Shown here one piece after another: positions 1 to 64,000 of a stretch of DNA of 64,000 nucleotides. The translations under genes were made by a program, and so were the position numbers. Under the pieces are notes generated by a model that made no database searches, had not been told where the DNA came from, and saw only the letters and a program-made list of their open reading frames with translations. Source of the DNA: Coniferiporia sulphurascens. Its lineage: Eukaryota; Basidiomycota; Agaricomycetes; Hymenochaetales; Hymenochaetaceae. How positions within the stretch are numbered: position 1 is the stretch's first letter; each line of letters begins with the position of its first letter. The stretch covers positions 62,001 through 126,000 of the forward strand of contig NBBA01000022.1 in NCBI GenBank assembly GCA_002794785.1. The letters are read 5' to 3'.

Positions 1-193
1 AGTCGGACGAACCGTCACCGTTCAAAGTGCGAAACTGAATTGCTAAGTCCATTATACAAGAAGATTATTGTTAGATGATACAAGTCCATAGCCCTGCATG
101 CGTAGGCGGTATTTATTATAATAATGAGATGCATCTGTGTATAATATAGACTGGTCATACATTAATCAATCTATTTGGTATGAGCATACCTGT

Positions 194-1763
194 CTAATCT
201 GAAACGGTTATTGTCGTTACCTCCAAGCCTTGCGTCGATGTAGGTAGCCACCCGACACCTTGCCGTACAGCAGATTCCCGAAACAATTGACGGATATCGT
301 CAATGTTCTCAGGAATAGCCTTCCAGACACCGTCCGCATCCTTGTCGCCCCAGTGAAACGTATGGAATGTGTCTACCTCCATACCTTTTGCCCAAACATC
401 CCGGACAAACGACGCATTGAAAGGTGGGTCCCAGATCCACCACTGTCATGGCGTGCAATACCAGTCAGTGCGACTCTCACTAATACAACAATATTCGACA
501 CGCAAGAAGGCACGCACATGATCCACAAACAAGATATTTTCCTCCTCTGGTACGATGAGGTGCACTGCGGTGGGCACCGCAATTTCGAGAAAGCAGTCTG
601 TTTCCAGGAACGTACCAAGCACCTCGACGAAACTCGGCGTGAGATGCGCAGGGATGTACAATGTGTCTGCGGAACCGCCGATGAAGCGCGTCTCATTGTG
701 TGTGAAGCGCTGCGCTAGGCGAGTACGCATATCGAGTGGGATGCGCTCGAAGGCTGGCTTACAGACCGGTATACCGAAGTGTTCATCGCTAAAAGCGTGA
801 GTAATTAAGCGATTGCCATTTTTCTTTATTGTAGTCGAAGATTTTACTCACCCCCACCTGTGATTATTAGATTGTATAGATTAAGAAATGATAAAGAAAT
901 TTGGAGTTCACTTACCACCAGTCGACCCACCAGCCTTTGTACGTACTCTTAAAGTCCGTCTCGGGATCGGGTGAGACCCTCGCAGGGGGTGCATGGTTGC
1001 TTGAATTTTGCCATGCATCTTCGCTTATCGCAGCATTCGGTATGTATTCTGCCCAAGGTGAGAAATACCACAATCGCGTCTTGTCGAACAGCTGCAGGCG
1101 TGGAATGTTGAGGAGTGTGTCGAAGGGCGCCCAAAGGAATCCCTCATAGCACCCCGTAGAATACGGCGGCGTAGTGAGCACAGTATAGAGCATGTGGTGT
1201 GCCATCTATACAAAGACTTATCAGACGCCTTGTCAATATTATTGCAGGTATGGGAAAAAACAGACACGGCCAGCCATCTTATAATTTCGCCAGTCGCTGA
1301 GATCCTCGTCGGACCCGTAAGAATCAACAAGTACGTCGTACGAATGCGAGAAGCCTTTGTCCTCTCTATTCTTCGGGCCAACAAAAACCATCTGAGTAAA
1401 TTTCCTGTTAGTGACACGATGATTTAGGGCTCCGCCCAAATCACAATAACTCACATTTGGAAAGAACTCCGAGTACACCTCCTTATAAAAGTCCATATTG
1501 ACGTCGTACCGCGCGTGACTAAAAAACACAATGAGGAGCACATTATCAAATTCATGGTAGTTTCTCTCCCCGGGAAAGTAATGCACAGAAGGTAAAGGTT
1601 CTCGTGTGCATACTGGCCCGGATGGTGGAGAAGACGCAGACGGGAGGAACATAAGGTCTGCGAAGATGGGGCTTTCAAGAGAATCTAGTCGTGACATCTT
1701 CTTTGAAGGAGCGGGACCGTTCAAGTATGATTCAGGGTCTGAGTTAAGCGTGGTATATCCCAT
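194..1763 (-). CDS. Conserved fungal membrane-anchored protein, function unknown
   Basis: Five exons close in phase: 1455-1763, 1266-1391, 916-1205, 518-788 and 194-442, giving 414 aa from the ATG at 1763. The product has long well-ordered segments such as HYFPGERNYHEFDNVL, LIGG-type loops and a C-terminal block ending in TITVSD. Upstream of 1763 the same frame stays open for about 21 codons and is strongly hydrophobic (LICLPLLVILAY), so the true start may lie in a further 5' exon and the protein is probably a type II membrane protein with a short cytosolic tail. I recognise it as resembling a basidiomycete family of uncharacterised proteins, from memory only. No catalytic motif such as DxD is obvious. 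One intron uses a weak GTCTGT donor (after 1266). The coding call is firm; the function is open. Confidence 0.8.
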
Positions 1764-1860
1764 ATAAGCGAGTATGACGAGTAGAGGTAAACATATTAGA
1801 TAGTTGCGCGAACGACTTGTGAAATTCTAGACGAAAGACCCGGTCAGCCAGACATGGTAG

Positions 1861-3525
1861 TTACACAGTTGCAAATATTTCAAATACCTTTTTGTCGGTA
1901 TTGTTGACGTGTACTCGGCGTTCTGCATCAGCCGCTATGTATACTAAAAAGCCTAGGATAGACACCATAGTCCCGCACACATCGCTGAATGATAGATAAC
2001 CGCGCAGGCCTCTTACGTGCGCAACGAGAACTGCTGTTGATACAGACGTGGTAACGCCAAGCATGACCGAATCACGGTCTGTTGAGTAATATTTAATACT
2101 GTGTAGCAGAAGATGCAGACAAAGACTCACAAAAAATCGTACTCAAGCTCACGACATCAATCATTGCGTGAAGAAGTAAGGGAAGAAAACTGGTGGATAA
2201 ATAAATAGTGCTGTTATTGACATTGTCCGTTGATGATAGCATATGCAGATTATCGAAAATTAAAAAGGTGAGGTGGGTCACGAATCCGAACGCAAATAAT
2301 CTGACGTTGAGTCCATGCGGAGTATCAGCATTGTGCAGTTTGTAAACCTGCATAACAGTTCTTCAGTGAAGTCAAATTTGAACAAAGAAAGTATAGACTA
2401 ACGTAAAATACGGCAATGAAGGAAAGGGCAGCCAACAATGCAGGTGCGAAAGACAGAAAAACCGACATCCGCAAAATTTCCGGCTGAAAATTGAGGTTCT
2501 ATTGTGAAGTATCAGCGGGGTCACCAGAGAGGCTAATGTTCCATTACCTCAGCGCTCAAAATCCCGAAAACCTGAAATTAATTGAGTCGGAAATCACCTT
2601 TAGTGTATGCCATTGAGACTGACCTGGATAATTATACCCAGCCACTGTTGGGTGGGGAAAGACCAGGCAAAGAAGACGTGCATAAAAAGTCCGGAGAAAA
2701 GCGGAACGAACGCTGAGGTACACTGGGCGGATATGGGATTCGCGAAATTTAAAGTAATGGTGGAGTTTGTGACATATGATGCCTGAGCCATCACAAGAAA
2801 GGAAAATGAGCTCGTCTCTGGAAATACAGCGGAATCAATCTTACGAAATAGGATCTAATAGCAAGAAGTAGCGAGAGGAGGGCGATAGTGAGGTTTGAGC
2901 GAAAAGTCCCCAGACGAAGGGGCCTCGATATGAGCACATCCTCAGCAGAAGACCACGATGCATTATTAATATGTTCATCACTCGGCCCGTCGCGTGACCT
3001 ATGGGAGACAGGTTGATTTCGTCTGTACGCCATGGGCTTGACTGCAGGTCGTAGCCACTAGAGCGTGTAGACTCAATAAATAAGGCTATAAAGCCGATGA
3101 TGATTTTAAGAGAATCAAGAGCGACGAAGTTCGCGTGGGTTGAGTAGGAACGCTGTAAGTGATGAACGTCTTCATCCGACTGTGAATCTTCCGGCCGTCT
3201 ATAATTTCTCTCGAGGCCAATGGTTACTTGAAGTAGCACGAGAACGGCCTGTGTGCCTGCTGCTGAGCACGTCTAATGCGAGAAGATGAACAAAAATGAC
3301 GCACAAGCCGTGCTCTCCAGTTCCTTTCGATAAGCCGTCCTCGTCCATGTACATACTCTTGCAGTGCTTTTCCGGCGGTCCTGACCGGTTTCTTAACGCG
3401 TCTAAGCAGTGAAGCTGGGTTGGACAAGAATGTGGGCATCCAGGCGAATCCTGCAAAAAGAATTGCGAGTTTGCCAGCGTGGATGCGGAAGGCGCTGCGA
3501 AAGCGGGTAGAAAGTAGGGACACAT
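1861..3525 (-). CDS. Probable polytopic membrane protein, exons only approximate
   Basis: Several minus-strand segments encode strongly hydrophobic stretches in successive frames: LDSLKIIIGFIALFI near 3110, SNLTIALLSLLLAI near 2880, FVPLFSGLFMHVFFAWSF near 2690, SVFLSFAPALLAALSFIAVF near 2430, FVTHLTFLIFDNL near 2260, and two more before the stop at 1861. The spacing of these blocks and the frame changes fit a seven-helix type protein split by short introns. I did not close all splice phases, and the N-terminus (ATG at 3525) is uncertain. It lies just upstream of, and parallel to, the unknown gene at 194-1763. The family was not recognised. A decayed copy cannot be excluded. Confidence 0.45.
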
Positions 3526-4916
3526 TTTGAAATTTCGCGATTAATTGATTTTGTCACTCTGAGTATTTAGCGTCGGCAGGTGCCTGTACTATTATGTCAT
3601 CAAGAGTTACATACACTAGTTTTCGTTCAGGAACAACTTTTCATCCCAACGATTTTCCGTTTTATGGTCATTAATCCGGAGACCCTTCATTTTCACTATG
3701 GCTACTAGAAGCCTTGGCCTGGTTTACTGGCGAGCCGGCCGATGCCAGCGACGCTGGCCCCTAGCAGGGTGAATCGCCGACTAATGGAGTAGAAACTGGC
3801 AGTACTAGTGTGTGTGGTCGATTCGCATCCATCATGCATCGGCGAAACGGATGTACTTGAACAAGCTAGGATTTAATGCATATCTGAAATGGCCGCGACA
3901 GGGAATAGTATTGCACACTCCTGCTGGAAAATGTGCGGCAGAAGGCAAAGGGACAGTTATACCGGCGTTTATTGGCCGACTCCTCAGCTCGGCGAAGAAT
4001 AGGCCTACGCAAGACTCGGGAAATAAATATTAAACTGCGCTCTCATCTATCATGTTTTCCCTTAAAGCAACATTCCGAACTCTTTCCGTCTTGGATGGCC
4101 TGACTATACTTTCTCGTAGTAGCTGCTACGGAAAAGCTCCTCTGGTACTCCTTCACCAGTACTCGCGTTGGTGCGAGTATATGGAAAAGTCAGCTTGTAC
4201 GACAATCAGGAGCCTGAACGAAGCCCGAGAATTCTTCAGCCCCGTATGATACACGTAAACTTTCCTCTCAAAATTGCGATGCCGACTGAAAAGCTGTGTG
4301 CATATCTGTTTCGAGTTTGTATGAACTATACTTACGTACCGTGCGCTTCTTCAGAGATGTCGTCAAGTTTCAAGTTCTAGAAGGTGTTATGTCCTTCCCC
4401 AGTCAAATCTGCACAATAATGCAGTGAATTAGTTTCAACATAGTTATGCTTGCGCTTCTGGAATGCGGAAGTGATGCCAGCGGTACGATCGCCGACTTCC
4501 TAGAATGGGCTGATCATTCCTCCTGCTTACACATATCGCTGTGCATTATGCAGAGGTCAGTTGTGTCTACTCATGACCACTTTTTGTTCTCTAAGACCGT
4601 TTCGGCGATCATTTCTAGGCATCATGGGCTCAGGGCGGTTCGGAACATCAAGCTTAAGTGGTTTAAGTTCTCTTTGGATCTGTGAGTTCATTGTTTCCAG
4701 GCTTTATAAAGTGAACTTCATCGTATATGCCCACCTTTTCGTACTTTCCAGTTCGCCCCTGTTGCTTGTGGTAGTCCGTGTCCACTTAGGCGATGCGACA
4801 TATTCCCCTGATCTAGAACTCTGCTCCACATCTAAACGTGTTGTACTTCCCGCTTCTATGTTCGATTATAAACGTCGTCGCAAACTTCCTCAATCTGCAC
4901 GGGCGCCCAGAAGTTG
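3526..4916. other. Intergenic stretch with no supported gene
   Basis: Only short ORFs without family resemblance, splice-linked continuation or good codon structure are present on either strand. The stretch separates the minus-strand membrane protein from the plus-strand Gly/Tyr-rich gene and should contain the promoter of the latter close to 4917. A gene with very short exons could be missed. Confidence 0.5.
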
Positions 4917-6184
4917 ATGTCCGTTCGCTTTTACACTCCGCTTCCTGCGCGGCCAGCGCGAATATACGCATCCCCCGGCCTTAGCCCTAGTTATTATGGT
5001 CAGCCCGGTTACGGCTACGCGGCTCGACCAGCTACTGCTTATTCGCAAGCGCCGTACTTCGCCAGCTCCACCGCGTATTATCGTGAGCGTTTCTTTCGTA
5101 CACCTCTTCTCATCGAGGTCGAATTGTCCGCTAAACGTAAAATCCTTTCCTGTGGCGTGAATTTGCACCCCAGCAGCCGGTCAGCTTCACCTTACTCAAC
5201 CCGGTTATACTAACCCCATGGTCTACAATGTCATCCGACCCCGCCGCCGGCTCCACAGTGCAGAGCACTATAACTACAGTCGAACCTCCCATAATGAATT
5301 GGGGTCGGTGGAAAGGAAAAATATCCATTATAGGAGGATATCCAGTAAGAGAGTCCCATTCTATTATGTAATTTTTATTTATATACTAAATTACCAAGAT
5401 GGGAGTAAAGTAAATATTGTAAGACTTAAAATGTGTCACATATTGCTGGGTTATGGAGGGGCAAACCATTCCCTCTTGACCTCTTACCACCACCATCTCA
5501 TACTCTATTGCCAATGTGCAACAGAGTGCAGCTCTGGTGCTTGACAGGGGGGATCCATCTAAGGGAGGGGGTCTGAGTGGTTTGCAGACACTACCCTAAC
5601 CATACCCCAGTGGGCAACTGCTGGGGGGGCTATGACGTTAATGCCTGCAGTGGGGGGCCTAGGGCAAGGGGGACATCCAGTTTCCCATTGTCACCCCCCA
5701 TCACTTCTGCCCCTAACAAGGGTAGACCCCACTGGTGGTCATGCAGATGAGTAAGTCCTCGGCTTTCTCACACCAAGAACAGCTGACTGCCACCATGCGG
5801 TGGCAATGCTGGCCTAGAGCATCTATTGTTGGATTGGTGGCAAGTATGGGGTTATGGAAGTTTTATAAAGACTTCATGGGTAATGGTGCTGAACTCCCCA
5901 CCTGAAATATGCAGATGGTGGCACTCGTACCCTAAATTTGTCTGATGATGTATGTCTTTTCCCAGCTTGCCCACCTTGTTGCATTCCTCCCCTGCCAGAC
6001 ATATGGCATCCCTCCTTTATCTGTTATGATACCCCCATCAGGCCTCAGCCCCCACACCGCCCATGCCTGTGACAACTCCCTTTGTATCCAACCTCCCACA
6101 GTGCGGTTCGCTACACCCTCTCCCACTGCTAGCATCCCCTTACTATTACACCCTCTTTACCACTTACCCTCTCCATCTTGTCTG

Positions 6185-7310
6185 TGTTAAGCTCAATGGT
6201 TACTCGGTGATCAACATCAGGGCTTCCTGATCATCAAGGCTGATGGTGATGGCAACGGGGCTTCCTAGATGCTGGTAACAAAGTTGATCGACAGTGGGGC
6301 TTCCTGATTGTCGAGAAGGGATGCAAGGTTTCCTTAGAGGAGTCAGGTTATGATGAAGTGCCAGATGACTGTTAAGCTCAACGGTTACGCGGTGATCAAC
6401 GTTGGGGCTTCCTGATCGTCAGGACTGATGGTTACGGCAACAGGGCTTCCTAGATGTCGTAAGTCGAAGGTGATCGTCGATGGGGCTTCCTGATCGATGA
6501 TGTATACGTGAGGTGCTTCTGAGGGGCAGTCGGGTTATGACGAAGTGACTAGTGGCACACTGGCGCACAGTAGACTGGTGGTAGCAGATAATAGGCTTGT
6601 ATGAACAAAGAGCACAAGCTTAGGGCTTGTGCTACTGAAGTTACATGCTTATATGCTACTCTATGTGTTTGCTACTGTAGCGACTTGGTTAGGTATGTTT
6701 ACCAGACTATGGAAGGTCATGGAAACTCAAGGAAGGCCTTGGTGATACAAGTATGGTGATCAGTAAGCAAAGCACATCATGATGGTGCAATAAGGCGTCA
6801 TCATGGTGTCTTATGGCGCAAGGTGAATAAGGATGAGTAAGGCAGAGAAATGGGGGAGTTGCGCTGACTGATGATGACGAAGAGGAAGTGAGTCAGTGCA
6901 TTAGGGGAAAGTAAAGGAAAATTGTAACAATGACAAGGTAGAGCACACGAGGGCACTGAGGCGCATATAATGGGCTTGTATGAACAAAGAGCACAAGCTT
7001 AGGGCTTGTGCGATCTACGTTACATGCTTATATGCTACTCTATGTGTTTGCTACTGTAACATCTTGTGTAAGGTCATTTACATGGCTATGGAAGGTCATG
7101 GAAACCCAAGGACTGTCTTGGTAATACAAGTAAGGTGATCAGTAAGCACAGCATGTCATGATGGTGTGGTATGGCATCATCATGGCATCTTATGGTGTAA
7201 TGTGAAATAAGAATGAGTAATAGAGAGAAATGGGGGAGTTGTGCTGACTGAGGATGACGAAAGGGAAATGAGTCAGTGCAATAAGGGAAAAGTAAGGAAA
7301 AAATGGAACA
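6185..7310 (+). repeat. Older solo LTR (561 bp) interrupted by a younger solo LTR
   Basis: It starts TGTTAAGCTCAATGG and ends in GGAACA. It is flanked by a perfect 5-bp duplication GTCTG at 6180-6184 and 7311-7315. Subtracting the inner LTR and its duplication leaves 561 bp, the same length as the other two members of the family. No internal region, primer-binding site or pol sequence is present, so it is a solo LTR left by recombination. Its terminal sequence (GGAACA against the canonical TAACA) and many internal differences mark it as older than the LTR inside it. Confidence 0.88.
6370..6929 (+). repeat. Younger solo LTR (560 bp) nested in the older one
   Basis: It has TGTTA...TAACA terminal inverted ends, is 560 bp long, and is flanked by a perfect 5-bp duplication ATGAC at 6365-6369 and 6930-6934. 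It is closely similar to the solo LTR at 53120-53679. The differences I compared by eye are mostly C/T and G/A transitions. The palindromic block AAGCTTAGGGCTTGTG and the AGTCAGTGCA tract recur in all three LTRs. Confidence 0.9.
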
Positions 7311-7873
7311 GTCTGGTCAATCTCTACAGAGTCATTGGTAATTTGTAGATGTATAGGCCACTCAAGGGGGACCCTATGGGCCCCCAGGCACATTTTGTCC
7401 ATAGTCATGACACGCTTTCTAGAAATGCATTTAAAAAAAAAAAAAAAAACGGAGGGGCAAACTGAATGTGACTAATGTGTACCGCATAATCGGGTTTTAG
7501 CATTGATTATAAACGGAAAAAGTGTAAGCAAATGTCTATATATAGTAGTTTATACAGCCGAGTTTACCTCTGATAATGGATATACCTATTAAATTTTCAA
7601 AATTTGTTATTTGTTATGCATTATCGATTTTATTCATTATCTTATAGGGAATCCCTGACTACCGACTTGGTGGAAGCCCCAGACTACCCATTATGGGAGG
7701 ATATTCATTATGAGAATGATCCATTATGGGAGGTTTGACTGTATGGTTATAGAGGCGATGTCGCCGATGACGGGGAATGCTGTTGCTGTGGTCCGCGGAG
7801 CAATGGCATATACGGCCCGCAGTACGGATACGGCTACGACGGGGGGTGCTGCGGATGTTTTGGGCGTAGGTAA

Positions 7874-8277
7874 GTGTGCATTTTCCTAATTTGTTGAGGT
7901 ACTGACGCTCCTTACGTTGGCTAAGTCATGATGGCGGCTACTATTGAATTTACTCGAGGTGTATGGAAAACGTGCCGGCTGCAAATCACACCAACTACGA
8001 GTTTGCTGGAGAATGAAAATCGCGAAGATAATATTCAGAAGTGTAATTTAATGCTGATTTTATTGACATTTAATTGTTCTGTTTTCGCTTGGCCTTAGGC
8101 CGGACTTTCGTGTATTCTCGCTACGATACTTAATACTTTAGTCAGTATCTAATGGATAAGATGCAAATAGTGTAGTACTTTTTATTTCCTCAACTGGTTC
8201 GTTGGATACCTATAGCGACGTTTATTAAGTAACCTCCACGTGGGTTGACCCACAGACGCATCTTATTAGCGTTGCCA
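7874..8277. other. Intergenic, nothing recognised
   Basis: An AT-rich stretch without a convincing ORF. It would contain the 3' flank of the broken Gly/Tyr-rich gene, or a last exon if the donor at its stop codon was used. Confidence 0.5.
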
Positions 8278-8350
8278 TCAAGCCACATAGTCGCGGCGAA
8301 TACACCCGTTATCAGACAACGTGCGCAACCGCTTTACCTCATCTTGGCGC

Positions 8351-8614
8351 TCAAGCGTAAGTGACGCGCTTAAGTGCCATTCGGTCCGTCGGGATTGCAG
8401 CGGCGGCCTGCACACGGAATGCGCTGTGCTTTTCTGTACTTCTAGAATGCGGATAATCCGCAATAAATTGATACTTACCCCTTGATATCTGGGCGAAGGT
8501 TACTCGTGTTCTCACGAAGCCCGAAGACCAGTCGGGCGTTGGGGTCCAAACATCCACGTGCGGACTAGACCCAAGCTGATCGGTTTGTGATGGGTGATTG
8601 AAGTTTGACGCCAT
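8351..8614 (-). CDS. Small hypothetical protein, possibly two exons
   Basis: An ORF of 87 aa begins MASNFNHPSQTDQLGSS and contains VDVWTPTPDWSSG. A 45-bp segment (8434-8478) with a good GTAAGT donor and TACAG acceptor lies inside it. Because 45 is a multiple of three, splicing would give a 72-aa form in the same frame, so retention is tolerated. The family was not recognised. It may be the last part of a longer gene with small exons up to about 9750, where a minus-strand segment near 9545-9650 reads as plausible coding (SLHLNHVSEEIDQIGCV), but I could not connect the two. Confidence 0.35.
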   Translation of the reverse strand: MASNFNHPSQTDQLGSSPHVDVWTPTPDWSSGFVRTRVTFAQISRGKYQFIADYPHSRSTEKHSAFRVQAAAAIPTDRMALKRVTYA

Positions 8615-9841
8615 TTCAATATGTATCTTGCGTGTACATGTAGCTCCCGAAAAAAAAGGGTCACAAATACCTCAGTGAATTCCCAAACGGAAAATGCCGC
8701 GAATTAAATGCAGAATGCAACAGACTCAACGAGTAAAGGCGTCATCGTCTTCAATGCATCCGTCATTCACTTGCGAGATACAAATTCCTCATCACCAACT
8801 GCCACGAATGACGTTAGGTGTGAGGCGGACGCTGCAGACTGGTGTAAGGCGTGAGCATCTTGTCCAAACGCTTCCAAGTACACGCTGTCACTTCGTTTCC
8901 AGGTCAAGCATATTAATAATATTCTTGCCGTAAGTGTGCGCTAAGTATGAAACTGGTTCTAGCTTTAGCCTGTATCAAATGAAATTCGTATAAATCAGTG
9001 AACAGACAAGACATGTAATCATTGCGTCACTTACGAGGAAGAAGTGAAAAGATCACGCACGATTCACGAAAAATGTACATTATGTCCTTTGTTATTAGGG
9101 CCGCCCTAGCACAGCACGGCAGACTGAGGTCGGCGGAGTAATGTCAACCAAGAGTGAATACGAAACAGTAACCCGTCGTCGTTCGCTGTCAAAAATTCAT
9201 CATCGCCGAGGACAAAGGCCATCATATTGCAGTACCGGCCTTGCCGCCGCTTGGTTTTCCGCATTGAGGTACACGAAGCAGGTCGGCTAAAAGCAAGGTC
9301 GATAACCAAAAGCCGGGAAACTAGACGCCGAGAAGCGTGGGGAAATGCGTCAGGCCCGAGAGGGGCGGAAATCAAAGCGCCGTGCACTCCGAGCGACCAA
9401 ATCCGTTGCAAGCTAGGCCGGGGCCAATCCTTTCGAATGTATAGACCTTTGGACGAATGTTGACAACGTGTAAAAGAATCAAATTCTTAACATCTATCAC
9501 TTCTGTCTGGAAAAAAATAGGGTCCACATCGACCAGCTTTCCGGTATCATGACGCCGGGAGGAAGAGCCTTCACACATCCAATCTGGTCAATTTCCTCGG
9601 ACACGTGGTTGAGGTGTAGGGAGTTATTACCAGTAAACTCATCCAAAGACTACCTTTTCCTTTCGGTGTCCCACAATCCGGGTTGGGCTCCAGACAGCAC
9701 TAGAATGAGTAGCGAGCGTCGTCGCGATTTCCAATAACGTATGATTATAGTATTATCTATGTTGAATGACAGATGCGAAAGGCAGTGTGGAGAAAAAAAT
9801 CAGAAGACCGCTCGCGAGATGAGAGCGAAGAGCTCGGACAA
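8615..9841. other. Unresolved stretch downstream of tim9
   Basis: There are ORFs of 60-100 codons on both strands but no recognisable domain. The minus-strand segment around 9530-9650 is protein-like and could be an exon of a gene ending at 8351, but the joins are not supported by phase. Treat as intergenic or an unannotated gene. Confidence 0.35.
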
Positions 9842-10330
9842 TTAGCTCGGCTTCATCTGTGCTGAGGCCGATTCTATTTTCGGCAGGGAAGATATGTGTA
9901 TATATCAGTGCTTATGTGAGACGGCCAAAGAAAACGATTCGCACCTGCGTTGTGTTCCGCAAACCGAGCACCGACTCTCTCCGAATACTTCAGGAATTTG
10001 TCCGTGCAGTTCAACACGCATTGCTCCTACACCAGATCCAACGTAATAAAACAAGGACAATCAAGAATTGTATTAGCTAACGAGATGTGAAAAAATTCAA
10101 GTACATACCTCTTTGCTCCCTAGTGTCTTGCTCGTGAAGTCATTGCAGCAGGAGGTAAAACAGCGTTCGACCAGGCCGGAGTACAGACGCATGAAGTCTT
10201 GCATCTAGAGCGCAAGAAGACATTGTTTGACAGTCGTGCGTTTCGCCGGGCGAACTAGACTGACCTGCTTTTTCTCGATGACCCTGGTCATGTGGGCCTG
10301 TTCTGCCGCATTAAACTGAGAGAAGTCCAT
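9842..10330 (-). CDS. tim9: Tim9, small Tim chaperone of the mitochondrial intermembrane space
   Basis: Four exons (10265-10330, 10109-10204, 9945-10026, 9842-9861) give exactly 87 aa, the usual Tim9 length. The protein starts [20 protein letters not shown] and has the twin CX3C motifs CFTSC and CVLNC that form two disulphides in small Tim proteins, followed by the conserved [16 protein letters not shown]. Tim9 pairs with Tim10 in a hexameric chaperone that escorts hydrophobic carriers across the intermembrane space to the TIM22 complex. The last exon is only 20 nt. An alternative 3' acceptor 5 nt away would give a longer odd tail, but the chosen one yields the family-like ending AAQMKPS. All exons are shorter than 100 bp, so ORF-based searches overlook the gene. 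It is divergent from the DAHP synthase gene. Confidence 0.93.
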
Positions 10331-10774
10331 TGTCTATCGTCCCCGCGGCGTTGCGATAGTGAGAGGAGGTCAGTGACGAAGCCAGCAGAGTGTGCAGCAG
10401 CCAAGTTTGCGAGAATGTGGGAGTCAGATTCCTGATACAGCGCATCCCCGATTTGGAGATGGGGTAGAGTCAGACTTTGCCCTCGGCTTTTAGGAACTCG
10501 CCAACAACCTCGTCCGCCATTCTATTTGTTCCAGGACTGTACGCGGTCCACATCAAGTCTCCGACGAGCTAGCATCATTTCGTCCCTGGACTGCCCTTTC
10601 AGCCACTCAGGACAGATTGCCTTATTCCCGAAACATACACGTTCGTATTATACATCAGGTTCTTGATAATATTAGGTTCGACCCGACAGCATATAAGTCC
10701 GTCCTTGCCCTACTATTTTTCTACACCCCAACACCCCCTCTTACCTCCGATTCTCCCTAGTGGCTCAAGCAGAA
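10331..10774. promoter_or_regulatory. Divergent intergenic region between tim9 and DAHP synthase
   Basis: 444 bp separate the two start codons, which face away from each other, so both promoters must lie here. The side near 10680-10760 is pyrimidine-rich (CT tracts such as ACACCCCAACACCCCCTCTT), as is common just upstream of fungal start sites. No specific operator was identified. Confidence 0.5.
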
Positions 10775-12151
<1,377 letters not shown>

Positions 12152-14577
12152 GGATGTGTAATGCGAGATACTCAAAAGGTACAATTATTGTACTATCACT
12201 GTCCCACCATGTGTCGTAGTCATATTTCTTTTGTATATAGTGTTGAATTCTCTCGGATAAAGGATATAGAGATTATTCCCTATTTTTTTTTGGCGCAGGG
12301 GCTAGATGGGTCCGAATACAATGGTTTCTGACGGCGTAATTAACTAGCGCCCATACCGACTGTGGATCGACAGTCGGGTGCCGTCACGGCTGAGGTTCGT
12401 TGCTTAAGTTTTGATCGCATCATTACTTGCAGGGTCAGTATGCAAAGTCGCCATTCCCTCCGTACGGAAGAAAAAAGCACCGATCATTTCCGCGGTCCAT
12501 GAGTACACAACGAATATATAAAGGGACACCGGCATGTGGGCCGTAGTCCCAGGCCCATGCATCCCACCGCCGGCCATCTTCATTCAGCGAAAAAGAAACA
12601 AGCCCTGGTAGATTTGGTCGCTCATTACAGATAGCCGACAGCATCATGGACACCAGTCACTTCTTTCGCGGATGCACCCGTCTCGGAATACCATCTAAGA
12701 ATAATCCGATCGCATGCCGACCATACGAAACGTATCTCCGACACGATCTCGAAAATTACTGAGCGCCCTGAAATAAGCAGACAATGGGGCGTTCGGGCGG
12801 TGAGTATGGCGCCAACGAGCGGGCCCAACCCTTTGCGTGGTCACAAACGAGTCTAGAATTCAAACTTGCCAGGTATTGGCATATCTTAAATCTACTAATT
12901 CGAGTCAGTTCAGCATATATAATATTGCTGTCTGGGGATTGCCATAGTTATATCTGGTAGTTGTATGGAACCATTTCTCATAGGCAATTTTTTTTTAAAT
13001 TTTCGGGCCTGAGGTTGACCTTGGCTTCCATCCTCTCGACCCACATGTCTCCGTGGACCGCGGCGGCCGAGCGGATTTTGTAATACATTGTATCGATAGC
13101 TGTGCACCATGGACCTTGGCCCAAACAAGAGGCACAATTTTTTTTTGATCAGAAACACGACGGGGGACCGTGCATATGGTCGAGCCAGGCGAGTGGAGGC
13201 TCGAAAAGACTTCAGTGCCATGAGAAGCGCGGCCATCGGGCTGTCCCGGGCCCCGACGTCAGGCCAGGCCACTCGGGCAAAGCAACTCGAGTATAAGCTG
13301 GAAAAGTCCCTTCTTTTGTAGATACGTGTGCTCAGATAGTTTGGCTCTCTACTTTGGTAATTCGCGGCGCTAGCGGGTGCACTTCGAGAAGGATACAAGT
13401 GTGCCGTTTAACCACTGCAGTGGATAATCGTGCGAGGGAAGTCGAGCGCGCATACTATTGTATACCCCCTATTACAAAGTCACATTTTCAGACAAAACTT
13501 GAGTTTCCGGCCTCCATATAATGGGTATAGGATCAAAAATGTCCTTCTGAACTGTTGTAAAGTTTATAAATCTTCCTTGCCATTTTTTTCAGCGAAACCT
13601 CCCGTTCGAGACAAATTTTTGTTTTGGAAGTGACTTTGTAAAAGCGGTCATACGATAGTACAGCAAGGAAAATTACTGCGAAACTTCTAAACAGGAACGG
13701 CCGAACGGCCGGCATCAGGCTCACATGTCAACATTTGTATCTTGGAAGACTATAGCCTAGTGACTGCTAACCTCATCAGTCAGGCCCCGGGGAATTTGAA
13801 GAGGCCAGTCACAAGGTTTCCAACCACGTGTTATTTACGTCCGCTTGTGGTGCGCATTGACAGACTTTGGATATGAGGATTATCTCCCATGTGACTCTTA
13901 AAATCTACGCACGTTGTGGTAGATGATGAGGTGCAGTGGTAGTAGTTCAGGTGAAGTGGGTTATCAGTGTAAACCGATGTATTTTGTAGTAGAGACCAGC
14001 TCTCCTTATATACATCTACTGTGAGCTACGTATACTATAACTATCATAGCTCCTATTGTATGGCGTTATCATTGCATTATCGTTCACTTAGTAAGATGGT
14101 TGTTCATATGACCATCTTTATATTTAGTTTGTTCGTTGTATTTATTTAATAGTGACTTTGAAAACAAGTTTGTCTTCTCATCTCGACACTATATTACTCG
14201 CGGATACTTATTAGCTTTCGTCAGTTAACCGCGTGCACATCCTAACTTATTCGGGCGCTGTCCTAAGCTTGCCTGCGACCGACGTTTATAATACTGGAAA
14301 GAATGACGCCATAGGTAGTCGTTATTCTTCATTCTTTGCTTTGAATAAAAAGCAACAATACAAGCATACACAAGCTCCTGATACGCTACCAATCGCACCG
14401 TCTCGTCCTAATCAACTAATACACACTCAGCAAACAACTATGCACAATGCCGGAGGTAGAATATCGTAACAACAGCTCGGAAACCAACGCTACATACGCC
14501 AATCCCTGCGATCCCGAAAAGCCATGAAAGGAACAGCTTAAAAAATGATGCGACGATACGCCTTGCAGCCCGTGCCT
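12152..14577. other. Long unassigned stretch between DAHP synthase and the OPT transporter
   Basis: It includes the 3' flanks of two converging genes and short AT-rich tracts (T8 near 12285 and 13140). The longest ORF (minus, 12910-13398) has no recognisable domain, is overlapped by equally long plus-strand frames, and contains a Lys-rich stretch due to a poly-T run. Nothing here could be supported as a gene. Relics of a decayed gene are possible around 12440-13400. Confidence 0.45.
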
Positions 14578-17223
14578 TTACCAAGACGTCGGGCCAAACG
14601 TTTCGCCGACAGCAAGCGACCTCAGTGGGAGGCTATCGTAGTCCGCCGTTTTTGTGAATACGGTGTTGCCCCACCATGTCGCCAGCGTGTTTTCACCGAT
14701 CGTGCCGTTTTTAGGATATTGCAGGCAGAAGAAGATGATAATGATCGAGATCGCGACTCCCGAGTCAAGCGCGGCGGACAGGACGTAGTTGTACTTCGCC
14801 CACCAACTGAAATTCCTCCGGCGAATGACATAGTTAAAGATGAACCCAACGATCGCCCACGGTACGTAGTTAATTGCCGACGCGGGTGGGACTGATAATC
14901 GACATAATCAACTCTCGGTTGGACATTAGACATAGAAAGAAAGATATACGCACTGTTACCCGTGCCCGTAAAAATGACCGGGAAATTAACGTTCTTTAGG
15001 AACGAGTTTGGTCTCAATTTGGTGATTGTGTAGGCGGAGAGGGGCAAGAGTGCGCCCACGACAAAGAAGAAAAGGAGGCCGTAATACATTTGACCGTGCG
15101 AGAATTGTCGCTGAGGGCCGATGACTCCCCAAATGAATGATGCGGTTCCAAACACCTCCGTCGATGGACAAATAAAGCCGTCCGGTTGGTCAGACGAACA
15201 CATGTCCCTGAGAAAGAGAGTTCAAACCGGCTGCGATTGAGAAAGGAATACAGAGTAACGTACTTAATGTTGGTAAACATCCAGGCTTGTACTCCAAGCT
15301 GGACCGTGCCTGCCAAGGCTGTTGCTACGACCTGACACCAGAACATCGGACGCGGCGGAATCTTCATGTAGTGACCAAGTTTGAAGTCTGAGGTGAATGC
15401 CAGTGCCTGATACATGGTGATGTAGCCCCACGTCTTGAACATCATCATCGCAATCGGTTTTCCGGGGAGTGCGTAGCCGATAACAAGCTCAGTAATTACA
15501 TTCAAACCGACCTGTTGATTTGTAATGGCCTGTATCATACCGATGGGGATGGTGTAGACGAATGCGATTAAGAGAGCAAGCACGAATGCCCAAACGGGGA
15601 ATTGCGTGTGCCAACATTCGATGCCGACAATGCCGAAGACGAACATAACGACGAAGATGGCTGCATACCACCAGTCGGGAACTTGAGAGTAAACGCTCAT
15701 GAGGCGTGAATGAATATCCGGCTCCTCGTGCATAGACTTGCGCGCTTGCTGCCAGATCAACTTGCGGTAATAGAGGAACGTGTGCGTCAGAGTGGCTGAA
15801 AGAGACGCGAAACTCAGACCGTACTGAAAGAATAACGTTAGCCAAAATAACCGGACGTGGTTTTCCATGTATACTTACCGACATGGCAAAAGTCATTGAC
15901 AGGAAAAGAGGGGAATACGCATTGTACTTGGCGATATCCAATGTCGACTCAGGCGTAAGAATTCGTGAGATGTTGTACGTGTTCCCGATGTTATCAAAGG
16001 ACGTGCGTGAGGAGATGGGCATGTACTCTGCGTACCAAACGTTTGAATAGTAGAGAATGGGCGTTAGGAACCAGAAGAAAAACACGAAACCACCGGCGAC
16101 GTTAGCTTCAGCCCACCAAGGTGTTGCAAGAGGTGAGCCGTTGTATGCTATTTGCGACCAATCGAATGTGATTAGGGACATCCCGAGTCCAGACGAGGTA
16201 CCGAACATCTGATTGACTTTGATGTTATTTGGAACGATCCAGCAAACCCAGGAGAAGGAGCTGAGAGCCTGGAAAATGTAGCCAGGGAAAAAGTACCAGC
16301 AGGTCGAACCGATGAGTCCGTATGTAAAGAAGCGATCGCGCGATATTCCGGCGCGATTACCAAGACCCGCGTATTGCTGTTGGTGCAAGGTGTTGAAGAG
16401 CGCGCAATTGACAAGATTGGAGGGCCAGATCATCGAAGGCGGCTGCACGAGGAAGCGGCGGGCAATGCCACCGATTGAAAAGCCAATAAGTTGAGTGGAC
16501 ATGACAATGAGCCATTGATAGCTGAAATTATATGTCTGGTTGTAATAGACGCGCTGGACGGCGATAATGTCTGTCGCGTACGCCTCGGACGCAGCAACCG
16601 TACTCATTATTGTGGTCAAGACCTTTGAGCAACAAGTGACAGAAAGTTAGTTCTGGATATCGACGTTTCTATTTTGGCACAGCTCACATGTTCCTTGATC
16701 GTGAAAGGCCCAGGGTTAAGTCGCACACCAAGGATGGTAACGTCTGGCATGAGACGGGCCCAGAGGCGACCACATGGAAAGGTCAAGAGCTGGGCCACCA
16801 ACTGAAAAATGTGGCAGTCAGTCGCGAGTATGATGATCAGAGAGATCATACGGATGCGCACGTTGCCGATGGTAACAGACGGGTAACGGAAGAAGAAGAA
16901 CTGGTTGAGGCCGGACAGGACTATGCAGAAGATGAGACCGATAACCCAGGCGCGAAGAGTGTTCACAGGCATGGCGGGGTCATCGGTGTTGGCGACGGCC
17001 GAACGGACTTCCGGGTAAGGGGAATCATCTTCAAAGAAGATGGCATTCTCCTCAAGGTTTGGGTCGACGAATTCGGCCTCGACCGAGGGAAGGACGACAT
17101 GACCTGGTGAGGGGGATTGATCAATAGAGAGTTGATGGTTCTGAGTAGACGAGGCATGCCTTTTTCGACGTCGATGTCGACCTTCTCAAGAGAAGTGCTG
17201 GAGATTGCGTCGGTCGCGGACAT
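14578..17223 (-). CDS. OPT-family oligopeptide transporter
   Basis: Six exons (17160-17223, 16688-17103, 15879-16622, 15264-15823, 14960-15207, 14578-14891) give 781 aa, typical for the family. It is a plasma-membrane proton-coupled importer of small peptides. Family signatures include NPGPFTIKEHV, PPSMIWPSNLV, LTPILYYSNVWYA, the SAINYVPW motif near the C-terminus and the ending TKTADYDSLPLRSL. About 14 hydrophobic segments are evident. Intron 1 (17104-17159, 56 bp) appears to use a GC donor (AAG/GCATGC), the only join that links the acidic N-terminus to HVVLPSVEAEFVDP in frame. An alternative upstream ATG at 17391 would add 56 residues. Convergent with DAHP synthase across the gap at 12.2-14.6 kb. 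Confidence 0.93.
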
Positions 17224-17945
17224 CGCCAACTCTAAGGAGGGTGAAAGAGCTTGGGGGGACGGCTCCTGCGGACTCGGGATGGATGGTAGCGCGGTGAAAT
17301 ATACTCTACGTGAAGGCGACGGTGTCGGTGCTGGTTGCGTGTGGACATCAGAGACAGTATCGCGTGATAAGGATAAGCGTCCAAGTTCCACATGCTATTT
17401 GCCGGAGCACAAGCTGGAGAGATGCCTGGATCGACGTGGACGCGGATACGGATATGTGTGCAAATCGTAAAACATGGCCCGATTAGGCATACGCGTAGCG
17501 TGGTAGCTTCGACATCAGATGGTTCCCCTCGACGGTCGTGTGGACGTACTGATGGCGATATTTCGTGCTGGTGGATATCGAGCCTAACCGTCGGCCCGCC
17601 TCTGGCTCACCGCCGCACCACAAAGCTCCTCATCGTTACCGACATTGGTCCCGACCCTTGATTCTCAATGTTTGGAGTCGGGAGCCTGACTCTGCTGGTG
17701 CTCCGGGCCTCAGGCACTATCTTACTGGCCGGCCCAAAGTCGGTGCACAGGGGCCAATCTTGATCCAACAATAAACACGTTGCCTGGTTTATGTCGGGTC
17801 AGGAGGAATGCCATGTGACTTCAGGCGGCGGCCTTAGCATATCGTGAAATTTTACACCATCAATCAAAGTGTCTGCAGCGTCGACCATGCGCAGAGCCAT
17901 TACTATGCAAACGTTGAATAAAGTACAGACGGCCCAATCCCGTTC
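17224..17945. other. Intergenic region between the OPT transporter and VMA6
   Basis: It holds the OPT promoter side (17224 upward) and the 3' flank of VMA6. The plus-strand ORFs of 70-117 codons are antisense to the OPT 5' region or lack any family feature. No gene is supported. Confidence 0.5.
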
Positions 17946-19173
17946 TTAAAAGATGGGAATGAAATCATGAATACGGTCACGAGCATCTTGAGCAATACAC
18001 TCCGCGATCCAGGTAATACTACGAATTTCATGCTCCTTAAGCCTGATGTAGCTGTAGAATACAGCGTACTGGAATTGTTGCAAGAAAGCCTGCTTATTAA
18101 GGTGAACTTCGAGCGCAAAAAAGCGGTCCTCGAGCTGCGCCGCGACGCTTTCTTCTCCCGGGCCGGCACTAGCCGACGCATCGAAGAATGCACGATACTC
18201 GGTGATTGCGTCGCACGCTTGCCGGACCTGTTCTAGCTCATCAGCACGAGCGAGCGCGTTGTTGCCCTCTGGATATAATCGTCCGATAGTCGGGAACAGT
18301 CGTGCGCGCTGTTCCTTTGAAAGCTCGGTGTTGAAAGAGTTGACGGTGACACTGAGCGAGCGACGGTCGGCCTCAAACGCAAGGATACGGTGCATGACTT
18401 CACCCGTCGGCCCACCTACTTGTGTGGTGCAGAAGCGGTGGAAATCTTCGAGGTATGCCTTGTAAAGGGTGTTTCGAATAATTTCAATATTGAGGTCATC
18501 GAGGTCAGCAGCTGAAAGACAATCTCTGAAATACGGTGCTGTGGCGCAGAGTCAGATGAGAGACGGGATCAAATATCGTATTCTTGCCAACGCACCTAGA
18601 GGCGTTTCGACGAGAACGCTCTGGTAGAGTTCCTCGACATTGGTCGCCACACATAGCGCAGGCATAGTGTCGAAGACGCCCAGCGGATGACAGCGTTCGA
18701 GGAGCTCGTGGGTGTCGCGCTCATGCAGGGTACCAGTAATAAGGAGGACGACGTTGTCAATCATGTATGCATAGGTCATGTAATCGAGAAAGGTGCTGAG
18801 GGGCTCGACGGCATTACTGCGAAGGAAGTTGAATTGGTCGACGAGCAGCTGCGTAGCCTTGTCATTGATAGTCGAGGTAGAGATGGGAAGGGGTTCGTTC
18901 GCAAGAAAATTTCCGTAGTCGGTTGATGAAAGCTGCATCCTAAAATCTAGTCGACAATGGGTAGCTATTCATTTCCCTTTCCTTGTTCACGGAACGCACC
19001 TTCAAGAGTCTCACATTGGGTGAGGTTAGCATAGTGACTTTGAGTAAGGATGCCGGCCTTGTAACCTCTGACTATCCCCTCCAGGAACCCAGTCGAAACC
19101 TATGAGATGCGTTATTCGGAAAACAAAATTATTCGAACATCTCGCCACGTACGTTGAAGAAAAGGGCCTCCAT
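17946..19173 (-). CDS. vma6: V-type proton ATPase subunit d (Vma6)
   Basis: Four exons (19153-19173, 19000-19099, 18596-18946, 17946-18538) encode 354 aa. Subunit d sits on top of the membrane c-ring and couples the V1 central stalk to V0 in vacuolar and endosomal acidification. The start [20 protein letters not shown], the [19 protein letters not shown] block, [11 protein letters not shown], and the closing [19 protein letters not shown] and [20 protein letters not shown] are diagnostic. The first exon is only 21 nt. Intron 2 needs the CTAG acceptor at 18947-18948 rather than the nearer TTTTAG, giving EDFRMQLSS. It is divergent from the MPS1 gene, and a MITE plus LINE now lies between them, starting 115 bp upstream of this ATG. 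Confidence 0.95.
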
Positions 19174-19725
19174 TATCACCGTCCTTCGGACGTCCTGCAG
19201 TACTGGTGGGCTGCGGCACGGTGTATGGTGACGTGACAGTTTCCGTTATGCGTTACTACTCCACATTCGATGCAGTACGTAATAGTACAGTCAATCACCG
19301 GCTAATGGGATACCTGAGCTTGTCAAGCTATTTTTCGTAGTACATTACTCAACATCCGAAATTAAAAAACATATTCACGTTCAGTGAGAAAGTAGCTATC
19401 TATATACAAAATTTGAGAGGAATCTGAGCAGAATTGACTGAGCTATAGCGGAATGGAGAAATCTGGCAAAATTGGGCCTTCACCAATCTTCGGCACAGGT
19501 CTTTCCCACGATAAGTCAAACTCGTTTTTTTTTTTTTTTTTTTTTTTAAATGCATTTCTATAGCACGTCATGACTATCTAGTACAAAATACGCTCCAGGG
19601 GCCTTTAGGCCCCTGTATTATGTGAGATGGGGATTGTTATAGAAGGAATAATCGTGATGGGACGCCATAAGCGGAGAAGGGGTCTGGGCAAGTGCCAGTG
19701 AAAAAGGGAAAGTGTGGTATCTGGA

Positions 19726-22700
19726 CTAGTTGCCAACGGCATAACCTGAGTCAGATATATGTACCACCATGGGGCCCCCCGGGTCAAAGACAAGGATGGG
19801 TTCCACCTTGAAGGCGGGGTGAGAGTCTAGGAATGAAGCCAAAATTGGGAGACCATCCTTAGAGAACCATTGGGCTTCCGTGGAGGGTATGGGCGTTTTC
19901 CACACCGCTTTACGAGTGGTGAGTGTGTTGGGGCAGGAGAGGAGGAGGTGAGCTCGTGTCTCCGGAACGTGGCAGAAGGGACATAAAGGGTCGCATCCCG
20001 GAATGCGTCCAAAGTAAGCACCAAAACCGGCGTGACCAAGGAGTGTCCGGAAAACTTTGCACTTAGTGCGACGACCAAGGGTGAGGTTCTGCATGAGGGC
20101 AGACGGCTTAGTAGTGGGATTCTGCATGGAGCCCATGGAGTGGGTGTCGGATGTCCCTCGAGATTTGCGACAGGCGGAAGCCCAGTCGGTCTTCCATTGT
20201 GTGAGTGCCGTAGAGGATGCTGCTTCCCGGAGGAAGCGTATAGTAGGTGGGAACTGGGTAGTGCCCGGGGGAGGGTTGTCCACAATGCCAGAGGCGAGGA
20301 TGTCAGCAAATTCGTTTCCTTCCACATTGGAGTGTCCCGGGACCCAGTGCAGGTGAAAAAATACACTAGGGAACCGCTTGGTGGCGATTCTGAGGCATTT
20401 CCGGATGAGAAGGGCAACGTTGACGCCTGGGGCCGGATGGGGGTCGGCAAGGAGTGTAAGAGCTACCTCGCAATCGGTGTAAATTTCCACTTGCGTGACG
20501 GCAGGGTGTAAATCGTAAGAGTATGCCAATAGCCAAGCGGCATCAGCAAGTGCGGCTAGTTCGCAGTCCGTAGCGTGGACTGAGGAACCGAGATAGGATT
20601 CGCGTGTGAGGACTGCCTCACCGCGATAAAACCAGATGCCGGCGGCCCCGCCAGCGTAAGAGGATGGGGACGAGCCCTTTCGGGAACCGTCAGTATAGAT
20701 AAGGAGGCGAGAGGGGACATCCTTCAGTCGGTCAATAAGACCATGGTGGGACTGAATGAGCACGTCTCGGGCTTCTTGGGAGTGGTCAATCACGCGGTCG
20801 ATGCTTACGTGGCGTAATGCTGGTAAGGCAATCCACAGCGGGCGAGTGTATCGGGGAACTCGTTTGCACCCGGGAGGGACCCGGTTAACGAAGGAGGCAG
20901 TGATGGAGCCTTTACGCGTGGAGCGTATAGGGAGAAGGGTGTGCATGGTGGTAAGATAGCGGATTGCCGCACGAGATTTCGTATGCTCTAGGCGGAGGGG
21001 GATGGGCAGTATGGAGGCCAGAACCTCAGAGGGGCCGCGTGGAGACGTGCGCCATGATCCAAGGATACAGCGGCACACAGCGGATTGCACTAAAGTCATT
21101 TTCTCACATAGGCCTTTTTGCCGTTTGCCCGTAAACCAGAGGGGGGAACCCCATAGTAGAACCGGCAGAATGCACCCAATGTAGAGGTGTCGGAGGTGGA
21201 GCGGGTCAAGGCCACGTAAAGTGTTGCCTAGTAATTCCAGGGCGCAGAGGGAAGACATGGCTTTAAGGCACATGCGTTCGATGTGAACCGTAAACCGTAA
21301 TTGCGTGTCGAAAAAGATGCCCAGCCAGCGGAAAGGCCGGGAGGGTACTATTCGAAGGGGCTGAAAGCCCTGGCGCGGCAGATGGATAGGGTAAATGAGG
21401 GAGTCTTCGTGTATATCGTGTCGATGTGTCCAGTGGATGAGCTCTGATTTGTCATCATCCAGGGAGAGTCTGAGAGTGCGACATGTGGCGGAGAATGAAA
21501 CGTAAGCCTGTTCGAGGCGTGCAACGTTAGTTGCAATGGAACCCGAAGAGGTGGTGAGGAGGTGATCGTCCACGTATGCACGAACGAAAACGAGAGGGTC
21601 TGAGACCTGGAGGGAGGTGAGAAGGCTTGTCGCAAATAGTGCAGACAGGATGGGTGAAATGGGGGAGCCTTGAGGAACGCCCATATTAGGTATGGGGGTC
21701 AGTGTGTCAGTGAACCCGTCAAAGGACAAGGCCACGCGACGGTCTGAAACAAAAGACAGAACCCAAGAGACAATGAGAGGGGGAAACCCTAATTCTGTGA
21801 GGACGGCAAGTAAGCGGGGGTGTTGGACTGATGGGAAGAAACCCGCCACATTGACGGCCAGGGCCGATGTGACGTGGTGCTGAGCCCATGCAGATTCAAT
21901 TTCGTTTACGAGATCCGAGGCGGCATCCAGGACACCCGACTTTTGGTGGGTACCGAATTGGGTAGAGGGTAGCGCACCTAGTTCGTTGGCAATGAACTGG
22001 ATGCGGTTGGCGATGATCTTCTCGAGTAATTTGCCCATGGTTTCCTCGAGAGTGATAGGACGGTATGCGTTAAGGGCGGTAGGGTCTTTCTTATTGAGTT
22101 TCCGGAGCATCACCACCTTAGCGTCCTTCCAAGGACGGGGGTGGTGTCCCGCATTCAGGCATTCGTTATAGAGTGCTAGAAGAGGAACACTGTGGACGGC
22201 ATGCAAGCTTTTGAGGGCCTGGTAGCCGACCCCTGTAATGCCCGGGGCACTCGAATTAGAAGTGAGATTGAGGGCGTGGTCCAGTTCCTCCATAAGGATA
22301 GGATGGTCACGCTTAGGGCGGGTGGCGACAAAAGAGTATGTCGGGGGGAGGGTGGCGGAGGGTTGGGTACCAAAGTACTTAGACCGGAAGGCCGAAGCCT
22401 TCTCCGCAGGTGAGTTCGCGGTAGAGCGTCCCGTAACCAAAGAGGGGATTGGGGCATGTTGGGTGCCCATTGCCCATTTCGCCATTGGCCAGATCTTGTC
22501 TGGCTTGACGGATGCAGTAAACGAGTCTGCCCATGCGCGTTTTGCGCGACGAAAGATACCGGCCGACTCACGTCGGAGTATGGTACGAGTTGCCGGGGAA
22601 GCTCCGCACAAAGCGGCCATGTGGGCACGGCAAGAAGCATCCCACCACTTGACCTTGTGACCCCCTGCCTTCCGAGAAGAAGGGGGGTGTGAGGAATCCG

Positions 22701-23646
22701 TGGCAAGGACCAACGCAGCGTGGACGGCAGCGACTTTGACATCCAGGAGGTGAGAGGTGGCGCCTGAGAGGGCGAAGGCAGCTGTGAGGGGTTCATCCAA
22801 GGCTTCCAACCATTCAGTAGAGAGCGAGTCATCATACTTAGGGTGTAGGAAGGGATCAATGAACGGCGCAGAAGAGGTGGGGACTGACCAGGTGATAACT
22901 GCATGGTCGGATCCGGATGGAGTATCCCAGGACCATGTCCAGGAATCGCCCAAAGCGAGGTCTTCCAGAGATGGGGAAGCCCAGGCGAGGTCGATGACTG
23001 ATTCAGTGAATTGGGTGGAAGGGCGGTGCCGGGTATCGAAGCCCGGCTGATTAAGGATGTGCATGGCGTGTGAGGCTGCCCAGAGCTCCAGAGGACAGGC
23101 CTTTTGCACGTCGCTAGCAGAGTGGGTGCCATGATCCCAGTGGGTGGAATGGAGATTAAAATCCCCAGCAACCAGCCAATGTGCACTCGGAGGAAACTCG
23201 AGTAGAGCGAGAGAGGAGATGGTTTCTTTTTTATTCGCATCATGGTTGTATACATTAGTGACAAAAAGAGGCCCAAGGCCAGTGTCAAAAATTAGCATGA
23301 GTATGTCTCGGGATGGGGAGCGCGAGGCATCCAAGATCACCCAAGACAGAGGGATAGACTGGTGGACCAGTGTGACCACACATGGACGTGTTAGTTCATT
23401 GCCTCCCACAGAGGGGGGTACAAAGACGTGGTAGTTGGGCATAGCAGGGAAGCCGAAAACGGGTGTACCTGATGCTGCAAACATAGAGGGGGAGGCACCA
23501 ATAGGGTACCAAGGGGGTTCCTGCAGAAGAATAACGGCAGGCGGGAGGGTAGCACCGGGGGTTGACGAGAAGGAGTGGACAAGTGCTTCAACGTGCACTC
23601 AGGACGTTGCAACATTGTGTTGCATAAACGTCCAGGGACTACTCAT
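19726..23646 (-). pseudogene. LINE ORF2: endonuclease-reverse transcriptase-RNase H, one in-frame TGA
   Basis: From the ATG at 23646 the frame runs about 1306 codons, interrupted only by TGA at 23599-23601. Domains in order: exonuclease-endonuclease-phosphatase (GDFNLHSTHWD, IDLAW, SGSDHAVITW), reverse transcriptase (YRPITLEETMGKLLEKII, MGVPQGSPISPILSAL, catalytic AYVDDH), RNase H (IYTDGSRKG, CELAALADAAW, IYTDCEVAL, HWVPGHSNVEGNEFAD) and a C-terminal CPFC...H...C zinc knuckle. The stop lies in a TCC-TGA-GTG context in the first 17 codons, and a single C-to-T change from CGA would explain it. The start overlaps the ORF1 stop by 8 nt (ATGAGTAG), suggesting translation by termination-reinitiation. 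All catalytic motifs look intact. Confidence 0.92.
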
Positions 23647-24475
23647 CAGCCGGGGGTGGGGCGAAAGAGGAACGGGCATGGCCTCGCTGTTTGGGGCAGC
23701 TAGAAGAGTTGGCGCGGTGTTCGCTGGAACAGTTCGAGCATTTGGGTGGGTGGGTGCAGGGGGAGGAGGCTGGAAGGGCATCCCGTACACATCCCGGGCA
23801 GCGCATGCGGTGGTCTTCAGTACGATGACAGCCAGCGCATATGAGGCACGCCCATGGACGGTTCCTGCAGTTCTGGACAAGGTGACCTAATGCTGCACAC
23901 TTAGTGCACTGCATGAGGCGGGGGAGGTCACGGCGGGCCACCAGTTTAAGTCGGCGTCCGAACATGTAGACGATGCGGTTCCTCGGCGTGGAGAGGATGG
24001 CCGCAGAGCGTGAACCCGTAGGGTCTTCAAAGGAGAAGGCGATAGGGGCTGACATGACGTCCTCACCCAAGAGAGCATAGGCCCGGGTCCAGTCGGGCTC
24101 TAGCGTCATTGGGAGTGAGAGGAGGTGAGGGTTGGCGGCACGGAACTCCGTTTGGAGTTTGGCCGCCGTGAAGGCGGGGAGGCCTGGCGACATGCGCGTG
24201 GGGACTTCAGCAATCTGGAGGCAGGCCCAAGATACAAGTTGGGAGACTGTGGCAGGATAGACGCTTTGCACGGCTGCCATCACAACTTCCCTCACGCTGT
24301 TCATAGTAGGGATGTGAGTGTTGTGAGCGAACGTAACGAAGCAATTGCCTCGGTCGTTCCAATGGGCAGCTCGTACAACCAGTTTGGCCGCAGTGGGGAA
24401 GCGTGAGAGGGCAGTCCTGACGTTGATGGTTGTCTGGGAATCCTGACTAAAGGGTTCTCTTGCGAGGCCCACCAA
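23639..24475 (-). CDS. LINE ORF1: CCHC zinc-knuckle nucleic-acid-binding protein
   Basis: The open frame is at least 278 codons. The position of the first ATG is uncertain because the frame has no ATG at 24475 (a TTG is there), and the first clear internal Met is MNSVREVVMAAV. The C-terminal half carries a canonical CX2CX4HX4C knuckle (CTKCAALGHLVQNC) followed by two further Cys/His clusters (CLICAGCHRTEDHRMRC and CSNCSSEH), the arrangement of gag-like proteins of R1/I/Tad-type LINEs. It would bind the element RNA to form the retrotransposition particle. It overlaps ORF2 by 8 nt. Confidence 0.85.
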   Translation of the reverse strand: MVGLAREPFSQDSQTTINVRTALSRFPTAAKLVVRAAHWNDRGNCFVTFAHNTHIPTMNSVREVVMAAVQSVYPATVSQLVSWACLQIAEVPTRMSPGLPAFTAAKLQTEFRAANPHLLSLPMTLEPDWTRAYALLGEDVMSAPIAFSFEDPTGSRSAAILSTPRNRIVYMFGRRLKLVARRDLPRLMQCTKCAALGHLVQNCRNRPWACLICAGCHRTEDHRMRCPGCVRDALPASSPCTHPPKCSNCSSEHRANSSSCPKQRGHARSSFAPPPADE

Positions 24476-26218
24476 ACGACTACACCTTCCTCGGGATATG
24501 GGGTTCCCACGCCCCTCCCGCTGTCCCCCGGGTTACCCCGGGGCGTGTCTGCGTGTCAAGGAATCAACTTAAGCAAGGCAGTGGGAATTACCCCCACGCC
24601 TACCCATGGCAGATTTAGTACTCTGCGGCCGATGAAGGGAACTACCCCCCACTGCCCCGGCCCGCTTTTTCACGACGGGGAAGCCACTATGCCCAGAAGG
24701 CTGTGAGGACTAACACCCTAGCCGCTACTTGAGTTTCCCGATTCCCCGCATGCGCTTCAGACCCCAGGTGTAACCCTAGAGAATATGTGGTTTAACTTAG
24801 TTGCCCCACTTCTGGATCCGCAGCATACGGGGATTACCATGTCGCACAGGTGACCCCGGCCCCCTAGCATTGGGAAGAACCAGGGAGTTACCCATACTAA
24901 CCACCTGAGGACGCTCCCACAGGATGATCCAAAGGCCCGTGGTGACCTGTCTCTAGCCACCCTTCCACAGCGTCGGGTCAGGGGCATCGAGTCGGTTGGT
25001 TCTTACCGCGACGCCACGTGTTATGAGACCCCTATTCCTAGGCAGATTGCCGTCATCAGAACCCTTCCGGGATTTGGGGTGGCAGTTTTCACTGTCAATG
25101 CCAGGGACAGTGGGGTCCCCCGAAGGAGATTGCTCGGAACAAGCCGACCCCCTGGAGACGAGGATGATGTCCGCCGGACCACCTCTCCCCTGAGGACGTT
25201 AACGTCGTGTCCTCACCGATGGGCAGGCTAGTGCGCCTCTCTCGTGCCTTTGGCTAACCCGCTGGCATGCTAGAGCCAAGAACTCACACACAGACGGAGA
25301 GCCCCCCTCCCCACCAGAGCCAACCCTCAGACGGGCCAGATAGCAAGGGACGAACTGCAAACCCCCCCCAGCGCCCCTCCTAAGTGAAGGAGATGGTGGT
25401 GGTAAGAGAACAAGAAGGGATGTAAGTCAAACTCGTTACAGTATAATTAATTATTTCGGCTATAGGAAAAGGCTAAAAAAGGAAAGAGTAGCACCGTGAC
25501 GACCAAAGGGAAACTTCCATAAGAGGTAAACAGATCTACATTAGTAACCGGGAGGTTGTGGTAACTTTTGTTTTTCTTCTTTCTCCACCATTTCTTTGTC
25601 AATTGCAATGATTGTTTGTCCGAGATGAGGCCCACATTCACTGGATTTATATACAGCAGAAATTTAACACTTATATGCAGCATTATATGTACTATTTTCT
25701 GTGACTCTTTATTGACAAGTTTTAATTTCGAAGTTTTTATGAGTAATTTCTAGTTTTCTTGCTGAATTCTGGCTCAAAAAGTTTGAAATATTTTATTCTG
25801 AATCAGAGGTGTATTTCCAGCTGCAAAATGCAAAAACAATGAAGAAATTTGAGTGGATACAGCATGTTCTAGCTAAGTGTTTCAGTGACCGGCATTGTCC
25901 CATTAGCCGGTGATTGACTGTACGACCAGCCACCCGCTAAGGGACTCGTTTGTGGACGAAAGCTCTGCTCAAGAATTAACGATTCTCTGGAGCCTCTCTG
26001 ATGGCACTGGCACATCCAAGTTTTCTTAAATATAACCTCGTCACTGTTGCAACGTTTTAGTCGACTGTATGCTTTGGCGAACTCGTTTCCGTCGCGTTCG
26101 TGAACGCGTGTTACTTACATAAATGTATCACGTGAGCGTGTTCACCTCGTTGGCTTTGCCTCGCTCGTCATTGTCTGTAACGTCGGCGACTGCTCCCTCC
26201 CTCTTCCCGTCCCCCGAC

Positions 26219-29200
26219 ATGTCGTCCCCTGCAGGTACACCTCCGTCCGCGTCCTCCTCACGCTCCTCTCCGTCCTCACTTGGTCCTGACGACTCCCTCC
26301 TGGAGCTCTCCTTCGACTATGAACTCGACGCGGAGGGCAAACTCGTCCGCGTCTCAAAAGGTTCCTCAAAATCTCTAGCTTCATCCCCTCCGACTCCGCC
26401 GCAAACCCAAGAACTCCCGACGACTACGTCTTCCAGTACACTCGTTGGCACATCGGCCCGACGCTCCTCTTTGTCACGCTCAGAAAGCATGCCAGGCGCC
26501 GACGCCCTCATGGTTCCTGCCCGCCCCCTTGCGCGTGCCACATCAGGGCCCATCAACTTAACTACGCCCGGGCAGTTGGGACGTAGCTCGAGTCTTGCTC
26601 CTTTGTCCGGGGGTCTTCAGGGGACGGGCAGGAAGCTCGGCGGCGCTCAACGTATCCGCAAAGAGGAAGCGGAACGCCAACGTCGTGATATGGAGGACAG
26701 GATACGTCGTGAATCGGAAGAACTTGAGAGGGAGAAAGAGCGCGAAAAATCGCGTCGAGCACTTGAAGAGAAGGAAAATGCGCAAGTTGAAATGCGCTAT
26801 TCACCACCGCATGCTACTTCACGTCCGATTGCCTCTCTTCCGTCTCGTCAGAACTACTATGGCTTTCCCCGCGTGACCGCTCCACGCCCGCTCGTTTCCG
26901 CCAAGAAGTTGCCGGGGTTCTCGAAAATCAACGAAGTCGAAACGAGTGAAGGAGAGAATGATGACATCGATTACGGTATGTTCCCCAGGCTTGTCTTGTC
27001 AGTTGTATTTAGCTTCCTGTTTTCGAAGGTAAAAACGGCCAACAAAAACAACATTACCAACGTCGGAGTCCTCCGGAAACTATTGCCGAATTCCAAGGTA
27101 TGCAAAGGCATGGTTTTACATTACAAAAGCGATCTGAACGGAACTACAGACCCTCAATCTTATCCATCTAACTCTCGATCGCAACCACAATATGTACCGC
27201 TGCCCACTTCGAGACCTAACTCAAGTCTCGGCATCTCTAGCAAAGCGCGTCGAGTGACGATAGAGGAGCGAATGCGCCAGGAACAGGAGATTGCGGATGA
27301 GGAAGCATTTGGTAAAAGTCGTCTCTTTCGAGTCAGTTTGGTGCTCCCTCTCAATTTCCAATCCCGCCATAGCTTCGGACCGTGCGCAAGCTGACGCGGC
27401 TGCGAATGGAAATTCGCGCCAGTTGCCTTCACCAACTCATGTATCTTCGCAAGGGCACTACGCCTCGGCACATATGCGTCAAGGGCACCATCAGCGGCGT
27501 GACTCGGACACACTTCGCTCAGGCGCGCCTATTCCTCAGTTCTCCAGACGCGAGGATTTGGTGTCCGAGCAGCAGCAATATTATGAACAGTCCCAACAGC
27601 GAACGTCACCCTCAGCGCGGAGTCTCAGTCTGACGGCGACGGCAAGTTCAACAGCGGTCAACTCGGCCCTCGCGTCGCGCCATCGTCGAAGTCCAACCGC
27701 ACCTGAGATTCCGACATCGAGTGCGACTCTGGTTGAATATAGTGAATCGCAAGCGAATGGCAAGGCGAACAGCATACATATGCAGGATAGTAATCATCGT
27801 ACTCAGCAACATGTCCAGCAGCAAGTTACTGACGTGAAGACCAGGAACCTTATAGTAAGCTTTCATCTCGTCGCTGTTCGAAAAACATCGGTATCTGATG
27901 TAACGAATGCTAGGTAAACAAGAAACCGTATGCGCGATTAGACATGATTGGTAAAGGTGGCTCGTCGCGCGTGTACCGGGTGATGAACAGTGCGAATGAG
28001 ATCTATGCAATCAAACGCGTGTCACTCGATAAAACAGACAACGAAACAATAAATGGTTACATAAATGAAATCGCGATTCTTAAGCGGCTTGGAGGCAATA
28101 ACCGTATCATTCGACTTATCGACAACGAAATCAAAGACGGACCCGGCGGTAATAAAGGACATCTTATGCTGGTCATGGAGTGTGGAGAGATTGGTAGGCC
28201 TTGCTTCCCGCAGTGATATATACCATAGTGATTGATTGGTAAATATCTATGAAACTTTAAAGATCTTGCTAGGCTTCTTCAGGAACAACAGAAGGAGCCG
28301 ATGAACATGATATGGATAGCGTACTACTGGCAGCAGGCAAGCCCTTTCCTAGAAGCATCAGACAAAAATAACTCAAAGCTAACGCATGGCTCGCAGATCC
28401 TTCAAGCTGTGCAGGTCATTCATGATGAGAAGATCGTCCACTCTGATTTGAAGCCGGCGAATTTTGTCCTTGTGAAAGGTCAGCTGAAATTGATCGACTT
28501 TGGCATTGCCAATGCTATCGCCAACGATACGACGAATATCCAAAGGGATCATCAGGTATGCTTGCACTTCCCGCAAATGCCTAGACGACTCCTCTTATAA
28601 ATCATCAATGATAAGATCGGTACTGTCAATTATATGAGCCCAGAAGCTATCGAGCTTCCTGAGGGCATGCGACGCCTCAAGGTTGGCCGACCAAGTGATG
28701 TCTGGTCTCTCGGGTGTATCCTGTACCAGATGGTGTATGGCCAGCCTCCCTTCCAACATCTTTCTGTTTTCCAGAAGATGAAAGCGATTCCGGATAACAC
28801 ACATGAAATTGAGTTCCCGGAGACCTCGGTTCCGTCCATCCCTGCTCCACGAAGCACGCAAGGCACAACGCCGTCACCGCCGAAGCGTCTCACGCACCTT
28901 GCGCGGCCTGTCCGCCGAGACGTCATACGTACAATGCAAATGTGTCTAGTCCGCAATCCAAAGGACCGCTCAACAATTCCGGAACTTCTGGAAGATGATT
29001 GGCTTTCGATGAGGGAATGTGAGTGTAGTGTCCTGTTACTGATTGTAAAGTGATTATTGAATGGGCATGCTCGGTTTTTAGCAACGACAGCCGCACCGCA
29101 ACAACCTTCACCATTGAAGCTGAAGAATGATGAGACGATCATCAATCCTTTCTACATGCGACAGCTACTCCAGTATGCCATTAGGTGTGCAAAGGAGGGG

Positions 29201-29327
29201 CGAGAATTATCCGAAGCAGAGCAAATAACCGAGGCAGAGGTGAGCATGAGCCACAGATTTGGTCCACACATTCTGATAAGTCGACTTCGAATAGCGTCTT
29301 GTACAGGAACTCAAGGCTATAACATAA
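26219..29327 (+). CDS. mps1: MPS1/TTK dual-specificity kinase (spindle assembly checkpoint)
   Basis: Ten exons (26219-26975, 27029-27097, 27150-27311, 27373-27854, 27914-28193, 28263-28336, 28397-28555, 28616-29018, 29082-29239, 29307-29327) give 854 aa. Residues 1-490 are Ser/Pro-rich and disordered, with a charged coiled-coil stretch rich in Arg and Glu near 190-225. The kinase domain follows: [17 protein letters not shown], the HSD catalytic loop ([13 protein letters not shown]625), LIDFGIA (D642) and [13 protein letters not shown] in place of HRD, and that activation loop, are typical of Mps1, which phosphorylates kinetochore proteins to recruit Mad/Bub factors. Intron 6 (28337-28396, 60 bp) has a GC donor (CAG/GCAAGC). 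An in-frame ATG at 26123 is an alternative start. Divergent from VMA6. Confidence 0.93.
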
Positions 29328-30409
29328 TGCACTCTGTGCGGTTTGTTGCGTTCAGTCGCAATCATGGCCGTAATGTGGTAGTATTTATGTGTTCCCTTGC
29401 CGTATACTGTCGATTTTTCCTGCCTTTTCAAAGCACCTGTAATAAGATTTCCGCATTTGTGTGTATATGTCACTTTCATTCCCTTCTCCAGCTTCCTCTC
29501 TATTGTTTCGCATGCACACCCAATCACTCTCTTTTCAATGTCATTGATTTACTCTTATAGCTATCCGCACACGCTCATGACCTCTTTTTTTACGGCTTTC
29601 AAATTGACGCAAACAGTGCTGTAGTACTAGAAGCATGCTCGTAGTCGCATGTAGTGCATACCCCCTGACCCATGCACGCAACGAACACTCCTTCCATTGC
29701 TGGCATCTTCGATCTTTTCTCTCTCTTTTTGGAATACGCATGGTCGTCTGTCCCTTTGAATAGTCTCGTCTTCGTATGCTCTCCGCTGTGTTGCAGAACC
29801 TGTGTACAGTAACTTTGCTGGTTGTTTATATGTCCGCGCGCTGAAATAAAAGGAAAAGCGTCTCCAAAGTGCTGCGCACAAGTCGCTTGTTGGGTCCTAT
29901 ATACGGCCTGTCTTTGCACTACGAAATTGAACATACCGATGAAGAAATTTGCCAGATTTCAAATAGGAAGTTGATAGCTGATCTGCACAGAAAGCGTCGA
30001 TCGTTGCCAATCAGGGGCGGCTCTCTGAGGTACGAAACCGGATTAGTTCTCCGGAAAGACAAATTCTGTGCGGCATACTGTATGTGGCTCTTCCAGATCG
30101 ACTTTATACGCCACATAAGGATGCTTCAGTCCACAAATAGTTTTCGTATTTACGAAAATCCAGGAAACAATAATGCTACAAACTTAAAAGTTATTTGTAC
30201 ATTGATGGCTTATTAGTCCTTCCAAAAAAATTAGAGCGGTGGTTTTGAAAAGAAAACCGCGGCGGGTGTCCACGAAAAAGGCAGAAGCGTTAACTGACAA
30301 CCACGTTCTCATTGATGTTCATGTCCTTCTTTGATCCTGAGGCTCTCCGTAATAAATAAAAAATGGAACAATTTCACGCCGGCTCGGAGAGAGCTATCCG
30401 GCCCCGAGT
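29328..30409. other. Convergent intergenic region between mps1 and pld1
   Basis: About 1.1 kb containing the 3' flanks of both genes. It is AT-rich with CT tracts near 29470-29590. ORFs here (for example minus 29599-29934) have no recognisable feature and overlap others. No gene is supported. Confidence 0.5.
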
Positions 30410-33400
30410 TCAGTTATAGATAGGCATCGGCATGAGTCTGTAAATAAATGGAGTAATTAGCAGATATGCCACAGAATTCCGACGCTTACTCACCTATCGG
30501 CATTAAACAAGAAGTTGTTTGAGACGTCCTCTCCTTCAAGGAAGCGCGTCGGATAAAGCACGAGATGACCACGTAGCTCTCCAAGAAGCGTCTCCATATC
30601 GTCGCGCTCCCACTTCTCAAACGGCTCATCCGCGCGCGTGGGCATACGCCATATATCTTCCTGCGTACTCGGAGCACCCGACACTTGCGAGTGGGTCTGG
30701 CTCTGACCGTGGTGCTCGCTCCCGCCGTCGTGTACGGATCTTTTCGGCTTTAATTCGCCTTGCTTCGGTCCCCCATCGTTTTGCAGTGCCGAGCCATTTT
30801 CACGCCCTTGCCCTGGGGTATCTTCATCGCCTGCTTCCGAAGGGACCCGACCTGCAGGCGAGGGACTTGACTGCTCCTTGACCTTTAGGCCAATAAATCA
30901 CCGGTATAGAAACAAAATATCCAAATTTACTTACAGGCTTGTTTAGTCGCTCATGATGCAGCACAAATTCCTTGTACTGTTTCCATGTCGTCACCGTATC
31001 ATCAGGGATACAGTGGAACACCTTCCTAAAGATTTCTGTCTGGAGAAAAACTAAGCAAAGGACAGTACAACACACAGATCTTGCGCACTTACATTATGCA
31101 CCGCACAAGCAACCCAGACGTTCGTCCAAAATTTGTCGCTAATTGGGTCTTCGAATCCATGCGGATCGACCTCAGGCGTGGGCGTAGGCAGTGTCCATGG
31201 CTTTGAGCTGGTATTTGCGGACAGATGCTTCCGCACGACTCGTCGTGCCTGGACCGCAGCTTTCTCCTCCTCGCTTACATCACTTCCTTCCGACCGTGCA
31301 TGAGGTGGCTCGTCATCCGTTCGGGAGTCCTTCGACGCGTCTGCTGGCGCACCGAACAGCTCGCCCGACCCATCATGCACACGTGCTTCTGGTGGACCAC
31401 CATTCTGCGTATTCCCGCCGATAGCATCTACTATTGGCTTGTCACCACTAGCTTGATCGGGCGGAGGCCTGTGCTCAATTATCGTCTTCTCTTCTAACGT
31501 GGGGACGACAGCACTGGCGAAACCCGGGACCTTCTTCCCATCCCTTGAATATTTCTGCCGTTCTTCCTCCAACTGCTTATTATCGGCACTAGCATCGGCA
31601 TGTTTTGATTTAATCCCCGCCTTGTGTACATAGTAACCGAAGTCTTTGACGGCGTCGCTCTCAGATCCATGTATTGCTTAAATAATGTCAAAACATTTTT
31701 ATAATCAGTAAACATTAGCGGCTTACCTTGCTCAATGCTATCCTTTACTTCGCCGAACGCCTCGCCGGCTGCAGTTCGCTTTTCACTCTGTCCAGCGTGC
31801 GTTACGCCATCCTTCGTTCCGACATGTTGCTCGTTGCTGGGATCCCACATCCCTATATCCTCCTCTTTCATCACAGGATCCGCAGCCATAAGATCTTCCT
31901 CGTACATCGCGTCAACGTCAACACCAATGTGTTCCCGCATTAGCCGCACGCGCAGGGTGTGCGCAAAGCGTCCCACTTTGTAAGGTCTTCCATCCATGAT
32001 TCTGTTAATCGCGCGTGTTCAACTACCAGCCGAAAACGAGTTGACGACTGTACTTACCCGTCAATCATGTCTGTGTCTCTGACGATCGCTGCCAGCTCAG
32101 AGTCACGATCGCCACGTTGGGAGCGCTCGTTTATATTGGCAGATCCAATGATGGCAAGTCGGTCATCGACAATACAGACCTAAAGGGCGGCTTGGGTAAG
32201 CAGGCTGCTAACACTCCAAAATGTCAAGACGTACTTTGCCATGGATGTATACCTGATGTCGCGAGTCATGTCAATCGAGATTCACTTTTTTTCACAGCAA
32301 AGAGATCTCACCATTTCCGAGGTCAAAACGTTTCCAGGAAGTTTTCCCCAGTTGCGCAGGGAAAAGACGGAAATGTACTCGTCAGGCTGAATGAATGTCA
32401 GCAAGTAGACAGAATGTAAGTTTGGATCTCCTCACATCAATTCCTTCCTTTCTCAGGCGAGCGAAGATCGAGTTCGGACCCCTGCAGATGGTGCGATTTT
32501 GACATTCGAGGATAATTCGGACCTGTGATGACAATGCAAAACAGTAAGTAAATCGTATTACAAGTCCAAATGGATTGTAAATTAAGCAAATTTTCCGTAC
32601 CGAACTTGCATCACTATGATCAACCGAGAACGGGAAGCCTGGCAAAAGCGGAATCATAATACACGCTTTCCACTTCGTCCCCTCACGATGAGCCCTAATA
32701 ATACGGTGAACAAGCGCATCGCCGATCTTGTTCTCGACAGGCGTGTCATTCACGATGGTCCTGTCATTTGTGGTATTAAAAGATCGGCGCTTTTAGGTCT
32801 TGAACGTGACTTACGAGGTTATAAAGAATTGATTTTCGATATACACGAAATGGTCCGACATCTGTATCGCTAGACTTTTCATCAGGCTCGCGTATTCACA
32901 CCGATATCTAGAGATGTCAAACCTTTCAAGTACGCATTTTGAATCGAGTGCTCCACTCTCGTCGGCGTACCCATCGACCATGGTCCACAGGACCGGCAAA
33001 TTTGGATTTCACAGGTCCCAGTGAGACCTTGCTCCTGCAGATCACGCGCCTTAAAATCAGGTGGTGGCAATAAAAACGGCATAGTCCGACTGTGGTTCTT
33101 TATGCGTAGTAGGTAGTTCCAGCGCTGGACAAAGTGGCGGCACAAATCGCGTGCAGGCTGACCAACAATTTGCATACCAACGTCATGCCTAATCGCGGCG
33201 AACCGGGAAATCCGCAAAACATGGTGATGAGGTTAAAGTCAGCGTTTGAACATCTATAATGGCGTCTACGCACCATGGCATTCGTGGGATTTTCTGCCGA
33301 TTGTACATGTCTTCGTAAGGTTTGTTCAGGGTGAAGAAGTCACTGATGCGAGCATTGCTATAGTCCTTGCCTTCCGGTGCAGGGGAGGGGAAGTTTATAA

Positions 33401-36400
33401 ATGACAATTGGCTAGAGTTTGCGAGACTTACCAGGCCAGATCTGTGTAGCGTCCTCGCTAGAGGGGTCCGGATCGTCAATGAGGACATGTTGGGGTGTAT
33501 CCCATCGACCAAAGCACAAATCGACGCCACCCGTGAACGCAATCGCTTCGTCAATAACACACAACTTCTCGTGCTGATGACATCAAATAGAACAGTAAGT
33601 CGGTCATCTTCCCGAGCGGGCTACCTCGTAGATGATATATATTGTCCAGAAACAACGTACGTGTGCCCAATAAAACGTCCCTGTCTGGAAATGTGATGGC
33701 GAGCGCTGGACCATGATGTTTGGGTGGAGCGCAGTAAGCCGCTGTTTGGTGTAGCTAGGCAAAAGGGAGTAGAATTAAGCACGACTGAGTCAAAATAAAA
33801 CAAGGGCGCCAGGCGACGTACTTGCTGTCCGTTGGTGTTGTGCGGTTGGAGACCTCTTGACTGACATTTCTCGTCAGCCACCACAATTGGCTTATTTATA
33901 AGAGAAGTAGGATTACGCACTAGAGAATGATATAAATCTTTACACCTTCCTTTGCCTTTCGTTCAAGGAGATGGTCCAATCTATAGCGCTCTTTATGTGG
34001 TCTACGCATCTGAAGTTCTAACGAAAGACAGAATGAGTCGGTAAAGCAGAGGTAAATCAGAAAAATCTTAAGAACCTGGCGATAACCACCAATCGTGGAT
34101 GTAAATTCGTTCTCTAGCGAGGAGTATCGCACGTGAGAGATTCCACATGTAATCGCGCTATTAGACAGCAGGTGTTAATTGTATCCACACCGAGGGGAGG
34201 ACATTGATTCTACGCACACCATCCACCAGCCACTGTGCAGCAACGTTCAGACGAATAGGGGCAAAGCTTCCAAATCTATTACCGCCAGTCCAATGTGACG
34301 TGTAGGCAATCTTCTCAAGGGCGATGATCCATTGCTGCATTTGCCGCTAGATAAATAGAATTAGTTATCCATATAAGTTAGCCACCAGAAAAAGAAGCCG
34401 TAATCAACCCCATACCTCGTTTTTCGCAAATAGCTTCAGTCGCATTTGCGAATTTGTCACGAAGAACGTATGTTTCGACACGTCCTTACTGCGCTTCTTG
34501 CCTTTGGTCTTCTTCTGGTCTTGCCCCGCATTCAGATCATCCAGGTTTGCCGGCTCCGTCAATGTCTGATCGTTTTCGACGTCGTGCTCACCTGCTCGCA
34601 TGGCGTTCAAATTAGTTGAAGGATCGACGAGAGCAGGATCGCTGTTCATATTCGTGCTTGCATTCGAGGACCCCGACGAACTTCCCGAGCGCGAGCGCGA
34701 GCGTGAACGGTGAATAGATGCAACAGTTGTGCTGTGCCTGCCGCTCGTACTCCCCATTCGTATGTGTCGTCCGCCAACGCGGAAATGTAATGCGCGACCG
34801 ACTTTGGCCTTGACCTTCCCGAGTGTACTGTGCGTCTCAGTATCAGTGCGCCGCACCTCTTGAGCCTTCCTAGGGGAATCGGTATCGAAGGGATCATGGT
34901 GGAGCAAATTTAGACCCTGGCGGTAATACCGCTTCGGGCGTTCAATCCTGAAGTCTGAATCAAGGAGGAAGACGTCCCAAACTGTAAGCTGATCAGTCAA
35001 GTCGGTGAGACGTCGTCAGTTCCTTTATTATTACACAGAATATGAATGGCCATCCGCACTTCTCCAGGGTCATCCACAGCGACGAGGTAACTTTCCCTTA
35101 CAGCACACCATCGTTGCTTCTTCCTTTCAGACCATGATGCATTTTTCCTCCCGAAACCTCCGCTCTTTTTAGAGGCGGCCTCAATGGTCAGCATGCCCGC
35201 CTTGGCCTGCCATCCACCAGATTGAGCGAGATGAATGGAAAGTGCGCTGATTTCGAGAAAACCGGCCAGTCGGTTAGAGGTTGGATGGAACATCTAACTC
35301 GGAGGTAAAGATAAGGTGAGTCATAATGGAGGGACACTAACTTACTACTGCGCGAATAAGACCAATCAAATAATTTTCCAGCGCCTCACGTTGAATAATA
35401 GCAAAATCCGCTTTTTCGACATTGTGATCATTCTCTCTCCCTTCTTTCTTAAGAAATTTAAAGTACGGAAGACCTTGTTTATAATAGTCAGCAAATCTCA
35501 CTAGAGGAAACATCCAGTAGAGCTCACTCGTCCGCGGAAATTCGGGTAATGCATCCACATTCCGATTAAACGTATGAGAAACTCTGTAATGCGTGTGTAA
35601 CGACACAAAATCGCGCAGCTGCCGATAAATAACCCAGCGTGCGGCACCATTGGCATACTCGCACTCGATACGGAACACCGCCTTATTTCCGTTAAGTGGG
35701 TGTATGCTGTCGCTGATGCGCAACCGAAGATGATGGAGCAACACAGGCACGCGCCGCGCACCGCGCTCATCGCGCTCAAACCAAAGCTTAAGCATAAGCG
35801 CAGAAAGTCCTCCAGAGATGAGTTCGTCGGTAATATTGACAAGGTGTGACTGGACAGCCGTTTGACCTTGGGGAGCATTGTTCTTGTTTTGTTGAGCTAT
35901 CAATGGGAGTAGCGAGCGTAGGCGTGCCCAGCGTGGAGCGGGTAAGCTGTTCTTACGACCACTCGACCGCTTCATGTGTGGCATCGACTGCGCACGCACA
36001 ACGCCCTTGCCTTTCAGTTGAGCTTTGCGCGCCGCTTCGTCCTTGGTGGGCGGCGGCGATTCCTGCGGTGCGTCCCTGTTATCAATGGGTTTCTCCTCAT
36101 TTTCTGTGTGCTCTGCCTGCTTCTCGGGGTCTGTGATGGCAGGGGCCTTGTCTCCACCCTCCTCCTGCTGGATCTCCTTCTCCTTTCCTTTCTCCCCGGC
36201 TTCAGAAAATCAAAGTAGCTTGTCCATCCCTCTCCATCTTCTTTAGGAGACTCATGCGTTACCGGCTCGGGTGCCTGTCCGTTGAGCCATTTGAGCGGGT
36301 TGACCCAGGTTTCGTCCACAATACGGCTCAGGCGGTTCTTCTCGCGTTTCTCAGCGGCCTCGCGTTCTTTCTCGCGTTGCTCGGGGTCCATGTATTCGAG

Positions 36401-36895
36401 CGCGCCACGGAACTCGGAGCGCGTACGACTAGCAGATGGCTTCACACCAGCAGCATTCAAATTCGAACGCGACTCGGCGATCTCCTCAAGCTCGAGGCCG
36501 CCTTCGTACGGCGCATCCCCGTCATCCTCCGTGCCATGCATTCCCTTAGGCGAAAGGCGGGGCGAGCGCGCGAGGTTGTAGGAGAGGGAGCGTGGAGGAC
36601 CCGTGCGTGTCGAGGGCGAGTCGTGGGGCGTAGTACGCGACAGTACAGACGAGGGCGAGAACTGCGAGTCAGAGCTCACGCGGTGCGCGTCGATACCGTC
36701 CGTCTGCACGCGCCGCCACTTTGCGCTCGCGCTCGCACTCGCACTCGCACTCGCGTCGCCGTTGGAGGTGCTGCGGTGTGTGGAGTGCGCCCGGTTCGCG
36801 TGCTCGCTAGCGTCCGCCGGCACCGTGACCGCGCCGCCAGCCCGAGACGCGTCCTTGCTGTGCATGGCAGACTCAACGACGTCTGCGAGATCCAT
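30410..36895 (-). CDS. pld1: Phospholipase D (PX-PH-HKD type, Spo14/PLD1)
   Basis: Twenty-three exons close in phase to 1709 aa. Exons (5' to 3'): 36263-36895, 35346-36191, 35060-35293, 34416-34988, 34218-34346, 34076-34157, 33921-34017, 33822-33860, 33661-33754, 33432-33573, 33274-33370, 32923-33188, 32815-32869, 32601-32760, 32436-32522, 32312-32386, 32235-32252, 32058-32179, 31727-32001, 31093-31676, 30935-31039, 30494-30882, 30410-30437. The enzyme hydrolyses phosphatidylcholine to phosphatidic acid in membrane traffic. A disordered N-terminus precedes a PX domain (about 385-480) and a PH domain (about 515-740) with a Ser/Arg-rich insert. HKD1 is HEKLCVID (H910) and HKD2 is IHGKVCIVDD (H1207). 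The C-terminus LMPMPIYN is typical. Alternative ATG at 37060. Confidence 0.93.
36721..36760. repeat. Short coding microsatellite in pld1 exon 1
   Basis: A run of GCACTC-like hexamers (read on the plus strand as CTCGCACTCGCACTCGCACT) encodes an alternating Ser-Ala tract ([10 protein letters not shown]) in the disordered N-terminus of phospholipase D. Such tracts vary in length between strains. Confidence 0.8.
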
Positions 36896-37199
36896 GGCTG
36901 GCGTCTTGTGTGTGTGTGTCGTCGACCGTCGACGTTGTGGACCGTGCGTTGATGACCCGACGGCGTTGTCAGAAAAAGGAGATTGGAAATTCCAATGCGC
37001 CCGTTGTAAATGAGCGTTCGGCGCCGCAACTTTTTGGGTTTCAGATTCGCCAGACGTCATTACGGCTCGGCTCGGCCGGACTGTTCCATCTCCGCCCGGC
37101 TCGGTTCGGGGTTACCCGACGATGCGGCCTCTGAAGACTGGAAGAAGTTCGCCAGAGTGACCGCGCTCACCAGTACTACAGTGCCGCTCGCTGTGCGCA
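36896..37199. promoter_or_regulatory. Divergent promoter region of pld1 and mS41
   Basis: Only 304 bp (or 139 bp if pld1 starts at 37060) lie between the outward-facing start codons, so the two genes share one upstream region. It is GC-rich. No specific site was identified. Confidence 0.5.
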
Positions 37200-37790
37200 A
37201 TGTCTCAATACCTGCTGAACCGCATCGGCAGCTGCAGACTCTTCCCGCAGGTACAGGGCCTCGGGCCTGCACTCCTCGCACGCTCCTTCGCCAACCGCGC
37301 CGCTACGAGAGTTGTCCCGCCACCTCTCCGTGCGTCTGTTGTTCCCTTTCTCGCCACATCCTCGCCACAACTGACCCTTTCGCCCTTTTGCAAAATGTAT
37401 ACATATCAGCGGGCCTCACAGCACAGTCCTTCCTCAAAGCGATCGGGCGGTCCGCGGAAACAAAGCTCAAGGTCACAAAGTGGGAAGAGCTCTGGCACCA
37501 GGACGGACATGCGCTCAAGGCCGCGGGGCTCGCCGTGCGTGACCGACGCTACATCCTTTGGTGCATGAGCAAGTATCGGCAGGGCTTTGACCCCATCGAG
37601 TTCGCACATGAGCCGAAGCCAAAGAAGAAAGTCAGAGGGTGCGTCCGACGTTGCTTCCTGATACTTCCTGTCACGCCCAACTCATCTGTGCATCGTCTTT
37701 TCCTTTTCCCCTTTTGCGTTGCGCGTGTACTACAGACATGGACCTGCAGTGCAGAACGGAAAACGTATACGCTCGCGTAGGCTGCGGTAG
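37200..37790 (+). CDS. fyv4: Mitochondrial small ribosomal subunit protein mS41 (IGR motif, Fyv4)
   Basis: Three exons (37200-37329, 37410-37638, 37736-37790) encode 137 aa. The N-terminus is Arg/Ser/Ala-rich without acidic residues, as expected of a mitochondrial presequence. It is followed by the IGR motif block FLKAIGRSAETKLKVTKWEE and RDRRYILWCMSKYRQGFDP. The last exon restores HGPAVQNGKRIRSRRLR, a basic tail usual for the family. mS41 is a structural protein of the mitoribosomal small subunit. The frames on either side of intron 1 differ, so a naive ORF call gives a 256-aa or 122-aa chimera. Confidence 0.88.
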
Positions 37791-38293
37791 ACACTGCTTG
37801 CTCGGTTGCTGCTGTTTCGTTTCCACCCTAAATTTTATCTAGACCGAAGGAGCCCGTAGATCAGGAGACAGTCCCGAATTTAATCAATGCAGTACTTCTA
37901 ATCACCGTAGGTGGCGCATAATGAACGCCCTCAGAATGGAATGCGGGTCGTGACCTGTGACGGCTGATACATTGAGTTGAGCAATCAAGCCCCGAAAGGG
38001 TAAAGCAAACGATACATCCAGGGCAAGGCGGCAAAATGAGATTGCAACAACCTAACGAGACTACTACTCTCACTAACTAATAAGTCCATGTACGTTGGGT
38101 ACGCAGCGCGTCGAGGCGCGCAATACTAGGGTGCAAAAAGGTCATCGCATACGCGAATGCTAAGAAAGGTTCAAAAAAGTCCATTATCGACTAATGTTCG
38201 GAATTCGATTGTCGAAATGTAAAAGTCCAGAGTCTGTGTCATGAGTCATGCACTTTTCGAAGACGAGACAGGTAGGGGATCGCGGTGCGCTCA
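37791..38293. other. Convergent intergenic region
   Basis: Lies between the ends of the mS41 and KNH-like genes. Nothing recognisable is present apart from 3' flanking sequence. Confidence 0.5.
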
Positions 38294-38946
38294 TTACGCC
38301 AGGAAAGAAGACGATGTCGGCACCGCGGATGCGGCGGAAGACACAGCAGAGGCTGACGGCGTCGGCACCTCGGACGTGGCAGATGGCTCAGCAGAAGCTG
38401 TGACTGACGACGTCGGCACAGGCTGCAAACCGTTCAAAATCGTGAACTGCTTGGACGCGTTGCCCGAGTCACCGAACACTAACGCGAAACGAAGCGTTAA
38501 GACAAGCATATACAAAATGATAAAGGAAGACATCAATACTTACGGACGACGATGTACTCATCACGGTCGACCACAAACGGAACGGTAATGTTCGTCGCAC
38601 CTGACGTTATATTGAAGCCGGTTGCGAGCGGTTGAGCTGCAGACATATAATCAGCACCCTCAATGACTGCAGATGGCAAGTAAAGCGCACCAATGTTAAG
38701 ATTCTCGCTGTTGTTTTCAACGTAGCCGAGGAGGATCGTGCCCGTCGTGCCGTTCTGTCCGGCCGGGATAGCGGAAGTGTCCCACGTCACAGTGTGAACT
38801 TCGCCCGCTTTCCAGACGGTCCCAGCAACAGGGTAAGTAATCATCGGGTTGTAAACGATGTCAATGACGGGGCCGGTAGGTGCTGCGACAGAGAGCGAAG
38901 CGGAGGCCACAAAGGCAGCGAGGGCAAAAAGCGAGTTGAACATCAT
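38294..38946 (-). CDS. KNH/Kre9-like secreted cell-wall protein
   Basis: Two exons (38544-38946, 38294-38478) encode 195 aa. A cleavable signal peptide (about residues 1-21, ending SVAAP) is followed by a KNH-type domain: NPMITYPVAGTVWKAGEVHT, VTWDTS, ILLGY, and after the intron LFGDSGNASKQFTI. The tail is Ser/Ala/Thr-rich (about 40 residues), a typical O-mannosylation region. In yeast the family is linked to beta-1,6-glucan assembly. Many basidiomycete members end in a hydrophobic GPI signal, but here the frame stops at FLA without one, so either the protein is soluble or a further small exon was missed. ATG at 38946, with a second ATG directly after. Confidence 0.85.
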
Positions 38947-39717
38947 GACTGTTGAGGTGAAAGGTAAGGGGAAGGTCGAAGGAGAGACGAGAATGTATGG
39001 AGGAGTGAAGGGGTCGTGAAGGACTTTCTCGAGAGAAGGGACGACGCGGGGAGGGGAGGGGTTGGGGGGAATGTAGGAATGATAGCAAATCGCGGAACGC
39101 GCAGCTCGTTTATATACGTACGTGACCCCCGAACCCTACGTGGTTGCGTCGCTTAGGGCTTAACCTCATTTTCTTCTGTTTTTGTTTCTGCCTTCTCCGT
39201 CTTCTTTTTTTTCTGCGCTTCTCGGCTTGGCCACAGAATCAGATGAACACTGTGAAACACATCACGGGGAGGTCGTCATCGCACGGGATTGCGGGCATGA
39301 AAGAAGGACAGCGCGTACCGGATTAACAATACTCGAGATTGGGGCGTCTCAAAAAGAGAAAAAGAAAACATATGACATGCCGAACAGATGCCACAAGTCC
39401 GAGATAGGGCGATCCTTCCTCCGGCCTTCCTGTACTCCGGATAACATACGTCGACAGACTGGCGGTGGGCTTGGCTAGAAGACAGGTGGGCTACGACCAA
39501 CACTCGCTCGAGGTGATAGCACGTGGCGCCCCGACAGTCCGCTCGTTTAGAATGCGCCCGATGATCGACGTTCTCTCGGCACATCTTTGGGGTACCACTG
39601 CTGATGTCATCACATGTGCATCAGACCAATATTTCATTGTCATTAATTACTCCGGTTCCTTATGGCTACATACACAAGAATTACTCAAAAATAGATGCGC
39701 AACATATATCCAATAGT
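38947..39717. other. Intergenic region upstream of the KNH-like gene
   Basis: It contains the KNH promoter (a TATATA-like TTTATATACG at about 39110-39119, roughly 165 bp upstream of the ATG) and a T-rich stretch (39165-39215), then the 3' flank of the sterol isomerase gene. No gene is supported. Confidence 0.5.
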
Positions 39718-40707
39718 TCACTTCCTCTTCTTCGGCAAAGCAACAGCAGCGGCGCCCTTGTGGGCGACGCGCAGCGAGCCCGCGATGTGGTTGTACGAAT
39801 CGTACATGAGCCAGAGCGGAATTACAACCCAGCTACCACATGCATCAGATGCGTGGCACTCAAATGAAGAAGAGAAGTGCGACTTACATGACATTCATGA
39901 ACTGCGAAACCCCGGAAAAAATCAACAAGGCTGTGTCAGCTTTTTCTGCACACACACACGTGCACTAAAATGAAAAACGCACAATGAGGTATACGTAAAG
40001 GTAGAGCGCATTAGATGTGTCGAGGTTAGGCGAGCCGGTGAGCCACTCAGGGCAGAACGTCATCCATCCTCCGTACAGCTCCGCCGTGCTGAGCACGACG
40101 ATCCAGTAGTGCCGCGCCGAGTCTCCACGCACAAGTTGGTACAGGATATAGCAGCACAATGAGCCAGCACCGAGCACAGTCAAGATCTCGAGCGATACAA
40201 CAGTCGGATCGGACACGCCCCAGCGGAAGTCGGCGCGTGTGTATTCTTTCCCTGTCACCATGCACGCGTGAGAAAGGGGCGGAAGGAGTTGGGGAAACAG
40301 CGAGGAGACGTACAGAGCTCGGCGAAGGGTCCTTCACTGGTATTCACTGAGCGCCCAAAGGTGGAAAGGTACAAGAACGAGCCCTCAAATGAGAAATGAA
40401 TCATGGCATCGAAGGCCTGCCAAACACGGAGTACGTCAGAAATTAGGGAAAAATTCGGAGAGTTCGACCCAAGTCTAAGTAAGTAGAAAGCATACTAGCC
40501 AGATGAATGCGAACTTGTCCTGCCATCGCGCAGATTTGGGGAGAAGCGCGCCTGCTGCCGTTTTGGCGACGAAGCCAATGAGCGCGACCGCCGCGAGCTG
40601 CAGAACTGTCAGCTGTTATGCTACACAGTGAGGTGAGATGAAAAACACACCGAGTACGCAGACGTCGCTGTGAAGAGAGTCGGGGGCTCCGTAGTGTCAA
40701 GGACCAT
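39718..40707 (-). CDS. EBP-type (EXPERA) sterol delta8-delta7 isomerase-like protein
   Basis: Six exons (40651-40707, 40496-40612, 40314-40416, 39983-40251, 39888-39901, 39718-39832) encode 224 aa, the usual EBP length. Recognisable segments: FDAMIHFSFEGSFLYLS, AELWKEYTRADFRWGVSD, ELYGGWMTFCPEWL and IPLWLMYDSYNHI. Four to five membrane helices are evident and the C-terminus KKRK is an ER-retrieval signal. Family members isomerise the delta8 double bond in sterol synthesis. Most fungi use the unrelated Erg2 for this step, so the role here is inferred only. One exon is just 14 nt. The gene is divergent from guanine deaminase with 168 bp between the start codons. Confidence 0.9.
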
Positions 40708-41042
40708 GTTCGTGAGTGGTAGTAGGTAAGCAAGCGCGCGCTCGCTGAAGAACTGAAAGTGTAAACGCGTCGGCAACGGTTACGTAATAAACACGCAAGA
40801 CGTCGATCCACTTCAACTCAACCGAGCCTATCATTGGCTGCTAAAAGCACCACTCACAAGGATTATATTTCTACCATGAGGATTAAGAAATACGTGGGCT
40901 CCTTTATCGACACGCCAGAGCTAGGCGTAGTCAGAATACTGCATAACCACCATCTCAGTACGCTTCTCATCCACTTCGCAACGAGCAAGGCACTCACCCC
41001 AGCTTCAAAGCCGTCAGCGAAGAGGGCTTCGTCCTTTCCTTC

Positions 41043-42065
41043 CATCCCTCCTTGACCTTGAACCACCACCATCTCGGGGTTTTCCCACGGTTCACTTGCC
41101 TAGTCGACCCACTATGCGTTAACTCGCAGCTGTATTACACGCAGAGCAGCTTGCCTAGCACGCCTCCTCCACTTAGTACAGGGTGCGGTTGTCACAAAGA
41201 CATATGCCGTCCCAGATACCGGTTGGGCTTTTAGGACGATAGGGCCTCGTAACCTCAAACATCAAACCTCACTCTCGCACTACCTACTTAACCTCCTCCT
41301 AGGGAGATGACCAAAACACAACCCATTTACCCATGCCCCCTCCTACTCCTTCACCTCCCTGTGCCTAACTTCGAAACCGACACCACATATGAACCTTTCA
41401 ACCTCGTTAAAGAAAACCAACACATACTAGACTGGGCTATACGCCAGTACAAGTTACAGGTCATCAGCATTACTGAACAACCACACAATTCACGACACAT
41501 CTTCCTCTACCGACACCACCTCAGCCACTATGGCCCAAGCACAGACTTAACATCAGTCCTCATACAATTCACATTCCACCCCACACCTCATGGCAACCTC
41601 GCCCCAGCCTCACATACACTTACCGTTATAAACGATGACACTTTCACACCTCGTGAATCACACACACATGATGCTCCAGACGCTATTACGACACAACTCT
41701 CGGAATCACAAATATCGGACATAAAACAATTCAAATCACGCCCACATGCACAACATAAAAAATTCAGTAGTTTTTCTCATCTCTCACAATCACTATTAGT
41801 CATCATAGAATCCATAAAACCTCCACCCCCCCCTTCACAATTTGCTCTTCTGATACGTATACCCCCTGACAAAACCATTTAGAAAAAACCTCCAACAACA
41901 CAACCTCATACCTTTCTCCTAAAAGCCTGAAAACCAGGAACTTCATACCTTGTTAATCTCCTCTGACACTCCACTTCATATGGTCTCACATCCGCGTCTT
42001 TTACTCTGTAATGTAGCGGTATACAAATGCTGATTTAAAAATAAAAATAAAAAATAAAAAATAAA
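41043..42065 (+). mobile_element. Non-autonomous non-LTR retroelement (1023 bp) with its own ORF
   Basis: It is flanked by a perfect 12-bp target duplication GTCCTTTCCTTC at 41031-41042 and 42066-42077. The 5' end CATCCCTCCTTGACCTTGAA, then CCACCACCATCTC, matches the 5' heads of the LINE (25422, minus) and of the element at 5467. The 3' end is a (TAAAAA)n-type tail at about 42036-42065, preceded by GGTATACAAATGCTGATTTA, which aligns with the LINE 3' end. It has no reverse transcriptase. It carries one 191-codon ORF (41307-41882). It lies inside exon 2 of guanine deaminase in the same orientation. Confidence 0.88.
41307..41882 (+). CDS. Orphan 191-aa ORF inside the retroelement
   Basis: A single uninterrupted ORF starts MTKTQPIYPCPLLLLHLPVP and ends LIRIPPDKTI. 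The coding strand is strikingly poor in G and rich in A and C, unlike all neighbouring genes. The predicted protein is rich in His, Thr, Ser and Pro with a charged middle (FNLVKENQHILDWAIRQYKL). No domain was recognised: no zinc knuckle, no RT or endonuclease motif. It could be a protein that helps the element, a captured host or foreign gene, or a chance ORF permitted by the G-poor composition, which depletes TGA and TAG stops. Confidence 0.45.
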   Translation: MTKTQPIYPCPLLLLHLPVPNFETDTTYEPFNLVKENQHILDWAIRQYKLQVISITEQPHNSRHIFLYRHHLSHYGPSTDLTSVLIQFTFHPTPHGNLAPASHTLTVINDDTFTPRESHTHDAPDAITTQLSESQISDIKQFKSRPHAQHKKFSSFSHLSQSLLVIIESIKPPPPPSQFALLIRIPPDKTI

Positions 42066-43826
42066 GTCCTTTCCTTCTCTTCCAATGACCAAAGCCCCGT
42101 TGAAACACGTTCCGATGAAATCGAAGTAATACGGATCCCTCCTGGAAGCTTCGTGCTACTATCCTTCTGCGATCTGCACCTCCACGCACCTCAGTTCCTG
42201 TATCAGGGAACGGGTCTGCACTTGCCACTGATGGAGTGGCTCGACCAATACGCCTTTCGTGCTGAGGAGCGTATCGACGCTGACCCGGAGCTCGCGCGGC
42301 GTACGTACTCCACGCTTGCAAGGCGCCTCAAGGAACACGGGACAGGCGCCGTGTTGCTATTCGGGACAATAAAGGAGAAAACAAAGTCTGTGCTAGATGA
42401 TACTTCCTCGCGTTCTATCCGAGTATACATGGTTACCTGACGCAAACTGCTTTATTTATATCATCAACAGCTTGATACTTGCCGAAGTCATGCAATCCGC
42501 AGGTATCCGAGCCTTTGTCGGCAAGCTATCCATGGACATCTCATCTCGGGAGACCTACAAAGAAGCATCCGCACAAGACGCTCTGGACGCCGCAGAATCA
42601 TTCACGAAAAACGCGCGGTCATCAATTGCGCATCTGCCCCCCAAGAACGCCTCGTCGAGCCTGTTCTGACCCCGCGCTTCGTGCCGACCTGCTCAGACGA
42701 ACTCCTAAGCGGCCTCGGTGCGCTCTCAGTGCGCGAGAACGTGCGCGTGCAGAGCCACCTCGCAGAGGCGCACGACCAAGTCGACTGGGTCCAGCGCGAG
42801 CGCGGGATCCCCGACATCGACGTCTTTGACAAAGTCCGCCCCCTCCCCATATTCCTAGCCACAAACCGCAACGGACAAATGATTCTTTCCCCTCCCTTTT
42901 CCAGCACAGCCTCCTCACTCCACGCGCCATCCAAGCGCACTGCACCTTCCTCTGCGCACCCGATCTCACGCGCATGGCGACTCGCGGCGCGGGCATCGCG
43001 CACTGCCCGCTCTCAAACGCGTATTTCTCCGCAGTGCCTTTCGCGCTGCGCGAGGCACTCGCGGCGGGCGTGCACGTTGGGCTCGGCACGGATATCGCAG
43101 GGGGGTACAGCATCGACCCGATGAACGCAATGCGCAGTGCCGTCCTCGTCTCGCGGATGCGCGAAGGCGCAAGGCGCGAGGCCGTGCGCCAGCCCGGCTG
43201 CGAAGCGCCGCAGGACGCCGGCGACGTCAGCGTGAATTGGAAAGAGGCGCTGTACCTCGCTACGCGTGGGGGCGCGGTTACGCTTGGGTTACCGGGAGGC
43301 GCTGGGTCGTTTAAAGTAGGCGCTCCGTTTGACGCGCAGCTTAGTACGTGCCTCTCCGTCCTTCCTTCTCTTTTTCGCCAGGGACTCAAAACGAGGCTGT
43401 TAAGTCCGACTTTATGATGATCACACCGAAGAAGGCGTCGGTCCGCTTGACTTTTTCGACGCCCCTGATCCGAAGGAACCGATTACCGAGGAGATGTTGG
43501 AGAAATGGTGGTGTATCGGTGATACGAGAAATAGGGACGGACTTTGGATACAGGGACGGCGGGTTTTTGAGCGCATATAGCGATCTAAAAACGATATATT
43601 GCTATTCTACGTGCGAACGACAGCATTTTGTTCAAGAAATACAGCACGGGGCATTCAGGCAGACATTGTAATTTCGATCACCGGACATCGTAATACTTGT
43701 AAAATGAAGCGGGGACACAGAAAGCGATGGACAGCAATTGCATTTATACCAGCGGAAAGAAAACAGCAGAGCAAACAGAAAGCATACAAGTTGTTTTTTA
43801 CAACACAACAATTTCGTTTTTTTCGT

Positions 43827-45869
43827 TCAATAGAACTCGAGCTTCAAGTTCGTATTCGCCTCGGCAAACTCTCTAGACTGCTCTTGGAACGCGTTCTCCG
43901 GGTTCGTTTTCACCGTACGTCCAAAATCGATCAGTCTGAACCGCAAGTGTGTTTTGGTGCGTTGAAAGGGCGACATCTGAAGCGGCCCGTATTGCATCAG
44001 GATGTTGCGCTGGTAAACGGAGTTGTGCAGGTAACCCGCGGCGTGGAGACGACGAAGGAGCGAAAAACACTCGTATCTACGAAAGCGCGTGTTAGTAAAT
44101 AGGAAACTATAATCAACGATTGCGAAGTTTTACCTGTCATCCTTGCTGAGTTTTGCAGGATCAATCTGAACGCCACAGTGCTCAAGAAGCAAGATCGAAC
44201 TCATATATTTCCCCTCTACTATCGGCTCGTTGCCTCTATCCGGAGTGTAAAACCCATAGAACTGCGGAACGACAGCGCCCACTGGCGTTGGATGATGCAT
44301 CGGTTGCAGGACATTGTAACCATTCCAATGCTGGGACATGTGGTTCGGGAACGCCATGTAATTATATGCTTCTTGGCGCAGATGTTCCGAGTGCGTTCCG
44401 TCCGGGAGAGACAGCTTCGCAGTGACGCTCACCTTCTGACTCGGTGGCGCGCGCACCCCGCGGTCGAGGTGCTTGCAGAACGGCGGTCTGCTCTGCCATA
44501 CCATATACCTAAGCGCACTGAATTTCGGATCCAGACGATCGCTCTCCTCAAACGGCTCGTTCTCCTTAAACATCAGCGAATAGTACTGTTGATAGCTAAG
44601 GTCGATTTTCGGGTCGAGCGGCTTCGCGGTACCGTTCTCTTGCTTAAGTTGGTCGTCCGTCCATTTCTCCACCGCGCACTCGAAACACATCTTGGGCTGG
44701 ACAAGCATGTCGCGCGGGAGCTCGAGTTCCACCTGGTATACGAAAGAGTGGTGACCCGTGCCGATACGCCGTTTGGGTGAAATGTACAAATGAGCTAGCG
44801 GGCAAGTTGTGTACCCTTCGGGACGCGCGCCAATATATTGAGGGTTCTGCCTCCTCTCTCCATCTTCGGATAGATGGAGATTATACGTGTAGGTGACGTC
44901 CGGCCTGGATCCCCATCTATAATCTTCTTGGTTGTCCTGCGACATACCGTCGTCGCTGTCTTCGGACGTGTACCCGTGCTCCCTTCTATCGCTGTGATCC
45001 ACCAAAAGAGTGTTCCAGGGGTCGTGGACTATAAGTTTGCGAGGGAGAAAGGAAATCGGTAGATTTTTTTGAAAACGTGCCAAAGGAACACTGAATGGCC
45101 TCAGTGGCCAGGGAGCAGGGTACAAGCACGGTGGATACAGGGCTTGGTTCCCCTAAGTCAAGTCGAAATGTCAGGACGAGCTCATCTGAAAAAGGATACG
45201 CATACAGACCGCTTTCCTGACTGTCCTATCGATATCCATAGGTTTTCCTACCCTCCCTTTCCACACTTGCTCTTCGAGTGTCTCGATATAGTGGCCTATA
45301 TCAAACGGATGGATCTCATGGGGCTCATCCTCTAGCTCCGCCTGCTTGAGCTGGTTCTCCGCCCACTCGAGCTCGCCGATCTCCTTCATCCACGCCGCGA
45401 GCTTGCTGCCCGTCGCTTCATATATGGCCGTAAGGCATCTCAACCGAGCTCAAAAGCAGTCGAAGTCACTACTTACTGATGGTAGAGACGCTAGGACACG
45501 ACGGGATACGGTGTACTCTGTAAAAATCGTACAGCGTCGCGCCCCACAACTCGCAACCTGAAGCGCCATGGTTAGCTCAAACAAGAGTGAATCCGACGCG
45601 TCAAACAGGTCACCATTTCCCGTGTCCTTTCCGCGTGGAGTCGACTTCATGGGCGGACCGTCTGGATTCCGTGGCCACTGTAACAAAACGAACCGGCCCA
45701 AGTGCGCCTTCGGGTCGCGATCCTGATTGTACCACTTCGCGAGTTTCTTCCAGTCCTCATCGGTCTTCCGGAACGTCTCATAATCAACATTAACGGGAAG
45801 CTTGGGATACGTGAACGTCAGGAATCCTCCGACTTGCTCTTCCGGATCCTTTTCGATTTCGACGGGCAT
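43827..45869 (-). CDS. Fungal protein-kinase-like (probably pseudokinase) protein
   Basis: At least four coding blocks lie on the minus strand: about 45550-45869 (MPVEIEKDPEEQVGGFLTFT), about 45210-45400 (AAWMKEIGELEWAENQLKQA), 44135-45060 (a long block with PKMCFECAVEKWTDDQLKQE and YKM-like segments) and 43827-44090. The last block has LHAAGYLHNSVYQRNIL and RLIDFGRT, a kinase catalytic-loop and DFG layout, but the catalytic Asp of HRD is replaced (HNS). This fits the basidiomycete-expanded kinase-like proteins. The first exon frame is open upstream without an ATG until a stop at about 45950, so I take the internal Met at 45869, and exon joins in the 45400-45550 region are unresolved. The function is unknown. 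Confidence 0.6.
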
Positions 45870-46122
45870 GATGGTTTTGTGCCAGGGGGTAAATGCGATT
45901 TGAGACTCGCTGATCTTTACTTTATACGGCACGTTGTCGAAGCACGCGTCAGTACTTTATGGTGGCTCAGAAATTCAGGGCTACGCGTGCACCGCACGTG
46001 GCCGGTCTTTTACAATTATCTATACACTACTACATTGCACAAAAAGAAAGAAAGAAACTTCAAAAAGCTACACGGGGACTTCAAGAAAGAACTACAAAGA
46101 AGAAAGAAAAGATAATGACTAC

Positions 46123-47217
46123 TTATGCATTGGCCATTTCGACGTCTGCATCCTTTTTGACACCTCTGCTCTTGGCGGCAGCGTCGATTTTACACCACAC
46201 TTTGTGATATTTCCACGCCTTCTTCTGACACACCGGGCCGCAATACCTTGAACCTCCACGGCACCTGGAACACTGTGCCTTCGGCGAGGCTTTGCCGCAA
46301 TACGCGCAAAACATCTCCTCGCCGCGAGTGATCTTCTCCAGACGCGCGAGCACGAGCTCTGCAAGCTCTTTCGCAGGCTTTGCTTTCTCCTCGTCTCGCG
46401 GAGACCGAATGCTTGCAGATAGAACAAGGTCCAAATCCACTTCCGCGGCAGACGCAAGGAGCGTATGGTGGTACTCCTTCAACTTCTCCATCGCAAACAT
46501 TTCGCCGCCTAGGCCACGCATCCCAAGCATCAGCGAGACAAGGTCGACGGCCACACGCCCGTCGGTATCGATGTCCGTAGTGGCAACATCTAGTTCGCCA
46601 AAGACGAGGTACATCCACGACGTGCTGAGAGTACGATCGCCCGTAAGGTACTGAGACATGCCGAACTTGTAAGGTCCCAAATCGGGTCGCGGAATGAAGT
46701 TGCAGATATACGTCGTCTTCTTCGGCAAGACCTGCACCTCCGCAACAGTAAACGAACTTGCTCTGCACGTTGTGACGTATCCCTGCGAAGTACGCACGCG
46801 CAGCATGGTAGATTCTGGGAGATTGTCGAGGACGAATTGCAGTGTTTGGGCGAGCATGAAGCCGCTGTCCTGATGTCTAACGCGCCAAAAAATTGTTTCG
46901 ACCTCCTCCGTGTCGAGTTCCCGCGGGCATCTGATCTTCTCGCATAGGAAATTGGCCGGTTCTATGGGCCGTGCGTTGGACGGGATTGTTGTCGGCTCCG
47001 TCAGGAAGTAGCCCACTTTCGGGGCCGCCTCTTTCATCCAGGCGTCCTGAGCTTCCAAGGGGATACAGGACGCAGGCCAAGCGCCATCGCAGACCTCGAG
47101 TAGGCGAGAGTGCATGAAACGCGGTTCGGTGAGCAGGCGTTCGCGCAAGATGACGCCCGCGAGATCGTGAAGGTCGAGCGTCAGGTTTTCGGCGAAATTG
47201 TACGACTTTTGGTCCAT
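46123..47217 (-). CDS. MYND zinc-finger protein, intronless
   Basis: An uninterrupted 364-aa ORF starts MDQKSYNFAENLTLDLHDLA. Residues 304-342 form a MYND finger: CAYCGK, CSRCRG, RYCGPVCQKKAWKYHKVWC, with all seven Cys and the His in place. The preceding 300 residues have no recognised domain. MYND fingers mediate protein-protein contacts, often with proline-rich partners. Basidiomycete genomes hold many such proteins of unknown role. The lack of introns stands out against every other host gene in this window, which could reflect a retrocopy origin or simply loss. Confidence 0.88.
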   Translation of the reverse strand: MDQKSYNFAENLTLDLHDLAGVILRERLLTEPRFMHSRLLEVCDGAWPASCIPLEAQDAWMKEAAPKVGYFLTEPTTIPSNARPIEPANFLCEKIRCPRELDTEEVETIFWRVRHQDSGFMLAQTLQFVLDNLPESTMLRVRTSQGYVTTCRASSFTVAEVQVLPKKTTYICNFIPRPDLGPYKFGMSQYLTGDRTLSTSWMYLVFGELDVATTDIDTDGRVAVDLVSLMLGMRGLGGEMFAMEKLKEYHHTLLASAAEVDLDLVLSASIRSPRDEEKAKPAKELAELVLARLEKITRGEEMFCAYCGKASPKAQCSRCRGGSRYCGPVCQKKAWKYHKVWCKIDAAAKSRGVKKDADVEMANA

Positions 47218-49349
47218 GTCTCAGAAGATGCTTCCTTAGTGCGAGTTGTTCAGAGCAGTTATAGAAAGCGAGCAAACTAATTGTAGGTATATCTTTGCCG
47301 TCGACTGTCGCCCAATTGAAGGGGTGATTTGACGACCATGAACGTCGGAGGCGCGGGATGCACTGAGCCACGCGCCGCCACGCGGATTATCGAGTGCTGA
47401 TCTCAGGAGGCTGGCAAACGCCGGCATGAGTCACCCAGCGCGTTTGTTTACGTAGAGATACGGATGTACTCAGGAAATCATAACTCCATTCTGTAGAAGA
47501 AGGGAGGGAATCTATAGCGATGTGGGAATACAGAAGGCGGGACGAATATAATATAAACTGCGAAAATAATATAAACTGCGAAAGTTGTCCTCGGCATACG
47601 TGAGATAAACGCTGTAAGCACGGTCCGGATTCGGGCATCCTTTGATGCGAATTGACTTTTAGGCGGAGGTTCAACATTTCCTATTTGGAGTGGACACGAT
47701 CACAAGGATAAATTGAAGCCGGCAGCCGCAGAAGGCGAAGCGGATTTGTATGGGCTGAACGCTATCAAAGTGCAAGGCGCATCATTTCTTTTACTCTATG
47801 GGCGTAGACCTTTCCGGGGCTGTTTCGAATTCGCCGAGCTTGGACCCAGCCACAGCGGATCAGGCTCATCTATCGATTCATAAACGGTTGATTGATGGCT
47901 GGTCGTCGTCCATGCGTCCGAAGTCAGTCTCAACAATCTGGGGGGCGATCGAGGTCGAGCCAGGAGCTCGAGGCCAGTCGGTATGCAGGTCGGAAGTATT
48001 CGAGTGGAGCTGCAGCAGGTCGACGTCGTGCCCACCGGAAAGGAGTCAGGTGTCCTCCAAGATAACTCCGCGGGCGTCGAACGTGTTCAGACAACTATGG
48101 GTATAATACATGGTCTCTGCCCCTTGCGGTGTTGATATGACCGGGCGTCTAAGCCGGGGACCATTCGCACGCCCCTTTCTTTTTCCTTTTTTTTCCTTCC
48201 TCCCCTGGAATTTGATTTCGGGTGGCTCTTCCGCCCTTTGGCAGAGCCTTGGTGGCCATGTCCGGCCGGGTCTTGATCCTTCGGGTCGTAAAGCACGATT
48301 TGTATTGCGGATAAAACGTGTTTACCTAGAAACAAAGCTGGCAGTGCTGCCGCAGAAGTACAGCTCCCGCGCAAATGCTGCGTGCGTCGATCTGCGTTAT
48401 ATTCAAATTGCCAGTGGACGATACTTGGGTATTAAGTTTACAGGATAAGGTGGAGAGTCTGTATTGACTATGGGATCACGGTTCCCGCAAATCCTGGCCG
48501 GTAGTACTGCTGGCTGATTCTGCTCTGGGTCGTTAGCACGAGGCGGCGCCACTTGTTTCCCGCGGGTCAGCCGCTGCAAATCCGCAGAGGTTTCCGCCGA
48601 TGCTGCCTGCCGTAATACCTACATCGCCCGTGTTGACGGTCTTGTCCGCGCAGAATCAGACTGCAGCCGGCATCACCCCACACGATGGCGCGAAGCCTTG
48701 GGCTTGCGTGTCTTCCGGGGAAGATACGTACGCATATACTCGACGACGGCGGGTAGCGGACGCCACAAGGATGTCGACTTTCGGGGTGCACGGTCCTAAT
48801 GAGGCACTAGCAGGGGATTTGATAAGTAGAAGGACAGCGAGGAAGGAGATGCTTGTATTTTTTTCAGAGTACTGAGCAGCCCCTGAGATCAGCACGGCCC
48901 AGGCGGTGCCAGCGTGTACCCCCTCATTAGCCGAGAGCGAGTTGCCCTGGACGAGAGGCAGAGAACGGAATCCGATCGCCATCTCCGGTTCAATGCAGCC
49001 ATGGACGCCGTTAGCCACACCAGCCGCTCGCCTTGTGCATTTACTGGACTGCCCTCGCTGCACCCGAGTTTCTGATCTGGATTGTTGGCGAGCCACAGGG
49101 GCGAGGGGACTCACAGCTCGCGGCTCGCGAAGGACGGCCCATTGTTGTTCTGCACGCTATCACAAGCACCTTTGGCTAGACTGGGCCACACGGAGGTCAC
49201 ACGGGCCACACAGCTGCGCGGAGCGCGCTTCGTCTCAAGCCACATCCTTGCGGAGACTATAAGGGCTCCAGTCTCCTGCACCGCCCTCCCCTCTCCGCCC
49301 TCCTTCTCCACCGCCCACCACCACCCCCCCTCCCGCCCCTCCCCTCCTA
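47218..49349. other. Long unassigned stretch upstream of the MYND gene
   Basis: Contains an 18-bp tandem duplication (unit TAATATAAACTGCGAAAA, about 47549-47583), and ORFs of 80-150 codons at 47800-48450 and 48600-49114 on both strands. None shows a recognisable domain or a splice-linked continuation. The segment 48570-49100 is GC-rich with ORFs on both strands and may be a decayed gene. The CT-rich stretch at 49260-49345 is the likely promoter and 5' UTR of the next gene. Confidence 0.45.
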
Positions 49350-51045
49350 ATGCTCGCGTCCCCGACAGAGCTCGGCCTTCCCGGCTTTCCAAAGTCTTTC
49401 AAGCGAAAGCAGCCCGCAACTCTCGACCTGTACGTCAATATCCGCCCCTTTGTCTCTTTGACTCTTTGTCCATTCTCCCCATAGTCAAGATTGTGACGAA
49501 CGCCCCTCGTATCGCTTCAAAAGGCGTCCCTTTCTCAACCCCGGCTTGTACGTCTTCTTTGTGTCCTCGGCCCGTTAAGCTACTCCGCTCAGACGCGCAT
49601 TTCTTCCGGAAGCAAAGAATCCTCATTGTTCTTCCCGTCCTCATCCTCTTCACAGCCTAGACTTCCCGCCCCGTGCGTACTCCACATCATGTCTGCGCCG
49701 TCTGTACTTCGCTTTCTTACCTTGTGTCCCTTGCTCTAGGACGAGCTATGTAACCGAGCATTCGAGCATTGCCGGCGGTTACAAGGGGGCCGCGAACTCG
49801 TATTCAGACGAGGAGGATGCACTGCGCTACGACTCGGACGCCTGGACGAACGGGGCAAACAGCCCCTATACCAGCGTCCCTCCCTCGCCTTTCTCGCCCG
49901 GCCCCAGTGGCAGGGACGAAAGAGTAAGAGATTACGCCGAGAAGACGGCTCGGGAATTAGGCTCGCTCGTGGGGTCTGTCACGCTCTCCACCGAGAACCA
50001 GGGGCACGCTATTGCACCTAAGCGATCGCCTGGCATATTACCTGCGCTTGAGAGCCCGGAGGTCCTTCTCAAAAACGCGTCCTCTTCTACGGAGTTTATT
50101 GCAAACTACTGTTCCGTACGGCTAGCGGGTCGCGCAGTACTCGCCGGCCAGTCCGGACGCGCTCGGTCTGCCCCGGTCGAGACGCTCGTCCCGGTGACCC
50201 GTGGCCACGTTCGGGCTGAAACGTCGTGGAGTAAATCACCTTCGATATCGAAACCAGAGGTCGATCTCATGCAGGCACGGACTCTTGAGCGGACTTCTCC
50301 CCCTACGGAGGCACCCGTTCTGGCTCTGGGGCGTCCACAACGCGAAGCAGCCCAAGCCAACCCGCAGACAGCGGCATCACCCCACATTGAGCCTACGCGG
50401 TCCCGACCGTCGCGTGCCCTCTCCACAGGGGGAGCGCCAAGCGAAAGGCACGAGTCGCTTTCATGTGGGTATCCCCGTGTAAACGACCTACATCCGAAAC
50501 ACCAGATTGTAAAGGCGACGAAGCAAGTTCCGGCGGAGGTGCTCGCTCCAGCCAGGCGCCGCAGTATGCCGCTGATGGAGATGGACGAGTCAAAGGACGC
50601 TCATTCAGCTGGGTATATGCGCGCCAATTCCGCTGAGCGTGAGGCAGGCGGGGAGCATGCACCCACCTCTGAGGCCACCCGGCTCGATAATCAGGCCGAT
50701 GATGTGAATATGGACGAACAGACCGGGTCCACTCACGGCTCTGCCCGCGCTCGCTCCAATAGCGCGTCGCTTAACCAGGGCCCTGCCCGTGCTCGCTCCA
50801 ACAGCACGACTCCCCCACACCCCCCTCTACCAATCGGACTCGAGCACTGGATCAACCTTGGAGACAGCTACTTCCAGTGTCCGAGGGATTACACGATCTT
50901 GCGGGGCCATCGGTCTGCTGTGCGGCACGAGGAAAAGGACTTGCGCATACGCGCGACTTGCGAATTCTGTGGACAGGACCTCGCTCGACGCGACGCGGTG
51001 CTTAGGCATCAGAAATCTACTTGCAAGAAAGCGCCTAGGAACTGA
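49350..51045 (+). CDS. Putative zinc-finger regulatory protein (C2HC-like, C-terminal)
   Basis: Four exons (49350-49429, 49485-49547, 49661-49672, 49740-51045) give 486 aa from MLASPTELGLPGFPKSFKRK. Exon 3 is only 12 nt (LPAP region) yet all phases close. Most of the protein is disordered and Ser/Pro/Ala-rich, with a repeated ARARSNS motif near 365-385. The last 28 residues hold one finger, CEFCGQDLARRDAVLRHQKSTC (459-480), spaced like a C2H2 finger but with Cys as the fourth ligand. It is probably a DNA- or RNA-binding regulator. No close family was recognised. Confidence 0.78.
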
Positions 51046-51638
51046 GGGTTGACGACTGGCTTCGTAAGACTTGCAACCTCAAGGTGAGGCCCGCTGGAGA
51101 CGACTAGACAGTGTTTTTTCTGGAAGACTAACGAAACCTGACAGTTTAAAACCCTCATTGTATTTTGAATCTCATCTTTAAGCGTTGTTATCTATCTGAT
51201 CTGGTATTTCTATCCCACCCGGCAAACACACTCACTCAACCCGTCAACGCGGACTTTCCTCTGTTTTTCTCTCTCGTCTATAACATCCACGCCAGTGCTA
51301 TCAAATACATACTTCATCATGCCCCCTTCCTCCGGTGCGCCGCGCTAATGCACCAAAACATCCCCACATTCACGTCATATCGGATCTTTTTTCCCTAGCA
51401 ATCAGCTGCCTCTTGTAACAACTCGACTTTTGTACGCGCGCATTGTTATGATTTTTATAAGGAGGGTGGATTCCGGCGGAACATAGACGCGCGCGCTGCA
51501 AGGATTGCACTGCAGATCAAGTGAGGTGTGATCGACATCAAGAACACCCAGGAGAAAGCGCTTCGGCCCCGTAGTTAGCACCATTCAAAACCCTAAGATT
51601 GTACATTGCTTAGGCGGCCCTTATTGCCGCAAGGTATT
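51046..51638. other. Convergent intergenic region
   Basis: Holds the 3' flanks of the zinc-finger gene and Pml1. Nothing recognisable. Confidence 0.5.
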
Positions 51639-52849
51639 TTAAGGTTGGTCGTGCAACAACACGTATTCTCGAGTCGATTGCCCGAACTTGATGACTGGAA
51701 AGACTATGCGTGAGTACTGCTTAAAAGATGATGAAGAGTGTGGCCGAGCTCACCATCACCCTGCTGTAACTCGTAGTACCGCGAGGTGGGTATTGTTTCG
51801 CCGTTTACGAGCGTGCCGTTCGTGGACTCGAGGTCAATTATAAACGGCCTAAGACAATTGTTCGTTAGCCTAACCAGTAGCGGGAAGGTGCGAATATGTA
51901 GGCTTACTTGATCACCGTTTTTGACGATCCGAATTCGTCCTTTTGCTGGACTTGCCGGTCTGATATTGTGAAGGAATGTATGAGCGACCGAGATACGCCT
52001 ACATTGAGGATGAAAAGCCCGCTTACGCTGGATTACAGCATGCTGCTTGGAGCAAGACGGGTGCTCGACGTATATGTCTACGACCCCCTTATCACGCCCA
52101 ATCAAATAGCAGCTCTGACGCTGAATATGCAGCAAGTCTAAAAGGCAAGCAACATCAGCTCGGACAGCCAACAAAGCGTAACGGATCGGCGCACCGGTCT
52201 GGTCTTTTCCCTTGAAAACGTACAGCCTCCATCCAATGGGCGACTTGCGCGCCTCTGGAGGCTCGTTGTACTTCAATACCGTTGCGGTCCCGTCCGCAAG
52301 GCGCACGGTGTTCGTCGCTGCAGCTAACAGCCCGGATTGGTTGAAGTTCGGCTTCCCTTTATCCTTGTCTTTGTCTTTCTCGGATGAAGGCGACTTCGAC
52401 CGCGGACGCGAACGTGAACGTGAAGGCGAAGGCGGGCGAGAACGAGGGCGGGAGGGAGGCCTGGAAGAACGACGCGCTGTAGACGGACCGGCGCGTCGGT
52501 CGTGTTCGTGGTCGCGTTCGTCTCGGCGCCTGTCCCTGTCATCGCCGCGCCGTACGTCCCGCTCTGGACCTCTACGCCTCCCGTACGACGAGCCCCTCTC
52601 CGGACTCACTTCGCGTTCTCTGCCCCCAGGCCCCCTCGGATGACCATTTTCGCGCTCAGCGTCGTAACCCCGCCGACGATACCTGTCGTTCCCCCCATCT
52701 CGCCTGTCACTAGCACGTTCGTCCCCACCGCGATCTTCGTACCTCCTCCTGCGGTCTACATCGCGTCCGGGTGAGCCACGGCGGTCGTCAGACGCGTACC
52801 GCGGTCGCTGCCTTGGCACCGGAGATCTCGAGCGGGAATCGCGAGGCAT
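51639..52849 (-). CDS. pml1: FHA-domain pre-mRNA retention factor Pml1 / SNIP1-like
   Basis: Five exons (52183-52849, 52027-52137, 51908-51959, 51754-51848, 51639-51694) encode 326 aa. The N-terminal half is Arg/Ser/Asp-rich (RS and RD repeats), typical of SNIP1-like splicing proteins. The C-terminal FHA domain has the conserved elements YLIGRDKGVVDI, HPSCSKQHAVIQ, IIDLESTNGTLVNGE and IKFGQSTREYVLL. In yeast Pml1 is part of the RES complex, which aids splicing and retains unspliced RNA in the nucleus, and its FHA domain contacts the partner Snu17. The start MPRDSRSRSPVPR is chosen because the upstream open frame (to 52960) lacks family resemblance. Confidence 0.92.
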
Positions 52850-53067
52850 AGAATAGCCGGAAGTCGTACTCGGGGGTAAATTGAGTGCTGGCGAAAGAAC
52901 GAAAGGCGGAAAGTCAGTTGTTCGTTTACGTAAGGCGCTAAAGAGCCTCCAATACAACATGCCCCAATCGGCTTCCCTAGCGTTTACAACTTAATACTCT
53001 TATAGTCTACAGTCCGTACTCAAAACTGTGCATATGAAGCCTCTTTTTTTGAGAAAGAAAATAGGTA

Positions 53068-54354
53068 CAGTCAATCACCGGCTAATGGGACAATGCCAGT
53101 CACTGAAACACTTGGCTAGTGTTAAGCTCAACGGTTACATGGTGATCGATGTTGGGGCTTCCTGATCGTCGGGGACTGATGGTATGGCAACGGGGCTTCC
53201 TAGATGTTGTAAGTCGAAGGTGATTGTTGACAGGGCTTCCTGATCAGCGATGTGGACGTGGTATGCTTCTTAGCAGGGTCGGGTTACGACGAAGCGACTA
53301 GTGGCACACTGGTGCACAGTAGACTGGTGGTAGCAGATAATGGGCTTGTATGAACAAAGAGCACAAGCTTAGGGCTTGTGCTACTGACGTTACATGCTTA
53401 TATGCTACTCGATGTGTTTGCTACTGTAGCGACTTGGTTAGGTGTGTTTACCAGACTATGGAAGGTCATGGAAACTCAAGGAATGCCTTGGTAATACAAG
53501 TACAGTGATCAGTAAGCAAAGCACATCATGATGGTGCAATAAGGTGTCATCATGGCGTCTTATGGTGCAAGGCGAATAAGGATGAGTAAGGCAGAGGGAT
53601 GGGGGAGTTGCGCTGACTGATGATGATGAAGAGGAAGTGAGTCAGTGCATTTAGGGGAAAGTAAAGGAAAATTGTAACAGCTAGAACATGCTGTGTCCAC
53701 TCAAATTTCTTCATTGTTTTTGCATTTTGCAGCTGGAAATACACCTCTGATTCAGAATAAAATATTTCAAACTTTTTGAGCCAGAATTCAGCAAGAAAAC
53801 TAGAAATTACTCATAAAAACTTCGAAATTAAAACTTGTCAATAAAGAGTCACAGAAAATAGTACATATAATGCTGCATATAAGTGTTAAATTTTTGCTGT
53901 ATATAAATTCAGTGAGTGTGGGCCTCATCTCGGACAAACAATCATTGCAATTGATAAAGAAATGGTGGAGAAAGAAGAAAAACAAAAGTTACCACAACCT
54001 CCCGGTTACTAATGTAGATCTGTTTACCTCTTATGGAAGTTTCCCTTTGGTCGTCACAGTGCTACTCCTTCCTTTTTTAGCCTTTTCCTATAGCCGAAAT
54101 AATTAATTATACTGTAACGAGTTTGACTTATCGTGGGAAAGACCTGTGCCAGGGATTGGTGAAGGCCCAATTTTGCCAGATTTCTCCATTCTGCTATAGC
54201 TCAGTCAATTCTGCTCATATTCCTCTCAAATTTTGTATATAGATAGCTACTTTCTCACTGAACGTGAATATATTTTTTAATTTCAGATGTTGGGTAATGT
54301 ACTACGAGAAATAGCTTGACAAGCTCAGGTATCCCATTAGCCAGTGATTGACTG
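53068..54354. mobile_element. Second copy of the 722-bp MITE, carrying a solo LTR
   Basis: The ends CAGTCAATCACCGGCTAATG (53068) and the inverted CCAGTGATTGACTG (ending 54354) are flanked by TA at 53066-53067 and 54355-54356. Subtracting the solo LTR (53120-53679) and one 5-bp duplication leaves 722 bp, the same as the copy at 19288-25920. It lies between the divergent genes pml1 and the BTB gene, replacing an ancestral gap of about 374 bp with 1.66 kb. It keeps the uninterrupted LINE target at 54116-54130. The 78-codon ORF inside (53870-54106) resembles no transposase. Confidence 0.9.
53120..53679 (+). repeat. Solo LTR (560 bp) in the MITE
   Basis: It has TGTTA...TAACA ends and a perfect 5-bp target duplication GCTAG at 53115-53119 and 53680-53684. 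It has the same length and close sequence as the LTR at 6370-6929. The empty site can be read in the other MITE copy (near 25868-25876, inverted), where no LTR is present. Confidence 0.92.
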
Positions 54355-54511
54355 TACATCTTAGCTAGTTTGGCATTAATTTTAAACCTGCTTGAAATTT
54401 AGATGCTCAATGCTGACTCAGCATCGTGGATTAGCCGCCTGGATTTAGAACCTCGGTTTTGAATCTGGCTCTATTTGTCCGCTGGCAACACCGAGCCCCG
54501 CCGCGCTTTTC

Positions 54512-55653
54512 ATGATGACGGAAGAAAGAGGAGAGCCTTGGTTTGACGATGGAAACCTTATTTTACAAGCCGACGACAATGTCTACTTCAAAGTACATCG
54601 CGGTGTGCTCGCTCGCCAATCCGAGGTCTTCAAAGACATGCTTGCATTGCCTCAGCCACAGGATTCGGGGGTGGGCACGGAATTAGAGACGGTCCGCATG
54701 TTCGACCTACCGGTTGAGCTCTCGATTCTACTCAAGGCGATCTACGATGGGATGTGAGTTCCCTGCAGGAGTGTTCTAAGCTGCGGTCTGATCTGTCCCT
54801 AAACCCAACAAGAGTATTTCAGAATCGGGATATCGAGGACTTTTTCACCCTTGCATCCGTGCTACGCCTATCGACTAAATACTTCATTGCGCACCTTCGT
54901 AGACAGGCGATAGAAGCTCTTGCGCAGACCTGGTCATATACCCTCGAAGGCCACGACGCGATGGTTGAACGCGCAATCCAGGCTCCCGTGGGACCCGCGC
55001 CAAACGACATCACCTTTCCGTACGCGCATCCCATCCATGTTCTTAATCTCTGCCGCGATACACACGTACGCGTCGTGGTCCCTTCCGTGCTTTACTTTCT
55101 CTCCATGTACCCTTTCTCCGACCTCCTGCAGTGCTCACACCCGAAGCTCACCATAGAGTCTCGGGCAGGTATTCCGCGTCCCTCCTCCACGCTCTCCTTT
55201 GAAGATATGAGCAACTACACGCTCATGCATCAACACCGTGTAGAAATTATGCTGGACTATGTCCGTCGATTTTGTAGCGAGCGCAGGTCGTGTAAGGAGT
55301 GTCACTGGCGGCAGGACGACTGGGGCACTCCGCCTCCGGATCCGGGTCGGCGTCCTCGTATGAAAAAACCGGAGAAAGATCTGTGCTCTGTTACTTTTGC
55401 GAAGCTCTCGTCTAGAGCGTCGAGGTCATGGTATACACGTACGGGACCGCTGAAATGGATGCTGCAGACAGTGAATTATCTTGAAAGCAACGATATGCCG
55501 CTCTGCAGTCGCTGCAAAGAGTTATTTAGACGCGATGTAGAATCTCACCGTCTGTCGATATGGAATGCCCTTCCGGGCGTCGTTAGCTTGCCCACCTGGG
55601 AGGCTCTAATTGAATCGGACTTGCATGGGCTCGAAGCGGCTAACGAGAAATGA
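54512..55653 (+). CDS. BTB/POZ-domain protein, basidiomycete family
   Basis: Two exons (54512-54753, 54813-55653) encode 360 aa. The BTB fold is at about residues 13-110 (FDDGNLILQADDNVYFKVHR, GVLARQSEVFKDML, LLKAIYDG then FFTLASVLRLSTKYFI), followed by a C-terminal region with CKECHWRQDDW and LCSRCKELFRR Cys clusters. This is the family greatly expanded in Agaricomycetes, whose role is unknown (adaptors for Cullin-3 or transcription complexes are suggested in other lineages). The intron ends at an AAG acceptor (54812). ATG at 54512 or 54515. It starts 156 bp after the MITE TA duplication, so its promoter is partly transposon-derived. Confidence 0.88.
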
Positions 55654-56526
55654 CCACATCTTTCAACTAGCTGGGATAACGTATGTACAAATAGATTAAT
55701 AAATATTCGGTGGGTAGTAATTCCCCCTTATCTACATCCACGGTATGCTAACACGTTTATCCCGTTCGCTCATGCCCTAAAGAAACGTCGAGCGAGACCC
55801 ATGAGTGAGGACGGGTACGTGGCGTTCGGCGTCACCTCCGATGATCTCCCGCGAATCCGAAGGCCGTCTGCTGGCGACGAATCGTGTAACGGGGCATCAT
55901 CCCAGTCCTTTTTTTGACGGCATGAGCCCTGTGTTCCCTTGGGTTGTTTTCTTCCGGGTGCTTGCTATGAGCCTGGGAATAATAAGTAAGTGAATGCGAT
56001 CGGCTCTTCAAAGCACTATCCTTGTTGATTGCACTTTAAGTACTTTGTTGAAGTATTTAGGCGCATTAAATGCAATTTTTGAGCTATTAAACCAACCGCG
56101 ATAAGGAAACTATCTTGTTGGTAGGAATTGCGTACTCGGCGCAGACAGTACAAGTATCGCGCCGCGATCCCCTTAATCTTTAATGATTTAAACGAGTATC
56201 AGGCAGAAGAGAAGCTGTTGCTTCCGCATGGCTCTGAAGCCTGCGTCATTAATGCGTCGGTCGGATTGCACTTTGGCTTCAACTTCCCTCAGCTATCCGT
56301 CCTTTCGCCGTGTCTTATCCGCGGAAGGCCACCATTATCTGCGTGAACCCTACCAGAAGGTTGTCTATCAGGCATCGATGTCCACTTTTCTGATTATGTT
56401 CGGGGTGTCACGGCTTTTTCTCGAGATCAAGCATCATTTCGATGACTGCATAGCGTTACGACAATTATTATAAAGAGCAGTTAGTTTCTACACAAGTGCT
56501 GGCTCGAGTTCCACTTCAAGCACACG
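55654..56526. other. Intergenic region upstream of the beta-glucosidase
   Basis: AT-rich, with only short ORFs. It contains the promoter of the GH3 gene. No CreA-like or other carbon-response site was verified. Confidence 0.5.
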
Positions 56527-59500
56527 ATGAGGCTATCATCCCGTCTGGGTGCCAGCGCACTCCTGATCTCTACCGTAGCAGCTCAGCAAAGCTTATACGG
56601 ACAATGCGGGGGCATAGGATGGTGAGTTCTGGTATCTTTATAACTTAATATGCGAGGTAATGGAATTAACATTCTTTTCAACCCCAGGTCCGGTGCTACA
56701 ACCTGCGTCGCGGGGTCGGTCTGCACAGAACTTAACGATTGTTCGTGTTCAAACGTTGCCCAAATAATTACCTCAATATGCCTGAATTTGCGATCCCGAA
56801 GATTATTTCCAGTGTCTCCCTGGCGCTTCTTCGAGTTCTACAGCGTCGAGCACGCCAACTCCGACCACAACAAGTAGGTGTATACAGTCGCAACCCCACG
56901 TTCATCTTCTAAACAGAATTGGGTACAGCCACTTCCGTTTCCTCGACGATCTCTTCTTCAAGCACTTCTTCGGGATCTGCCCCGACTGGGAGTATGTTCA
57001 TTACGGAATAAGACTCTAATATCGCGATGTTTACCTCTTTTCACTAGCGGTTGCAAACATATCTCCAGAATGGGCTGCTGCATACGCCAAAGTAAGTGAG
57101 CCATCACACAGGAATATTCCTAGCGAAACTCAGCGCGTCTCTTCAGGCGAAGACTACTATTGCAAATATGTCCCTCGAGGACAAGGTCAATCTTGGGACA
57201 GGTATGCGACCGAATTCTCATTTCCGTTATTTTAACTTACGGTGTGGTAGGCGTTGGGTGGACGAACGGTATTTGTGTCCTCTGAAATGGCGCGAATATG
57301 AATCTGAACAATAGCAAAGGCGCATGTGTAGGAAACACCCCATCTATCTCATCAATCAACTTCCCCGGACTTTGCCTTGAAGGTAGGTATCTTCTGTGTT
57401 ATCTATGTCCATAACTACTGAAGATTCGTTTAGATTCACCTCTTGGAGTACGCTACGCGGACCTAGTATCCGCCTTCCCTCCGTACGTTAGTACCCCTTA
57501 TGTAACTTAACCCGCTTAACTCTCTTTCAGGGCTATCAATGTTGCAGCTACGTATGTTCCCAGTCTCGTCTGGAACAAATAATCCGGCTTACCTGTAAGG
57601 GAACAGGTTCAACAGAACGCTAATGTTCCAGCGCGGAGCAGCCATGGCCGAAGAGTTCAAAGGAAAGGGCGTTCATGTCGCACTGGGTCTTATGATGTGG
57701 GTTGTTTATTGGCAGCTCTGACGACCGGCAGCAACGGCCCACTGATACTTTTGTGCAGGAATATTATGAGAGCGCCAGCGGGTACAGACTTCTGTTACTG
57801 GAATCAGGTATATCGCTAACAATGATCGTTTAAAGCGGGTAGAAACTGGGAAGGGTGCGTTCATTTAGACTCAATGCAGAAGCAAGTTCTAAGAATCATG
57901 CCAGATTCGGTGGCGATCCCTTCCTCTCGGGAGAAGGCGCGTACGAAACGATCACGGGCGTACAGTCAGTTGGTGTCCAGGCCACCGCGAAGCACTTCAT
58001 CAACAAGTATGCATTTTCAGTTTATGAAACAAAAACAATCTTCTTACAGTCGACCAGTGAGCAAGAGCATTCGCGCGAGACAAGCTCCTCCAATGTTGAT
58101 GACAGGTATGTGATATTTTCTCTATTTTTGTTGAATCAATCAGCTAATGTTTCTCCGACAGGACGGTAAGATAGTCTCCAATCCCTAGAGCTCCCTATCT
58201 CAAGTACTGAAAGCATCCGATCAGCAACACGAGATATATGCCCCTCAAGTGAGAGCCATTGAAGTCGAGATGCCTAGTCTCTTAATGAAGTGACTTGAAC
58301 TCTCGCCTAGTTCTTGCGCAGTGTGCAGGCAAATGTTGCGGCCGTGATGTGTAGCTACAGTAAGTCGCAATGACTCTTTGTTTTCCCCTAAAAGCGTCAT
58401 CCTTACGGGTTCGTTCGATAGACCAAAGTAAGTAACGTATTCCCTCCCGGCGAAACACCGTCGAACGACCTTGTAAAGTCAATGGAACTTACGCGTGTGA
58501 GAACGACAATACGCTCAACCAAATTCTCAAAGGCGAATTTGGTTTCCAAGGGTGTAAGCTTTTCAAATTGCATCCTAGTTTTCTTCTGACCGCTGGCAAT
58601 TTGAATTTGTCAAGATATCATGTCAGGTATAAAAACATTTCAGTACTTAATCTAGGCATAGCAGTGCAATCTGAACGTACATGTGCGTATAGATTGGTGG
58701 GCTACGCATTCGACAGAGCCTGCAGTCAACGCTGGATTAGATGTACGCATTCCAGTTTCACGAAATGGGCGAGCATTGATTGCATTTTCATTAGATGACT
58801 ATGCCAGGAGACACCTCCGAAGGCTCTGGAGTAAGGTATGTAATAAATGGCCATACACACTCGCGTCTGGAAATGACTTAGGGGATCGTTAGCTACTTTG
58901 GGCCTGCTTTAGTATCTGCTGTCCAGAGCGGGCAGGTCCCGGAGTCTCGCATTGATGTAAGCATATCCACTTTTACCCTGGCCTCAAAGAAGGATTGATG
59001 GATTAATTCTACGTCCAGGACATGGCGACGCGAATTCTGGCCGCCTGGTATCTTCTCGGACAGGACTCCGGCTACCCAGCTGTGAATTTCGATGCATGGA
59101 ACAGCGCCAGTGGCACACACGTGAATGTTCAGGGTGATCATGCGACGTGCGCAGACAATTCTTTATCCCAAACCCAAGCGACAACTCACAGCTGATTTTT
59201 CTTCTTTTCCAGTTTGATTCGCCAAATTGGAGCGGCTTCTGCTGTGTTGTTGAAGAACACTAATAACGCTTTACCATTGAACGCCCCCAAATCAATTGCA
59301 ATCATCGGCAGCGGGGGCGGACCGTCGTCGAAGGGGGACCCAAATGCGTAAGCCTGAGTTTTCGACAAGTCGGATGAATATGAAAGACTGAACTTCACAA
59401 AGCTACTCTGACCGAGGAGGTGACGATGGTGTGCTCGCGATGGGCTGGGGCTCCGGGTGAGTCCACAAAAAGTACGGGCTATAATCCGTTAATCGCTATG

Positions 59501-61032
59501 CTACAGAACTTGTAACTTCCCATACCTTACAACGGTGCGTTTACCCCCGTACAGCTTTCTGAAGAATACTTATCCTGGAAAAACAATTATCAGCCCCTTG
59601 ATGCTATCACAAACCGTTCTGAGGTGGACGGTACCGTAGTGACTTCTTCTTTGAGCGACACGGACACGAATACAGCACAATCGGTTGCATCAGGCAAAGA
59701 TGTCGCTTTCGTATTCGTCACCGCCGACAGTGGTGAAGGCTATATCACGGTCGAAGGTACTAGTTTTGGTCAACTCATTTGTTACTGTGCTGTTTCTAAT
59801 AACCGGGTGCACTCAGGAAATTTCGGTGACCGTAATGATTTGAATGCATGGCATTCTGGAGTGGGTTCAAGCAATAGACTTCAGAAGAGGAATAGTGCTA
59901 ATGGGGTGGCGTTGCAGGATGCACTCATTGAAGCTGTTGCCTCCGTCAACGAGAACACCATTGTCGTGGTTAATTCGGTAGGGCCAATTATAATGGAAGC
60001 TTGGATCAACAATGCAAATGGTGAGTAGGTTTATTCTTCGGACATTTGCAGTAACTAAGTTTCTTTCTTTAAAAAGTCTCTGCCGTAGTAAGTAATGGAT
60101 AAATTGTCGCCTTTGATAATTCTCAATGATTATTGAAAATCCAGGTATTGGCGGGCTTGCCCGGTCAAGAAGCCGGTATGTCGCGTTTGTGCTCTGTGCT
60201 ATCCGTGGATAAAACTGATAATCTTTTAATAGGAAATTCCCTCGTGGATGTGATCTATGGCGCAGTCAACCCTAGTGGACGGATTCCATACACTATCGGA
60301 AAGAGCATCACCGACTACTCTGCTCAGGTAATCTATGAAACGACCTCAATTCTACAGATCACGTACAGTGAGGGCATTTTCATCGACTATCGACACTTCG
60401 ATCAGGTGGGTACAATAAGCACGTGGCAGGGCTTGTGAACACAGGTTGCTCAAAATAGTTTATACTAGGCTGGTATCGAGCCTCGCTTCGAGTTCGGGTT
60501 TGGCCTTTCGTATACGACCTTCGACTACTCAGACTTGTCCATCACTGGTACCGTATCCGGAGGTACGAGACAACCTAACGGACCTGGCCAATCTCTTGAC
60601 CCATGGTAAGTCATCCCCAAGATATTTGAACAACACAAACGGGTTTTGATTTTATATCTAGGCTGCATGATGAGGTCATCACCGTCACCTTCACCTTAAC
60701 GAACAACGGGACCGTGGACGGCACAGAGGTTTGCCTTACCTGTTACAAGGAATATATTAACGGCACTTACTCACTTGAACTGGGAATAGATTCCACAACT
60801 GTACACCACGCTACCTGCGTCAACCAACTCTGCCCCAAAGAACCTCAAGGGCTTTGATAGTATTCCACTCGCCACAGGTCAGTCAAAAACCGTGACTATG
60901 CAGCTATCGCGCTTCGACCTGTCGGTTTGGGATGTGGCCACGCAACGTTACGAAGTACCTAGCGGGACTATTGGTGTTTCCGTTGGCGCGAGTAGCCGAG
61001 ATGTTCGTCTGACCGGTACAATAACTGCGTAA
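56527..61032 (+). CDS. Secreted beta-glucosidase: CBM1 plus GH3
   Basis: A signal peptide ([20 protein letters not shown]) is followed by a cellulose-binding CBM1 ([19 protein letters not shown], then across an intron YYFQCLPG), a Ser/Thr linker and a GH3 catalytic region: [74 protein letters not shown] (nucleophile Asp), GLDMTMPGD, then [14 protein letters not shown] and IDYRHFDQ, and a fibronectin-III-like C-terminus ending GTITA. The domain boundaries are separated by many short introns, and every junction I traced closes in phase, including tiny exons of 6 nt (58422-58427) and 12 nt (58615-58626). The enzyme would release glucose from cellobiose and cello-oligomers outside the cell. N-terminal CBM1 on GH3 is found in several basidiomycetes. 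The complete exon list was not finalised. Confidence 0.9.
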
Positions 61033-61830
61033 GTACTTGCCAAACTTCGGCAAGACTTATCTAGGCCCTTTGTATTGTATTGTGGCGAAATAGATTGTTT
61101 CCGCTTGGTTTGTGTCAGTCATTTCAAAGTGTACTATATATGTGGGCTTGTTATTACGTCATCAAATTCCTACGGACTCCAGCAAAGTCGCGGCAAGGAA
61201 GGATCTGCTTAGTACGCTCTTACTATATGTATTGGGACCCTCCATGTCAACAAACGGTAGTCCTCAGGATTTCTGAGACTCTGCTAAAGCGAGGCGCCCC
61301 AATTGAAACATTTGAAGCGGATCTGGCCGACCTCGGAACTGAAAGTACCAAAGCAGTGCAAGGTAAGGGGTTTAGGTTCTGGATGGGAGGCCAGGAATAT
61401 CGTCGGAATATCACAAAACCCGTGCTTTCGCCGGAGGCTCTTCAGTGGCAGCCTTATTCCTCTTTTCACAGTGTGGCTTTCCCTGCCATAAAGAGCGATA
61501 GTCGGGTACACTAGTAATAGCTGGTAAGTTCCTTCAGCTTGTGAAGCTGTATCTTGAGAGGGTTTTTTTTCCGCTTATCTCTGACCTTGGGAAGGAAGTA
61601 ATATAAAGGCTCGGAAGCACCCGGCCAAGTTATTTCTGAAGTGGGCGCCTATCATTGAACGCCGCCTGCTGCCAGTAGTAGCAGTCTCTTGCCTGCGCGT
61701 TAATACGGAGCTCGGAGAACTCAAACGGAGCGCTTTAAACCGCCTGGTGGCAGCATGGAAGCTCACCGCCTCGCTGAGGCCCTCCTCCTCCCCCTCCCAA
61801 CGCAGACGACGCTCGAACCTCAAGAAAATA
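61033..61830. other. Intergenic region downstream of the beta-glucosidase
   Basis: The 144-codon ORF at 61080-61514 has no recognisable domain and no splice context. Treated as flank of the two neighbouring genes. Confidence 0.45.
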
Positions 61831-64000
61831 ATGGCGACTAGCCTAGCTTTTCAAACTGTCGTTCAGAGGCTGCTCGATTTGTGCCGTCAATCGCTCTCAA
61901 GTATCCCTTATCTGATCCGGCACATCGATAGGGATGATAGTCATCATTCGAGTCCTAGAGACGGCCCGGGCCTGCCTTCGTTTGCTGATCAGCATGGGCT
62001 GTCAGGACTTGAGGCCGGTCGTATTGGAGCTATTGGTACGAGATCAACGACTTCGGGGACTTCATACAGCCCACATGGCGACGTAACTGGCTACCCTGTT
62101 TGCTCTTCATTGGCGGGGACTTCATCCAAAGCGCATACGCACCAGCATTGCATCCCACCAGACTGCATCGAGTCCGTGCGAAGGTCCCCGACCTTAGTCA
62201 ATTCGCTAGGCATAATCTCCGACGAAGACGACGGGCGATGGCGTAGCATGGCGGTCCTTGAAGAGGGACTGGGTCCCTCCGGGGCACTGGTTGCCGAACC
62301 TAGTCCCATGACCACAAGTCCTGAAGTTACATCTTTAAAGTGTACGACAGGTACATCTTTAACATGTACGACACCATCTTTGAGGCCCCGTTATGACCGT
62401 AACATTGAGATGTAAAAATTCCTATCCCATTTCTGTCTTTACATTTATGCTAATTTCCTACCAAGAAAAAGCTCCTTGGAATCGGAGGAATGGTTGTTTG
62501 GTCCATTTGGTACTTTGGATGTTTCAAAGTAGGTTTTGCGTTATACGTAATCTTTGCTCGTAATGATCTCTAAAACGACTCATGCAGAGAGAAAAACAGT
62601 CTCTTGTGGGACTCTTACACACACCCGGAAGGACAAAATTATTACTTGAAAAAACACAATGCCCTAGTGTACCTCACCGAGGCAAACCTGGATGAAACCG
62701 ACGTCCAGAAGGATATTGAATCCGCCGTGACCGAAATTGAACAGGTTTATGGTTCCAACAATCCGATGCACACCGAGATTGAAGTGTTACTCGAACATAC
62801 TAGCGATGGTTGTTCATATTATATGATGGATCTTAACGAACGTCGCATATTTTGGCTTGACGATTTCGATGCCTCGCAACTTATCCCGGGAAAGTTCGGC
62901 GTCGAGAAACGGGATCACTTCCGTATGTACGATTTTGTTGTCAAGGACGGCTCGCTTGATTACACTTGTTAATCCAGGTCATCTTTTTGATTATGAGTAT
63001 TGGATGCACGTTGAGCATTTCCCGTGCCATCGTAAGCTCGAAAAGGGGATTCTGGAAGAATTGTTGGGCGTTTTAAACCATGGCAACATAGGTTTGAATT
63101 CTTCCTTTATTGAAGAGGGACCCCAGTAGAATAACAGAATGTTTTAGATTTCATGACATCCAACGAGTCTACTTTCCCGTACAACACCTCTGAAACCCGT
63201 TCACTGGTCGGATCCGTAAAACATTTTCAATGTGAGTACCTTCTGCCATATCCGCTTTTTTGTATTTAAGCAAATGTGTATTAATTTCCTACCGTTCAGC
63301 ACTGTATGAGGCCAACAAATCTTTGGAATATGTTACCACTGGGGCGGGTGAGTCTTTACAAAAAAGTCATTCCTCTTGGACAAATGGTTTATGTGATTGT
63401 TGAAGCCCGCGTCATGGGGATATTCGGTACGTCAGCCTCAGCTTATGGATTGTAAGTGTCGGAGATGACGTGTTGCGTAGCGAATGAACGCTTTTACAAC
63501 TTCTACGGCCATCATGGTGTACGTCTGGCGGTAGGCCAGAGCGTTCGCGGAGATATTGGAAAGCAGCGTTCATGGCTGATCAAGTTGCTATCCCCGGTGC
63601 TCTTCTACGCCCCAGAGACTCATCTGGTCATGCTTGAGAAGCTATACGTCGACGAGATGATCAAAGCACTTCGCTGGAGGCCGTTTCAGAGTAAACTTCA
63701 GGACGACTGGGACGCTTTCGTGCTCACCGTGCGTTCGATATCAATGCCGTATGTTTGACGTTGCAGTTTCCGATGTGTACCTTTTTCGGGTAGTCTACAG
63801 TCCTCTTAAGCGCAAACGTAGCGTTCTTGGCCGTACCAAGTGTACAAGCCGTCGAAGGTCCCGAACAAGAATTCTGGACGTCCGTGGCAACGATCCCAAG
63901 TCTGGTGTCCATTGTTACCAGTCTTGGAAGCATAATCATTGGCCTTCTACTCAAGCGACAACTGCGCATAAGTACCAAGGACGCAGAGTGCTCTGCAGCG
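61831..64000 (+). CDS. Basidiomycete WW-like membrane protein, partial at the right edge
   Basis: Blocks in order: an N-terminal exon from about 61831 (MATSLAFQTVVQRLLDLC, then a Ser/Gly-rich region, ending YDRNIE at 62411), an exon from about 62588 with a WW-like motif (SLLWDSYTHPEGQNYYLKKH), a helical acidic block (DVQKDIESAVTEIEQVYGSN), EYWMHVEHFPCHRKLEKGIL, ERFYNFYGHHGVRLAVGQSV, a block KLLSPVLFYAPETHLVMLEK, and near the window end a predicted membrane helix (residues SLVSIVTSLGSIIIGLLL at about 63890-63945). This matches a family of Agaricomycete WW-like TM proteins of unknown function. The first join is tentative and the C-terminus lies beyond the window. Confidence 0.72.

What the first reader, a model, noticed from the sequence alone, without database searches (positions are those of the whole stretch)
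4917..7873. Five-level transposon nest inside an exon whose reading frame closes when the nest is removed
Seen directly: gene exon > TA-flanked MITE (469 bp) > non-LTR element (TSD GGAGGGGCAAAC) > solo LTR (TSD GTCTG) > solo LTR (TSD ATGAC). Every level has an exact target duplication, giving an unambiguous insertion order. The codon interrupted at 5276 (TA) is completed by the T at 7744, and a coherent Cys-rich C-terminus follows. The retained C-terminal frame without stops suggests that the first (MITE) insertion is fairly recent or that the tail is under little decay. That conflicts mildly with the presence of an old, diverged LTR inside, so some inner insertions might have predated transposition of a composite MITE.
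Basis: seen in the sequence. Interest (0 to 1): 0.8.

Follow-up and report, generated by a model that had tools for sequence, protein, structure and literature searches.

The report
Four nested transposons in fungal reading-frame
A small possible fungal gene has been split by four mobile elements that landed one inside the other; the order of insertion is clear and each element belongs to an ordinary repeat family of the same genome, so this is a tidy but ordinary transposon nest.

Summary
The nest is real. In a basidiomycete genome close to Coniferiporia, a 469-bp TA-flanked MITE (5277-7741) holds a LINE-derived non-autonomous element (5467-7450), which holds a solo LTR (6185-7310), which holds a second solo LTR of the same family (6370-6929). 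Each level has an exact target duplication, and uninterrupted copies of each family exist elsewhere in the genome, so the order is fixed. Joining the flanks gives one 132-codon frame once an apparent 91-nt intron is spliced. That this is a gene is inferred: no homologue was found and codon tests do not support the frame. None of six other full MITE copies carries the insert. Side lead: LINEs of the parent family sit inside this MITE family more often than chance predicts (4 of 59 sampled tails; about 0.05 expected), twice at the same site.

The parts
4917..5082 (+). putative exon 1 (MSVRFYTP...), 55 codons plus one base
   Evidence: open frame, ATG start; one match in the genome; no homologue
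5083..5173 (+). apparent intron GTGAGC...CCCCAG, 91 nt
   Evidence: splice-site look by eye and frame rescue; not tested by RNA
5174..5276 (+). putative exon 2, left part; ends in the TA target
5277..7741 (+). MITE with all inserts; own sequence 5277-5466 + 7463-7741 = 469 bp; terminal inverted repeats 5275-5299/7719-7743 (TA included)
   Evidence: TA duplication 5275-5276/7742-7743
5467..7450 (+). LINE-derived non-autonomous element with inserts; own sequence 5467-6184 + 7316-7450 = 853 bp; poly(A) end; duplication GGAGGGGCAAAC 5455-5466/7451-7462
6185..7310 (+). outer solo LTR with insert; own sequence 6185-6369 + 6935-7310 = 561 bp; duplication GTCTG 6180-6184/7311-7315
6370..6929 (+). inner solo LTR, 560 bp, same family as the outer; duplication ATGAC 6365-6369/6930-6934
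7744..7873 (+). putative exon 2, right part (Cys/Gly/Tyr-rich tail, TAA 7871-7873)
   Evidence: one match in the genome; no Pfam family above cut-off
5277..5544 (+). read-through of the exon frame into MITE and LINE-derived element: open for 89 codons counted from 5275, TGA 5542-5544
19531..25422 (-). full-length LINE of the parent family (CCHC-like ORF 23639-24532; endonuclease-RT-RNase H ORF 19726-23598; 12-13-bp duplication containing GAGTTTGACTTA), sharing 5' 33 nt and 3' 77 nt with the nest element
   Evidence: CCHC match below Pfam's cut-off, E 0.081

Best explanation
Four ordinary transposition events happened in sequence at one spot. (1) A non-autonomous TIR element (MITE, Tc1/mariner-pogo style) inserted at a TA inside a short putative coding exon. 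(2) A non-autonomous derivative of a resident LINE inserted into the MITE by target-primed reverse transcription, leaving a poly(A) tail and a 12-bp duplication. (3) and (4) Two LTR retrotransposons of one high-copy family inserted, the second into the LTR of the first, and each collapsed to a solo LTR by LTR-LTR recombination. The host reading frame is interrupted: the message would read through 89 codons of transposon sequence to a stop at 5542-5544 and lose its Cys-rich tail. Shown: structure, order, family membership of every layer. Inferred: the transposition mechanisms, the recombination, and that the flanks are a gene.
For: Exact duplications at four levels. Uninterrupted relatives of each layer: 6 full MITE copies, 4 LINE-derived copies, 33 LTR copies with 22 exact duplications. 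LINE relationship: first 33 nt 88% and last 77 nt 80% identical to the ends of the LINE at window 25422-19531. Divergence bounds agree with MITE before LINE-derived element: MITE 26 private changes of 469; LINE-derived element 8 nest-specific, plus 16 unresolved, of 690 against its nearest sibling. Frame closes over 132 codons. Low amino-acid entropy of exon 1 (P 0.0075) and tail (P 0.001) against dinucleotide shuffles.
Against: No homologue of the host frame in a database of 5.8 billion proteins, although that database holds proteins of Coniferiporia, Phellopilus, Phellinidium and Sanghuangporus; the search needs shared 5-residue words and an annotated protein of fitting length, so a short unannotated orthologue would be missed. 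Synonymous codon usage does not favour the frame (log-odds +1.3 over 128 codons; exon 1 and the tail each score better in other frames). A codon model trained on three ORFs scores the exon 1 and tail frames at -5.6 and -6.3, and 55% and 71% of random nearby stretches have a best frame at least as good. The left part of exon 2 shows no low entropy (P 0.87). The inner LTR's terminal branch (0.043) exceeds that of the element that holds it (about 0.012-0.035); both are upper bounds, but it is not a clean agreement.
Confidence: 0.85

Rival explanations
1. The flanks were never a gene; the MITE landed in non-coding DNA and the closing frame is chance.
For: No homologue, no Pfam family above cut-off, codon tests neutral or unfavourable. 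A shuffled 42-codon tail is open 19% of the time, the shuffled left part 5%.
Against: Spliceable intron, ATG, 132 codons open after joining. Gly/Tyr/Cys enrichment in the predicted frame of the tail (24 of 42; 0 of 5000 shuffles reach it) and of the left part (19 of 89; P 0.0002) (residues chosen after seeing the sequence). Low entropy of exon 1 and tail.
Confidence: 0.3
2. Composite transposition: the MITE already carried the LINE-derived element, with or without LTRs, when it entered the exon.
For: Cut-and-paste would leave no sibling, so a single-copy composite cannot be excluded (inference; no call shows it).
Against: None of six other full MITE copies carries it. The nearest sibling of the LINE-derived element (C1) sits in other sequence with its own duplication, with no MITE match in the loci around it. 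One other LINE-derived copy (L061) does begin inside a MITE end, but of another subgroup and about 35 nt from its left end, not at the nest's site.
Confidence: 0.07
3. The gene survives as a chimera: its C-terminus is now 89 codons read from MITE and LINE-derived sequence.
For: The frame is open to 5542-5544. All six other full MITE copies have a stop in that frame within 38 codons; the stop of the nearest relative (codon 34) falls in the cluster of nine differences at MITE positions 99-110 by which the nest copy departs.
Against: Few changes suffice to open this frame; no expression data; no known function of the head to preserve.
Confidence: 0.08

Closest known systems
Nested TE insertions (plants, fungi)
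   Same: Younger elements inside older ones, each with a target duplication.
   Different: Compact (2.5 kb), three transposition classes, all borders exact, inside a putative small exon. Precedents seen only as search listings (PMC3903597, PMC4522978).
Tc1/mariner-pogo type MITEs
   Same: TA duplication, TIR beginning CAGT, short, many copies.
   Different: Autonomous partner not found: 6 DDE_1 (PF03184) matches, none inside the TIR pairs (coordinates compared). Superfamily assignment recalled.
Non-autonomous retroelements that borrow a LINE's enzymes (Marasmius oreades: a family not predicted to encode reverse transcriptase and suggested to use that of MarorLINE-5; PMC9674265, passages seen)
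   Same: No coding of its own seen; likely dependence on a resident LINE; poly(A) end and 12-14-bp duplications here.
   Different: About 853 bp with both ends shared with the window LINE and a middle part that does not align to it; no Rfam or tRNA match.
Solo LTRs
   Same: TGTTA...AACA ends, 5-bp duplication, high copy number.
   Different: One inside another of the same family; superfamily not determined.

Membership tests
MITE (TIR, TA type) | terminal inverted repeats | tested here: met
   25 nt, 92% complementary; 88 genome hits to the end motif (up to 3 mismatches) against 1 reversed-control hit
MITE (TIR, TA type) | TA target duplication in independent copies | tested here: met
   6 of 6 other full copies
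MITE (TIR, TA type) | mobilised by a related autonomous transposase | tested here: inconclusive
   PF03184: 6 matches, 0 inside TIR pairs; other transposase families not searched
LINE-derived non-autonomous element | poly(A) end and variable-length target duplication | tested here: met
   nest and 4 uninterrupted copies (one duplication with one mismatch)
LINE-derived non-autonomous element | ends shared with an autonomous LINE | tested here: met
LINE-derived non-autonomous element | moved by that LINE's proteins | not testable with these tools
   inference from shared ends
SINE (tRNA, 5S or 7SL derived) | RNA-gene-derived head | tested here: not met
   no Rfam match at gathering scores (L057, L058, window), no tRNA (5 loci)
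Solo LTR | TG...CA ends with 5-bp duplication, one LTR and no internal region | tested here: met
   both LTRs; 22 of 33 other copies with exact duplication
Transposon-disrupted gene | homologues join the two flanks | tested here: inconclusive
   no homologue of any kind
Transposon-disrupted gene | transcript from the locus | not testable with these tools
   no RNA data

The most novel reading that the evidence does not exclude
The resident LINE family and its non-autonomous derivative use these MITEs as landing pads. LINE 3' ends lie inside TIR pairs in 4 of 59 sampled copies (about 0.05 expected from about 32 kb of MITE sequence). Two of them are at the same position of one MITE subfamily but carry LINEs only 79% alike while the MITE parts are 98% alike, which points to independent hits on one site. 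The nest is then one outcome of a target preference that steers LINEs into short elements already inside or near genes.
Probability: 0.35. Interest if true: 0.5.

Novelty: new member of a known kind. Interest (0 to 1): 0.3.

Why it matters
As a nest it is a clean relative-dating example in a basidiomycete: three transposition classes, four exact borders and uninterrupted relatives for each. If the LINE-into-MITE preference holds, it would offer a testable case of one transposon class serving as a safe or preferred target for another in a small fungal genome. The disrupted frame matters only if it proves to be a gene.

Tried and rejected
Rejected: tRNA- or 7SL-type SINE for the non-LTR element. 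Rejected: dating by the outer LTR's 0.108 terminal branch, because most of the 33 comparison copies came from a query whose hits were inner-like; a search with the outer part alone found a relative at 92% over 375 nt. Rejected: open tail as evidence of youth. Led nowhere: homologue searches for the host frame, Pfam for the flanks (one search read the tail in a wrong frame, corrected), codon tests, transposase partner by DDE_1. Early scripts put the outer LTR borders off by one to three bases; corrected. Paper searches for a like case or for this genome; no listing seen there described this nest or this genome; of these papers only PMC9674265 was opened (passages).

Full report
Source. The window is G000:C22:62001-126000, in a 39.35-Mb, 31-contig genome. 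A MYND-domain protein of the window (46123-47220, minus strand) is 85% identical to a Coniferiporia weirii protein and 61% and 59% to proteins of Phellopilus and Phellinidium, so the organism is a basidiomycete close to Coniferiporia (order Hymenochaetales, recalled). A guess at Coniferiporia sulphurascens is from memory.

Observation. The nest was re-read base by base and its borders fixed in scripts. The MITE is 5277-7741, flanked by TA; without its insert it is 469 bp. The LINE-derived element is 5467-7450, flanked by GGAGGGGCAAAC. The outer solo LTR is 6185-7310, flanked by GTCTG. The inner solo LTR is 6370-6929, flanked by ATGAC. Inner and outer LTR belong to one family but differ by 21%.

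Independent proof of each layer. MITE: six other full copies of 463-469 bp, contiguous where the nest is interrupted, all flanked by TA, 6.8-7.9% different from the nest copy; four partial copies (L050-L053) were left out of the counts. LINE-derived element: four uninterrupted copies on C2, C7, C15 and C18, 83-86% identical, each with its own 12-14-bp duplication (one with one mismatch) and without the LTR (40 of 54 and 40 of 103 candidates scored). LTR: 40 of 960 candidate places were scored; among 33 other full copies in held loci, 22 have an exact 5-bp duplication (duplicates and one copy at a locus edge dropped from the list).

What the non-LTR element is. Its first 33 nt and last 77 nt match the two ends of a 5.9-kb LINE in the same window (25422-19531, minus strand). 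That LINE has an endonuclease-reverse transcriptase-RNase H ORF, an upstream ORF with a sub-threshold CCHC match, and its own duplication. Genome copies of the last part lie behind LINE coding sequence in 6 of 6 loci examined (L081-L086; in L082 with some 370 nt in between). No Rfam or tRNA match. It is best called a LINE-derived non-autonomous element, not a SINE of RNA-gene origin. Its nearest sibling, on C1, is 92-95% identical over three pieces, has its own duplication, shows no MITE match in the loci around it, and was itself hit by LTRs, one of them 27 bp away from the nest's site. That is an independent insertion.

Order and age. The order is given by the nesting. Divergence gives upper bounds only. 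The nest MITE has 26 private changes in 469 sites; the six others have 0, 2, 3, 3, 3 and 5. Nine differences from its nearest relative lie together at positions 99-110. Against the C1 sibling, the LINE-derived element has 8 nest-specific, 13 C1-specific and 16 unresolved changes in 690 sites. The inner LTR's terminal branch is 0.043, the outer's 0.108, in a tree of 35 sequences sampled mostly towards the inner one. The inner value is somewhat above what its host element allows, so part of it must predate insertion or reflect sampling.

The host frame. With an apparent intron 5083-5173 spliced and the nest left out, the flanks read 132 codons from ATG 4917 to TAA 7871-7873. TAA lies within AG|GTAAGT; an intron 7871-7925 would give another ending. 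Exon 1 and the tail each match only themselves in the genome. No homologue was found for the left part or for the joined frame, with 1 and 21 word-sharing candidates, although proteins of Coniferiporia, Phellopilus, Phellinidium and Sanghuangporus are in that database. Codon tests do not help: synonymous usage gives +1.3 log-odds over 128 codons and other frames of exon 1 and tail score better; a three-ORF codon model scores exon 1 and tail at -5.6 and -6.3, which 55% and 71% of nearby random stretches reach in their best frame. Amino-acid entropy is low for exon 1 (P 0.0075) and the tail (P 0.001) but not for the left part of exon 2 (P 0.87). Gly/Tyr/Cys enrichment is strong in both parts, residues chosen after seeing the sequence. 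I put the gene at about 0.65-0.7.

Decay. Simulated neutral decay with indels leaves the tail open with probability 0.85 at 1%, 0.51 at 4% and 0.40 at 5.5%; head and tail together 0.59, 0.13 and 0.05. So the open tail says little. The open head plus tail hints weakly that the insertion is younger than the MITE's full private divergence, or that the head is still under selection.

Read-through. In the nest the exon frame continues for 89 codons from 5275 to TGA 5542-5544. All six other full MITE copies have a stop in that frame within 38 codons. This allows, but does not show, a chimeric protein.

Side lead. From, 59 distinct LINE-type 3' ends were gathered (34 of the 40 rows, after leaving out six rows of the LINE-derived kind, nest included; all 40; these are the scored parts of 103 and 131 candidates). 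Four lie inside the 43 TIR pairs formed from the 112 end hits (26 ends stayed unpaired); about 0.05 are expected from an estimated 32 kb of MITE sequence (P 2e-7; P 0.0015 if that estimate is ten times too low). All four are in the set; in the set alone it is 1 of 40, so the excess rests on few copies. One (C7) shows a 15-bp duplication on both sides, at a site that is uninterrupted in 3 of 3 copies of its MITE subgroup. Two, on C1 and C6, follow the same MITE position with LINE parts 79% and MITE parts 98% identical. Accessibility, AT content or gene conversion could also produce this.

Verdict. A well-resolved, ordinary transposon nest in a probable but unproven small gene.

Noticed in passing
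window 19531-25422 (minus strand): Full-length LINE with two long open ORFs and a 12-13-bp duplication; perhaps young, and the likely helper of the nest's LINE-derived element.
   Followed up: partly
window 53120-53679: Another solo LTR of the nest's family (91.8% to the inner LTR), flanked by GCTAG on both sides.
   Followed up: no
C7:791811-794913, C6:1161158-1168787, C6:1858759-1862162, C1:4964503-4971579: LINE 3' ends inside MITEs of the same TIR family, two at the same MITE position.
   Followed up: partly
L093 (C16:343730-345110): A different TA-flanked TIR element nested inside a 626-bp-type MITE.
   Followed up: no
L061 (C6:1975411 onward): A LINE-derived copy begins about 35 nt inside a MITE left end: another nest of the same two kinds.
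   Followed up: no
genome-wide: TIR pairs fall into size groups of about 208, 470, 540-573 and 626 bp, so one TIR family seems to comprise several MITE groups.
   Followed up: no
L042, L080, L062 (C1:1714-1733 kb): Dense pile of LTRs of the same family inside and around the sibling LINE-derived element.
   Followed up: partly
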